The notes under the pieces were generated by a model, which was not told where the DNA came from, ran no database searches, and saw nothing but the letters and a program-made list of their open reading frames with translations. This document shows, in pieces, positions 1-64,000 of a stretch of 64,000 nt of DNA. Source of the DNA: a candidate division SR1 bacterium (GTDB taxonomy: Bacteria; Patescibacteriota; Gracilibacteria; Absconditabacterales; Absconditicoccaceae). How positions within the stretch are numbered: position 1 is the first letter of the stretch; each line of letters opens with the position of its first letter. The position numbers and the translations under genes are program-made. The stretch lies in the NCBI GenBank assembly GCA_026397515.1, contig JAPLUU010000019.1, forward strand, positions 1 to 64,000, in the 5' to 3' direction.

Positions 1-3000
1 ACTATAATATGGGTTGCCTCCTGCGTATTTCGTTCATCGTAAGAGTCTAGAAAGAATAGTTCCAAACTGAGCTCTATCGACTTCTTGCTCGGGATTAAAA
101 TTTATATTCATAGTCACACCATCACTTGCATATCACATAAGTCACAATCTACATGCAGCCATTGCATAGTATTGGCTTGTTTTATCAAATGATTTCATAT
201 CAGTGAATGTACATGTTGCTCATGTAGAGACAGTTTTTCATAACACATTAATTGCAAAATTACTTATCATCTTCGCCATATCTTTTCTGAGTAATGATCA
301 TTGCATATTTGCTTTTTGGATAGTAGGCATCGTAGTGATATCATATCCATATGCTCGTAAATAAGCATTATTAAGCTCTAATGAAAAGAGAGATCATAAA
401 ATACTTGCTGCTGGTTTATTAGTTGCACCATGAAATGGTAGTACATGCACAATCTTTTCTATCAATGAACATTTTCCACAAAGAGTATCATAATAACTAT
501 CGCTGCAATCTCTTTGTACAGGACATTGATCTTTGATTAATGATGGAGATCAATCTCCATTACCTCCACTGGGTGAAGATGGTGGTGTTACTGGTGGTGT
601 AGATGCAATCACATTGACGGTCCTAAAAGCATTTCATGTATTACCAGCATTATCGATATAAAAATATTCAATGGTATATATTCCGACAAGTCATGTATTT
701 ACCGTTCAACTTAAGTTGGCAGTACCAGTACCATCAACATTGTCTATCCATGTAGCTCATAGTTCGGTGTAGGTGTTGCCATACACTGTATTTATAATTC
801 AAGATCCATTGAGTGTAATTACAGGAGATTCATCATCTGCTATATAGAAAATACTATCATTTATACTAATATCAGCGGTATCATCATTGTCTCGATCAAA
901 TTCTGCATAGACAGTTTTGACACTAGTTTCACCAGTAAATATGGTCCATCATGCTGTTGCTGTATAACCTGCCCAATTACTTCGTGTGATACCATCATTA
1001 GAAAATCTCATCTGCATGGCTTCTGGGGTGGTAGAAACATTGAGTGTAACATTTCCGAAAAAAGTTGAAGCAGCATCATTATTGATAGTAAATAATCACG
1101 TCATAGAACTTTGAGGAAGTGTAGCAGCAAAATCAGTAAAGTGGCTAGTGGTGAATGATATATAAGGAGCTCAGTTATTTTCCGTTACGAATGTTTGGGT
1201 CTGTGGATATCGTGTCACTCCATTATCTTCAGAATAATAAATATTGATCATATCTCATATAACCCCACTTGGTGCATTTACCGATAATGTAGCAATTCAT
1301 CAGCTAAGATACAATAATTCCTGACTTCATATATTAAATGCAGTAACAACATTTTCATCATTTATACTTTCTATTGATTTGGTTGCTGGCATAGAAATGA
1401 TGCCTGTATAATTAGTCGTATTATCTGCTTCCTTGAATTGAGTGTCAGCTTGTATATCCAATTGAATATTTTGATTTTTGAGATTCAATGTTGTAGGAAT
1501 ATATCCACTCGTTTGACTAAGTGAAATAGCATTGGATCATACAAGATCTCATCAGCTCTGGACATATCATTTACTAGTAAATTCATTTTTCATAATAGTA
1601 GTATCACTAGAATTTGGAAGGATAACGAGATCACTATCACCATACAGACTCGCAATATACGGATCCGCTTGATTTTGATATGTAGTAAATAATCACCCAA
1701 CAACTATTTCTTTATTATTTTTAATAGTGATTGTATTTACTGTATTATTAAATCAACTTCCCACATCAAAGTTCGGGTCTATAATACCATCACTATATAG
1801 GCAGATGATTCTATTTGCTGGGAGAGATTTATAAGTAGTAAATGCTCCTCAGACTAAAATCTTACCATTATCTTGTATGGCTAAAGTATTAACAGAAACA
1901 CTGAAACCACTATTGGTAACAAAATCAGTATCTCTAGATCAGTCAGTATTAAGGCGGATAATCCTTACTGCTGGAGCTCATTGATACGTCGAAAAGTTTC
2001 CTCAAACGACTATTTTCTCGTCATTTTGGATAGCCAGCGCTGCTACATTTGGACCACCAAAACTATTTCATATAAGAAATCATGTATCTATGGTTCCATC
2101 GCTATTTGTACGTACAATTTTATTTGCTGTTGTTCAACTATAGGTAGTAAAAGATCATCCTACGATTATCTTACCATCATCTTGGATAGCTAGTGCTTGT
2201 ACATTACCTGGAAATCCGTTTCCCATGAAGAATCCTGTATCTATACTTCCATTACTATTGAGACGGATAATCCTATTCGCTGTCGTTCAATTATAGGTAG
2301 TAAAAGATCATCATATGATAATTTTGCTATTGTCTTGGATAGCTATAGTGTTGATGGTGTTGTTAAACCCACTTCATATGATAAATGAATTGTCTATAGT
2401 CCCATCTGTATTCAAACGGACAATTCTATTCACTGTCGTTCAGCTATATGTGGTAAATGCTCCTCAAACTAGTATCTTTCCATCATTTTGAATCGCTAAT
2501 GTTGAAACAGTATTGTTAAATCCATTCCCCATTAAGAATCAGGTATCTGCAGTTCCGTCAGTATGTATACGGACAATCTTATTTGTTACGATCCCATTGT
2601 ATGAAATAAATGTTCACCCTGCAATGATTTTGCCATCAGCTTGTGCTATGATTGCTTTAATTTCATTATCAAATCCATTTCAGACAGCAAAACTTGGATC
2701 TTTGGTACCATCTCCATTCAAACGGGTAATCCTACTAACTGCTACACCATTGTATGTCGTAAATGTTCCACCAACCAAGAGTTTCCCCCCGCTTTGTATA
2801 ACTAAAGAATTAAACCCAATTCACATAAGGAATCCAGTATCTATAGTTCCATTAGTATGTAGGCGAACAACTCTGTTTGCTACTGCTCAGCTATATGCAG
2901 TAAATAGTCATCAGATCACTATCTTCCCATCATCTTGGATAGCAATATCATTGATGATTTCGTTAAAACCACCTCCGCTAACGAAACCAGTATCTGCACT

Positions 3001-4083
3001 TCAATTTGTATTTAGACGCATAATATCAATACCATCTGTTTCATGGTACAGTGTAAATGCTCATCCCACAATGATTTTTTCATCATCTTGTAATGCTAAT
3101 GCAGTTACATTTGCATTAAACCCATTTCAAATATGGAAGTCGAGATCTCTTGATCAGTCGCTATTGAGACGAACAATCCTGCTAGCTTCTTTACTTTCAA
3201 TTCGTGTGTTATCCATTGTCCAAGTATTCCATTGTCACCAATTTCCTCCATTATCTCAACAACTTATCTCATCTAGAGAAACTCCATCATCACAACTATA
3301 TGCTTCACAGGTTACTTGATCTAGAGAAACTCCATCGCTACATGATCCTACACTTTCACAACTTACTTGATCGGTATATTGAGTATCACTACAGGATCGG
3401 GTGCTACCAGATCATCTAAAGAATGAAAACATACCACCAACTACGATTTTCCCATCATTCTGTATGAGAATAGCTTTCACAGTGTTATCAAATCAGTCTA
3501 TAATATCAAAAGTATTATCTCTACTCCCATCAGTATTAAGACGGAGTAATCTCTCCGCACTTACTCATTTATATGATGTAAAATCTCCTCCTACTACGAT
3601 TTTCCCATCATCCTGGATAGCTAAAGCATAGAGAAGGGCAGAGCCACCAAGGCCAGTTCCACTATCGAATGTGTCGTCTCTCGATCAATCACTATTGAGA
3701 CGAATTAACTGATTCGCTGGTATGCCATTATACGTATGAAAGTTTCCTCCAATGAGAATTTTTCCATCTATTTGTATAAGTATTTTTCGTACTATTCCAT
3801 CAAATCAGCTTCAGATATCAAAGGAGTAATCATTTGTTCCATCAGCATTAAGACGAATGATTCTATTCGTTACGACTCATTGATATGAGGTAAAATTACC
3901 TCCAATAATAAGTTTCCCGTTATCTTGAACTGCTTGGGTATATATACCTCCGTTAAATCCTATAGGTGTTCATCTATCAAAGCTAGGATTCATACTCGCT
4001 GGGTTAGCAAACGTTTGGGCACATAAAAAAATACCTATTATTGTTATAAGAAGAGTTGCCGATTTGAGTAAGATTTTTTTCAT
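1..4083 (-). CDS. Large secreted beta-propeller surface protein with C-terminal S-layer-like domain (C-terminus beyond window)
   Basis: The start at 4083 gives a signal peptide (MKKILLKS, hydrophobic stretch, A-N-A-like site near residue 30). About a dozen repeats of the type D-G-K-I-V-V-G-G-x-F followed by R-L-N-x-D-G-S fill residues 40-800; this is the DUF5122/delta-60 beta-propeller repeat. A cysteine-rich low-complexity insert lies at nt 3210-3420. An Ig-like DUF5011 domain (GATWIDNVDGTG) is near residue 1100. The last 160 residues contain R-A-Q-F-G-T-I-L-S-R-L-L and resemble SLH-type anchoring domains; the same module ends the LRR protein at 21054-24752. The frame is open to position 1, so the gene continues outside the window. 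Many glycines are UGA. Family calls are from motif recognition; the ligand is unknown. Confidence 0.75.
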
Positions 4084-4162
4084 GGTAATATTAGTCAAGA
4101 ACTTAAAATGTATACTTACGTTAAGTATATCCGAAAATGTATTTTTTGTCAAATTTCGACTA

Positions 4163-4222
4163 ATTTGATAATTCCTTCAATGAAAAAATAGAAAAAATTT
4201 TTCCAAGTAGGGAATATCAAAT
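4163..4222 (+). repeat. 60-bp palindromic element, ATTTGATA family, copy 1
   Basis: The element starts ATTTGATAATTCC and ends GGAATATCAAAT, so its ends are inverted repeats. The reverse complement of 18008-18067 is nearly identical over the same 60 bp. No coding capacity. It looks like a miniature inverted-repeat element. Confidence 0.7.
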
Positions 4223-4281
4223 TTTTTAGAAGAATTTGATGGATCAAATATTTGCTGGATGAAGTAAAAAAATCCATTAAT

Positions 4282-4315
4282 AAAAAAAATCTCCGATAGA
4301 TAAATTCACCGGAGA
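4282..4315 (-). terminator. Rho-independent terminator of the 4395-5018 gene
   Basis: On the minus strand a TCTCCG...CGGAGA hairpin is followed by eight T residues, 80 nt after the stop of the hypothetical gene. Confidence 0.6.
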
Positions 4316-4394
4316 AATTATATAAAAAAATATATATATTTTCTTTTAGACTTGTATACTTACTGTATATTTTATAAGCTAATTTTTTCTTGTC

Positions 4395-5018
4395 TTATCA
4401 TGGGATTCACTGACGTTTTTGAAAAAAATGATATGGAGGTGGTTCATGAGAAGCTTCTCGAGTATGTCTTGAACTTCCTTGAAGTGGTAAATCATATCCA
4501 CGGAATAATATATTCGTAAGCCTTCCTCACATTTCTAATTTGATATCTTCCAAAGAAATACGTCATGATTCTATATATTTTTGAAGTCATCCAGGCAATT
4601 CTCAAACTATTTTTGTGAAATCAAGTGTCTTCATTAATTTTACTCAATATTCGATTCTTCATTTTTGAATTAAAATATCTTGTTCTTTTTTGCTTAATTC
4701 TTTTACCTCTTGGTATCATTTTTTTTCATCTTTTTTTTCTATTTTTTTATTGTATTGTCTTTCTTTTATTGCTCTACCTGCTGTTACTTGCATTTCATTT
4801 TTGAATACCTTCTCAATCTCTCTCGAGTTGAACTTCCAAATATGTCGTATGTAGTGAAGTATTAATTCTTTAAATTCTTCAGGTTTTTCATCTCTTATTC
4901 TCTTTAATCTCTCACTTGGCACATTTACATAATCTTTTTGCATATATCCAAGAATTTCATCAGAGCATTTCTCTAATTTTCTTTCTTTTCTTATATTTGA
5001 TTTTAGCCCAGTATTCAT
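4395..5018 (-). CDS. Hypothetical protein, charged, 207 aa
   Basis: The ATG at 5018 opens a frame that runs through several in-frame UGA (Gly) codons to TAA at 4395-4397. The product is rich in Lys and Glu, with probable helices in the first 140 residues (motif around L-I-L-H-Y-I-R-H-I-W-K-F) and a polar tail rich in Pro, His and Ser. No family recognised and no signal peptide. It stands alone between the surface protein and the rRNA methyltransferase and has its own terminator. Without the UGA reassignment only the first 100 residues would be seen. Confidence 0.6.
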
Positions 5019-5175
5019 TGTCTATATAAAAAAGTATAAAGCAGTTATGTCTTTATATATAAATATGTAACTTATATTGTCAAGATTATTTTTTTAGTTA
5101 ATTGTATAATTGGTTTTCATACATTCACGAAATAGTTGCACATAAAAACTCTCGTGAATACAAATATTTACCAGA

Positions 5176-6741
5176 TTAGCTCAGTACTCAAATACATTCT
5201 ATATGATGAGTCTGAGGAAACATATCAACCGGTTGGATTTCCTTGATGCTAAATCCTCATGCAATCAAAAGTTCGATATCTCTGACCATAGTGACAGGAT
5301 TACAAGAAATATATAACAACTTAAAATCTGATTCTTTTTTCAGATCACAGATCATTTGGACGACATTTTTATGAAGACCATCTCTAGGTGGATCGATGAT
5401 GACGAGTCCAAGATTTTTTATTTTATCTTTGATTTCTGGTGTCTTGGTAAACGCTTTTTCCGCGGGATTAGCCAAAAATATAACTTTATCTTCCAAGCCA
5501 TTGATCTTCGCATTATATCGTGCATCCGTGATTGCTTCTTCGACGATTTCTATTCCTACGAGTTTATCGCCTTTTCCAGATTTCAAAAAACTGATACCAA
5601 TACTTCCTGTTCCACAGTAGAGATCGAGGATCATTCCTTCGATATTTCCGACCATTTTCATAGCCTGACCAAAAAGCTGTTGTGCTCAGAGCGTATTCGT
5701 CTGAAAAAACGAAAAAGGAGACACTCTGAAAGAGATTTCATGAACATTTTCTATTCCTGTTTTTTGTATATCGACAATGGTCTTACCTGTATTTTCTGGT
5801 CATTTTTTAAACATAAGTTTCTCATAGATGTATCAATCTCACCAAAATGTTTTGGTTACGCAATCCTGTGATCTGATAATATCAGCTAAACCATTATTAT
5901 ATGTAATTACCAAGCTCGTTACTTTTTTATTCAAAAACGGATCTTGTTTCAAAAGTTCCAAGAATTCATCCCATTGTCAGATATGCTTATCTTTGAGATT
6001 GTTGTCCGAGACAGCAAGGTTGACGAGAAATTGGTCAGTATTCATTCCTTCTCTTATGACGAGATGTCTAAAAAATCCTTGATGCGTCATTTGGTCATAA
6101 GCGGGGAGTCATGATGTTTTACAGAGTTCTTTGATATATTGGAATATTTCATTCGCTTCATCAGAAATAAGTGCACAATTGTGGATATCTATGATTTTGC
6201 TAAATTCTCCTTGTTTATGAAACCCTACGCTTCGATCAGACAGCGTAACATTCACCCCCTCAGGATTTTTGCTGATATATTTTCCGAAACTAAACTCGAT
6301 TTTGTTCCTATATTTTTTCTCTTCAGGAGATCAGATGATCGACAAGACTTGTAAATCTGGCAATTTTCTTTTGATCTTGGTAAATGCATCATTGACGATG
6401 TCTTCCTTCAATTTCAACTGATTTCCATAACTCAACATCTGCCATTTGCATCCTCCGCAACCTATTTTCCATGGTTCTTTATTCTCATCATTTGATGAAA
6501 GCAACGAGAAAAAATGGGGACAAAAGATTTCTCCATCTACGATTTTAGGATCAAGTGATTGAACATGAGTGATATGTGCTTCCACGTAATCTTTTTTCTG
6601 TTTTACTATTCTCAAATCTACAATACTTCAGGGCAAAGCACCTCATTTGATAAGGATTCTCTTTCCGTCACTCATTCTCGCAAGTCCTACTCATCCATAT
6701 CATATTTTATCTATTTTCACTCTTGTAAGTACTTTGGCCAT
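5176..6741 (-). CDS. 23S rRNA (uracil-C5)-methyltransferase, RlmD/TrmA family
   Basis: 521 aa with the full RumA layout: N-terminal TRAM-like beta barrel (residues 1-60), a cysteine cluster C-P-H-F...C-G-G-C-K-W-Q typical of the [4Fe-4S] site, then a Rossmann methyltransferase domain with D-L-Y-C-G-T-G-S-I-G, D-P-P-R-D-G and the catalytic S-C-N-P-V-T. The family methylates U to m5U in 23S rRNA or tRNA using SAM. The ATG at 6741 lies 16 bp after the adenylate kinase stop, so the two genes are probably co-transcribed. Gly codons near the N-terminus (Y-G-G-V-G) include UGA. Which uridine is modified cannot be told from sequence. Confidence 0.9.
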
Positions 6742-6757
6742 AGGCAAATCTTATATA

Positions 6758-7327
6758 TTAAAGCCCTAATTTACTTTTCAATTCTGCTTGAACTTCTTCT
6801 ATACTTGCATCTGCATTTACGGTGATTGCTTTTCCTAAATCTTCAAAATGTTTAATTACAGGAAGTGTTTCATTATAAAAAACCGCCAGTCTTCTTTCCA
6901 TTGCTTCAGGAGTATCATCTACACGTGCTTCAATAGCAGCTCTTTTTTGCATTCTCTCCAACGCTTTTTCTTTAGAAAGCTCAAAATGTACGATAACATA
7001 GTCCCTTTTGTATTCTTCCATGGTTTTGATCATATATTCTGCTTGTTCCATCAATCTAGGAAATCCATCCATCATGATTCATTTTCCTTCTTTATTTGCG
7101 ATTTGTACGGTAGTATGAAGGAGATCATGCGTGATAAAATTATCTACCATGATACCATTATTTACGATATTTCTGATATAATTTCCTATTCCATTATCAT
7201 TGGACATAAGTGCTCTACAGAGCTGTCACATTTCCATATATACGGTATTTGGATAATCTTTTAAAAGTAGTTTACCTTGAGTTCCTTTTCCACATCCTTG
7301 GACGCCGAGAAATATTAAATCCTTCAT
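6758..7327 (-). CDS. adk: Adenylate kinase (short form)
   Basis: 189 aa. The P-loop reads G-V-Q-G-C-G-K-G-T-Q at residues 8-17, and D-G-F-P-R marks the AMP-binding/catalytic region. Arginines of the LID region (R-M-Q-K-R, R-V-D-D-T-P, R-R-L) are present. The short LID lacks the zinc cysteines of long forms. It converts ATP plus AMP to two ADP in the cytoplasm. UGA encodes Gly in E-M-G-Q-L-C-R and K-G-I-M-M-D. The P-loop has Q where many bacteria have P, an acceptable variation. Upstream partner of the rRNA methyltransferase. Confidence 0.92.
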
Positions 7328-7502
7328 CTGTATTGTTTCTATAAAAAAATAAAAAGAATCTGAATTATTTTACATACATTATACTAACGATGTCTGGCTC
7401 ATTTTCAACGAATTTACTACATTTTCCACTCGGGTGCGATTAGTTGATAATTAAAAAAAATACTGTAGAAAACTACAGCATATTTTAGATTCACTATTGA
7501 TA

Positions 7503-7817
7503 TTACTTTTTAGATAATTCTAAATGATATATTTCTTCTATTCCATTCCATAGAAATATTACATACCATTCACCCCTAAATCCTGATGTTAAGGTTTGAA
7601 ATACGTTTACTACACCTACTACATCACTAAGATAAGTCGTTGTCATTACCATTTGGAGTTCGACAGCATTTAGATAGGGTTTTTTGGCGTAAGAAAGAAA
7701 TCCCTTTTTCGAAACCATATATTCCAAAAATCCTTTTCTAACACCCTCAATGTTGTTTGAATTACTAAGGATTTTTTTTATTTCTTCTTCTTCTATTTTA
7801 GTTTTATCTTTATCCAT
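7503..7817 (-). CDS. Hypothetical protein, 104 aa
   Basis: Complete ORF without UGA, ATG at 7817 and TAA at the low end. Highly charged N-terminus (acidic and Lys-rich for 20 residues), then a mixed alpha/beta segment with aromatic residues (F-R-G-E-W-Y-V-I-F-L-W). No signal peptide, no family recognised. Lies alone between adk and the rpsI terminator. Confidence 0.55.
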   Translation of the reverse strand: MDKDKTKIEEEEIKKILSNSNNIEGVRKGFLEYMVSKKGFLSYAKKPYLNAVELQMVMTTTYLSDVVGVVNVFQTLTSGFRGEWYVIFLWNGIEEIYHLELSKK

Positions 7818-7893
7818 TTTTTTTACTTTTATTTTGTGTGTTTTTAGTATACTAAAATACTTTACATTTTCAATAGTTTATATATAAAATAAA

Positions 7894-7921
7894 CAAAAAA
7901 GCTCTTTTTTCAAAGAGCCTT
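7894..7921 (-). terminator. Terminator of the ribosomal protein operon (after rpsI)
   Basis: The minus strand reads AGGCTCTTT, short loop, AAAGAGCT, then T6. It ends the long rplU-to-rpsI transcription unit, about 40 nt after the rpsI stop. Confidence 0.85.
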
Positions 7922-7962
7922 TTGGAATATATTTGTAGGTTGAAATTCATAATTGAGAACGA

Positions 7963-8385
7963 TTATCTCTTTGACCACGTAGGTCCTTTTCTCGCTTTCT
8001 TGAGACCTGGTTTCTTTCTTTCCTTGATTCTTGGATCTCTTTTGAGTAATCCGTATGGTTTCAATGTAGGTCTGAAATCGGGATTCCATTCAATCAATGC
8101 TCTAGCAAATCCTAGTTTGATAGCATCAGCTTGTCCTGATATTCCTCATCCATTTACCACTATTTCAGCATCAAATTTCTTGAGATAATCAGCACCTAAA
8201 GTATTGAGCGGAGAAAGAGCAGCCTCGAGAAGATAGAGGTTACCACCAAAATAATCTGCCAACGGTTTTGTAGATCCGTTAGAAGTTTTAATAATGAAGC
8301 TTCCACTTCCATTTCCAAAAAGCTTAACAACAGCTGTTGTTTCTTTTCTTCTTCCTATAGCATAGGTATATTCTTTATTAGCCAT
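7963..8385 (-). CDS. rpsI: 30S ribosomal protein S9
   Basis: 140 aa. Begins with [11 protein letters not shown] and ends with the family's conserved basic tail [12 protein letters not shown] in place of the common Q-F-S-K-R. UGA encodes Gly in V-N-G-G-G-I-S-G-Q. Last gene of the operon; preceded by rplM with a 40-bp gap, the usual L13-S9 pair. Confidence 0.95.
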
Positions 8386-8425
8386 TATGTAGAGAGGGTA
8401 TATAAAATGTTAAAATAGGTAGAGA

Positions 8426-8884
8426 TTATTTTTTTAATGGTGTAGGTTTAAAATGATCGTATTTTGTAGTAGTGCCTTTTTCAAGTTTCATTCTCTTGAT
8501 TCTTTTGTCTCTAAGTTTGTTTTTTGCAAGCATTCCTCTTACTACAAAGGTAAGTAATCTCTCAGGATTTTTTTTCATCACGAGATCTCGTGTGATAGTC
8601 TTAAGGTTTCCTTTGTATCCGCTATACGCGTACATAAGATTATCTTGAAGTTTTTTTCCTGTTACTTTAACTTTGTCGATGTTCTCTATAAGTACGAAAT
8701 CACCAGCATCCCAGAAATCAGAATAATATGCTTTGTGTTTTCACAAGAGCAATTTAGCAACTTCAACGGCAAGTCTTCAAAGCACCTTTCCTGTTGCATC
8801 GATTCTCCATCGTTTTCTATCTTTCTCCATATCACCTGGTTTAACTCGGAGTGTCTTGTTAAGATCTTTTTTTGTAAATTCCAT
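8426..8884 (-). CDS. rplM: 50S ribosomal protein L13
   Basis: 152 aa, family length. Conserved W-R-I-D-A-T-G-K-V-L-G-R-L-A, then G-D-F-V-V-L-I-E-N, V-T-G-K-K and V-R-G-M-L. Several Gly codons are UGA. Lies between rplQ and rpsI. Confidence 0.95.
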
Positions 8885-8931
8885 GATTATTATTTCAAAT
8901 AACTAAATGATTTTGTGGTAAAGATTAAGCT

Positions 8932-9318
8932 CTATAATAATTTAAGTAAGATTTTCTGAACACCATCACCTACTCTAAATCCCAATTTATAATCAGCTAC
9001 GAAACTTGATGTAGATCCTGCTTCGATATATTTAGGTAAGAGTACGTTCAATACTTTCTTTCCTTCAGCTTCACCATAAATGATAGATTTGATATATCTG
9101 ATGCTCTCTCTTTTTGCATCTGCTGCAGCAAGTTTTTTGTTCATACTTACAAGCTTAGCGAAAAAAGAATCTATCTCAGATTTAAGAACCTTAGCTCTTT
9201 TTGGTGTAGTAGTTGTCTTCCCGTTTTTTACAAGATTAGTCAACAACTGTCTGATATATACGTCTCTTTTTTTTGCTCCTGTATGTAATTCGAGCATTTT
9301 ATTATCCTTATGTCTCAT
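8932..9318 (-). CDS. rplQ: 50S ribosomal protein L17
   Basis: 128 aa, starts M-R-H-K with the family's R-x-x-L-L-T-N-L-V and T-P-K-R-A-K motifs (T-T-T-P-K-R-A-K here) and ends with the R-V-G-D-G region. No in-frame UGA. Follows rpoA across about 105 bp of AT-rich spacer containing short direct repeats (AACATTCAACATT-like), as in other bacterial alpha operons. Confidence 0.95.
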   Translation of the reverse strand: MRHKDNKMLELHTGAKKRDVYIRQLLTNLVKNGKTTTTPKRAKVLKSEIDSFFAKLVSMNKKLAAADAKRESIRYIKSIIYGEAEGKKVLNVLLPKYIEAGSTSSFVADYKLGFRVGDGVQKILLKLL

Positions 9319-9424
9319 GATACCAACTAAATTAACAATTAAAATATTAATGCTAAGTTCTAAGTGCTAAGTTAAAGGAATTTTTTATTTAGCATTCAAC
9401 ATTTAACATTCAACATTCGGCGAT

Positions 9425-10420
9425 TTAGCCGATAAGTGCTTTATCAATATTTGCCAATGCACTATTGATTTCATCGATAGCTTTTCTACCTACTCATTTC
9501 ATAAGCAAAAGTTCTCCTTTCTTTTTCTTTTCGAGATCTTCTACATACAAGATGTTATTTTTGATCAATGCATTTCTTGTTCTTTCGCTCAATGGAAGTG
9601 CATCAATTGGCATTGTCTTGATATTTGTTTCTTCATGTAATTTATCTTGTACTCTATCAAGGTCTTCGATATCTACCAAGAATGATCTGTCGATATATAC
9701 ATTATCAAAGATGAATAACTTAGCATATGATGCTAATACTTCTCCAGCAAACATCATAATCTCTTTTGGAGATATCCCTTTGTACCATGCTCTAACTTCG
9801 ATAACCAAAAGGTCTTTGATGGATCCCGTAAAGTCTTCAATAACTTCTTCAACTTCATATTTTGCATAATCGATAACTTTGAATTCATTGTCTATCAAAA
9901 GCATATTTACATCTATATCATCGTCTTTTCTATCGCGAGATCTAAGATAATCAATACTGTAATATCCATATCATTTTTCTATTCTTATATCGATATTCAA
10001 CTCAACTGATGGATCAGTTATTTCAAATAATTCAACATCTTCATTCAAAAGTTCTATTCCAGCAGGCAATTTGATATTGTTTGATGTATACAATCCTATC
10101 CCTGAAAATCTTTGAGAAATCCATTGGATATTGTCAGCTTTTTCGTCTACTTTGAAGCGAAGTGTTTTGAAGTTTAACATCATATCAATGACACTTTCTT
10201 TTACTCAATCAATTACGTGATATTCATGATTTACTCATTTAATCTTTAATCCGGTGATAGCTCACCCAATACTATATCACAAAATAATTCTTCTTAATGC
10301 GTTTCCAAGTGTCTGTCCAAATCCTCTAGGCAGATACTTCACCTCAAATTTGGTCGTTGTATCGTCTACTTGTGAGACAATAATTTTTGGAGCTCAGATG
10401 AATTTTTGTATATCCAACAT
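9425..10420 (-). CDS. rpoA: DNA-directed RNA polymerase alpha subunit
   Basis: 331 aa. N-terminal dimerisation domain with F-G-Q-T-L-G-N-A-L-R-R-I-I-L, then a C-terminal domain with the helix-hairpin-helix region ending G-V-G-R-K-A-I-D-E-I. Several Gly codons are UGA, including those in I-G-G-A-I-T-G. The alpha CTD contacts UP elements and activators. Sits between rpsD and rplQ as expected. Confidence 0.95.
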
Positions 10421-10504
10421 GCAGAGTAATAAAGAGTAAAAATATTTTTGTTTTGTAATATACTTTGTAATATACCAGGATTATGCTTGTATAATCTACC
10501 AAGA

Positions 10505-11125
10505 TTATGCTCTCGCATAAAATTCGATAACTTTCAAAAGATCGGCAGGTATTCCAAGTTCTCCAACCTGAGGATCATTAAGTACTTCAACAGCATTAGC
10601 TGCTTTGTCTAATTTTACCCATGATGGTGTTTTTCCTTTAACTTCTGCAGCATTTTGGCTGTAGAGCGCAGAATCTTTTAATTTTTCTTTTAAACTAATT
10701 TTGTCTCCAATAGATACAAATGATGATGGTATATTATGTTTTTTACCATTTAACAAGAAGTGACCATGATTAACCATTTGTCTTGCTTGCATCATAGTTT
10801 TTGCAAGTCCTGATCTATATACGGTAGAATCCATTCTTCTTTCTAAAAATTGAAAGAGTGCAGTATCATGCGTGATATTTTTGTTCTTAGCATATTTTGC
10901 AGCGATATCTTTCACGATTCTTACAAATTGTCTTTCAGATAACATGTACATTCTTTTGAGTACTTGTTTATTTCTCAAAAGTTTTCCATATTCAGAAGAT
11001 CTTTGCATGTTAGCACCATGTTGTCCAGGCAAGCTTCTATTCTTTTTTACATTATATTTCTTTGATCAGAATAGATCAACTTGTTCTCTCCTACATAATT
11101 TGAACTTAGGTCACGTATATCTCAT
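10505..11125 (-). CDS. rpsD: 30S ribosomal protein S4
   Basis: 206 aa. The true start is the ATG at 11125 (M-R-Y-T-G-P-K-F-K-L-C-R-R-E), reached only if two UGA codons are read as Gly; the internal L-P-G-Q-H-G motif is not the start. The S4 domain (A-R-Q-M-V-N-H-G-H-F) is intact. Binds 16S rRNA and nucleates 30S assembly. Confidence 0.95.
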
Positions 11126-11167
11126 TAAACAATTAATTTATAATTTAAAATGGAAATAAGTTGCATA

Positions 11168-11581
11168 TTAAATTCTCTTTTTTCTCTTTCATTTACATCC
11201 TCCAAATTGGATAGCGGTATTTTCTTTGATGTATTGGATATCGATAAGTCCAATTTCATTGATAGCCTTGAAAACTCCATCTCTTGCCAATCCACATCCT
11301 CTAAAGACAACTCATATTTCTTTGAGTCCAAGCCCTTGAGCTTCTTTTAATATTTGTTTTGTCAAAACTTCAGCAGCATATGGTGTGCTTTTTTTACTTC
11401 ATTTGTATCCGAGTTTTCCTGTTCCTCCTCCTAGGACTCTATTACCATTTTCGTCAACTAAGGCAAGAATAGTATTGTTGTCAGTAGTTTGTACATGAAG
11501 AACTCAGCTATCCAATTTAATATCTCTTTTCTTTTTTGGAGTAGCAACTTTTGCTTTAGCAGCTGTTGTAGGTGTAGCCAT
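11168..11581 (-). CDS. rpsK: 30S ribosomal protein S11
   Basis: 137 aa. Conserved L-H-V-Q-T-T-D-N-N-T, G-G-G-T-G-K-L-G-Y-K-G and V-F-R-G-C-G-L-A-R-D. Four Gly codons, including Y-K-G-S-K-K and C-K-G-K-R, are UGA. The C-terminus is short and basic. No long standard-code frame covers this gene, so it is invisible without recoding. Confidence 0.93.
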
Positions 11582-11631
11582 AATGTAACAGTAATCATAA
11601 ATTAAAATTGTACGTAGATGGTATGTAGTGA

Positions 11632-12006
11632 TTATTTTTTCAATACTGGTCTAACTTTATTTCTTCCCATAAGTTTCTTTGCAGTCTTTGCGTTTTTTCT
11701 TGTCAATTGGCCTCTAACAGGCAATCCAAGATTATGTCTCATACCTCTATAACATTTAATTTCTTTCAATCTCTTGATAGCAAATGCTATTTCTCTCTTG
11801 AGATCATTTTCAAGAACGTATTTTGCTATTTGTTCAAGAATCTTTTTTTGTTCATCTTCAGAAATATCTTTTACCTTTTTGAGGTAATCTACTTTAGCGT
11901 TTTCGAGGATGGTTTTAGATCTTTTGAGACCAATACCATACAAAGAAGTGAGTCAAATCCAGATAGATTTATTTTCTGGTAGAACGTGTCACGATAGTCT
12001 AAACAT
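11632..12006 (-). CDS. rpsM: 30S ribosomal protein S13
   Basis: 124 aa. F-R-L-S-G-H-V-L-P near the start, Y-G-I-G-L-K-R-S, then Y-R-G-M-R-H-N-L-G-L-P-V-R-G-Q and a basic tail. Two N-terminal glycines are UGA, so the start at 12006 needs code 25. Follows rpmJ. Confidence 0.95.
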
Positions 12007-12031
12007 GCGAATAAAAAACAAATAAATAAAA

Positions 12032-12148
12032 TTATCCTTGTCTCTGTTTGTGTCTAGGATTTTTTTTGCAAACAACATAGAGTATTCCCTTTCTTTTTAC
12101 TATCTGGCAATACATACATCTTTTGTGAAGAGAAGATTTAACTTTCAT
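12032..12148 (-). CDS. rpmJ: 50S ribosomal protein L36
   Basis: 38 aa, canonical length. M-K-V-K-S-S, then the zinc-ribbon pattern C-M-Y-C ... C-x4-H and a basic C-terminus. Too short for ordinary ORF cut-offs. Lies between infA and rpsM, its usual place. Confidence 0.95.
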
Positions 12149-12177
12149 CTTAAGTAAGTAATACTAAATAAAGCTAA

Positions 12178-12468
12178 TTATTTTTTGATAGGTTGTGTTC
12201 ATGGATTTATAGTTGTTGTTGGTGTGTTTATATGTAAGTTTTTATAGTCGTTATATCTAAATATAATACGTCATTGACCCATATCATACTGATTAATTTC
12301 AAGTTTTACTCGATCTCACTGAATAATAGAGATATTGGATTGACTCATTCTTCATGATTTTTTACAACGAACCAGTGTATCTACATCTTTAAGTTTTACC
12401 TTAAAAAATCCTGCAGGTAATACTTCGAGAACTTCTCCGTCTCGTTCCAAAACTCATTCTTTACCCAT
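12178..12468 (-). CDS. infA: Translation initiation factor IF-1
   Basis: 96 aa with the S1-fold signature G-D-R-V-K-L-E-I-N-Q-Y-D and R-I-I-F-R-Y. The last 20 residues (N-L-H-I-N-T-P-T-T-T) extend past the usual length of about 72 aa. Five Gly codons are UGA. Its ATG overlaps the stop region of the damaged rplU, which suggests translational coupling. Confidence 0.93.
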
Positions 12469-12702
12469 TAATTTCGATCTTTTTAATGTCTAAAAGCGAT
12501 TGATATGGTCTAAACCCAATCGTTCTTTGGTATCTATTTTTTCTCTTGAATTTGATAACTCTAATTTTATCTCCTTTCTGATTTTTGGAAACCACACATT
12601 CTACTTTTGCTTTAGCGATATATGGAGCACCTACGATTCAGTGATAGTGTCTCCTTCTTGTACGATATATTGATGTCCTTTGAGTTCTACAACAGCATAC
12701 AT
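12461..12702 (-). pseudogene. rplU: Ribosomal protein L21, internally deleted and frame-shifted
   Basis: The first 22 codons encode the L21 start (M-Y-A-V-V-E-L-K-G-H-Q-Y) and then meet TAG at 12631-12633. The L21 C-terminus (G-A-P-Y-I-A-K-A-K-V ... R-V-I-K-F-K-R-K-N-R-Y) continues in another frame down to TAA at 12461-12463, next to infA. About 25 central codons that other L21 proteins have are missing, and the span (242 nt) is not a multiple of three. Either a real lesion in a normally conserved gene or an assembly or sequencing error. Confidence 0.75.
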
Positions 12703-12739
12703 TATGAATTATGATTTATAATTTAAAATTTAGCAGCAA

Positions 12740-13003
12740 TTATACGATCTTACCCAACTGAGCAAGTGTATTATATTTTTTCTTATTCGTTCTATATGCA
12801 TTAGACACGATAGCTTTCAATCTTTGGTATCTTCTTGCACCAGGAAATTTGAAAGAAACAAACTTTCTATATCGTTTGGTATTATAGTGTTTTTGCTTTT
12901 TAGCTTTGTCTAAGATATGAGACGCCCAGAGTTCTTTTTTGTAGAAAGAAACCATCCTTTCATTGGTATTGAGATCTCAGGTTCTTCGTATAGTGAATCC
13001 CAT
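12740..13003 (-). CDS. Small basic protein in the ribosomal cluster, S21-like?
   Basis: 87 aa, start ATG at 13003 with one UGA at residue 9. Rich in Lys, Arg and aromatic residues: F-T-I-R-R-T-G-D-L-N-T-N-E-R-M-V-S-F-Y-K-K-E-L, then Y-R-K-F-V-S-F-K-F. The spacing of acidic, aromatic and basic residues recalls bS21 (alternating helix with F-K-R-E and R-R-K segments), and the position next to rplU and infA fits a ribosomal protein. The match is weak and I offer it only as a possibility. Confidence 0.45.
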
Positions 13004-13010
13004 GAATAAA

Positions 13011-13262
13011 AAATTGATAAATAAAAAAAAGTTTTTAGCCGTGTGAATATATAACTATTCCATCAAAATGCAAGACCTTTTTCGGATTTGTGTAGACATG
13101 TGTCTATACTCCGTCTTACTAAGAATTCATTTCGACGTCTAAAGGGAGTGGCTCGGAGCTGGAATAAAATTCGCCTAGGCGAACAGGCCGTCACATAATT
13201 GCCTAAGCAACTGGGTGGGTTCATTATTGGCTACGAGGTTTCTAATTGCTAATCATTGTAGT
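13011..13262. ncRNA. GC-rich noncoding island, candidate structured RNA
   Basis: No ORF is supported here. Positions 13141-13220 are about 52% GC by count, well above the surroundings. A strong hairpin lies at 13083-13113 (CGGA/TCCG plus GTGTAGAC/GTCTATAC around an ATGT loop), and a perfect palindrome TTCGCCTAGGCGAA lies near 13170. It sits between tRNA-Leu and the S21-like gene. I could not match it to tmRNA, RNase P RNA, 6S or SRP RNA. The strand is uncertain. Confidence 0.35.
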
Positions 13263-13270
13263 TATATACT

Positions 13271-13354
13271 TGCCCGGAGCCGGAATCGAACCGGCACGAC
13301 ATTTCTGTCGCAGGATTTTAAGTCCTGTGCGTCTACCAATTCCGCCATCCGGGC
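13271..13354 (-). tRNA. tRNA-Leu (anticodon UAA)
   Basis: Class II tRNA: acceptor GCCCGGA/TCCGGGC, long variable arm, anticodon loop with TAA, T-loop GGTTCGATTCC. Lies just after the rplT terminator. Confidence 0.95.
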
Positions 13355-13355
13355 A

Positions 13356-13380
13356 GAAAAAACAACCCTGAGGTTGTTCT
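13356..13380 (-). terminator. Terminator after rplT
   Basis: The minus strand reads AACAACC-TCAG-GGTTGTT followed by T residues; it begins at the rplT stop codon and ends the infC-rpmI-rplT unit before tRNA-Leu. Confidence 0.8.
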
Positions 13381-13726
13381 ATTTTACGATTTCAGCGTAC
13401 ACTTTGTCAAATACTTGAGGAAATGCAACAGCGATATTTGAAAGCATTTTTCTATCAAGAATAATATTCTTTTTAGTCATACTTCCGATGAATGTACTAT
13501 ATCTGTTACCTTTTTCTTTTACAGCAGCAGAAAGTCTTTCGATTCGAAGTCTTCTAAAGTCTCTCTTTTTTTCTTTTCTACTTTTGTAAGCATGTTGTCA
13601 TTGTTTTACCAATGCCAATCTTACTTGTTTGTAGACCTTGCTTCTTCCGAGTCTAAACCCCTTTGCAAGTCTAATAAATTTTTTATGTCTTCTTTGTCTT
13701 TGAAGCCCGTTTGTTACTCTTACCAT
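13379..13726 (-). CDS. rplT: 50S ribosomal protein L20
   Basis: 115 aa, starts M-V-R-V-T-N-G with the basic N-terminal helix R-H-K-K-F-I-R-L-A-K-G-F-R and the R-R-D-F-R-R-L-R-I-E-R-L motif. One Gly (K-Q-G-Q-H-A) is UGA. Third gene of infC-rpmI-rplT, 5 bp after rpmI. Confidence 0.95.
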
Positions 13727-13731
13727 GTGAA

Positions 13732-13932
13732 CTATTGGTTATAAGGAAATAAAGTTTTTACATTTTTTACATATGTTTTGGACAATTTTACGCCATATCC
13801 ATCACTTTTGTTATTGTCTCCTTTGTTTGTTAAAAGATGATTATTACAAGCTTTCTTGAATAATACCTTTCCTGTTGATGTAATTTTAAATCTTTTTTTT
13901 GCTCACGAATGAGTTTTGAGTCCTTTTCACAT
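13732..13932 (-). CDS. rpmI: 50S ribosomal protein L35
   Basis: 66 aa. L-K-T-H-S-G-A-K-K-R-F-K, then N-N-H-L-L-T-N-K and the final L-F-P-Y are diagnostic. The second codon and the Gly after T-H-S are UGA. The only standard-code frame here is broken. Confidence 0.93.
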
Positions 13933-13936
13933 GGTG

Positions 13937-14488
13937 TTATTTACTGAATAAAATGATACTGTATCCTTGAGCTTCTTGTTTGGGTGTCTCAAATTGAGAT
14001 TTTCCATGTTCCGCCAAGTCATTTTTTATTTTAATTAATTTTTCAATCGCTTTGTTAGCATAGATTTTTTCTCTTCCCTTGAGTTTAATAAAGAATTTTA
14101 CATTAAACCTTTCTTTCAAAAATTCGATTGCTTTCTTCATTTTCATCTGGAGATCATTTTCTCCGATAGCATAATTAAGTTTTATTTCTTTAAGAACTGT
14201 CGGTTTCATTGTTTTCTTTTTTTCTTTATCATCTTTTGATTTCTGATACATATATTTTCCATAGTCGACCATCTTTACTGTCGATGTCATAGTCACTGCA
14301 TCATATCTTATTTGTACCAAATCCATACCTTGTTCTTCTGCCATTTCGAGAGCTTTTTTTCTTGGAAAGGTTCATAAATTTGCTCCTGCCTCATCTACGA
14401 TAACAATATTTGGTGCCTTAATTTGTTCATTAAGGTATACCATAAACGCTCTGTCTTTATTGAAGTTGGTACTTGGTCTTGCGTCCAT
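13937..14488 (-). CDS. infC: Translation initiation factor IF-3
   Basis: 183 aa. N-terminal domain with N-E-Q-I-K-A-P-N-I-V-I-V-D-E; C-terminal domain with I-K-L-N-Y-A-I-G-E-N-D and V-K-F-F-I-K-L-K-G-R-E. The start at 14488 needs one UGA read as Gly (N-L-G-T-F-P). First gene of infC-rpmI-rplT; tRNA-Glu lies just upstream. Confidence 0.95.
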
Positions 14489-14517
14489 ATAATGCTACAA
14501 AGGTAAAAGTTAATATT

Positions 14518-14591
14518 CGCTCCCGGCGGGAGTCGAACCCGCGATCTCCACCGTGAGAGGGTGATGTCCTAAACCACTAGACGACGAGAGC
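14518..14591 (-). tRNA. tRNA-Glu (anticodon CUC)
   Basis: Acceptor GCTCTCG/CGGGAGC, anticodon loop CTCTCAC (CTC at 34-36), T-loop GGTTCGACTCC. First of a minus-strand tRNA cluster upstream of infC. Confidence 0.93.
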
Positions 14592-14684
14592 AGGATTTTA
14601 CATTATTAACTACGGATTATCAATTACGGATTGAAAAGTAATACTATACAAGTAATTCGTAATTCTTAATTCGTAATTTTTATT

Positions 14685-14756
14685 TACCCCCGCTAAGAAT
14701 CGAACTTAGATCCACAGCTTAGAAGGCTGTTGTTCTATCCATTGAACTACGGGAGC
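14685..14756 (-). tRNA. tRNA-Arg (anticodon UCU)
   Basis: Acceptor GCTCCCG/CGGGGGT (G-U at the end), anticodon stem ACAGC/GCTGT with loop CTTCTAA, T-stem CTAAG/CTTAG. Confidence 0.92.
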
Positions 14757-14789
14757 GCAACCTTCAGCTTTTGGTAGTGTGTAATAATT

Positions 14790-14872
14790 TGGGGAGAGTA
14801 GGATTTGAACCTACGTAGCCGTGAGGCGTCAGATTTACAGTCTGATGCAATTGACCACTCTGCCATCTCCCC
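14790..14872 (-). tRNA. tRNA-Tyr (anticodon GUA)
   Basis: Class II tRNA with long variable arm; acceptor GGGGAGA/TCTCCCC, anticodon loop containing GTA, T-loop GGTTCAAATCC. Confidence 0.94.
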
Positions 14873-14976
14873 ACTTAAGGTGATGAAGAATTAATAATTG
14901 AGAATGAAAAATGTCGGTATTTTTATATTCCATCATTATTCATTATTAACTTTTCATTATTCATTAGTTTTAATGG

Positions 14977-15050
14977 TGGACCCTAGGGGAGTCGAACCCC
15001 TCGCCTCCTGCGTGCAAGGCAGGCGCTCTAGCCAAATGAGCTAAGGGCCC
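14977..15050 (-). tRNA. tRNA-Ala (anticodon UGC)
   Basis: Acceptor GGGCCCT/AGGGTCC, anticodon stem CCTGC/GCAGG with loop CTTGCAC, A73. Confidence 0.94.
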
Positions 15051-15068
15051 ATATACAATGTATGAGCG

Positions 15069-15332
15069 CTAATTAGGTAATACTGATGTGGATGTAGTAG
15101 TAAATCCTCCGATGTTTTCTGTAGGTGAACTTGTAGGAATAACTCCAAACAAAATCAAGAATCAGATAATCATGATAGCAAAACCAGAGATGATAAATCC
15201 ATTCCTTGTCCCTCATAAATTTTTGTCGAACCAAGCAATATTTCAAAATATATCTGCCAAGTATCAAGAAAAATAAACGATAGATCAACCAAGTCATGCA
15301 ATAACCAATCCGATGATAATTTGTCTTGCCAT
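15069..15332 (-). CDS. Small two-helix inner-membrane protein, 87 aa
   Basis: Readable only with UGA as Gly (at least eight UGA codons). Start ATG at 15332: M-A-R-Q-I-I-I-G-L-V-I-A-G-L-G-G, a first helix, a short polar loop (W-F-D-K-N-L-G-T-R-N-G), then a second helix rich in I, G and F and a Thr/Ser-rich tail. Located inside the tRNA cluster, between tRNA-Ala and tRNA-Gly(UCA). The antisense strand has a standard-code ORF, rejected as a shadow. Function unknown. Confidence 0.7.
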
Positions 15333-15356
15333 ATTTTTTGATTAGAAGGATTAAGT

Positions 15357-15430
15357 AGCGGATAACGGGACTCGAACCCGTACGAACAGAGCTGAAGTCT
15401 GCTATGCTACACCAATTACATCATATCCGC
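15357..15430 (-). tRNA. tRNA-Gly with anticodon UCA, decoding UGA
   Basis: A 74-nt class I tRNA. Acceptor GCGGATA/TATCCGC, D-stem ATGT/GCAT, anticodon stem GCAGA/TCTGT with loop CTTCAGC so that 34-36 is TCA, T-stem ACGGG/CCCGT, discriminator U73. G1-C72, C2-G71, C35 and U73 are elements that bacterial glycyl-tRNA synthetase is known to use. A tRNA-Sec also has UCA but is much longer, with a long variable arm. Together with UGA at conserved glycines across the window, this is the decoder of the reassigned codon. Confidence 0.95.
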
Positions 15431-15519
15431 ACATATGCAATTTAAGCAATAACAAAAAAATCTTCGTGGGATGTATATATAGATATCTAACACAAAATCA
15501 AGCGTTTTTTATCAGATTT

Positions 15520-16179
15520 TTAAAACTTTTCCGAGTAAATTCTTTTGAATCATAGGAATGTGAGATTTTCTATAATATTATCGATTATTTCGGGTTTTCA
15601 ACAGACATAAAATTCGGTCGCAGGATCAAAATATGTTTTAGTAATGTCTATCCTTCAAGGAGCATATCAAGGAATAGATTCCTGAGAAATATGTATTTCG
15701 TACCCCAATCCATGTATTTTTTTGATTCTTTCTTCATAAAAAAGATCTTGTTGAGTAGACACAGAAAAAAACAATTGTTTTTCTGTCATACAATATTTGG
15801 CCATATTAATAAGCGGGACAATGCCTATGCCCGTTCAAATAAATACTTTAGGGAGTTGGGTATCTTGCAGTATAAAATTACCAAATATTCATTTGATCAT
15901 AACTTCATTACCTATATGTATATTTTTAATAGCAGTAGTACCTCTTCCGTTTGTGGAAAGTTTAATCGCAAAAATCAACATAGTTCTTTCATTGTCCGTA
16001 TCTTGATCTACGATAGAATAGTATCTTTCAAATGTTCACTGATCGTCCTCCAAGAGAAATAATGCTGATTGTCCAGGGACTACCTTAACTTCTTGATATG
16101 TTTCAATAGTCAGTTCTATTATAGTATCTGTCAACATCTGACGATTGATAACCTTGGCTTTGATTCATCACTGATCCAT
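15520..16179 (-). CDS. Ferredoxin/flavodoxin-NADP reductase-like oxidoreductase
   Basis: 219 aa. An FAD-binding beta-barrel half (V-V-P-G-Q-S-A-L-F-L, R-Y-Y-S-I-V-D) is followed by a nucleotide-binding half with F-I-G-T-G-I-G-I-V-P-L and a late Y-V-C-G-K-P-E-I-I-D, the usual C-G-x-P signature of NAD(P)H-flavin reductases. Several of the key glycines are UGA. It would move electrons between a pyridine nucleotide and an unknown acceptor. It follows the thioredoxin-like lipoprotein by 22 bp, so a redox operon is likely. The start at 16179 is the first ATG after that gene. Confidence 0.75.
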
Positions 16180-16201
16180 AGATGCAGAGAAAGATAAAAA
16201 A

Positions 16202-16537
16202 TTAGGGAAGGATACATGTCGTTTTAGCTGCGAGTGTAGCAAGTTCTTGAAGTCACTCCAATTGTGTTCCATCTTTAAATTCCCATGTAGGAACTCATTT
16301 GAGTTTACTACAACGCTCAAATTCTTTTGTACATTCTACATACGTGATTTTTTGGAAACTCTCACCAAACATAGCTTTCTGTTTTTGACAATGTTGACAC
16401 GTTACTTCACCATACATGATAGCTCATTGGTCTGTCAAACACTGGGCAAATGTATCTAAATTTTTCGTTGGAGCTTGTTGAGCACATCCTGCAAAAAATA
16501 TCGCAGCAAATATTCCCATTAAAGCAATTTTTTTCAT
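16202..16537 (-). CDS. Thioredoxin-like lipoprotein with CxxC
   Basis: 111 aa. Signal sequence with lipobox A-G-C at residues 16-18, then a thioredoxin fold starting I-M-Y-G-E-V-T-C-Q-H-C-Q-K and a cis-Pro loop G-V-P-T-W-E-F. C-x2-C is the likely redox pair. The fold resembles the extracytoplasmic thioredoxin domains found with vitamin K epoxide reductase-like DsbB partners. Operon with the flavin reductase-like gene downstream. Several glycines are UGA. Confidence 0.8.
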
Positions 16538-16714
16538 ACTACTATATATAAGGGGTAAAATTTTGTAGTAAAATGATAATTTTTTGTCTAGAACTTTCAA
16601 TCGAAAAAAATGACAATCAGATTTTTTTTGATTAGTTTTTTATTTATTCAAGGATTTTTTTATAAACTCATAGAGAAACTAGTTATCGAGTATCCAAAAA
16701 AAGTCCTCGAATAT

Positions 16715-16743
16715 TTGACAAATCGCGAAGGGGGGGGTATAAT
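16715..16743 (+). promoter_or_regulatory. Consensus promoter with a G8 run in the spacer
   Basis: TTGACA (16715-16720), 17-bp spacer, TATAAT (16738-16743). The spacer ends in eight G residues, striking in an AT-rich region. It drives the coiled-coil gene at 16779. Confidence 0.85.
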
Positions 16744-16778
16744 TAGGTATATTTATTTTACATTGTAATTTTATACAA

Positions 16779-17936
16779 ATGACAAACACAATCACTCATC
16801 AAGAGCACAGAGATGATTTAGCAAAAAAGTTGAAGAATCTTAGAAATAAGAAAGATAAGGATATTCTTCGTAGATCTTGAAAAGAATTAGCTGAAAATCT
16901 ATTGAGAAAAGAGAAAAAAAATGATGTATATAAAATATCTAACTCAGCTCATCAAAATGACCATAAACTAGCTCAACATGAAAAAGAGTTGGTAAAAAAC
17001 CATAAAATGGAATTAGATAATAAGAATAAGGAGATTGAAAATAAAAATGAGACGATTAGAACGGTGAATAGTATTGCTCTCAAACAAAATAAGATGTTGA
17101 TTGAACAAGACAAGTGAACAACTGAAACTGATATTGTTCAAAATAAAAATATCAACAAAGTTGATCTATGATTACTACCTATTGATGTTAACAAGGATGT
17201 GGAAAATATGCCGATTGAAGAAATAAATAAAACCCAAGAAGATATAACAGAGTATTCAAGAAAGTTGAAGAATTATGAGGAAAAACTAGCTATAGAAAAA
17301 AGGATTCAAGAAAGAGGTAAAGCTATTGAATGCCCTACTGAAATAACTCAAGAGTTTTATGAAAAAGCAAAGAATGACATAGATTCACGATATTCAATGT
17401 TGAAAGGAAATATGGGTTCAGCTAGAACAAGAGCTAGCCATGATGATTATCAGGTTAGAGATATGATAACAGATAAAAATTTTGTTACATGAATTGTGGT
17501 GGCATGTAAAAAAGAAGATATAGAGACAGTAGAAAAATCATTATGTATGATAGAAAGTTGTGTAAAACTAAGACATTTCGATTGATCTAATTCAGACGGT
17601 TTTCTTAGTTGGATAAGTGCATTAAAGAGAAATCCAGAATTCAAAGCAACAAGCAAATTAATATATGATACATGAAGCTCTTTGATAAACAAAAATAGAG
17701 AAGATATGAAGAAGTATCTTATGCGTTCTATAAAAGGTAAAGAAAAAGAAAGGATTCAAGAGCTTATTACTGAAAAATCGGAATGGTACAAAAAAGAAGC
17801 GAAATATTTTATGACCTTTGTGGGCGTAGAAAAAGAAAAAATTGAATCTCTTATTGATGAATATTTGAATAATGATTGTCTCGGTAGTAAGTATGCTGAA
17901 TATGCGAAGATTGAAGAAATTTGTCATGTTCGCTAG
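16779..17936 (+). CDS. Coiled-coil protein of unknown function, 385 aa
   Basis: The ATG follows a perfect promoter by 35 nt. The first 190 residues are Lys/Glu/Asn-rich coiled coil (repeated N-K-N-K-E-I-E-N-K-N), followed by a short globular-looking segment (I-V-V-A-C-K-K-E-D-I, R-H-F-D-G-S-N-S-D-G-F-L-S-W-I) and a second charged helical half. Five or more UGA codons are in frame. No signal peptide or membrane helix; no family recognised. A strong terminator follows the TAG. Confidence 0.65.
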
Positions 17937-17960
17937 TATAATCAAAAATAATTATTTTCT

Positions 17961-17990
17961 AAATCTGCATTTCGGTGCAGATTTTATTTG
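17961..17990 (+). terminator. Terminator of the coiled-coil gene
   Basis: AAATCTGCA-TTTCGG-TGCAGATTT, nine base pairs, followed by a T-rich tail. Confidence 0.85.
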
Positions 17991-18123
17991 TTTATTAGAA
18001 AATTTGAATTTGATATTTCCTACTTGGAAAAATTTTTTCTATTTTTTCATTGAAGGAATTATCAAATCTTTGAAAATAAAATATTTGATTTATCAATTTT
18101 TATTTGTTTATTAGAAAATTTGA
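17982..18123. repeat. 26-bp direct repeats flanking an ATTTGATA element
   Basis: The 26-bp sequence beginning TTTTATTTGTTTATTAG occurs at 17982-18007 and again, identical, at 18098-18123. Between them lies the 60-bp palindromic element. The second repeat overlaps the -35 box of the ATPase promoter. The arrangement resembles a duplicated target or a tandem duplication around the element. Confidence 0.7.
18008..18067 (-). repeat. 60-bp palindromic element, ATTTGATA family, copy 2
   Basis: Reverse complement nearly identical to 4163-4222 over exactly 60 bp, with ATTTGATA and TATCAAAT ends. No coding capacity. Confidence 0.75.
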
Positions 18124-18148
18124 CAAAAAGCCCAGTTAGGATTATACT
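18120..18148 (+). promoter_or_regulatory. Promoter of the P-type ATPase
   Basis: TTGACA (18120-18125), 17-bp spacer, TATACT (18143-18148), 28 nt before the ATG. No clear Shine-Dalgarno sequence in the short leader. Confidence 0.75.
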
Positions 18149-18176
18149 TATATAGTCTTTTATTCTATCGGATTCT

Positions 18177-20978
18177 ATGGAAGAACGCAAAGGACAATAT
18201 TATAAATTATCGCCTGAGGCAGCATTAGCTGATCTTCAGACATCTTTTGATGGTCTTAAAAAAGAGGATATCCCTACGAGAGAAAATATTTATGGAAAAA
18301 ATGTACTTACCGAACTTTCTCACGAATCAAAATTGAAAAAGTTTTTAAAACAATTCAAGGATGTATTAATTATATTATTAATAGTGGCTACACTTATTTC
18401 ACTATATCTTCAAGATTATAGAGGAGCAAGTATACTTACTATACTATTACTTATAAATGCATTCATAGGATATGTTCAAGAAGCGAAAGCAGCAAAAATT
18501 ATGGAATCACTCAAAAAAATGCTTCATCCTGTCGCCAAGGTAAAAAGGGATGGAAAAATTATTGAGGTGAATGCATCTGAACTCGTGCCTGGTGATATAG
18601 TATTTGTAGATGAATGAGATAGTATTCCTGCAGATTTGAGAGTAATCCAAGAAATGAATTTACAGACTAATGATTTTTCTTTGACGGGAGAATCAAGTCC
18701 AGTAAATAAATATATCCATGAAATCAAATGAGATGCAGATGTTGGTCAGAGAAATAATATAGTATATATGTGAACGACCGTCGCTACCGGAAGTTGATAT
18801 GGAGTAGTGTTTGCAACAGGAATGAATACCGAGCTAGGAAGGATAGCTTCTTTATCACATCAAGCTATCCCAGAAAATACCACATTACAAAATGAGATGC
18901 AAAATATTTCTAAAAAAGTTGTAATATGAACAATAATATTATGTGGTATTTTAATTGTGGTAGCATTATTTGCACACTTCACATTGAAGGAAGCATTTAT
19001 GTTTGCCATAGGTATTGCTGCAGCCATGATTCCAGAAGGATTGCCTGCGGAAGTGAGTATCGCGTTAACATTGGCATCGTGAAGATTAGCAAAAAATAAC
19101 GCGTTAGTAAAACAATTATGATCAGTAGAAACATTATGATGTGTAAATATTATTTGTACAGATAAGACATGAACCCTGACAAAAAACGAGATGACCGTAA
19201 AGAAAATTTTTATCGGAGGAAAAATATATGATGTTTCATGAAGCTGATATGAATCCAATGGAACGGTACAATGAAATGGAAAAAATCTAGTCCCTGAACA
19301 AATGATTCATGATTGGAAACATTTTTTTCTCGGATGTTTTCTTAATGCACACGCAAAAGTAAATTCACCCGACAATGAACATTCACTTCGATATGCAATC
19401 GGTGATCCGACAGAAGCAGCATTGATTGTACTTGCAAAAAAAGCAGGATATGATGTCGATCATGTAAACGAACAATTTCCTGAGGTATATGAATTCGGTT
19501 TCGATTCTGTAAGAAAAATGATGTCGAGTATTCGTACGGTTGATAATGAAAATTTCGCGTATATAAAATGAGGTCCAAGAGAGGTTTTTGAAAAATGTTC
19601 TTTTTATTATGATGGAAAGACAATCAGAAAAATAACAAAAAGAGATAAAGATAAAATTCTGGAAGCTGTCGATGGATTAGCTGGACAAGCGATGAGAAAT
19701 CTTGCAATCGCATATAAACCAATGAATACGACAGAAACAAATTATACTATGGAAAGTATAGAAAGCGAATTGATATTTTTATGATTTGCAAGTATAATCG
19801 ATCCACCGAGAGAAGAAGTTGCAACTGCTATCGAAGCGGCTCATCAAGCTAAAATGAAATTGATCATGATCACTGGTGATTCAGATCTGACTGCCAAAGC
19901 TATCGCAAAAACCATCTGACTCATCAAAGAAAATACTGATGTTTTTATGATTACCTGAGACAATATCAGAAAACAATCTGATATTCAACTCATCAAAGAT
20001 ATGCAACACGAATGTGTAATTTTCTGTAGAACATCACCTGAAGATAAACTCAGAATCGTTTCGTTACTTAAAGCAAATGGAAATATAGTAGCGGTAACAT
20101 GAGATGGAATAAATGATGCGCCTGCACTCAAGATGGCAAATATCTGAGTGGCCATGGGAAAGATAGGAACTGATGTGGCCAAAGAATCTTCGGAAATAGT
20201 TTTGCTTGATGATAGTTTTGCAACTTTAGTATATGCAATCAGAGAATGAAGAATTATTTTTCAAAATATAAAAAAATCTGCTATTGCGGCTATGGCTTCT
20301 AATGGTTGAGAATTGTTTGCTGTTTTACCGAGTTTACTCGTATGAGGATTGTGGGGCATACCACTTTCAATCGGTGCCATACAAATATTGATGGTAGATC
20401 TGATGGCTGAGCTCATACCTATTACAGCATTAACCTGGGATCCTGCGGAAAAATGACTTATGGAAAATAAGCCAAGGGATGTAAATCAACACATATTTAA
20501 TAAGGCAGCTATAATCCATTGGTTTTTATTTGGAATACTTATGGGAGGACTTGCATTCATCAATTATATATTATATTTTATTTTTCACGGTTTATCATTG
20601 AAAGGTATAAATACTGCTTGAGGCGAATATATGATAGCTACTGCAGTGACGTATACGAGCATAGTATTCTGTCAGTATGCAAATATATTCTCACTAAGAA
20701 CCGCAGAGAATGAAACAATCTTTACTGCATATATACGATCGAACAAGAGATTGCTTTGGGCTTTTTTGATGAGTTTCGCAGGTATCTTAGTATTAGTATA
20801 TCTTCCTGTAGTTCGTAATTATTTTGCATTCGGTTCTATGAGATTAGTAGATCGGTTGTTCCCAATTTCAGCAGGAGTTATATATTTACTTGTTCGAGAA
20901 TTGAAAAAATATCTTAAGAGAAGAAAATTTTCCAAGAATGAATCAGAAGTAATTCAAACAATACAATCAGCATTATAA
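18177..20978 (+). CDS. P2-type cation-transporting ATPase (Ca2+ or Na+ type)
   Basis: 933 aa. N-terminal cation-ATPase domain, T-G-E-S actuator loop, P-E-G-L-P-A in TM4, phosphorylation motif D-K-T-G-T-L-T (near residue 330), nucleotide-binding D-P-T-E-A-A and K-G-G-P, hinge T-G-D-G-I-N-D-A-P, and a C-terminal six-helix half. TM6 reads [10 protein letters not shown], closer to the Na/K type than to classic SERCA, so the ion is uncertain. About two dozen UGA codons lie in frame, including the G of DKTGTLT. It couples ATP hydrolysis to cation export across the membrane. A bidirectional terminator follows. Confidence 0.93.
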
Positions 20979-21000
20979 TATATTATAAAATACTGGAGAC

Positions 21001-21036
21001 AAAAAAACCCCACCAGGTCGGCGAGGTTTTTTTTGT
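21001..21036. terminator. Bidirectional terminator between convergent genes
   Basis: A7, CCCCACC, loop, GGCGAGG, T8: an imperfect hairpin with A and T runs on both sides, serving the ATPase on plus and the LRR protein on minus. Confidence 0.75.
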
Positions 21037-21053
21037 TTGTAATAAGATTTGAT

Positions 21054-24000
21054 TTATTTATCTGCTCTCATCAACATAAGAAGAACATATCATCTTATTT
21101 CATTCACAATTTCTGCATTAGTTATGTTAGTCATAATGCCAGCTTCCTTAAGTGCAGTAAGATGAGCTTCGTAGTATGGAGTAGATCAATTATATTTGTC
21201 CCCAAATAATGTTCTCGAAAGAATAGTCCCAAACTGAGCTCTCGTCACAATCGCATCAGGATCAAAGCTAGTCATATCTATTCACATCAATCCTAGCTGA
21301 CATGATAATGTGATATATGCTTGCATGTCTGATGGTTGATTTCCTACATCATCGAAGCTACATGTTTTGTTGATGTCAGGTGTGAGTCACATAACTTTGA
21401 CTGCATAATTTACCATCATTTTAGCCATATGAGATCTGATAAGTTGTCCTTCGATATCAGCTCCGAGGATGGTCGGACTAGAAGTGATACCAAGAGTGTA
21501 TGCATATAGGTAGGCATTATTTATTTCCTCTATAAATGGTGATCATGCAAGAGATCATGTTTTTGATGTGGTTATATTTGTAGGTTCAGTGACAGTACAT
21601 TTGCCATCGTAATAACTTGGTGAAGTATCTCAGTTTGGACAATTGTCTTTCGGAGTTCATCATGGATTTCATTGGTTTGGAGGATTACTTTCATTTGTTG
21701 TTGTGGTTTCTCTTACAGTAGTGAAATAAGAAAGATGGTCAGTCTGGAAGGTACAGGTTTTATCAAGTTGTGAGAGTCCAAGAGGCTGTATTTCAGTTAG
21801 TGTACATCCAGAGTCAGGAGTATTAGCTTCCCAGGTGACATGATCTGATGATCTGTATATTTTCAAAAATTCTCCATCAGTACCGCTCGCGACTCTAAAA
21901 CTTATCGTAAACAATCAACCACTTGCTTGGAGAGATGATCCAGAAGCTCATGCTTTTGTCGTGAAGAGAATCATTCTCTCTGTAGTTGTATTTCCGTTTG
22001 TTCCAGAAGCTGCTGGTAATTCTTCAGTACCAAGCACTGGATCAGTAAACTCAGTCGGAGAATACAACATACCATCCCAAGTACCATTCACTACGTCGAT
22101 AGTAAATCCATCTGTAGAAAATCTCAGAAAATCCGTCTGTTTATGATCACCATCTCGTATAGTCAGCGTTCCTCATTCTGTTGTAAAGTGTGTAGATGGA
22201 TTAGTATAATCGTAGATATAGGTATCATTAGTCATATTTTCCCAAGCACCATCTTTATTTAGGACATTGGTGGTTGGACAATTGATTTCTTGATTTCATC
22301 TGTCGATCTCCATGCTATTGAGGAAGTCATTTACTCCACTAGTAAGACGTCATTCCCAGATACAGTTATTGGCCATATCGAAGTAGCTGCTGTTTAGGTT
22401 TGAAAGATTGTCATACGTAAAGGTATCAGGAAGTGTCGTGAGATAATTATCGTTGAAGAAAAAGCGCATGAGATAATGAAGTCCTCAGATACTTTCTGGA
22501 AGTGTTCTGATATAATTATTTTGTATGCTCAATTGTCCTAGATTAACCAATCCACTAATGCTTGCTGGTATGCTAGTTAAACTATTGTGGTCCAGTACCA
22601 ATACATTGATACCAGAAAGATTTCATATACTATCTGGGATAGATGTAATATTGTTGTATTGTACATTTACTCTATTGAGATGAGTAAGATTACCAAAACT
22701 TTCTGGAATAGCTCCAGAGAGATAATTATCTTTCAAAATCAACCAGCGAACAGTAGTTCATCCACGACAGTCGACACCATACCATGTACACATACTTACG
22801 CTTCTATCCAGCCAGTTACTATTAGTATCCCAACTATTAGGGCCATCAGTCGCATAATACAAATCAGTTAATGCGGCCACTTCATCAGGGTCATCGTTGC
22901 AGACAGGGTTAGTGATTGTTTGTCGATCAGTGTTATCATAGTAGCTGTTAAGCCAATCTATTGTGCCGGTGCTTATAGATGAAATATCTCGGCAGTTATT
23001 ATCTACGGCCAAGTTGTCCAAATCAAAATTTATAATATCATCACCAAGTGTAGTGAGAAGATTCTCATTGAAGAAGAGATATTGGATGCTATTCAATCAA
23101 CTAAGATCGATAGAAGAAAGTCGATTATCACTAACATCTAGGGTATTCAAAGAAGATAAGTTACTTATACTATCAGGAAGAGTAGTAAGATGATTCCCAT
23201 ATCCATAGATTTCAGTAAGCTGAGTTAAATTCCCTATAGTCTCAGGCAATGAAGTGAGAAGGTTATCAGAAAATTCTAATGAGGTAAGATTACTTAGCTC
23301 TCAGATAGAATAGGGGAGAGAGGTAACACTATTATCATAGATATCAAGCCCTTGTAAATATTGAAGTCCAGAAATACTTCCGGGAATATTTCCATCGAGA
23401 CTATTTTCTTCAAGTTCAATGTTTGTCACATGATTATCTTCACAAGTCACTCCATATCGATCACATACATTATATGACATAAGCCAGCCATCCGAATCAT
23501 CCCAATTGTCACCGTTAGTAGCAGTATAGAGATCTACGAGAGCATTACATTCTTGTGTAGAAACATCAGTCACATTATCACAATCAAAACCTTTAATCTC
23601 AAATGATGTAAAATGATTAACATAGAATTCACAATAATATCATTCTCCCATATCACATTGTATAATACCATCATTAGCAAAAAGTCCATCAAGATTAATA
23701 CCAGACAAAATAGTATTGTTGTTGTCTCTGGCAGTGACATAGTCTACCGCATATCCTGTGCCAATAAATGGTGGTATATCTAGATAAAAGAAAAGCCTCG
23801 CAGGAATATTTAAACCAGATCCATTTCCCGTAGGATTGAAATCAAGGTAACCATTGGTCATAGAAAGATTGTTTGGTAGTGTTTCTAAGAATGACTGTGT
23901 GTCAGGATCAGTCAAATCCAATCCTGTCTGAAATTCTAACATACCATACCCAGGGAAAAAAGTAAGATAGGGGAAATTAGTAACATTATCATTAGTGACG

Positions 24001-24752
24001 TTATTGAGATTATTGTGAATCCCAGAACTTTCTAAAGCAGCATATACAGCACCATAAATGCTAGCTCGATTTATAGGCTGTACACAGCCACCAGTAGAGA
24101 GCGTCACAAGTCTAATTCTTGCTGAGCTATTTGTCATTGCCACAAAATATTGTCCATACTGACTGCTCATTTCACTAGAAGGAGAACTATCCGCAGTCAT
24201 AAGTTCATAATTGCCACCACCTGCGCTTATAGGATTGCTTACCAAATCTGGTCGATTACCTGGATCGGTCATAAGATCTGATGTATAATCTATTACCCAG
24301 GTAGTAGTATGATTGCTTCACAAAAATAAATCTTGGAGTGCTTTAGTCGGAATAGCGCAACCTAAAGGAACAGAATATGACTGCATATCCGAATAAGAAA
24401 ATCCTCAATCAGTAGGATTTTTTTGTACAAAGACCATATGTTGAGGATTAGCAGTATTATCTACCATTTTAACATATCATGCAGGAGGCGTAATATTTGC
24501 ATCATAGGCTAATACTCCAGGTATAGCTAACATAGGATCTTCACTGTTTGGAGTAACTGAAGTCGATTGGATTTCATTGTTTCCACCAGAAGTAGTCTGG
24601 ATCTCACTGTTTCCACCAGAAATTATTTCGTCAGAAACAGTAGGAGTACCACTCAATTCATCAGCTCCGACGAACGAAACAATTCCATAGATAGCGATCC
24701 CACAAAATAAAATTGCCCCAGGGATTAGAAGTTTTCTAAAAAAATTTTTCAT
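21054..24752 (-). CDS. Secreted leucine-rich-repeat surface protein with S-layer-like C-terminus
   Basis: 1232 aa. Start ATG at 24752 with a signal/TM segment (L-L-I-P-G-A-I-L-F-C-G-I-A-I-Y-G), then Ser/Thr/Asn-rich linkers with two imperfect copies of G-G-N-x-E-I-Q-T-T-S. Residues 160-380 are a possible adhesin-like domain. From about residue 390 to 820 there are two blocks, each opening with a plant-type LRR cap (Y-x-A-T-x-G-x-N-W-D-x-S-x-W) and followed by LRRs with L-x-x-L-x-x-L-x-x-N-x-L-x-S-L-P. The C-terminus shares R-A-Q-F-G-T-I-L-S-R and flanking sequence with the 1-4083 protein. It ends at TAA 21054-21056. Likely cell-surface recognition or adhesion. Confidence 0.8.
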
Positions 24753-25174
24753 TGTGCATGATAAGAAAAATTAAAAAAAGAAAATATAAAGAATATAATT
24801 ACACATAAAATGTTGATTGGTGATTTTTTTGCAAGAGATTATAGGTCAAAACCTATGAGTTGTCAATTTCTCGGACTTGAGAATTAAATAGATATATTGA
24901 CAGTTAGAGAGAAAAGAAAAAATATGGAAAATTATATCATTGAGAAAAATAGCTTCTGCATTAGTATTCCAGAAGAATGTATATTTTTATTGAAAATTAT
25001 GATATCATAGGTACTACCTAGTGTCTTCGTCTACTCATGTCGGTGATTGTCGATACGAATTTTTATCCGCAAATAGACTAGCATTTCTCACGGAAAATAG
25101 TACATTGAATTGAATTCATAATGTAAAATTTAAAATTCAAAACATATTTTTTTATTTTATTACCTGTATATATT
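24753..25174. other. Intergenic stretch, 422 bp, no convincing gene
   Basis: Divergent region between the LRR protein and rubrerythrin. It contains a TTGACA-like box near 24898 and a 28-codon ORF (24924-25010) with no support. A GC-richer segment near 25025-25080 (GTCTTCGTCTACTCATGTCGG) may be structured. The rubrerythrin promoter must be here but is not obvious. Confidence 0.5.
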
Positions 25175-25759
25175 ATGAGAAAAACATTAGAAAATCTGAC
25201 CAAAGCATTCGTTGGGGAATCACAAGCCAGAAATCGCTACAACATGTACGCGAGTATTGCTAGGAAGGAAGGATATCTTCAGATCGCAGAAATTTTTGAT
25301 GCCACTGCAGAACAAGAACGTGAACACGCAGAACGATTTTTCAAAATGATTCAGATCGTGAAATCAAAACTAGATGAAGATATGGATGAGGTAATGGTCG
25401 ATACGGGAGCATTTGTAAAAATGTGAACGACATTAGAAAATCTTCAATATGCTATCAATGGTGAACATCATGAAAATACTAACCTCTATCCTGAGTTTGC
25501 TAAGATTGCTGATGAAGAATGATTGCCAGAAATCGCTGCTAGAATTAGTGCCATATCCCATGCAGAAGAACATCATGAAGCAAGATATCAAGCAATTCGC
25601 GACCAATTGTCTGCTGGTACCTTAGCAGAAAAATCTGAAGATATAGAATGGATGTGTACCAAATGTGGATATGTACACAAAGGAAAAACACCACCAAAAA
25701 AATGTCCTGCATGTGATCATGAACCAAATTATTATATTGTGAAGACAGAAAAATATTAA
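25175..25759 (+). CDS. Rubrerythrin
   Basis: 194 aa. N-terminal ferritin-like diiron domain with E-S-Q-A-R-N-R-Y, E-Q-E-R-E-H-A and G-E-H-H-E; C-terminal rubredoxin domain W-M-C-T-K-C-G-Y-V-H and K-C-P-A-C for the Fe(SCys)4 site. Two Gly residues (K-M-G-T-T, E-E-G-L-P) are UGA. Reduces peroxide using reduced rubredoxin-type electrons, as in anaerobes. Monocistronic with its own terminator. Confidence 0.95.
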
Positions 25760-25780
25760 AATAATTTTATTATAAAAAAA

Positions 25781-25806
25781 ACCCTGCACTACTGCAGGGT
25801 TTTTTA
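25781..25806 (+). terminator. Terminator after rubrerythrin
   Basis: ACCCTGCA-CTAC-TGCAGGGT followed by T6; A-rich on the other side, so it may also serve the convergent gene. Confidence 0.9.
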
Positions 25807-25822
25807 TTTTAGTAATGAAAAC

Positions 25823-26524
25823 TTATTTAGTAGCTGGAGCTTTAAATTCTTTTTTATTATATGATTTTACCATTTGGAATCATAGCTTGCTGACTACACT
25901 ATCGTAAATTGCTTTAGTATAAGTTTTGAAAGGAATAAGAAGATACATCCAAGGTTTGTTGGTTTTAGGATCGATTTTTTTGTATCCATATCCATATCCG
26001 TATCCATAAGTTCCTCCTGTTCGACTATATCCATATCCGTATCCATATCATGATGTTCATTGCATACAAAGAGCATCACAGGTACTTAAACCAAGAGAAC
26101 ATGCCAAAATTCATTCTGGATTATTACAACTTCTACATGCTCCATTATTACATCACTGATTACAATCTACATAATTTTCTGATCTCAAAAGTCATGCGGC
26201 TTCTCATGGATTTCCACAGAACCATTCTCTGAGTGTTCCATTGGGATTACACGTATCTGCTTCTTCACGAGCATATCAATTGATGACCGTATAAATTCTT
26301 CAAAAGGTTCCATAATTTTTTCCTCAATCAGTATCAGTACAGGTATCTACTTGTCTAGAGGCATTTAGTTTAGATATATTCATGACTGCCGCTGACATGT
26401 TGGTATCTTTTACCACAAATATAAGAGCGAGAATTCCTACAATACTAATACTTCAAATAAGCAAAACCCTTTTCCTAAAGTCGAAATTGGTTTTTAATTT
26501 TTTGATAAAACTTTTGAAATTCAT
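25823..26524 (-). CDS. Membrane-anchored Cys-rich and Gly-Tyr-rich protein
   Basis: 233 aa. A single hydrophobic helix at residues 19-40 follows a basic N-terminus. The exported part has about 11 cysteines (C-N-Q-G-C-N-N-G-A-C-R-S-C, S-T-C-D-A-L-C), then two runs of alternating Gly and Tyr (about residues 160-180) and a basic C-terminal segment. Many glycines are UGA. The build suggests a disulfide-rich surface or pilus-like protein, but no family is recognised. Confidence 0.65.
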
Positions 26525-26744
26525 TTTGTTTATTGGTTATAAATAAAAAACATAACAACATCATTATATCTATTTTTTTTTATTTGTCAAAACTTAGAAG
26601 ATTTTTTATATGATGGGTTTTGATCTATAATTCAATCAAAATCACTGAAACGTATTTTTGAAGGATTATATATCAAAAAACAAGACGTTGTTTTATTGGC
26701 TAATATTTATAGTATATATTCAACCGTTTATTCTTCATTGCTTC

Positions 26745-28163
26745 ATGAAAATTTCTAAACGACAAAAAATAGTGATATATACCTTTCTTGTATGAGCTAT
26801 TGTATGCTCAATATACAGGGTATTTCCCTATTTTTCGAGTATGATTCCATTGGGATATGATCCAGGAGTGTATAGAGGAATTTATACAGCTTATCTCCAT
26901 TTAGCACCACGATTCCATTTTGGTCAGACTGTTCCTTACTGGATTATGCATGAACCATTACGAGGCATTCTCAGTGTTGTAGTGAGTAAACTCTGAATAT
27001 CGATCGATATATTTTTGACATTCTGATTATGATTTTTTAGTATTTTCGGATGATTTCTCGTTTTCTTAATCCTCAAAAAATATAACAAACGAGCTGCGTT
27101 ATTCGCTATGATGTTGTTTTGGACATCCATTATTCAGTACCACGCATTTGCACTGTGCTATTACAAACAGATTCTCGGTATTGATTTTATTTTACTGTTA
27201 CTCTACCTCCGAGATCACAAAAAATATCGGACATCACTACCATTTCTTATTTGTTTAGTATTACTTCATAGGACGACGACCATATTTTTGGGTGCGACAA
27301 GTTTCCTCTATATTGTGTTCCAATTCATTACTACCAAAAAAATTAATTTCAAATTTATTTCCCTCTGGATGATTTCTGGGATAGTGTGAATTTCTTTATA
27401 CGGACCATTATTCCCTAGATTGATCACTGATTTTTTCCAACCATTGGTGACGACTATTTGAGGTGCAGGGATTCAAGGTGACTTTTTTTCTCTCAAAGAA
27501 TTCCGACGATTTACTATGTTTCTCATCATCCCAACGCTCTATGGACTCTACCTCAAAATAAAAAATAAGGAGTATGATTTATTATTTTCTGGTCTGGTAA
27601 TAGGAATATGTTGGACCTCATTTGGACTCCTCAACGCCAAGAGAAGTGAATTATTTCTCGATGTCTTTATGATTCTCATGACGTGATATACAATCTATTT
27701 TATCATTAAACAAAAAAAACGGCGACTGCGAAGTCTGATATATCTTGGAGTATTTTTGCAGATGATGTATTATATCTGATATGTATCAAACAACAACACA
27801 CCATTAATCACTGTAGGCGAATTGACAAGTATTACCACATTACAAAATATTATTCCAACGAGTGGAATAGTAGTCGGGACTGATAGTTATTTGTCTCCAT
27901 GGATTGTCGGATACGCGAATAGAGATCGAATAACTCCATGACTTTCCGATATGAACAAATGGACACACACCCAACGAAATCAACGATGGCCGATGAACGG
28001 AGCAGGAAAATGCAAAATGTTTGAAGTTTACAAAAATCTTCACAGACCCCTCTATATGCGAGAATCCAAGCTATTTAGAATCGAAGATATTTCATGAGGA
28101 ACCTGTTTCAAGCTCATTCGTGAAGATAACTATCACAAATTGTATCAGATTATTTTACCATAA
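26745..28163 (+). CDS. Polytopic membrane protein, possible GT-C-like transferase
   Basis: 472 aa with about ten hydrophobic helices. An early acidic loop (P-L-G-Y-D-P-G-V-Y-R-G) after TM1 resembles the catalytic loop position in GT-C glycosyltransferases. The C-terminal 110 residues are extracytoplasmic. About 14 UGA codons are in frame. Convergent with the LtaS-GDPD gene; their stop codons are 3 bp apart. The GT-C assignment rests only on topology and the loop. Confidence 0.6.
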
Positions 28164-28166
28164 TTT

Positions 28167-30650
28167 TTACTTATTCAGATGATTATCTGCTCGTCATTTG
28201 ATCAACGGTACATTATCCGTCATGACCATGCGGACTCATTCATGATATAATTTTTCTAAATCGCCAGTGGTGTCGACCGTATAGACGACTAATGTTTTCC
28301 CGATATTGGTAACGTCTTGAGCCATGGTTGGGGTAATCAACGCCTCTGGCATAAGGTAGTATTGATGATTCATATTCGGAAGTGTTGTAAGTTCTTCGAT
28401 ATTATAGGTATCTCGTCCAGCAGTAATATTTTTATATGATCATAAGATATAGGTTGCTTCTTTGTCATAACTAGTAAAGATGACTTTATCTTGCATTCAT
28501 AATTTTTGAACGGTTTTAATCGCATCTATCGTTTCCTGTTCTGCATCTTTTGGATCATATACTTTTATCTCTACAAAATAATAATCAAACAGACCATCGA
28601 CACCTTTCAACATTTCTTCTAAGGTAAGTATCGGTTCACTATTGGTAAGCAGACAGTTCTTTTCTAACCAATCGAAGGTATGCGTTCTGACCATTATATT
28701 ATTTCCACATTTAGTAGAATACACGTTTTCTCCATGCATAACAATATTTTGTTTATCTTTAGTATATGAGACATCAAATTCTATACCAGCTGCGCCATGC
28801 TTTTTGGCCAACAAAAATCCTGACAAAGAATTTTCTGTAGTATCTAGTGGTGATCATCTATGTGCTATGACCGTCATCATATTGGTTCATGAATTACCTC
28901 ACGAATTATTCCCCGAATTTTCTGATCATGAGCCATATTCATAAGATATATAGGAAGAAAGATATCTGTAAATAAATGGATCAGTTCAGGCAATTTCTGA
29001 GATATTATCAAAGGTCTTGCCTTGAGATCAACTTAATCAATATACGATAGTGTAAGCATTATTATAATAACGAGAAATGGAAATAGCCCAGTTTCTTTTT
29101 TTGGCCGATGAAAATACATCGTTAGCTATTTTGGAAACCATCACGGCTCATTTCCCTACAAGTTTTTTGAGTCCATAAAAAAAGTCTGTATGCTGTACAA
29201 TATTTGTATTCACGGTACCTGGAGTGATTCCCGTACCTATGATAGTAGCAAGTCATCTGACATACCAATATGGTCCCAAAGCATCTTTTTCTTTGGGTTC
29301 TAAAGGTTCCATCTTTCTATGATCGCTGACAATGACAAGAATTCCATTGTCAAAGAATTTAGCTTTTTTGAGTTGAAGATAAAAATAAAATAAACTTTTG
29401 TCTACATATCTCAGTGCATCTTTTTGTGTGGTTCCATACGGAGTATCATATGGTTTATGTAAGGAAATAGTTTGTAAGACAGCGAGATATGATCAGGTCT
29501 GGAGCTTGATAGTCTGTAATGTTTTATTATAGAGGCTGTGATCTGGAGCAGAATCAAACGTATATGTTTGTTGACCAGAAAAACTTTCTTCACCGATAAT
29601 ATGAGTAAATCCTATGGATGAAATGAACGCTCTCTGATTGAGAAATTCGAGTCCAGCAGCACTAATAAATATGGGCGTATATCATTGTTTACTGAAAAAA
29701 ACCGGTAATGAATCCATGCTACTTTTATAGCCATCATAAGAAGAAGTTTGTCGTCACATGAGTTTAAGTGGTTCTATACCAAGCAATAATCCTATATGCG
29801 CAGTGTCAGAAGTTCATCCATTAGCGATAAAGTTGGTGAAAGTGATACCTTGTTTTTGAATGAGATCAAAATACGGAAGATTGTTGTTTACTCAACCGAT
29901 TCTCAGTGAATCGATCGGTGAGAGAGATTCTGCAAAGACGACAATGATATTGGGTTTCTTTTGTTGTCACTTTATATTCTTGAAAAAATCTTGATACGTA
30001 CTAGGCATATTAGTTACCGACAATCACTGTATATTTTCTCTTATAGCAGAGAAGTTGATCGAAATAATATTTTTTGGAATCGAAGAAAATCATAATGGGG
30101 CATATATTCGGACACCCAGACTTGCTATAAAAAAAAGCAAAAAATATCCAAGCAAAAAAGATTTTTTATTTTTTTTGAATCTTTGCCCTTGAACGAAAAA
30201 AAATACGAGCAATACTATTACTCACAAAACTAGTATACCATTGACGATCATTCACGAAAATATTTGCAATCCAGAACCAAGAAATTGATTCATATCCAAT
30301 ATCGAGAGTCTACTCTGAAAAAAATACATCGTAAATATATCTAGTACAAAGAGCAAAAATATAATCATGATGATAATGTTATTGATGATTTTGATGACTA
30401 TTTTTTTGAGTAATGCATTGATTCCTACCAATCCCAACAAAATAAGACAGACCAAAAAATCACTGACAAAATAGCCGAGATAATGTGCTAGCGTCGCTCA
30501 GAACGTTGGTTCTTTAAAGACTTCTGAATATGCCAAAAAGATAAATATCTGTTTTACAAAGAGACAAAAAAATGAGAGCACCACAATAGTTCTCCCAAAA
30601 AATGGGGTTGTACGTACAGCATTGAGTATATAAGAAAAAGTTTTTTTCAT
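28167..30650 (-). CDS. Fused LtaS-like phosphoglycerol transferase and glycerophosphodiester phosphodiesterase
   Basis: 827 aa. Residues 1-190: five TM helices. Residues 210-510: an alkaline-phosphatase-superfamily domain as in lipoteichoic acid synthase, with I-V-V-F-A-E-S, N-G-G-T-S-D-T-A (catalytic Thr), S-L-H-K-P-Y and S-D-H-R. Residues 600-825: a GDPD domain starting V-I-A-H-R-G and containing I-E-F-D-V, H-G, and F-V-E-I-K-V. A Gly/Ser/Asn linker joins them. The first half would polymerise or transfer phosphoglycerol outside the membrane, and the second would cleave glycerophosphodiesters. Many glycines, including one in A-H-R-G, are UGA. Confidence 0.8.
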
Positions 30651-30699
30651 AGCCTGTGTTTTTGTTTTGGGAAGACAAAAAATAATGAAATTATAGTAT

Positions 30700-30817
30700 A
30701 CCGATTGTTTTCGAAATCTATAATCACTTCATTGCATTCGTGCTTCTAGTTTCTCAAATCGTCGGTATAAATTCGACATCATAAAAACTCGAAATATTTA
30801 GAGTTTTTATTGCGTCT
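30700..30817 (+). repeat. Palindromic element, 118 bp, family B, intergenic copy
   Basis: Aligns along its whole length, at roughly three quarters identity by eye, with 31558-31676. Shared blocks include TTTCTCAAATCGTCGGT and TTCGACATCAT. Internal inverted repeats (ATAAAAACTC/GAGTTTTTAT) form a hairpin. Lies between the LtaS-GDPD start and the nuclease gene. Confidence 0.75.
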
Positions 30818-30854
30818 TATGTTAGTTATTCAACCAAAGTTTACAACCATAAAA

Positions 30855-30925
30855 GTTAGCACCCGGGTGAGAACTTTTGTTATTTGGCTTTTAAAGCTAT
30901 TTTACTTACCAGTTCACCCGGGTGC
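30855..30925. repeat. 71-bp repeat with CCCGGG ends, copy 1
   Basis: Begins GTTAGCACCCGGGTG and ends CACCCGGGTGC, with an AT-rich middle that includes AACTTTTGT and AAAGCT. Same length and ends as 35917-35987. It overlaps the last codons and stop of the nuclease gene. Confidence 0.75.
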
Positions 30926-32251
30926 TGTACTTCAGTTTCCACCCCTCAATGTTCGACTACTATTCTTCTGTACAGTGTCACCAAGTTGGTCGAGTGATAA
31001 TTTATTTTCTTTGACTAATTTCTGCAATTTGAATCTATCGACTTCCATCGCTTCATTCAATACTCACAATGTCTGCAAGACATTTTTTAGCGCATCTTTG
31101 TCAGTTATACTGATACTTTCACTTTGTGAAGCTGATATTTTATACACATTTCCAAACAATTTCAACAGATTATTCTTCTCCAGATATTCGACCAACAAGA
31201 CCTTGATCAGCTCCTTATCATTTTTTGCTTGCGATTCTTGTTTACTTAATGCAACATATTCATCGACCAATCATTTCACGGTTTTGGGACCCAAATCACT
31301 TCCCACCACCTCATCATCAAATTTCAAATGCGCCCACAAAGGACAGAGTGAGTAGTATTCACAATATTTGCAATAGACGTTTTCTTTCGGCTCGAAACAT
31401 TTTTTATCACCCATATTATAGCTGAACTTTTTTGCTTCGATATCGATTATAGTATCTGCATATTTTTTCGTGACTGTAGTCAAAAGTTCAGGAGTAATCT
31501 CCCATTCGTCCATCAAGTCAAAATGGAGATAGTGCAATCTGGCTTTGATTGTTTTGAACCGACCTGTTCTCGAAATCTGAGATCACTTCGTTTCACTCGT
31601 GCTAGCAGTTTCTCAAATCGTCGGTTTAATTTCGACATCATGAAAACTCTCAGTGCTTCAAGTTTTCATTGTGTCTCAAATAAAGTACTTTGCATAATTC
31701 TGTTGTACCCCTAGACCATATAAAGTAAGTTGTTCTCTATATTCTTCCTTACTTTCCGGTGGCAGATTTTTGTTCGTTTTATAATCATTGATAACAAACG
31801 TTTCTCATTCTTTATCGAGTCTGTCGATGAATCCACGAAACTTTGTCTGGTCATTGAGCTCAAAAATTATCGACGCTTCTGTTGCGACAACACTGATGCC
31901 TTCAAAAGGACTATACTTGTCATAATAGTTCGCGACATAATGGATACCTCTGCGAATATAATCTTCGAGCGTCTGTTCTCATTTCATTTCAAGCGGCTTT
32001 TCTTTAGTCGCCTCCTTGATTTCACTATCTCGTTGGTCTTTGAACTTCACCAAAAGTTCATCCTTGCTCGGGATTTTAAATACATTTATCTGATTATATA
32101 ACCATTCCAATGCTGCGTGGACGCTATGCCCGAGAATCAAATCTGGACTCGATTCAAATTCTTTTTCCTGGATTTTATCAACGTATTTATATTGGTACTT
32201 GCGTGGACATTGGAGAAAGGTTTGTGTTTGTGAGAATGAATAGATAGACAT
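30902..32251 (-). CDS. RecB-family PD-(D/E)XK nuclease with Fe-S cysteines and an in-frame repeat insertion
   Basis: 449 aa. N-terminus S-F-S-Q-T-Q-T-F-L-Q-C-P-R-K-Y with a first cluster cysteine; nuclease motifs G-H-S-V-H-A-A-L, F-I-D-R-L-D and V-I-N-D-Y-K-T; later C-K-Y-C-E-Y-Y-S-L-C completes a Cas4/AddB-type four-cysteine pattern. Residues about 192-231 come from the family B palindromic element and contain four UGA codons. The last eight codons and TAA come from the CCCGGG repeat. Probably a DNA-repair or replication nuclease; no cas genes are near. A TTG at 32254 could be used instead of ATG 32251. Confidence 0.8.
31558..31676 (+). repeat. Palindromic element, 119 bp, family B, in-frame inside the nuclease gene
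   Basis: Second copy of the 30700-30817 element. Terminal ACCGAC has a partner GTCGGT further in, and ATGAAAACT/AGTTTTCAT form a 9-bp stem. It is read in frame on the minus strand as part of the nuclease, between G-V-Q-Q-N-Y-A-K and K-T-I-K-A-R. Confidence 0.8.
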
Positions 32252-32367
32252 CAATTCAATTACGAATTAAAAATTACGAATTACGAATATAATCTTTGTA
32301 TATGGTTTTATAAAAGGTTTACAAGAAATGCACCAAAAACTCCCCTTAAAAAAAAGTCCCTAAAAAT

Positions 32368-32395
32368 TTGACAAATATAAAAAAAGAAATATAAT
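32368..32395 (+). promoter_or_regulatory. Promoter of the radical SAM gene
   Basis: TTGACA (32368-32373), 16-bp spacer, TATAAT (32390-32395), 36 nt before the ATG. Confidence 0.8.
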
Positions 32396-32430
32396 ATTAT
32401 ATAAATGTTTTATTATATTACCAAAATTAC

Positions 32431-34449
32431 ATGGCAAATAAAGACAGTGGTGTCTCGTTAACGCCAGAGCAATACCAAGAAATCTACGAATGTCGAAATG
32501 GTAAAGGTAAGAGTTGTATAGAGACAAGAAATATTCCTGAAAGCAAAAAAAATTGTGCGCTCGGTCATATTATCGGTGGATTGAGTACGGAAGAATTACT
32601 CGGTGCTATTAAAACCCCCCAAGAAAAAGAACCAGAAAAAAATATTCCTCAGGAGATATATAATAAAAGATTAGAATTCGTCGAGTCTATTAAAAAAGAA
32701 TATTGATATGATCTGCCCTTTCAAAAACTCGACCTTCCTTTTGAAAAATTAGAAAGTGGAAAAAAATGATATAAATGAACTAGAGTAAAAATAGATAAAG
32801 AAAGTAAATATGCTCATCAGAATGATAGAGAAGGAATTATTACAGAGGAGGATGGAAGTTCAAGGCTTCCATTTCACGTGCGTTTCGATGATGGATATGA
32901 AAATTCTTATGGGTCGAGTGATCTTGTGCGTATCAAAGAGAAAAGTGAAACTGAAGCAAAAGATGTAGAGAAAAAAAATGAGACAATAGTCAGTGATATC
33001 GCAAAACAAACAGACGAAGATTTCTTTGCCAAGAGTGCTGAGGTGATTTTTGATGCTTTGTCCAAAGACCAAGAATTCAAAAACAAGATGTTCCCCAATG
33101 AAAAATTTAATAAAGGCGATAAGATTGTGATGAATAAACTTGCCAACGATGAGTATGGTTATACTCAGGAATGAAGTACAGGAGAAATACTCAATAAGGC
33201 CGGAAAAGAATTCAATGTTCGTTTTGATCATATCACCGGTGGAGACTATTCGTGATCAGATCCTACCCGAGAGGTAGGACCAAAATATATGATCAACACA
33301 ACCAAGAAAAGTGATAAAAAAGTAACGTTGTCAGATGTAAGTAAAAAATTACAAGATATCGTAAAATGATTACAAGAGAAAAAAGAATCAAGAGGTCGTG
33401 GTGATGAGAGTGCATCGAAAAAATCGTTAACAACAAAATTATTACTACAAGAAAATTTTTTATTACCAGGAGATAAGGAGGGAAATTATGTACTCAATTA
33501 TCGTGAGATGGTAAAATTCGTAGCGCCTGATCTTTATGCTGCTTATGGAAATAAAGAGTTATATAGTCAGGAAGATATGTGTGCGCCTCCATCAGAATGT
33601 CATCCAAATGTACTCAAGTTTGAATTGAGTCACGGGTGTAATTATAATCGCTGTACCTATTGTGATCTCTACAAAAATGTAAAATATTGTCCTAGGACTT
33701 TTGCACAATTTAAAGAACATGTAGATAAGGTGATGGAAGCGGTAGGAAGCTATAAAAATAAAATAGAAAGATTATTTATCGGTGGTGGTAACGCGCTTGC
33801 AGTCGATGACAAAACACTTTTAGATTCTCTTAATTATGTAAACAACAAACTTCACCCAAGAAAGATATCTATGTATGCTAGGACACAAGACATAAATCGT
33901 AAATGAGCTGAATGAATAGAAAAACTTACCGATGCATGATTGACTAATTTGTATCGATGAGCGGAAACATGATCAGATGAGATATTGAAATATATCAAAA
34001 AATGAACGACACTCGATGATATGCTCAAAGCATCCAAGAATCTTGCAAAAACAGATATAAATTTATCAGTAACGCTTATGCCAGGAATTTGAGGAAAACG
34101 TTTCGATGAAGAAAATATCAAATGAACAGTTAAATTTCTCAATGCTACAGACACCAAATATATTACCTTTATGGCAATCAGTCCTTCTGCTAATTCAGAA
34201 TATGATAACATTATGAAAGATGAACTAATGGCAGGTACCAATAGACCACTTTCAAATGTTGAGGTGGTAAAACAAATAAAGGAGATTTTAAAATGACTTG
34301 AACCAAAAGGTCAAAAGATAGGTATGTACTGACCAGAAATCCATGAAGTAGATTATAATCCTTTCTATTTCAAGATTACTTTTGATAGAGATGGTAAGGA
34401 AGAGGCTATTAATCTGTGTGATGAATATCTCAAAACTCATGTAATATAG
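32431..34449 (+). CDS. Radical SAM protein with duplicated SH3-like N-terminal modules
   Basis: 672 aa. The radical SAM domain spans about residues 385-640: G-C-N-Y-N-R-C-T-Y-C holds the cluster cysteines (C-x4-C-x2-C, the form seen in COG1032 proteins with N-R-C-T-F-C), then G-G-G-N-A and a late G-A-E-T-G-S. The 380-residue N-terminal half has two similar beta-rich segments (G-T-R-V-K-I-D, F-H-V-R-F-D-D-G-Y and G-D-K-I-V-M-N, F-N-V-R-F-D-H-I), each near 60 residues and SH3/Tudor-like. About 20 UGA codons. Substrate unknown. Confidence 0.75.
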
Positions 34450-34531
34450 AAAACATGATACAATAATAGATATGTTGACTTGTTTGAACTAATATATATA
34501 ACAAACAACGTTTATTATTAGAATTTTCTCG

Positions 34532-35434
34532 ATGAATCAAAAAATGATCCAAGAGGTTCCCCTCGTTTCAGTTATCACGCCAGCATATAATAGTGAAAAG
34601 ACAATCCAATCTACTTTATTGTCTGCAATGCAACAGGACTATCCGAATATGGAATATATCGTAGTCAATGATGGATCCAAAGATGATACTCAGAAAATAG
34701 TTGAATCTATGCAAGCACACAATCCTAGAATCAAATTCATTAATAATCCAAATAATCTCTGAATTTCTAGATCACGTAATGTTGGTATGGAACACGCATC
34801 ATGAGAAATTTTCGCCGTATTGGATTCTGATGATCTTCGAATCAGGAAAAATAAAATAAGCAAACAAGTAGAATTTCTCCAGCAAAATCAAGCTGTAGGT
34901 ATCTTAGGAACCAATTCTATAGTAAGTAGAGATGGTAGATATTTTTATAAACAAGAAAATCTTACAGACAAAGATATTAGATGGAATAGTATAAAAGGAA
35001 CACAATTTCTTCACTCATCGATTATATATCCCAAAGATGTCTATGAAAAAATCGGTTGATATGATTCTAAAGTCAGATATGCTGATGATCGTGATTTTCA
35101 ATTAAGAGCAGGAAAGTATTTTGATTTTGCAAATTTACCAGAATATACCGTACTCTACAATTCTCATGTTGATAATGTAAGTAACAGACATTGGCAAAGA
35201 CAGGGATTAGAAAGTATGTATATGTCATTAAAATATTGTCCTGACTATCCCAATGCATTTGCGTGAATAAGTAAAAGAATTTTTAATTTATGATATAGAG
35301 TACTCACAAAATCATTGGATAGTATTTCTCCACAATTGAAGCCTTACCTCAAGGAGATGATACAGGGAAAACAAGAATTCCCTTCTGAATTGTTTGAGAT
35401 ACCTACGTATGGAAATGATAGTATTGATAGATAA
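34532..35434 (+). CDS. Family 2 glycosyltransferase
   Basis: 300 aa. GT-A fold: V-S-V-I-T-P-A-Y-N-S at residues 12-21, V-V-N-D-G-S-K-D-D-T, D-S-D-D as the metal-binding motif, then Y-A-D-D-R-D-F for the acceptor/base region. UGA encodes Gly in N-N-L-G-I-S-R-S-R-N-V-G and A-S-G-E-I-F. Transfers a sugar from a nucleotide sugar to a surface glycan or protein. No membrane helices. Confidence 0.88.
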
Positions 35435-35507
35435 CTTTTTCCCTTCACATCTTTTCTATTATCTTTACAATATAATTATTCAGATTTTATTTTTTCCTTT
35501 TTTTTTG

Positions 35508-35912
35508 ATGGAAAGAATCAAAAGTATGGTAGGACAAAAGATCGCCATTTATAATAATGAACAGAAAGTATTGCTACTTAAAAGGTGACCGCAGAGTATT
35601 GTTTCATGAGTATGGGATTTGCCTGGGTGATGAATATTGCTCAACGAAACCCCTCTAGAATGTTTAGAAAGAGAGATAATGGAAGAGACATGATTACATA
35701 TTACATGAATACAACCTATCTATACATATGCAAAGACATATGCAGATTGAACCCATGCGTTTTTTATTGGATACAAATGAATTTTAGATTCTTCGTTAGA
35801 AGTTATTTTGAGTGATGAACATGATGCATATGTACGAATAGATCCCAAAGATATAGACATGTATAAGCTCACAGAATATCGAGCCGAGACGGTTAAAAGG
35901 TCGATGAAGTAA
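35508..35912 (+). CDS. Nudix hydrolase, 134 aa
   Basis: Visible only with code 25. Nudix box: G-G-I-L-L-N-E-T-P-L-E-C-L-E then R-E-I-M-E-E-T-G-L, exactly G-x5-E-x7-R-E-U-x-E-E-x-G-U; two of its glycines are UGA. Preceded by V-W-D-L-P-G. Hydrolyses a nucleoside diphosphate derivative of unknown identity. The ATG at 35508 is chosen over 35526 because M-E-R-I-K-S precedes the first strand. A CCCGGG repeat follows 4 bp after the TAA. Confidence 0.85.
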
Positions 35913-35916
35913 TAAG

Positions 35917-35987
35917 GTTAGCACCCGGGTGCTAACTTTTGTAATTTAGCTTAATAAGCTATTTTTCTAGCTATTCTACCCGGGTGC
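35917..35987. repeat. 71-bp repeat with CCCGGG ends, copy 2
   Basis: GTTAGCACCCGGGTG start, CCCGGGTGC end, middle with AACTTTTGTAATTTAGC and an inner AGCTTAATAAGCT palindrome. Same length as 30855-30925. Starts 4 bp after the Nudix stop. Confidence 0.75.
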
Positions 35988-36030
35988 AATAGTCATCATA
36001 GCACCCAAAAAAAAAGGTGCTCAAAATCTC

Positions 36031-36058
36031 TTGCATTTTTTCGTAGCATCAGTATAAT
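36031..36058 (+). promoter_or_regulatory. Promoter of dnaK
   Basis: TTGCAT (36031-36036), 16-bp spacer, TATAAT (36053-36058). No CIRCE-type inverted repeat seen before the start codon. Confidence 0.65.
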
Positions 36059-36124
36059 ATACGTGCTATGTTTTTTTTAGCGTCAAAAAGTTAATAACCT
36101 TTTTACATATTTATTATTACAACA

Positions 36125-37801
<1,677 letters not shown>

Positions 37802-37805
37802 AAAA

Positions 37806-37897
37806 TTACCCCACCCTTAATCCCTCCCCATTACATGGAGAGGGAAATAAAAAATCACCCCTCTCTAAGAATTGGAGAGGGGCCGGGGGTGAGGTAA
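37806..37897. repeat. TTACCYCACCC element, 92 bp, short copy
   Basis: Starts TTACCCCACCC 4 bp after the dnaK stop and ends GGGGGTGAGGTAA. Contains two hairpins (CCCTCCCC...GGAGAGGG and CCCCTCTC...GGAGAGGGG). Left and right halves match the two ends of the 470-bp element in leuS. Confidence 0.85.
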
Positions 37898-37910
37898 CTA
37901 AATAACGAGA

Positions 37911-37938
37911 AACCACTTCATGACGAGGTGGTTTTTTC
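37911..37938 (+). terminator. Terminator after dnaK
   Basis: AACCACTTC-ATGAC-GAGGTGGTT then T5; it lies just beyond the inserted repeat. Confidence 0.85.
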
Positions 37939-37988
37939 TTTTTGACAACGAAGTGTAGAAAACTATTACTAGCTATTTATTCTTCTTT

Positions 37989-38534
37989 ATGAACATGGAT
38001 TTTCAGATAGCAAATTTCATAAATCATTTCTGACAATGATCACGACGAGATGTTTTTTCTCAGTATATTTCTCGAAATCGAACGATGATTATCATTCGAA
38101 CTTTGGTAATTATTCTTGCAGTAATTTTCAAAAGAAAATATCGAAAATTTGTTGTGTTTAGCTTCGTGCTCGCGCGAACATTATTTTACGGAGTATCAGA
38201 AATCGGCTTCAAGACTTTACTCGTACAAGAGACAGGAATCAAACTAAGACCATATGTGACCTATTCATGAACCATCCAAGCTATAGGAAAACAATATAGC
38301 GACTCATCATTTCCTTCAAGCCATATGGTGCTTACCGTGGCTATGATTACTGTTCTCATTATATTATTTCCCGCAGTTCGACCCTATGCGATTCTTTATG
38401 TTTTACTTATGGCATGGAGTAGAATGCACAATGGTATGCACTATCCAAGCGATATCATCGCAGGTACGTTTTTCTGAATCCTCTGCGGATGGATAGCAGT
38501 AGTATTGAGTAAAAGAGTATTTGTTTCAAAATAA
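37989..38534 (+). CDS. PAP2-family membrane phosphatase
   Basis: 181 aa with five or six membrane helices. The three phosphatase motifs are present: K-L-R-P (end of C1), S-F-P-S-S-H (C2) and S-R-M-H-N-G-M-H-Y-P-S-D (C3, S-R-x5-H-x3-D). Likely removes phosphate from undecaprenyl pyrophosphate or another lipid at the outer face of the membrane. Four or more UGA codons in frame. Confidence 0.88.
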
Positions 38535-38645
38535 ATTATAGTAATCATTCTTGTAGATTTCGACATCAACATAACATCAAAATAAAATTTTTATTGATTT
38601 TGTCAAGGAAATAAATAGACTGAGGAAAACAAATAAATTAAGAAT

Positions 38646-38861
38646 ATGGATATAGAAAAATGTGTTAATTTTATCGACAACAATATTGGTCGAAAAGTTA
38701 TTATGGAAATCAAAAGAATGGGAGCAAAAGAAAATGAAACAATAATCGGAACGATTAATGAACCGTTTTCCAATGAAGATTCTCCTTCATGCAAAATTAA
38801 AACAGAGAAACTTCTTGATGAAATTTTTCTGGGAGAAATCCTGAGTGCAGAATTTGCATAA
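38646..38861 (+). CDS. Hypothetical protein, 71 aa
   Basis: Complete short ORF without UGA, ending just before a clear terminator, which supports it as a gene. M-D-I-E-K-C-V-N-F-I-D-N-N start, charged, no signal peptide; possible small beta domain (R-K-V-I-M-E-I-K-R, E-T-I-I-G-T-I). Family unknown. Confidence 0.55.
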   Translation: MDIEKCVNFIDNNIGRKVIMEIKRMGAKENETIIGTINEPFSNEDSPSCKIKTEKLLDEIFLGEILSAEFA

Positions 38862-38888
38862 GTAAATAAAGTATAAACGTACGTAGTG

Positions 38889-38920
38889 AACTAGTGTGTA
38901 TTGTCTCACTAGTTTTTTTT
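38889..38920 (+). terminator. Terminator of the 38646-38861 gene
   Basis: AACTAGTG, ten-nt loop, CACTAGTT, T8. Confidence 0.9.
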
Positions 38921-38982
38921 CTTATGGCAATTTACAAGGAAATACCTATACTCACATCGATATTTACCTCACAAAAACATAT

Positions 38983-40098
38983 ATGATTTTTGCCATCACC
39001 TGCGCTGCAGGATTAGAATCAATACTCAAAAAAGAAATAGAAATCGCTGGATATCAAGTGATCGGTTCGTGACCGACGCTGGTTCGTTTCACGTGAGATC
39101 TTTCTGCAATCGCAAAAATAAATCTTCGATCTAGAGTCGGAAATAAATTGTTTCTTGAACTCGCACAACATATAACTTCTGATTTTAATCAGCTTTTTGA
39201 CTTGGTTTCTACGATCGACTGGAAAACCTATGTCCAAGGAAATCCTATCAACGTCACTGCTATCACCAAACAATCTATGCTCAGTAGTACACCGACAATT
39301 CAATCTATCGTCAAAAAATCTATCGTAAAAAATATTCTCAACGGCAAAGAAGGGCAACTTCCCGAAGAACATGACAAACAAGCGATAGAAGTTCTCGTGC
39401 ACATAGAACGCGATATGTGTTCGATCTTACTCAATACTACGGGAGAATCACTTCACAAAAGATGATACAAAAAAGCCACAGGAGAAGCACCGATAAACGA
39501 AGCATTAGCAGCATGATTATTGTTGCTTTCATGACGGAAATTTAGCGAACCACTCTACGATTTTTTCTGCGGAAGCGGGACTATCGTGATCGAAGCAGCG
39601 TTGTTAGCCAAAAATATTGCTCCCGGGAGCTTCCGCAATTTTGCTTTCCAACAGTTCAAACGATATGACCAATCTTTATTCGACAAAGAAGTAGCCACTG
39701 CAAAAGCGAAGATGATGCTCAACAAAGAACACACAATCATCGCATCTGATATCGATCCCAATATGATCAGCATCGCCAAAGAAAATGCAAAACACGCTGG
39801 CGTAGAAAACTATATTTCCTTTGAAACCAAAAATATTTCTGACTATCTTTCAGGCTGAGAATTGGTATGAACACTTGTCTCTAACCCGCCATACGGACTG
39901 AGGATGAATACCTATGACCTAGAAAAAGTATATTACACCATCACTCAGTTATTCACTAAACACCCAAAATTACATGGATGAGTTATTACTTCTTATGAAG
40001 GATTTTCACCAGAAGATGCGTGATGAACACGAAAGAAATCTATCTTCATAAACGGAGGAGAAAGATGTTGGTTTTATAAAAAAACATTGCTAAAATAA
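38983..40098 (+). CDS. THUMP-domain RNA methyltransferase, RlmL/Trm14-like
   Basis: 371 aa. N-terminal THUMP-containing half (I-F-A-I-T-C-A-A-G-L-E, R-S-R-V-G-N-K-L-F-L), then a Rossmann methyltransferase with D-F-F-C-G-S-G-T and the base-flipping motif S-N-P-P-Y-G. This motif indicates N-methylation of guanine or adenine in RNA. The start at 38983 gives M-I-F-A-I-T-C. About a dozen UGA codons. The TAA is joined directly to a TTACCYCACCC element. Confidence 0.88.
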
Positions 40099-40188
40099 TT
40101 ACCCCACCCAACCCTCCCCATGGTATGGAGAGGGCTTAGTTACTAGACCCCTCTCTAAGAATTGGAGAGGGGGTAGGGGGTGAGGTAA
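40099..40188. repeat. TTACCYCACCC element, 90 bp, short copy
   Basis: Starts at the base after the methyltransferase stop codon and ends GGGGGTGAGGTAA. Same two-hairpin build as 37806-37897, with CCCCTCTCTAAGAATT identical in both. Confidence 0.85.
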
Positions 40189-40231
40189 AAATTAAATTAA
40201 ATTAAAAATATTTAATACTTACATTTAAACA

Positions 40232-41338
40232 ATGATCAAAACATCAATTCTCGACGCTGGGAAACTCCAAGAATTTACCAAAGAACGTAAACTCCAGCCC
40301 TTCAGAGTCAAACAAATCTATCAAGAAGTATTCAAAAATCAGAATATAAATTTTGCTGATATGACGACACTTTCCAAAGATCTAAGAGAGGATTTAGACA
40401 AAGAATTTTCTGTCGTTACCTTAGAAGTTGATAAGATATTGGAAGATGAAAGTACCACCAAAATCTGATTTCAGACACACGATGGATTTATGATAGAGGC
40501 AGTGATTATCTATCACCGACAGGATGAAAAATACAACAAAAACGATGAGAAAAAATTAAACAGAATCACCCTCTGTATTTCTTCACAGGTTGGATGTCCT
40601 ATGGGATGTTTATTTTGTGTAACGGGTAAACTCGGCTTCAAAAGAAACCTTACGCGAGACGAAATGATTTCACAGATATTTTACGCCAACAAGTATATCA
40701 AAGATAAATTTGGTAAACAAGATGACGGTACATTATTCGGTGTAAGAAATGTTGTCTTTATGGGAATGGGTGAACCATTGCTCAATTACGAAAATGTAAA
40801 AAAAGCTATCGAGATTATGTTGAGACAAGAAGCTGGATTTTCATTGTCCAAAAGACATGTTACGATTTCTACTGCAGGAATCATCCCAGGAATTAGACAA
40901 CTCATCAAAGATGAAATACCAGTTAAATTAGCTATTTCACTGCATGCACCCAACCAGGCATTGCGTGATAAACTTATGCCAATCGCAAAAGCATATCCAC
41001 TCGAAGCACTTGAAAGAGTATTGAGTGATTACGTGAAAGCATCAGACAATAGGATTTTCTATGAATATATTATGATCAAAAATATGACCGACAAGCCTGA
41101 GCTCGCAAGAGAATTAGTAACCATGCTTAGAAGAAAATTGGCACATGTAAATTTGATTCCTTACAACAATAATCCAGCAATTTCACTTACCGAAAGTGAT
41201 GCAAAAGATATTCAAATCTTCAAAAAAATATTAGAAGAAGGCGGACTTACCGTGACCGTCAGAGATAGCATGGGAAGACAAATGAAATGAGCTTGTGGTC
41301 AGTTATGATATGAAAAATTGACGAAAGAAGAGGAATAA
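40232..41338 (+). CDS. rlmN: Dual-specificity 23S rRNA A2503/tRNA A37 methyltransferase RlmN
   Basis: 368 aa. Radical SAM cluster C-P-M-G-C-L-F-C, M-G-M-G-E-P-L-L-N-Y, S-L-H-A-P and the C-terminal A-C-G-Q-L cysteine that forms the methyl carrier intermediate. Two of the last glycines (M-K-G-A-C, Q-L-G-Y) and one near residue 79 are UGA. Adds a methyl group to C2 of adenosine. A clean terminator follows. Confidence 0.95.
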
Positions 41339-41350
41339 AAAAATAAATAA

Positions 41351-41374
41351 AAAAACGCTCGATCGAGCGTTTTT
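41351..41374 (+). terminator. Terminator after rlmN
   Basis: AACGCTCGATCGAGCGTT perfect palindrome between A and T runs; also serves the convergent lipoprotein gene. Confidence 0.9.
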
Positions 41375-41388
41375 CATATAGAAAAATA

Positions 41389-42024
41389 TTATATGGTTCG
41401 TGATCAATGAATGACTCAAATTATATACCATTGTCCACCGACGTGTTCAAATACCAAGGTCAAACTTTTCCAATCCATACCTTCATATTGAGCATCAAAA
41501 CCAGAAAAATAATATTCTACTCGTGATTTTCCTTGATAGACTTGAGCGATATTATTTATCGTATTTCCTCTTTGTATACTTGTATTGTAAAGTACAGTAG
41601 GTGCATGAGCATAGTCAGCATCGTTGACAAATTTTTCAAAATATTGTCCGATTCATAGGTCGATAGGATCTCATTTCCCATCGGTAGTTCACCAAACATA
41701 TGATCTAGAAATAGTTAACGCATTTTCAATTATTTGCTTATCGAGAATAACATCTGTCCCTGTATTGATATGTCCATACGGAGAAAAACGAATTCATTGT
41801 GATCATACAAAGGTAGCGAGTGTAGCAAAATCCTCGTTTTTCAAAGCTATGAGAACGCTATTTAGCGTACCCGTAAAGTCGCTATGATCAACAATTCATG
41901 ATGTTGTTCCACAGGCAACACTCCCTGAACCAATAGGACATGTTTCTGATGCTTTCTGTTTACCACACCCTACGAGTAGGAGAGATACAGCACACACAAA
42001 AATAAGAGGAAAAAATTTTTTCAT
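41389..42024 (-). CDS. Putative lipoprotein, 211 aa
   Basis: Signal peptide with lipobox L-L-V-G-C at residues 16-20. The mature part has a two-Cys segment (C-P-I-G-S-G-S-V-A-C), then a mixed domain ending in V-F-E-H-V-G-G-Q-W-Y-I-I-G-V-I-H, a pattern seen in NTF2-like or SnoaL-like folds with a final hydrophobic strand. UGA in about nine places. Fold guess is weak. Confidence 0.7.
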
Positions 42025-42066
42025 GGGGAAATGTATACATAATAAAAGCTCAGCATATAGGGTATA

Positions 42067-42336
42067 TTATTTTACATTCATCTTTTTTTGAAAGAATTGT
42101 ACCAATCGAGTTACGATAAATCATCCTATAAATGCGTCTACGAATCCTCGGAGAAGCCCTATAAAGGCACCGAGTAGATTTGCATTATATCCAATATAAA
42201 AAGTTTTCATAAAGCTGACAAAAATTCTACAATATCCAAATCGTCGAGCAGTGAGAGCAAAAACAAATAATCATATTCCAAAATAAATTCCTAGAGCTAA
42301 TCATACCGCAACTGGTGTTTTGAGATGTACTTTCAT
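42067..42336 (-). CDS. Small membrane protein, 89 aa
   Basis: Two hydrophobic helices with a middle loop and a possible third near the end (A-F-I-G-G-F-I-V-T-R-L). Start M-K-V-H-L-K-T-P-V-A-V-G. Three UGA codons. Divergent from the membrane gene at 42468. Function unknown. Confidence 0.65.
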
Positions 42337-42467
42337 ACTAGAAAAACTAAGGGATAAAAGATTACAATCAATATATACAAGTACCCAACAATTACAAAAG
42401 ATATTTTTTATTGAAAGTCTTAAGATGTTAGCTATATTGTTATTCACTTTATCCGCTTATTGTATCT

Positions 42468-43004
42468 ATGGCAGAAATTGATGTACAAACGATTAGTGAA
42501 AAAACGATTTTTTGACTTCGCATCACTGCAGCTACAAAAACAATAATTTTTTTGATTCTTTTATTCTTTATTCCGTTCTTTCTTGGTGGACCACAATTAC
42601 TCGTAGGGAGTATAGTAAATCTTCTTTTAATATTTATCGCAGTAAAATATAGAAACTATTACGCTATCATTCCGATGCTGATGTTACCAAGTATCGCTAC
42701 GTCATTGAGAGGATTGATTTTTTGACCATTCAGCATATTTCTCGTGTATATGATCCCAGCTATTTGGCTCGGAAATTTTCTTCTTATCTATACTATCCAG
42801 CATATAAAAAACCAACGATTATCGATTTCTATAGGAGGAATTTTGAAAACAATATTCCTTTTTGCTATAGCATATATACTGATTAAACTTTGAATTTTAC
42901 CAACTATTTTTTTCAAAGCTATGGGAATATTTCAGTTGGTCACCGTCATGATAGCAGGTGTATGTTATGTCGGTTGGAGTAAATTATGTACTATAAAAAG
43001 ATAA
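42468..43004 (+). CDS. Polytopic membrane protein, 178 aa
   Basis: About five helices. Start M-A-E-I-D-V-Q-T-I-S, helix-rich middle with P-F-F-L-G-G-P-Q-L-L-V-G and I-P-A-I-W-L-G-N. The general look (small, loops with aromatic residues) recalls substrate-binding S components, but no defining motif is seen. Three UGA codons. Confidence 0.6.
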
Positions 43005-43076
43005 TATAATCAGGTTGATTTTGAGAGATTATAAGTATATATATACATATATGTATTTTATCTTTTATTTTTTTTC

Positions 43077-43940
43077 ATGCAGAAAAAGATCAAAAAAGTT
43101 GCTCCCAAACAATGGGCAGCAAAAAAAGTAATCGCTAAAAAAGTAGTTTCTAAAGCAAAAAAAAGTTCATGGCTTGCTGCATTAGCTATCGGAAATGTCA
43201 TCGGATTTATCGTTGTGCTTATCATAAATTACTTGGCAGTAAGTATACCACTTGGAGGAATGACGACAGGAGCATTGGCAGATTTGTATCCAAATTTATT
43301 CGTTCCTGCAGCACTTACATTTGCTATCTGGGGACTTATTTATCTATTATTTCTTGGATTTATCATCTGGCAATTAGTAGATTTTTACAAAAAACAAAGC
43401 ACAGGAATTACCAAAAAAATATGAATCTGGTTTCTTCTTTCGTGTGTAGCTAATGTTGCACGAATGTTTGCTCGACAATATCAATACGTTATTCTTTCTG
43501 TACTTATTATTATATTCTTCTTGATTACTTTAATGGTTGTAGCACAGAGGATTCAGTTAGGAAAAAAATTGGGAAGTTTAGGAGATAAATATTTAGTACA
43601 AGTACCATTCAGTATATATCTTTGACGACTTTCTGTGGCTACTATAGCAAACATTACCGCAGTTCTTGTTCATTATTCATGGAATATGTTTGGACTCACC
43701 GATATCTTCCGAACTATTCTTGTAATCATCGTAGCGACATTGATAGCACTTCGAAGCTTGAAAAAAACATATAATATCATTTTTGCTCTTGTAGTTATCC
43801 GAGCATTTATAGGTATCATTATCAAAAGAGTGGGTGTAGATCCTGTCTATGCAAGTAGTATTATTCGAACACTTGGAATCTGTATTGCTGTGCTCACTGC
43901 TGGTATAGGAGCAAAATTTGAACAGTGGAAAAAGAATTAA
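43077..43940 (+). CDS. TspO/MBR-related tryptophan-rich sensory-type membrane protein
   Basis: 287 aa. Basic Lys-rich N-terminus, then helices with M-T-T-G-A-L-A-D-L-Y-P-N-L-F and F-A-I-W-G-L-I-Y-L-L-F-L-G-F, the signature of the longer tryptophan-rich sensory protein family related to TspO. Two UGA codons. Ligand unknown. Confidence 0.65.
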
Positions 43941-43967
43941 AAAATATAAATACATTTTATATTATAA

Positions 43968-44840
43968 ATGATAATTATGTATAATACGTATATAATCATA
44001 GGAATAGCTGTATTCTTTTTGTTCGTTCTCTCAATCAGAATAGTAAAACCAAATACGGTAGCAGTTGTATTGTTTTTAGGGAAAACATGAAGGATCCTCA
44101 GAGAATGAATTAATATTATCATCCCTTTGTTTGAATCTATCAGACGTCAGAGTTTAGCTTTAATCAATCTGAGTGTAAAGGTCGATGGAATAACCAAAGA
44201 TAACGTAAAAACGAGCGTAAATATCAATGTTATTTATCGTGTAAAGCAAGATGATAAGTCAGTGGTCGATTCCTTATTTAAAAATTCAAACGTTGTACAA
44301 ACGATTACCTCATTGACAGAAGAACAGTTGAGAGCTAGAATATTTGAATTTTCTCATGAAGAAATATTCGGCAAAAGAAGCGAAATTGGTGAAGAAATAA
44401 AAGAAACACTGTGTGTGAAGATGGCAGAATTCGGTATGGAATTGGATAGTGTACAGGTCGTAGATATTCAATTAGATCAGAAAGTTGTAGATGCCATGAA
44501 CAACGTAGTAGCAAGTCAAAAAAATAAAGCGGCTACCATCACCGAAGCAGAAGGAAGTAAACAAGGGCAAATATTAACTGCTGAAGGAGACAAAGAAGTC
44601 AAAAAATTACTCGGTGAAGGAATGGCACTCCAGAGAGAAGCTATCGCAAAATGATTTAAAAATTCTATCGGAGAAATCCAAGCGACCGACAAATCACTCA
44701 CCGGAAAAGATATTCTAGATTTCTTGCTCAACAGTAGCAGAATAGAAACTCTCGAAAGAGTAGGTCAAAATAATGCAAAAATAATTTATATTAACGAAAA
44801 TCTAGAAGGAAAGTCCGCATCAATGATCAATCAAAAATAA
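43968..44840 (+). CDS. SPFH/band-7 (stomatin-prohibitin) family protein
   Basis: 290 aa. One N-terminal membrane helix, then the SPFH core: V-K-P-N-T-V-A-V-V-L-F-L-G-K-T-G, N-V-K-T-S-V-N-I-N-V-I-Y-R-V, L-R-A-R-I, and a coiled-coil arm with A-A-T-I-T-E-A-E-G-S-K-Q. Such proteins form large membrane rings that organise proteases or lipid domains. Either ATG 43968 or 43977 could be the start. Three UGA codons. Confidence 0.88.
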
Positions 44841-44887
44841 TTTATCCTTGATGTACTAAAAGTAAAATATATTAGTATCATCTAATA

Positions 44888-44957
44888 TACCCGGGATGGG
44901 CGCTTATATAAAGGTTTATCTTTATCATAAGTCTACACTTCCTGGGTCTTTTTTTAA
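44888..44957 (+). terminator. Long hairpin with T7, putative terminator
   Basis: ACCCGGGA pairs with TCCTGGGT across a 46-nt loop, followed by C and T7. It probably ends the SPFH transcript; the large loop leaves room for a small structured RNA. Confidence 0.55.
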
Positions 44958-44958
44958 T

Positions 44959-45009
44959 TGTACATATGTAGTACAGAATACTTGACATTATTGTACATAT
45001 TGATATTAT
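44959..45009 (+). promoter_or_regulatory. Promoter with operator-like TGTAC repeats
   Basis: TTGACA (44982-44987), 16-bp spacer, TATTAT (45004-45009). An inverted repeat TGTAC-ATATGTA-GTACA lies just upstream at 44959-44975, and TTGTACATAT recurs inside the spacer. This looks like a repressor or activator site. Confidence 0.55.
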
Positions 45010-45056
45010 ATAAAAAATAAATAGTAATATAAAAAATAACAAAAAAATAAAAAATT

Positions 45057-46481
45057 ATGAAACATTTAGTGAATGTATTACAAACAACTATTAAAGCGGG
45101 TATTGTTTTACCCAAAGACGAAGTCCTCAACATTGTGCTAAGCTCAAACTATGATTACGAGGTATGTAAGTTAGCATTTCCTCTACTCAATGATCGGGGT
45201 CTTTTTGAATCAATGATTCCTCATCTCAGTAAATCTAAGGATAATCGTCCTTGTCTTGGATTACTCCTTTCTCACCTATCTCTTGAGGAGAGGAATGAAA
45301 ACGAATTATTCGCTTATATCGAAAGTGGCAAAAGTGAGGAAACCATTTGTAATGCTATTTTACCTTTTATTAATCTAAAAGATAAGAAGAGAGACGAACT
45401 TGTGTCGATCCTGGCAAAATTACAATACACCCATAATGCCTGTGAACCCATTCTTCCGCTCCTTAATCCATCAAAACAAAAAGAAGCTTGGCTGTGGGAG
45501 CTTGTTGTCAACTCTAGATATAATTGGACGATATGTCGTTACCTTATTGGATATCTTTCTCGAGATCATATCTTTGAGATTTTGAAGATGTACCAGTATA
45601 GAGAAAAACTTTGTGCCTTAGCGGTTCCTCATCTTAAGAAAGTGGATGACATTGTTTATGTGATTACCAGATCGGAATATGAAGAAAATGTCTGCAAAGT
45701 AGGAATTCCTCTGCTGAAAACAGAAAAGACTAAGATGAAACTTTTTCGCGATTCTGACTATCGTACAAGCGTTTCTCTCTATGTTATTCCTACACTCAAA
45801 CAAAAGGCAAACATAATGCTGGTTATGGAGATTTGCAAAAAAAATTCTTATCTGTGTGAAGTACTCTTCCCTTTGTGTAAAGATGAAAAAGACATTATGG
45901 AGATGTTGAAAATACACAGTTATCTTGTTTCTCTTTGCCAAAGTGCATTACCGTTCTTGAAAAATGAGGACAACATACTACTCGTAGCGAGAGATCATAT
46001 CTATGATAAAGATAAAAAAGAAATTGGCTTCAATAATCTTCACTTGGAAAAAAAATCTGAACCACAACTTTGGGACTTGATGGACAAAATGAAATATGAC
46101 TACAGATTCTGTTGTCTTGCATTGAAACATCTCAACCTAAAGAAAAAATCCGAACCAGACATACTGCAGTTATTGCGACAGCACAATCGCCAAGATGGTT
46201 TTTGCGGAGCGATATCGGCATATATCAAGAAAGAAGAAACACTAATAAACATCTTTCGTGATGTAGCTGATGAAGCAAAACCAGGTATCATTGCTCGATT
46301 GTCAAAAGAGTCCAAAGAAAAGCTTTTTAGATCTCTTCACAACGAAGATGATATGAAGCTCTTGGTATACCGAGTCTCGCAAGAAGCATTATTGGAAAAA
46401 CTCAAAAAAAATTATGCATCGAAGTCACTTTGTAATATTATCTCAGCAGCTCTTACTAGAAGCAAACTGCCAAAAAAATAA
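45057..46481 (+). CDS. Helical repeat protein with conserved cysteines, no UGA codons
   Basis: 474 aa in one uninterrupted standard-code frame ending TAA. At least ten repeats of about 36 residues carry a core like C-x3-(A/V/I)-x-P-(F/L)-L near helix B (C-K-L-A-F-P-L-L, C-N-A-I-L-P-F-I, C-E-P-I-L-P-L-L, C-A-L-A-V-P-H-L). This suggests an alpha-solenoid used for protein binding. About ten glycines, none UGA. Own promoter and terminator. Family not recognised; possibly horizontally acquired. Confidence 0.7.
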   Translation: MKHLVNVLQTTIKAGIVLPKDEVLNIVLSSNYDYEVCKLAFPLLNDRGLFESMIPHLSKSKDNRPCLGLLLSHLSLEERNENELFAYIESGKSEETICNAILPFINLKDKKRDELVSILAKLQYTHNACEPILPLLNPSKQKEAWLWELVVNSRYNWTICRYLIGYLSRDHIFEILKMYQYREKLCALAVPHLKKVDDIVYVITRSEYEENVCKVGIPLLKTEKTKMKLFRDSDYRTSVSLYVIPTLKQKANIMLVMEICKKNSYLCEVLFPLCKDEKDIMEMLKIHSYLVSLCQSALPFLKNEDNILLVARDHIYDKDKKEIGFNNLHLEKKSEPQLWDLMDKMKYDYRFCCLALKHLNLKKKSEPDILQLLRQHNRQDGFCGAISAYIKKEETLINIFRDVADEAKPGIIARLSKESKEKLFRSLHNEDDMKLLVYRVSQEALLEKLKKNYASKSLCNIISAALTRSKLPKK

Positions 46482-46508
46482 TTATTGTTTATGTGAAATT
46501 AATCTAAA

Positions 46509-46535
46509 GTCTGGTCGTATTGGCCAGATTTTTTT
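46509..46535 (+). terminator. Terminator after the helical repeat gene
   Basis: TCTGG, nine-nt loop, CCAGA, T7. Confidence 0.8.
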
Positions 46536-46544
46536 AAATAAAAA

Positions 46545-46894
46545 ATGGGACTAATTTTTGACCAGTATCGACGGTATTATATATCTTGATAATCATTTCG
46601 TTTGGTAAAATTTTTTTACTGGCAGGAGGACATGAGATTGGCTTTATGATAGTAGTACCATTTATCCTCAATCTGATGTTCAACTTCACGTTTACCCCAC
46701 TCCAGTTCGGTCTCAAAAACAATCTGTTGTCTGCTATCGATATTGTATTGATCCGATGAACCATTATATGGTCCATGATAGCTATCTATTCATATCTCCC
46801 TCGAATTACCTATATGCAGATACCATATCTTATGCGGGTATCAATTGCTACGGTGTTACAGATGAGTATTACCATAATGAATCGAAAAAAATAA
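46545..46894 (+). pseudogene. TspO/MBR remnant, N-terminally truncated and frame-shifted
   Basis: The C-terminal four helices of a TspO-like protein are recognisable: F-G-P-V-S-T-V-L-Y-I-L, L-N-L-M-F-N-F-T-F-T-P-L-Q-F-G-L, L-M-R-V-S-I-A-T-V-L-Q. The first helix is missing and no start codon exists in frame. ATG at 46545 would join the frame if one G were restored in the run TTTTTGACC near 46560 (giving I-F-G-P-V). Span 350 nt, one short of a multiple of three. Decayed gene or sequencing error. Confidence 0.6.
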
Positions 46895-46914
46895 ATAGTA
46901 TAGAATAAAAAATT

Positions 46915-46942
46915 CCACGGCGTAAATGCTGTGGTTTTTTTT
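46915..46942 (+). terminator. Terminator after the TspO remnant
   Basis: CCACGGCG-TAAA-TGCTGTGG followed by T8. Confidence 0.85.
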
Positions 46943-47019
46943 ACTTTTTTTTATCACATTGCTTAACGAGTCCCAATAGATATAAACTACATAATCTTTT
47001 ATTAATAAAATTGATTCTC

Positions 47020-47301
47020 ATGAAAAAAACACTTATTATCGTTCTAGTTGTAATCATTATTGTGGCTTGAGGAATACTCTATTTCTACAGAGATGCTGCA
47101 AAAAATGTATATAATAATACTCAACAAGAAGTATCAGAAGACACCGCGCTTTATCTACACTGCGAGGCCGAACACATTGATGGCAGTATGAATGCCAGCG
47201 AAAAAGATACCAAACTCAGTTGGCTAAAAGCCGATATCCCAGAAGATACTTGCCGGATTTTAAGCAATGATAGTCTTCAAGATCAATATCTGGACCATTA
47301 A
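47020..47301 (+). CDS. Small membrane-anchored protein, 93 aa
   Basis: N-terminal helix M-K-K-T-L-I-I-V-L-V-V with two Gly (one UGA) at its end, then a polar exported part with two cysteines. Its 3' end overlaps the opposite-strand phosphatase gene by about 85 nt or more, so the C-terminus may be artificial, the result of a fusion at a deletion point. Confidence 0.5.
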
Positions 47302-47665
47302 TCTGCATATATTCGGTATCATCCAAGACGTCTTCAGATTTTCCATACGCTATCTCATTAAACAATACTGCTTCAAATCACAACTCATTCACACTTTGTC
47401 TATGATGCTCCGCCATACAGATAATAAGATCTTGCTGTTCCAATATTTCTGGCGATATTTTTCTCTGATGATGGACTGATGCATCACATCAATATTTTTT
47501 TAGTCTTTCCAATGTTCGAGAAAATGGAGCCTCTAGATGTGCTTTTGTTCCAGCAGAACTGATGGAAATATTTTTTATGGCAGTATCTTCAAGATATTTT
47601 TTAGTGAGATATTCCGCAGACATACTACGAAAAACATTTCAGGTACAGACATACAGGATGTTCAT
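47216..47665 (-). CDS. Low-molecular-weight protein-tyrosine phosphatase (C-terminal end uncertain)
   Basis: Start ATG at 47665: Y-V-C-T-G-N-V-F-R-S-M-S-A-E-Y-L is the C-x5-R active-site loop, with its Gly coded by UGA. A residue-length match to the family ends near residue 149 at a UGA (47216-47218). Under code 25 the frame would run on to TAA at 47057-47059, antisense to the 47020 gene. The usual C-terminal D-P-Y/acid motif is not clear. The listed end treats that UGA as the end of recognisable protein; which end is used is open. Confidence 0.65.
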
Positions 47666-47765
47666 ATTATGAGAGAAGATATAAATATTATTGAATATGA
47701 AATATAGATAATGTACCGATGTAATCAATGAATTTTCAAGCGATCCCTGTTGATTATTTCAAGGG

Positions 47766-47794
47766 TTGACAATAGATATAAAATATATATAAAA
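47766..47794 (+). promoter_or_regulatory. Promoter-like TTGACA before the 47818 gene
   Basis: TTGACA at 47766-47771 followed by an AT-rich run (TATAAAATATATATAA) that offers several -10 candidates. Confidence 0.5.
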
Positions 47795-47817
47795 AAAGTA
47801 TAAACCAAAAAAAATAT

Positions 47818-48972
47818 ATGAAACAACTAACTATTGAACAAAAATTATTTTTACTTGCATACGCTGGATTACCATCATTTGTCGAGTTCTTTAAAAAAAA
47901 TGAAGAACTTATACCAAAGGATAGGGGAGTTCGTGCGGTATGTATCTACCTCATTTCCACCAAACTTCTGGACCTGAGAAAAAGCTATCAATTTGCGGAC
48001 ACGGATTTTGATCCAATATTCAAAAACCCCGAGATTATTGCTTTTTTTGATTCTCTGGTTACTTCCGATGAGGATGATCCCAAAGAAATTGCATTGATTA
48101 GTAATCTGGTAGGTGAATTTCATCGATTTACTGATTCAGAAATGGAAAGATATGCTGATTTCGAACCATTTCTTCTCTTTGAACATGAAGCCTGGTTACA
48201 GCTGATTATCCGTATCCAAAAAAGTAGCTCCGTCAATGCAGTCCTTAAAACATTTGTTAATGCATTTATCAAAGAAGGGTTTGGTCTCATCCTTCATCCA
48301 TCATTAGATGAATTTTCTGATCCACTTGATTTCTTTCCGTGGTTCGAAAAATTGGAATTTCCTGATAAGGAAAAAGTCGTGCACAATGCAATGGCTATCT
48401 GGAAAGAGCATGAAGAACAGAGCTCATACAATTTATCAGGAGATTACAGCGAAAAGTGGTATAAGGCAGCACTTGCATTTGCCATCAGAATAACCTCGAA
48501 GGAATGTGTCTCCAGGGTATTTGCTGAGACATTCAAAGAAGAGTATCCTGAGGTATATAAAAAATTCCGCTTATTAGCTGAATTAGATGAGTATGAAATT
48601 CCAGCTCCTCCAAACGCTACAGCAGAGAAAAAACAAAAAGACATCGACCAGGATATCTTGAAAATGCTTATGAAAAATTATAATTCAACGAAAGAACTTG
48701 TTGATTTGATAAGCAAAGACACGCGAATAGAAGATGTATCCAGACTGATCTTCACTATCGCAACTGATGCTTCTGCAGATGGTTATAAAAGTATGAGAAA
48801 AACATTGGGACTGCTCATAGAACTCTTCCCGGAGCACGAAATTACCAAGAAATTAATATCAATGTTTACTCAATATGTTGAGAAAAAAATCGAAGAAGAT
48901 ACATTAACATATTCGGATGTACCGCCAAGTGCTTTATATATCAGCGACAAAGACTTGCATTGGTTATTTTGA
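47818..48972 (+). CDS. Helical protein of unknown function that appears to end at UGA
   Basis: 384 aa to the first UGA (48970-48972), no internal UGA, about nine glycines all GGN. All-helical sequence rich in Leu, Phe and acid residues (L-F-L-L-A-Y-A-G-L-P-S-F-V-E-F-F-K); no family recognised. A second UGA follows at 48985-48987 and a strong terminator hairpin begins at 48996. Under code 25 the frame would continue through the terminator and antisense through tRNA-Ser to 49118. UGA acting as stop, i.e. a gene imported from a standard-code genome, is the simplest reading. Confidence 0.6.
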   Translation: MKQLTIEQKLFLLAYAGLPSFVEFFKKNEELIPKDRGVRAVCIYLISTKLLDLRKSYQFADTDFDPIFKNPEIIAFFDSLVTSDEDDPKEIALISNLVGEFHRFTDSEMERYADFEPFLLFEHEAWLQLIIRIQKSSSVNAVLKTFVNAFIKEGFGLILHPSLDEFSDPLDFFPWFEKLEFPDKEKVVHNAMAIWKEHEEQSSYNLSGDYSEKWYKAALAFAIRITSKECVSRVFAETFKEEYPEVYKKFRLLAELDEYEIPAPPNATAEKKQKDIDQDILKMLMKNYNSTKELVDLISKDTRIEDVSRLIFTIATDASADGYKSMRKTLGLLIELFPEHEITKKLISMFTQYVEKKIEEDTLTYSDVPPSALYISDKDLHWLF

Positions 48973-48995
48973 TATGAAATTATGTGATCATTCTG

Positions 48996-49024
48996 GAGTA
49001 GGCGTATCAGCCTGCTCTTTTTTT
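48996..49024 (+). terminator. Terminator 24 nt after the UGA
   Basis: GAGTAGGC-GTATCA-GCCTGCTC (one G-T pair) followed by T7. Confidence 0.9.
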
Positions 49025-49030
49025 ATAATT

Positions 49031-49115
49031 CGGAAGATGGGGGATTCGAACCCCCGGTACCTTGCGGTACACACCGTTTCCAACGGTGCGCGATCGACCA
49101 CTCTGCCAACCTTCC
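49031..49115 (-). tRNA. tRNA-Ser (anticodon GGA)
   Basis: Class II tRNA: acceptor GGAAGGT/ATCTTCC, long variable arm, anticodon stem CACCG/CGGTG with loop TTGGAAA, T-stem GGGGG/CCCCC. Confidence 0.94.
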
Positions 49116-49125
49116 ATAATAATAA

Positions 49126-49159
49126 TTACCCCTCTATTTTAGAGGGGAAAGGGGAGTAA
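49126..49159. repeat. Short palindrome related to the TTACCYCACCC family (possible)
   Basis: TTACCCCTC...GAGGGG...GGGGAGTAA between tRNA-Ser and glmS. Ends resemble those of the longer elements but the interior is missing. May simply be the glmS terminator. Confidence 0.35.
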
Positions 49160-49160
49160 T

Positions 49161-50984
49161 TTACTTTACGGTAACACTCTTAGCTAAATTTCTCGGTTTA
49201 TCAATGTCTTTACCAAGAATATCTGCGACGTGGTAAGCGAGGAGTTGTCCTACGATAGCAGTCAAGAAAGGATAAATTTCATCGATCGTTGATGGAACTT
49301 GAATATTCCAATCTGCATTGTGGATGTCTTTGTCTGATATCGTAATTACTTTTCCATCTCTTGCTTTGATCTCTTGGATAGATGAAATATTTTTTTCAAA
49401 CATCAAATCATTCGGTGCAAAGAGTACACTAGGGATAGATGCTTCAATCAATGCTAATGGTCAATGTTTTAATTCTCCACTAGGATAACTCTCTGAGTGA
49501 AGATAGGTAATTTCTTTTAATTTTAAACTACTTTCTCTCGCAATAGGAAGTTGATAATGTCTTCCGAGGAAGAAAAAATTTTTATATTCTGAAATTGCTT
49601 CGGCGATTTTTCTGATGTTCGACGTGTCAGCAAAAATATCTTCTATCATCACGGGAACCTTGCTGAGCTCTATCATAACCTTATCATATTTCGCTTTACT
49701 GAGTCATCTTTTTTGTCCAAGATATAGTGCGAGCAACAATATTGACGTGATTTGTGCAGTGAATGCTTTGGTAGACGCTACTCAGATTTCTGCTCCAGCT
49801 CTGGTAAATAGACCATAATCGGTGAGACGAGAAATAGTCGAACCTACGACATTCACGATTCCAAACGTATGTCCGCCTTGTTGTTTGATGAGTTTCAAAA
49901 CTTCAATACTATCAGCAGTTTCGCCTGATTGTGAAATAAATACATATAAAGTTTCATCATTCACTTTGATATGTTTATATTCATATTCACTGGCTATTTC
50001 ACAGCTCGAATCAAGTCATGCGAGATTTTCCATTCGATATGTTCATAGGCATCACGCATTATAACTCGTTCCACATCACACAAAAACTATTTTTTTGAAA
50101 TGTTCATGTTCCATGCCATGGAAAGCTTCCGCATTGAGAAACTTCTTGTTGAAATCCGCTCTCCCTTTGAAAATCCTTCTGATGATATTTGCTTGTTCAA
50201 AAATTTCTTTGAGCATAAAATGTTTGTAGTCTCATTTGGAAGACTCCAATAATTCCATATCCATATCTTCGATTTTTTTCTTTGTTGGTACACCATCAGA
50301 TTTAATCTGATAATCATTACCCTTCAAATGAACGATATCACCATCATCGAGATAGATGAGTTTATCAGCATATCCTGCAAGTGCTTGTTTGTCAGATGAA
50401 AAGAAATATTCATTATGTTCATTGTATGCAAAGAGCAATGGACTTCCTATTTTTACTGCAATTATTTCATCAGGTGCATAGGTGGATACAATCAATAATG
50501 CATATGCTCACCTAATCATTCACAAAACCTTTTCTACAGTCTCCATAAAATCTCCAGTTCGAGTATCTTCCAATAAATTAGCGATAACCTCACTATCCGT
50601 CTCCCCATAAAATGTATATCATTTAGCTATGAGACTTTGTTTGAGTTTATGATAATTTTCAATGATACCATTATGTACGAGATAGAAATGTTTGTTCATA
50701 TCATGATGAGGATGCGTGTTTTCTTCAGTGACTCAGCCGTGCGTAGCTCGGCGGGTATGTGCTATCCCAAACGTAAAAACTTCTGTATCAGAAATGTTTT
50801 TGGCTACTTTATTGGCCAAATTAGAAACTTTGCCTACCGCTCTGATGAGCTTCATTTCGCCTTTTTCGTTTCAAACTAATAATCCTGCAGAATCATATCC
50901 ACGATATTCTAGTCTTTCCAAACCATGCACCAAAATTTTCTGTGCATCACTTCTTTTGCCTTGATAGCCGAATATTCCACACAT
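49161..50984 (-). CDS. glmS: Glutamine-fructose-6-phosphate aminotransferase
   Basis: 607 aa. Catalytic Cys2 in M-C-G-I-F-G-Y; glutaminase motifs H-T-R-R-A-T-H-G and [14 protein letters not shown]; two SIS domains with [15 protein letters not shown] and [12 protein letters not shown]-terminal A-K-S-V-T-V. Makes glucosamine-6-phosphate for cell-wall precursors. About eleven UGA glycines. No glmS ribozyme is evident in the short leader. Confidence 0.95.
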
Positions 50985-51038
50985 GATAGATAAGGTAAAA
51001 GCTGAAAGCCGAAAGCTTCAAGCCTAAAACATGATAGA

Positions 51039-51806
51039 TTATTGTTGTGTTCGTTCGAAGAGGGTATGTGATCGTGATCTTGGAAGAATGCGATAGATAG
51101 TCAGAATCAATTTATTTTTTCGTCAGGGAATGCAGACTAATTTTTTTCTTCTCATACATGACAAACTTGATTTTACTACTTGTTCGACCTTCATTGCCTT
51201 AGGTTTTAAGGTGTAGTTTCCTCTCTTAGCAAAATTGGTTGCAGTGAAACCTGGGCAAAGTGACTGTACATAGATATTATATTTTTTATATAATCGATAG
51301 AGGTTTTGTGAAAAACTATTCAAAAATATTTTACTGGCTGCATACACGGGATTGTTTCCCAACGCCAACATGGATGCTAATGATGAGACATGAATGATAT
51401 TTCCATGTTTTCTTTTTTTCATTATTTTCAATGCTTGATACGAAAGTCTCATGGCCGCTACGTCATGGACGGTCACCATATCTTCTCGTTTTTCAATATC
51501 TTCAGCGAGGAAATCGGTATTGATACCAAAACCTGCACAGTTGATCAAAATTTCTAAATCATCGGTTTTCCTTATTTGTGCTTCGAGTTGTTTAATCTGA
51601 TTTTTGTCAGACAAATCCAAAAGCATCGTAGAAATATTTACGGGAAACAGTACTTTCAAATATTTTACAAAGGTAGCCATCTGATTTTTGTCTTTGGCAA
51701 CGAGGAGTAAATCATATCATTGTTCTGCGAATTCTCTCGCAAATCAAGCACCTATTCAGCTTGATCATCACGTAATAATTACGGTTCATTTTCACTGCTT
51801 AATCAT
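51039..51806 (-). CDS. Short-chain dehydrogenase/reductase
   Basis: 255 aa. The cofactor loop T-G-G-S-S-G-I-G has three of its glycines as UGA, so the N-terminus is only readable in code 25. N-x-A-G is N-C-A-G-F-G, catalytic Ser in H-V-S-S-L-A-S and Y-A-A-S-K as the Y-x3-K pair. NAD(P)-dependent oxidoreductase of unknown substrate. The C-terminal 40 residues are basic. Confidence 0.88.
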
Positions 51807-51820
51807 TGGTATATAATATT

Positions 51821-52723
51821 TTATAAAAGATAGAGTCAGAAAATCATTAAAGCAAAACAAATTATTTTTTGTATGATTATTGTTTTTGAATATTTTTCTT
51901 TCACGATTTTTGGAAATAATAAGGTAAGGATAATTCCGTAAATAAAAACAAATATTGGTTGAAAACCATTCATAAGTTGTGCTAATCAAACAAGGGTAAT
52001 TACAGAAACGTAGTTCATAATTAGAAGGCCGCCAACATTGAATATTTCATTTGCTGCATTCAATCAGATTATTTTATATTTGTCTTTTTTGAAAAGACGG
52101 AGGAATGATTTTGCATATCATGGTATACAGAGTAATAGTATACTTACTAGTCCAAATCATATATATTCCCAAAATGCTGTTGTCCAGAATGTTGCTTGTA
52201 TATCAACTCGTTTAAAGATAATATATTTCAACGATATCAAAATACAGGAGCCAAGCATCATTAAAAATACCTGATATTTAAATTTTATCTTATGGGTAAT
52301 GTCCAGAGATAAGAAAAAACTTGAAATGAAGATAATAAAGAATCAAATAAATTGACTGGTATTCAGTGATTCACCCAACAAAAAGTATCAGAGAATAAGT
52401 GATATTGGTGCTATCATTTGAAAGAGAGGAACAACCGTTGAGGCATCATCTTTATTGAGTGCATACAAGTAAGGGATAATGGAAAGTATATATATTATAC
52501 CTCATCCTATCATCAATAATTTATTAATAGTGCTTATAGCAAATACATTATCTGCAAAAAAGAAAATGAAAGGAAGTAGGACGATTCCAACGATTGATGA
52601 AAAAATAAGTAATATAGAAAGATTTTTTTCTTCCTGAAAAAATTTTGATAAAAGATATTTATCCATATAATTACTTATTGCTCGAAGAGCTGGACACAAG
52701 AGTCCTATCCATATCCGTTGCAT
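51821..52723 (-). CDS. EamA-family (DMT) transporter
   Basis: 300 aa with about ten membrane helices in two halves, typical of drug/metabolite transporters. The first half ends with D-K-D-D-A-S-T-V-V-P-L-F-Q-M-I-A-P-I-like packing (S-T-V-V-P-L), and G-E-S-L-N near the mid-point matches the family's G-E. Starts 3 bp after the leuS stop, so it is co-transcribed with leuS. Confidence 0.8.
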
Positions 52724-52726
52724 ACA

Positions 52727-55700
52727 CTACACCACAATATTTAAAATCTTTCCTTTCACATAAATTACTTTCTTTGGTTCTCATGTGATTCGTGTTGCTA
52801 TTTTTTCATCAGCTTTTGCGAGCTTCATAACATCTGCTTCTTCAGCTTCTTTAGTAATAGTAATAGTTCCTCTGACCTTACCATTTACTTGTACGGCGAT
52901 GGTTACGGTATCAGCTACAAGATATTTTTCATCATATTTTGGCCAAGTAGCTTTCGTAAATACCGAGTAGTCATTACCCAATTGTTCTCGAAGTTCTTCT
53001 GCAAGATGTGGTGCAAAAGGTGAGACTAAAACAATCAAATCTTCAAATGTTTTTCTACTAATATTTTCGCAATCCGTTAAATGGTTTACAAAGATCATGA
53101 GTTGTGAAATCCCTGTATTGAATCTGAACGCGTCGATATCTTCCGTCAATTTTTTGATTGATTGGTTCAAGATTATTTTTGTTTCTTGTGATTCTTCTTT
53201 CTCGCTAATTTTTTCTTTTACTGCAACTATTTTTTCCAGGAATTTTTTGATTCCTTTGATACCATTGGTGCTCCATGCAATTGACTGATCAAATGGTCCC
53301 ATAAACATTTCATAGGCTCTCAAGACATCAGTTCCAAACTCATTAATAATATCATCAGGATTTACGACATTACCTCGTCTTTTCGACATTTTTCTTCCAT
53401 CTTCTCCCATGATAAGTCCCACGGAATGATATTCTTGGAATGGTTCTTTTTTGCTTACTACTCAGATGTCATACAAAAAATTCTGCCAAAATCTTCCATA
53501 GATTACATGTCTGGTGATATGTTCTGCACCACCGACATAGACATCTACATTGCCTCGATATTTTTCCTTATCTTTTCCTACCAATTCTTTTTCATTATTC
53601 ACATCCATATATCTGAGCCAATATCGAGAACTTCCTGCTCGTCCCGGCATGGTGTTCGTTTCACGTTTTGCTTTCGTACCATCTGGCAATGTGATATTTA
53701 CTCGGTCACTAATATTTGCAAGCGGTCATTCTTCTGTTCCCGTAGGTTCGTAATTTTCTACATCTGGTAATAAGATTGGCAAATCTTTTTCATCAAGTGA
53801 AATGATATTTCATGCTTCATCTCGTACAATAGGAAATGGTTCACCTCGATATCTCTGTCTAGAAAATACTCGATCTTGTATTTTATAATTACATTTTTTT
53901 CCTCATATTCATTTTTTTTCTAACCATGTTTGCATAGCAGGGATAGCTTCTTCACTAAACAATCACGTGAATTCTCCTGAGTCGATGAGTCTACCATAGT
54001 CACCAAACGCTGCCTCTCATTTTACAAAAGCAGTGATTCCAAACGTGTTATCTTGGTGTGTTGTCTGAGCTATTGCCTCATCGTAGGTGAGCCAAATTAC
54101 TTCGTGTCTTTCTAGTTCTTCTGGATCAATTGGTGCTGGTGTTTCATTAACTAATTCCAACACAACTGGCTGATCGATTCTTTGTCTTCGGATGTTTTTA
54201 TTTTCAGCAAAAAAATTCGATTCAGATAATCGTCCTATTTTTTTTACTGCTTTCACCGTATATCCTGTTTCTTCCAATACCTCTCTTTCTGCTGCTAGAA
54301 AAACATCTTCATCTCATTCTATTCATCAGATGGAAGGAGAGATTCGTCCAAATTTTTTCCATTTCAAAAACAAAAATTTATTATCTGATTTTCTTTGAAT
54401 GATTGCAGAGATGGTACGTCTACGTTCAGCTTCTGCGTTCGGTCTTTTATCGACAAACATAATACTTTGTTTAATTGGTAAGTCGTACTTCTTCGCAAAT
54501 TCAAAATCTCTTTCATCATGTGCGGGTACCGCCATTACGACTCCTGTACCATAATTTGCGAGTACATAATCAGCGACAAACACCGGAACTTTTTCTCCAT
54601 TAAATGGATTGATTGCATATGCACCACAGAATACTCCTGTTTTATCTTTCTGTAATTCAGTCCTTTCCAATTGGCTTTTCTTATTCGCTGCTTCTTTATA
54701 TATTCCTACTTCAGCTGTATGTTCAGCGGTTGTTATTTTTTCCACAAGTGGATGTTCTGGCGCGATAGCGACAAATGACATTCCAAAAACGGTATCAATT
54801 CTCGTAGTGTAGACGCTGAATTTCAGTGGATTTGTTACCTCACCCCCGACCCCTCTCCACTCCGTAGCGAGGGGAGACTGATTAGAAATATCTATAATAG
54901 TTTGTAGCACTTCTTCTATTTTTTCAAAGATATCATCGTTAGTAAATCTAATAACATTAATATTATGTTGTTTCATAATAGCGTCTCTTTCTTGATCACG
55001 TTTTTTTTGTTCTACTGTGTTGTGAATACTACCATCCAATTCTATAACTAAGTTTTTTTCTGGACAATAAAAATCTGCAATATAATTTCCTAGTGGATGT
55101 TGTCTTCTAAATTTTAGATTATTTACATTTTTGTTTCTCAATATCTCTCGTAATAATAACTCAGCTGTTGTTTGTTTTTGTCTTAGTTCTCTCGCTAAGA
55201 CTATCATAGTATCACCAGATGGTAGTTTATTTGTACCAACGGTATATACTTTTGGTAGTCTAGTTCCCTCTCCATGTAATGGGGAGGGATTAAGGGTGGG
55301 GTAATTATCTATAATAATATTCATATCAAATTGTGTTCATTCACTTTTTCAAATCCAGTTTCTTTCCAAGTCTTTCATAGACTCATCTCGCTGCAAATCG
55401 TTCAAACCTTTCAATAATCTATCAGCATATTTGGTAATTCTCAATACTCGTTGCTTCATCGGTTTTTGCTGTACTTCACTACCACATCTCTCACATTTCC
55501 CATCATCAAGATCTTCATTGGCCAATCCTGTCATACATGATGGACATCGATTTATCGGCTTGTAGTCTACGTATGCCAATCTTTGTTGTATACTTGGATC
55601 AGTGATAGGCATCGCTTTTTGTAACTTTTCATCGTAGTAATGCTTGTACATCTGCAAAAATACTCGCTGTGTTCGTTTAAAATATTTCGGATCAGCAGTA

Positions 55701-56068
55701 TTTACTGATCTGCTTCGATCATATGTTGTACCGAAGTTTTCTAATTGACTGATAAATTTTGCGATATTTTCCTTCGAAACATCTTGAGGTTTCATTTTAT
55801 GTTCAATCGCATATTGTTCAGTTCCAAGTCCAAAGGTATCAAATCCCATAGGATGTAATACATTGAACCCTTCGAGCATTTTTTTTCTCGCAAGACAATC
55901 GGTAGCAATATATCCTTTGGGATGTCCTACATGCAACGCTGACCCTGAAGGGTAAGGGAACATATCCAGAATATAAAATTTTGGTTTATTTGTATCTTCT
56001 TTCACTTTATAGAGATCGGTTTCTTTCCATTTTTTTTGTCGTTTGCTGCTTATATCTTTGAGATCCAT
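52727..56068 (-). CDS. leuS: Leucyl-tRNA synthetase with in-frame DUF559 and Nudix insertions
   Basis: 1113 aa against a usual 800-880. Catalytic H-V-G-H in [12 protein letters not shown], zinc-type C-P-S-C and C-E-R-C, editing domain [11 protein letters not shown] and [14 protein letters not shown] near residue 890, then the anticodon-binding end. Residues about 255-411 are foreign: they are encoded by a 470-bp element and carry a DUF559 nuclease ([20 protein letters not shown]). Residues about 550-680 are a Nudix domain (G-G-I-E-G-D-E then R-E-V-L-E-E-T-G-Y). The frame is intact across both, with many UGA glycines. Confidence 0.93.
54835..55304 (-). mobile_element. 470-bp TTACCYCACCC element carrying a DUF559 nuclease, inserted in leuS
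   Basis: On the minus strand it runs from TTACCCCACCCTTAATCCC to GGGGGTGAGGTAA. Both ends match those of the 90-bp copies at 37806 and 40099. The interior encodes a VSR-like DUF559 domain with [21 protein letters not shown] and I-E-L-D-G. The reading frame stays open into leuS on both sides, between F-D-M and N-P-L-K-F-S-V. An internal ATG could also let the nuclease be made alone. Confidence 0.8.
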
Positions 56069-56495
56069 GATTATCAAACTAATGAAAAACTAAAAACTAA
56101 AAGTGAAGAACGTACGAATTATCTTTGTATGGATTATTGATGGTTTACAATAGTTCTTAATATTATAAATCATTTACTATTCACTTTTCATTATTCACTT
56201 TTCATTATTCACTTTTCACTAAATAAAAAGTGGACCTTAATAGTAAATAAACCCTATTTACTTTCAAGCAAAATTATGTGGCATTCAAAATAATAGTGTA
56301 CAACAATAGGTATATAATAAATTAATTAGAAAATATGTCAATGGATAATAGAAATTAACTCAGTATTTATTTATTTGTAGGGGATTTAGCATTGAAAAAT
56401 CTATACAAAAAAGTAATAAAATGTATTGTACATATTGGTGTATTTATATTTTTCTCTATATACAAACTAATAGATTTTATCATTAATGTTTTGTT
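56069..56495. other. Intergenic stretch, 427 bp, divergent promoter region
   Basis: Lies between leuS (minus) and ftsK (plus). Holds three tandem copies of a 14-bp unit (ATTCACTTTTCATT) at 56179-56219 and a 13-mer ATTGTACATATTG near 56425 that also occurs in the promoter at 44990. No ORF supported. Confidence 0.5.
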
Positions 56496-58631
56496 TTGGC
56501 TAGAAGAAGAAAGAAAAATATTGTTTTAAATAAGTTCAAACTTGGGATAAGTCTTACAGTCTTAGGATCATTATTTTTCTTTTCGCTGTATTTTGCAGAA
56601 GGTTCTCCCGTGATTATGTTTCTGAGAACGTATGCAAGTATTGCATTTGGAGAAGTTGGACTCTATGTATTCTTCGCATTATGTTTCCTAGTCGGGATAT
56701 TTATCATGGCCAAAGGACATCTAATGAAATTGCTTATCAGGCAATTTATGGTAATGATGGTGATTATTTCTGCAGTGATTAATTTTCCCATCATTGATGG
56801 TGATGTAGCAAAATATGAAAAATTATGATGATATATTTCACGACCATTAATCGCTTTATTGCAAGTGATGTTTGGTGGAAAAGCTGTAGCGACAAAATCA
56901 TTTATTATTATTTTACTTGTTCTCGCTATTGCGTGGGTTCTGTATTCATTCAATTTTTCATTTCCCAAAATTAGTTTGAAAACGGAAAACAAACCCAAGG
57001 CTGCTGCAAAATCAAAATCATCGAGATACGAAGAAGAAGAGGAAGAAGACGAAGAAGAATCCGCCGCGGCGGACAAACCTTTTGGACAACCTGTTTCCCG
57101 TTCACTTATTAAATCATTAATCAAAGATAAACTCCAAAGAAAGATAGAAGAAAAAGAACACACCAAAGAAAAAAAGATCAGGCCAAAAATTAATTTCTCA
57201 GGAGAAAAACCTACATTCAATCATGCTATTCTTGAGACGAATGCTGATCAATCTGTGACTATCGACGAAACGTTTCTTATGGAAAAAGCAAAAGCATTAC
57301 AAAACAAATTGATGGAATTTAATGTCCCTATCATGATAGAATGATTTGATATCGGGCCTTCCATCGTACAAATAAGAATCAAACCAGATGAGGGAATCAG
57401 ACTCGCCACTATCGAATGATTATCCAATGATATTTCGTTATCACTCAAATCAAAATCCGTTCGTATCGTTGCACCTATTCCTGGTACCGATTGTGTGGGT
57501 ATTCAATTACCAAACCCGAAGCCACTTATGGTACATCTTGCAGATATTTTGGGAACTACAGAATTTGCCAATGATATGAAAAAATCCGATAATAATCTTG
57601 CACTTGGAAAAGCAATTGATTGATCAATAATTATCAAGACATTAGAATCTATGCCACATTTACTTGTTGCTGGAGCGACCGGTTCTGGAAAATCCGTTTG
57701 AGTAAATGATTTCATCTTATCGTTGATGTATCAAAATACACCTTCTGAACTTAAATTCCTCATGGTTGATCCGAAACAGGTAGAATTAGAATTGTATGCA
57801 GGACTTCCTTATTTGTTAGCACCGATAGTATTCGAGCCAGAAAAAGCATTGAAACTTTTGAAATGGACTGAACAAGAAATGGAAAGAAGATATGGAGTCC
57901 TCAAAGAAAATAGAGTCAAAAATATCGATGAATATAATCAGAAAATTAGTTGAGAAAAAATGTTTCGTATCATATTTGTTATCGATGAACTTGCATCTAT
58001 GATGTTATCAAAATCCAAGAGAGACGTTGAAAACTGTATTACCCACATATCAGCAAAAGCGCGTGCGGTCTGAATTCATCTCATCATCGCGACACAAAGA
58101 CCATCAGTTGACGTTATTACCGGACTTATCAAAGCAAATATTCCGACAAGAATAGCATTTGGAACGGTATCAGAAATCGACAGTAGAACAATCCTCGGAA
58201 GAAAATGAGCAGAGACATTACTCGGAAAGTGAGATATGCTCTATATGGATCCTTCGACGAAATCACCTATAAGAATCCAAGCACCATTTATTTCCACAGA
58301 AGAAATAGAAAAAGTAGTGGAGACACTCAAGATAAAATATATGTGATGACTGACAGAAGAAGATATTTACAACCAAGAAATAGTCAGCTTACTTGAAAAT
58401 AAACTTGAAGCTGGAGCTCAGCTTTTTGGTAGTAGCAACGGAGACAATGATGACGAATTAGTAGAAAGAGCGATACAAGTAATCTCAACGACAAGAAAAG
58501 CTTCAGCGACATTACTCCAGAGGAAGCTTGGCGTAGGATTTGCTCGCGCCGCGAGAATCATGGATATCTTAGAAGAAAAAGGAATAATCGGTCCACAAGA
58601 CGGCGCTAAGCCAAGAGACATCTTTATCTAG
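56496..58631 (+). CDS. ftsK: FtsK/SpoIIIE-type DNA translocase
   Basis: 711 aa. Four N-terminal membrane helices, an acidic linker (run of Glu/Asp), then the motor: Walker [18 protein letters not shown], Walker [21 protein letters not shown]; the C-terminal gamma winged helix ([15 protein letters not shown]) recognises chromosome-orienting sequences. Moves DNA through the division septum. The start is TTG at 56496; an in-frame stop lies just upstream and no ATG fits. Confidence 0.93.
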
Positions 58632-58662
58632 TATTATACCACAATTTAAATTATTGGCAAGT

Positions 58663-58692
58663 AAATCTTCCGCCTAGGCGGATGATTTTTTG
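58663..58692 (+). terminator. Terminator after ftsK
   Basis: AATC-TT-CCGCCTAGGCGG-AT-GATT, then T4; CGCCTAGGCG also appears in the noncoding island near 13175. Confidence 0.8.
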
Positions 58693-58769
58693 TTTTCTAA
58701 AAAAATGCGCATATACTTATGTTACTATATAAAAAAAAGAATTTTTACTTTGATAACGCTAGTAGTAAT

Positions 58770-60215
58770 ATGCAGTGAAAACACAGTAAATATATATTCA
58801 AATATTTTGTACGATTTTTCCTAGGACTATCGTGAGTTTTTTTTGTAACGACAGCATTCAATATTGCGCCGATTGCACCAAATGCAATCCAATATATCAA
58901 AACAATTTTTTTGACCAGTAGTGGAACAAATACTTCTGCGACAGGAATTATTCTTGAATGATTATGAGGAGATGTATGGTTGAAATGAAGCATGACCATA
59001 GAGAGTTTACCCAATGTTCCGGTTTTGGGAACTAATGCTAGTGGAAAATTAATCTCTTCGACAAGTGGTGCAGTATATAATTTCATCAGTGGTTTTATCG
59101 TTGATTGATGACCACAATGAATCCAAGGAAACACATGAGCAACATGAGCAACATGAATACAATGAATTCAAGGGATACAAGGAATTCAATGAGTACAATG
59201 AATTCAATGATCACAGTGAATACAAGGAAACACCTGAGCGACATGATTTCTTCAGGCGGGTATAACATGAGCGACCCCTTTCTGGAACGGATTGTCACGA
59301 ACAACAACCAGTACAAATATATTTAATAATTGATGAAATATAGGAATTTGAATAGCCAATCCGACAGATAATAAATTACAAATTGCATGAAATATTACAT
59401 CATGGTGATTTATAGCAAGAGGAAGTTCGGTAACTGCAGGAGCAATTGATGCAACAGCTATGGGAAATAAAACACAAGCATTAGGTACAGGCTCTACAGC
59501 TATGGGGGTCGAATCAAAAACATATGGTATTGCATCCACAGCTATGGGAAGTTTGGCTATAGCATATGGCGATTACTCGACAGCAATGGGAGAAACAAGC
59601 AATGCCAATGGAAATCATTCTACAGCAATGGGGAAATGAACATATGCTAATGGTACAGGTTCTACAGCAATGGGCCGACAGACATATGCAACCGGAAATT
59701 ATTCAATTTCAATGGGTAATGCAACCCATGCGTTTTGAGATTATTCTACGGCTATGGGTAATGCGACACATGCAAATGGAAATCATTCGACGGCAATGGG
59801 AGAATCTACAACTGCTAATAGTACAGGTTCGACGAGTATGGGATTTACTACAGTAGCTAACGCTAAATATGGACTTGCTATAGGAACTTTCAATGTGTGA
59901 TTATCTACCAGTATTTTTGAAATAGGAATAGGAGTTGCAGGAACACCAAGAAATGCAATGACCGTGATTGCAGAAAATGGAAAAGTCGGTATTTGAACTA
60001 CATGACCATCTGCTCTATTGACGGTAGAATGAGGTATTAGGCCGATATTGTTATCTAAAATACTAAAAGGAAATTCTGCGACTGATCCTTGTACAAATAA
60101 TCCATCAGATTATCCAACATGAACTATCTTTTATAATACATGAACTGACATAGTATGTTATTGTAATAATGCTCATCAGGCTATGAAGACAAGTTGATTA
60201 TCATGTGATGAGTAA
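58770..60215 (+). CDS. Collagen-like and YadA-head-like surface protein 1
   Basis: 481 aa, invisible in the standard code. N-terminal hydrophobic anchor (G-L-S-G-V-F-F-V-T-T-A-F-N), a beta-rich part, 16 Gly-X-Y triplets rich in G-I-Q and G-A-T, a conserved G-A-T-P-F-W-N-G-L-S-R segment, then about nine repeats of S-T-A-M-G-x-x-T-x-A-x-G-x (Hep_Hag/YadA-head type), ending with a tail containing cysteines. In the collagen stretch I count 13 UGA among 17 Gly codons. Likely a trimeric fibrous adhesin. Confidence 0.8.
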
Positions 60216-60253
60216 TTATTCATTACGATACATACACAACAAAAAATATTACA

Positions 60254-62422
60254 ATGTTTTATTCTCAAAATAATATCGTGATAGTATCTAGCAAAAAAAA
60301 ACAATCAAGAAAAAATTCTATGGGCTTTATCAAATGAGCTACATTATTTTTTCTATGATTATCGTGAGTTTTTTTTGTAACAACAGCATTCAATATCGTA
60401 CCTATAGCACCAAATGCAATCCAATATATCAAAACAATTTTTCTGACGACCGATGGAAGTAACACTTCTGCGACAGGAATTATTCTTGAATGATTATGAG
60501 GAGATGGACGATTCAAAAATAGTGTAACAGTAAATAATTTACCTAATGTTGTCGTAGTAGGAACTAATGCCAGCGGAAAATTAATCTCTTCGACAAGTGG
60601 TGCAGTATATAATTTCATCAGTGGTTTTATCGTTAATTGATGACCACAATGAATCCAAGGAAACACATGAGCAAGATGAGCGACATGAATACAGTGAATT
60701 CAAGGGATACAGTGAATTCAATGACCACAATGAATCCAATGAAATACATGAGCGACATGAGCAACACTAGAACATGAACGGTCTTGAACAACATGGTTAA
60801 GATTTAAACTTCCGAATGGAGAACGAGAACCCTCATTTATAAATTTGCTGTGACCGATAGGAAATACATGAGCGATGTGAACATCATGATACGCTGTAGT
60901 AATAAATATTATACAGACCTGAGCTGAATGAACAAATGGACAGTGTGCTAGTACGGGGAATATAATAGGATTTTACGCTGACAAAAATTATGATTTAGCA
61001 TACACATCAGGAACAGATACTCTATTATGATCTACAATAATGTGTTCGGATTGAGCAACATGACCACAGTGAATCCAATGAAATACATGAGCAACATGAC
61101 CACAATGAATCCAAGGAAATACATGAGCGACATGAGCAACAGGTATACAATGAATACAGTGAATACAATGAATTCAAGGATTAATAGGATTAACATGACC
61201 ACAATGAATCCAAGGAAATACATGATCGACATGAGCAACAGGTATACAATGAATACAGTGAATACAATGAATTCAAGGATTAATAGGATTAACATGACCA
61301 CAATGAATCCAAGGAAATACATGAGCGACATGAGCAACAGGTATACAGTGAATACAATGAATACAATGAATACAAGGATTAATAGGACTAACGTGACCAC
61401 AAGGAAATACATGATCGACATGAGCAACAGGTATACAATGAATACAGTGAATACAATGAATTCAAGGATTAATAGGATTAACATGACCACAAGGAAATAC
61501 ATGAGCAACATGACCACAGTGATCGATAGGAAATACGTGAGCTACTTGATCTCAAGGAATCCAATGAATTCAATGAATTCAATGAAATACGTGAGCGACA
61601 TGATTTCTTCAAGCAGGAATAACATGAGCGACACCTTTCTGGAACGGATTATCACGAACAACAACCAGTACAAATATATTTAATAATTGATGATATGTAG
61701 GTATTGGTGGTATAATAGTACCCAAAGCACCATTACAAGTAGTAGGTAATTTCATTGCAGGAAACACGAATAATGATATCACTATAACTAGTGTATATTC
61801 AAGTATTTGATGATGAACGGGTAATTTTATTAATGCTGTCTGATATGGAAATAGCATTGTCGGTGGAGAGAGCAATCTAATGCAATATGGATCTACGGGA
61901 TATACATGAACTAATATCTACAATTCAACTATTCTATGATGATATAATAACAAGATCCTTGGTCTTTTAGATCCTGTGTATAAAGATTTATATACGGGTG
62001 CTATCTATTCGAGTTTTGCTGCAGGTAATGGTGCTCAAGTAGCACATACAAATACATTTGTACGAAATAGTACTACATGAACATTTACCTCTGGAAGACC
62101 ATATTCTTTCTTGATAAATGCACCATACTCATCCGTGGACAAATCACCGGGATTTGGTTGAGTGGGTATAAATACAAGATTTCCAAATGCTGCCTTGGAT
62201 GTAAATGGAGATATAAGATGAAGTTGAAATTTAGATATAAGTTTAAATATAACCGCAAATACTTTAAATGTTGGTCTATCAACGACTACTCAGACTATAA
62301 AAATGTTGACAAATCTTATAACCGGTGGGGCTGCTTGCCCAGAAGCAGGGGTAATAACATATAATTGAACTAACTTTTATGGATGTACAAGCAGTTATAT
62401 ACGAACACAATTGGATAATTAA
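60254..62422 (+). CDS. Collagen-like surface protein 2
   Basis: 722 aa. Paralogue of protein 1: the same anchor (K-G-A-T-L-F-F-L-G-L-S-G-V-F-F-V), the same A-V-Y-N-F-I-S-G segment, and the same G-A-T-P-F-W-N-G-L-S-R junction. Its Gly-X-Y region is much longer and interrupted by a non-collagen segment (about residues 175-255). The C-terminal 250 residues have G-G-G-T-G-N-type loops and end T-Q-L-D-N. Nearly every third codon in the repeats is UGA or GGA. Follows protein 1 by 38 bp. Confidence 0.78.
61094..61480 (+). repeat. Tandem 99-bp coding repeats in surface protein 2
   Basis: Units start at 61094, 61193, 61292 and 61391 (the last 9 bp shorter), each encoding 33 residues of Gly-X-Y with G-L-I-G-L-T at the end. 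In most units, G codons use TGA at fixed places. Such repeats favour slippage and length change. Confidence 0.85.
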
Positions 62423-62552
62423 AAATTCTACTCTAGTTGATGTGGGTGATGTATATATCATATGATATTTGTTTACTGATTATTAACCATCATATCATGA
62501 GATTATCCATCTTAAAATAATATTACATCATAAAAATACAAAATAGCAAGTA

Positions 62553-62582
62553 AAACTGGACCTAAAAGCCCAGTTTTTTTGT
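62553..62582 (+). terminator. Terminator after surface protein 2
   Basis: AAACTGG, ten-nt loop, CCAGTTT, T4 and more. Confidence 0.85.
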
Positions 62583-62674
62583 TTTTCTTATGACCAGGAG
62601 TATACTTATAGTAAGCAGAAAACCAAAAAATAAGTTACTATATCTTCTAATATTTATTATTTACTAGTACAAAA

Positions 62675-64000
62675 ATGAGCTTCATAAGCAAAAACTTACA
62701 ATCAAAGAAAAGCGGTCTTAGCTTCATCAAATGAGCTACGTTATTTTTTCTCTGAATGTCATGTATACTCTTCGTAACCAATGCATTCAATGTTACACCA
62801 TCAACAACAAATGCTGTACAATATATTCAGAGTATTTTCCTGACAACTGATGGAAGTAATGCAGCAACAACAGAGATTTCTCTCGATGGAACAAATGGAA
62901 ACTGAGATTTTGCTGGAACAATAACAGGAACAACGATATGTCTTCCTAATGACCCAACTCAACCATGTAGAGATCAATGGCCTACAGGAGGTACAGGAAG
63001 TGATATCTGGTCTACTTGAGCAGGAGGAAAAATATATTATAATACATGAAATGTAGGTGTTGGAACAGCTACTCCATCATACAAACTTGATGTAAACTGA
63101 AGTGGAAGATTTAATAATAATCTAATAGTAAATGGAACAACAACAGTAAATGATAATGTAAACTTTAATGTTGGTAATGCATATGCTTCTCGGGCATGAT
63201 TTTGATTTTTATGAAAATGATCGCTTGGAAATGAATTCTGATTAATGTGAATTGCTGATGATTATATTGCAGTAAAAGACTGATCAACATATAAATATGG
63301 AAATGATTGATCATTGAATATATTAAGTAATGGAAATGTCGGTATAGGGACACCTACACCATCTACTCAATTAGATATTGTGCTAAGTGGTTCAGAACAT
63401 CTACGTCTAGGAGATAGACCTTCAGATTCTCTTCCACGAATTGCTTCTACTAGTACATTAGATATTTTTTCACAAGAAGATATGAATATAAACTCGTATA
63501 AAGTTTCTATATGAAGTACTCACTGAATATATGTAGAATGAGGAATAATGTGAGGATGAAATGTTAATAGAGTAGGTATCGGGACAGATACACCAAATTC
63601 TTTGTTACATGTAGCTCAATCTGGTAAGGCCCAATTCGGTGATAATTTATTTGGATATTCAAATAGCTATAATGGAATTATACAATCACCAGTAAGTGCT
63701 GGATTAGTATTTAATACCAATGGTGCTAATACAAGGATGTTTATAAATGCATCTTGATATGTAGGAATCAACCAAGTATCGCCTACAGCGAACTTAGAAG
63801 TAGTGGGAACTGTAAAAATGTTAACAAGTATATGAGATGAAGTGTTGTGATATACAGGTAATAATAATCGGTTATTCCCTCAATGAGTGACTTCTCCCAG
63901 CTTGAATACATGATTGAATACGGATTCTATATGGTATATAGAGTGTAATGATTCAACCTCAACATGACTACTATTGGTTATATGATATACCTGAGATCAT
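62675..64000 (+). CDS. Surface protein 3 of the same family (C-terminus beyond window)
   Basis: At least 442 aa, open to the window end. Starts M-S-F-I-S-K-N-L with the shared anchor (F-I-K-G-A-T-L-F-F-L-G-M-S) and Q-Y-I-Q-S-I-F-L-T-T-D-G-S-N. The rest is Asn/Thr/Gly-rich with repeated V-G-I-G-T-x-T-P-S motifs (three or four copies), a pattern common in phage-tail-like and bacterial fibre proteins. No collagen triplets yet. About 40 UGA codons. Confidence 0.72.

Follow-up and report, generated by a model that had tools for sequence, protein, structure and literature searches.

We report a dispersed two-hairpin repeat of about 125 bp in the genomes of candidate division SR1 (Absconditabacteria), one copy of which lies in frame within a RecB-like nuclease gene. 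With a probability that we put at about 0.83, it is a small non-autonomous mobile element whose genic copies are read through as a polar linker. Its dispersal, conserved structure, clean in-frame insertion at sites that are empty in orthologues, strand and frame bias, and in-frame UGA codons are observed directly. The window is the 64,000-nucleotide stretch of DNA analyzed here, from contig 5 of the source genome (G000), a 1.21-Mb draft in which TGA is read as glycine. Its features are listed in Table 1.

Table 1. Coordinates of the nuclease gene, the repeat copies and the neighboring gene in the window
Feature	Position	Strand	Details
RecB-like PD-(D/E)XK nuclease gene, host of the insert	30902..32254	(-)	450 aa; 10 recoded codons; probable ATG at 32251-32249
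126-nt insert (42 codons), read in frame	31559..31684	(-)	FIGDTMKTGSTESFHDVEIKPTIGETASTSETKGSQISRTGR; four TGA codons; absent in 22/22 aligned orthologues
Hairpin 1 of nuclease copy	31625..31684	(-)	TTTGAGACACAAT ... ATGATGTCGAAATT; model R1, 77.9 bits; covarying stem
Hairpin 2 of nuclease copy	31556..31624	(-)	ACCGACGATTTGAGAAACT ... AGATTTCGAGAACAGGTCGGT; models R2, R3; covariation
Second full-length copy	30698..30825	(-)	Between nuclease and next gene; model R3, 118.9 bits, E 9e-22; TAG in the frame of the genic copies
Large membrane protein ORF, gene next to second copy	28167-30782		

The nuclease has orthologues in more than 20 SR1 genomes, and its ORF is open only when TGA is read as glycine. 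A Pfam PDDEXK_1 match (E 6.6e-30) covers residues 10 to 309, with the insert inside the domain; a search of the nuclease against the PDB gave no match up to E=1. The original prediction had an element at 31558-31676 that adds residues without breaking the frame and brings four TGA codons onto the coding strand. The element, the unbroken frame and the four codons all stand, but comparison with relatives corrects its extent to 126 nt at 31559-31684. Those 42 codons lie between ...NYAKY and FKTIKARL..., and in 22 of 22 aligned orthologues, all lacking the insert, the flanking codons are directly adjacent, forming an empty site; in a protein search with 59 relatives, query residues up to 191 directly adjoin those from 233 on in the orthologues. 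Homologues that carried the same residues without repeat DNA would speak against an insertion; no homologue carries these residues, and the inserted DNA is a dispersed repeat. Judged solely by where it lies, after the QxxxY helix and before the conserved stretch that follows, the insert would form a surface loop. A single-sequence AlphaFold model of the nuclease was unusable (mean pLDDT, 34).

The element is built from two neighboring hairpins whose 2x2 internal loops are G/A-rich and conserved. Hairpin 1 (about 57 nt) has the general form TTGAGACACAAT-stem-loop-stem-ATGATGTCGAAATTATA, with 2x2 GA/GA and CA/GA internal loops, and hairpin 2 (about 65 nt) has the form ACCGACGATTTGAGAAACT ... AGATTTCGAAAACAGTCGGT; by covariance model, the nuclease copy runs from 31556 to 31684. 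Because the letters of the internal loops are conserved, the element has a strand, and its top strand is the sense strand of the nuclease. Of the four in-frame TGA codons in this copy, two arise from the conserved GA internal loops. Covariance analysis gave compensatory support for 11 of 18 pairs in hairpin 1. For both hairpins, in an unfitted alignment of the G000 copies, 24 of 40 pairs are compensatory (72 cells versus 26 in shuffles); across 109 copies from several genomes, 38 of 40 are (739 cells versus 218 shuffled), a figure that leans towards structure since that alignment was fitted to the model. The many copies in the genome and a stem covariation far beyond shuffled controls exclude chance. 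Rfam 15 covariance models gave no match up to E=5 in window positions 29000-33000. The ends of the element do not form a single inverted repeat, and junctions at sites with orthologues show possible duplications of 2 to 3 bp only (TT, TAT, AAG).

The homologous intergenic copy predicted at 30700-30817 was recovered with slightly wider limits (Table 1) and is 80% identical to the nuclease copy over 112 nt. The neighboring membrane protein ORF could start inside this copy (MMSNLYRRFEKLEARMQGSDYRFRKQ...; window 30651-30782), but MKKTFSYIL (about 30651) seems a more natural start than a site inside the element. Just downstream of the nuclease lies a second palindromic repeat, AGCACCCGGGTGA ... TCACCCGGGTGCT (window 30852-30925 and 35914-35987), which appears to encode the last residues of the nuclease (...GGNGSTAPGGTGK). 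Elsewhere in the window, positions 1750-3930 hold an array of roughly 153-nt repeats that are 60 to 77% alike, probably a repeat protein gene, and positions 58758-62929 contain many short coding repeats, 9 nt or multiples of 9 nt in length, together with duplicated blocks of 200 to 300 nt.

The search for further copies that had been proposed was productive. The nuclease copy finds 33 places in G000 by blastn, and covariance models find 50 or more; the genome holds about 22 full-length copies (E<1e-10) and about 34 of hairpin 1 only. Strong hairpin-1 copies number about 50 in G000 and 3 to 32 in each of the eight other genomes of the genus. Among 41 relatives scanned, hairpin 1 also occurs outside the genus, with 27 copies in G010 and 5 in G022, and G011 and G043 have one marginal match each (E about 0.003). 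The full element matches in 11 of 12 genomes searched, with G002 being rich (39 matches). Its range thus covers 9 of 9 genomes of the genus and two neighboring SR1 genera; in a phylum-wide sample, the other 144 genomes had no full-element match at E 1e-8 or better. In named records, exact pattern matches fall only in candidate division SR1 (Absconditabacteria) genomes or a lake-sediment bin labeled uncultured bacterium. A pattern scan of viral contigs gave two exact matches, which we attribute to chance; neither contig has an R3 match. Hairpin-1 copies also occur in tandem about 70 nt apart, two in G000 (L131:1536-1680; G000:C15:18035-18168) and four in G006 (G006:C63:13512-13783).

About 110 full-length copies were screened, with their flanks, for long ORFs under code 25, and 107 were classified. 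Twenty-three of these 107 are genic, all on the coding strand. Besides the nuclease, hosts include a glycosyltransferase, PrsW protease, GatB, MiaA, an FtsJ-like methyltransferase, an HI0933-like protein, CorA, a HAD hydrolase, an RlmL-like methyltransferase, a DEAD-box helicase, ApbE, metallophosphatases and a uracil-DNA-glycosylase-like protein. Empty sites were also found in orthologues of CorA, a metallophosphatase and the glycosyltransferase, and in alignments with their PDB homologues, the inserts of MiaA and GatB have no counterpart. The PrsW genes of G000 and G008 carry inserts at different points, each being empty at the other's point, and in G005 the metallophosphatase orthologue carries a separate insert of its own, elsewhere in the gene. 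In five G000 genes compared with orthologues, the insert measures 126 to 129 nt (42 to 43 codons), always a multiple of three. No insert compared in this way is common to two species of the set, so the inserts are young, short-lived or both.

Because these are draft genomes, short repeats could have been wrongly joined into genes during assembly. The chance that this accounts for the inserts is negligible: they recur in frame in independent assemblies from different sampling sites and laboratories (Lac Pavin, groundwater, lake sediment) and keep the same strand, the same frame and a frame-keeping length.

The hairpins might instead be functional RNA or DNA sites, for instance for mRNA stability or near terminators, with genic copies kept for regulation. 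The strong covariation would fit this account, as would the position of the shorter copies in G000: 16 of 34 hairpin-1-only copies, versus 0 of 13 full-length ones, lie directly behind the T-run of a rho-independent terminator on the same strand (L006, L011, L014, L017, L021-L023, L025 and other loci). We nevertheless consider it quite unlikely, since the genic inserts differ between close species and fall at unrelated sites in unrelated genes, which looks like dispersal and not like a conserved regulatory site. The terminator adjacency itself points to either a preferred target or a role connected with terminators for the hairpin-1-only copies.

Reading frames were compared with all copies anchored at hairpin 2, using one forward frame, F1. 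This frame is free of TAA and TAG in 23 of 23 genic copies versus 24 of 84 others, and it is the frame actually read in 21 of the 23; the other 2 (MiaA and an O-methyltransferase) use a second frame. Since genic status was first recognized by an open frame, the count of open frames is partly circular, whereas the choice of one frame in six and of one strand is not; with the open frames of the non-genic copies as reference, the binomial p is about 1e-8 for strand and about 6e-7 for frame. The peptide pattern of the preferred frame is shared by 21 of 23 genic copies. Peptides are polar in the forward frames and more hydrophobic in the reverse frames, which may explain the strand bias. On the copy tree, which has few resolved branches, genic copies are scattered (15 changes versus 21.2 in shuffles).

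Among the 23 genic copies, 20 have in-frame TGA in F1 (mean, 2.6), which leaves only 3 that the standard code could read. Some open forward frame exists in 71 of 107 copies under the SR1 code versus 12 of 107 under the standard code. One subfamily of 21 copies, supported on the copy tree, has TAA or TAG in F1 in 19 members, and none of the 21 is genic, compared with 23 of the 86 other copies (Fisher p=0.006). UGA-bearing copies live in genes; UAA-bearing copies do not. The original prediction had held that the loss of one stop codon makes such insertion tolerable. These data support UGA=Gly as an enabling condition for readability but not as a cause or strict requirement, given the 3 genic copies without TGA and the Rickettsia and Wolbachia elements that exist under the standard code.

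The frame evidence also bears on whether the peptide is made at all. The element could be a very small intervening sequence that splices itself out or is processed away at the RNA level, or the ribosome could bypass it. On the sense strand of its host genes it has a fold that is strong, conserved and RNA-like, and in GatB, MiaA and FtsJ the insertions break up conserved domains; moreover, recognition by open frame would leave spliced or bypassed copies hidden. A removed element, however, would need no stop-free frame, and the bias towards stop-free F1 among genic copies disfavors an intron or bypass. Every length verified against orthologues is a multiple of three, the TAA subfamily is kept out of genes, a script search judged by inspection revealed no recognizable copy with internal TAA or TAG splitting a gene, and the element region has no Rfam match. 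We regard removal or bypass as highly improbable.

As to how the element moves, it could be a REP mobilized by the only Y1 (RAYT) transposase that the genome encodes. The substrates of RAYTs are hairpins of one DNA strand, and REP hairpins have one conserved strand polarity, as does the SR1 element, although at about 125 bp it is longer than REPs. A RAYT-like gene is present at G000:C14:6034, and Y1_Tnp matches occur in 6 of 11 element-bearing genomes versus 5 of 25 others. Even so, this origin is unlikely. The hairpin-1 copy nearest to that gene is about 2.2 kb away, outside a REP-like flanking position, and what surrounds the RAYT genes in both G000 and G005 is another palindrome, CACCCGGGTG. 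Nor does the presence of Y1 genes follow that of the element closely: the element-rich G002, as well as G004 and G006, have no Y1_Tnp match, in assemblies that are incomplete.

The CACCCGGGTG palindrome and the RAYT-like Y1 gene are themselves probably the REP/RAYT pair of SR1. The Y1 gene of G000 (L062:2008-2499, on G000:C14) lies among CACCCGGGTG palindromes, one of them inside its own C-terminal coding region, and 10 copies surround the Y1 gene of G005 (L300). The exact palindrome occurs 3 times in the window, where none is expected by chance.

Under the preferred reading, a mobile element translated where it lies in genes, the repeat would spread to many sites in SR1 genomes, probably as folded single-stranded DNA or RNA mobilized by an enzyme acting in trans. 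Genic insertions would survive mainly when they are on the coding strand, have a length that is a multiple of three and offer one particular frame without TAA or TAG. Translation by the ribosome would then turn the insert into a polar, roughly 42-residue linker (consensus ...GxIPTTGExxSTNEVKGLxISKAVR...), in which the conserved UGA triplets appear as glycine, and the translated insert may be tolerated as a loop.

The closest parallels are the Rickettsia palindromic elements (RPEs), which are about 100 to 150 bp long, are present in many copies both between genes and in frame within unrelated conserved genes, and are read there as conserved peptides (PMC10969869, PMC3767692, PMC2229807); for one guanylate kinase with an RPE, translation and activity have been demonstrated (PMC2229807). 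The similarity in spirit to RPEs noted in the original prediction is borne out, the likeness being one of kind, drawn from descriptions of protein-coding palindromic repeats and not from a homologous sequence family. RPEs, above all RPE-1 to RPE-3, and the SR1 element are alike in size, palindromes, copy number, in-frame genic copies and conserved peptide; the SR1 element is a multicopy repeat of about 125 bp found in frame, with a preferred frame, in unrelated genes with empty orthologues. An RPE, however, forms one long stem from its two ends and the SR1 element two separate hairpins, in an unrelated lineage (SR1, CPR) with UGA=Gly and with in-frame UGA in most genic copies. Wolbachia palindromic elements, likened here by description, are likewise in-frame palindromic inserts in conserved genes, including recombination nucleases; inserts of this type lie in frame in Wolbachia addA, addB and priA, apparently without inactivating them (PMC4224334). 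Unlike the SR1 element, they are alphaproteobacterial and use the standard code.

The Neisseria 107-bp element has an open-frame form in genes and a stop-containing form between them (PMC2229807), the same split as the SR1 subfamilies. Bacterial MITEs with open frames (Neisseria 107-bp, ERIC, Yersinia YPAL/RU-2) are, like the SR1 element, small non-autonomous hairpin elements; the SR1 element differs in having no clear terminal inverted repeats across its whole length, and no related transposase was found. In the literature searched (open-licence papers), such elements are not described for SR1, for other CPR bacteria or for organisms with reassigned stop codons.

In its behavior the SR1 element appears to resemble the palindromic elements of Rickettsia and Wolbachia, in a lineage that is recoded and unrelated to theirs. 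This independent case from a recoded phylum offers several empty sites and a strict strand and frame bias, and it carries an internal control, in that the TAA-bearing subfamily is shut out of genes and UGA-bearing copies are not. The survival of selfish hairpins inside proteins thereby becomes a testable question. In practice, annotation that takes UGA for a stop would cut these inserts off or label them wrongly. We suggest only tentatively that UGA=Gly opened the coding space of SR1 to an element with structure-forced UGA, so that a code change altered the habitat of a mobile element; the system offers a concrete illustration of the way in which recoding can change how far such an element reaches. 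If the proposed mechanism is true, the element spreads ready-made 42-residue linkers through the proteome.
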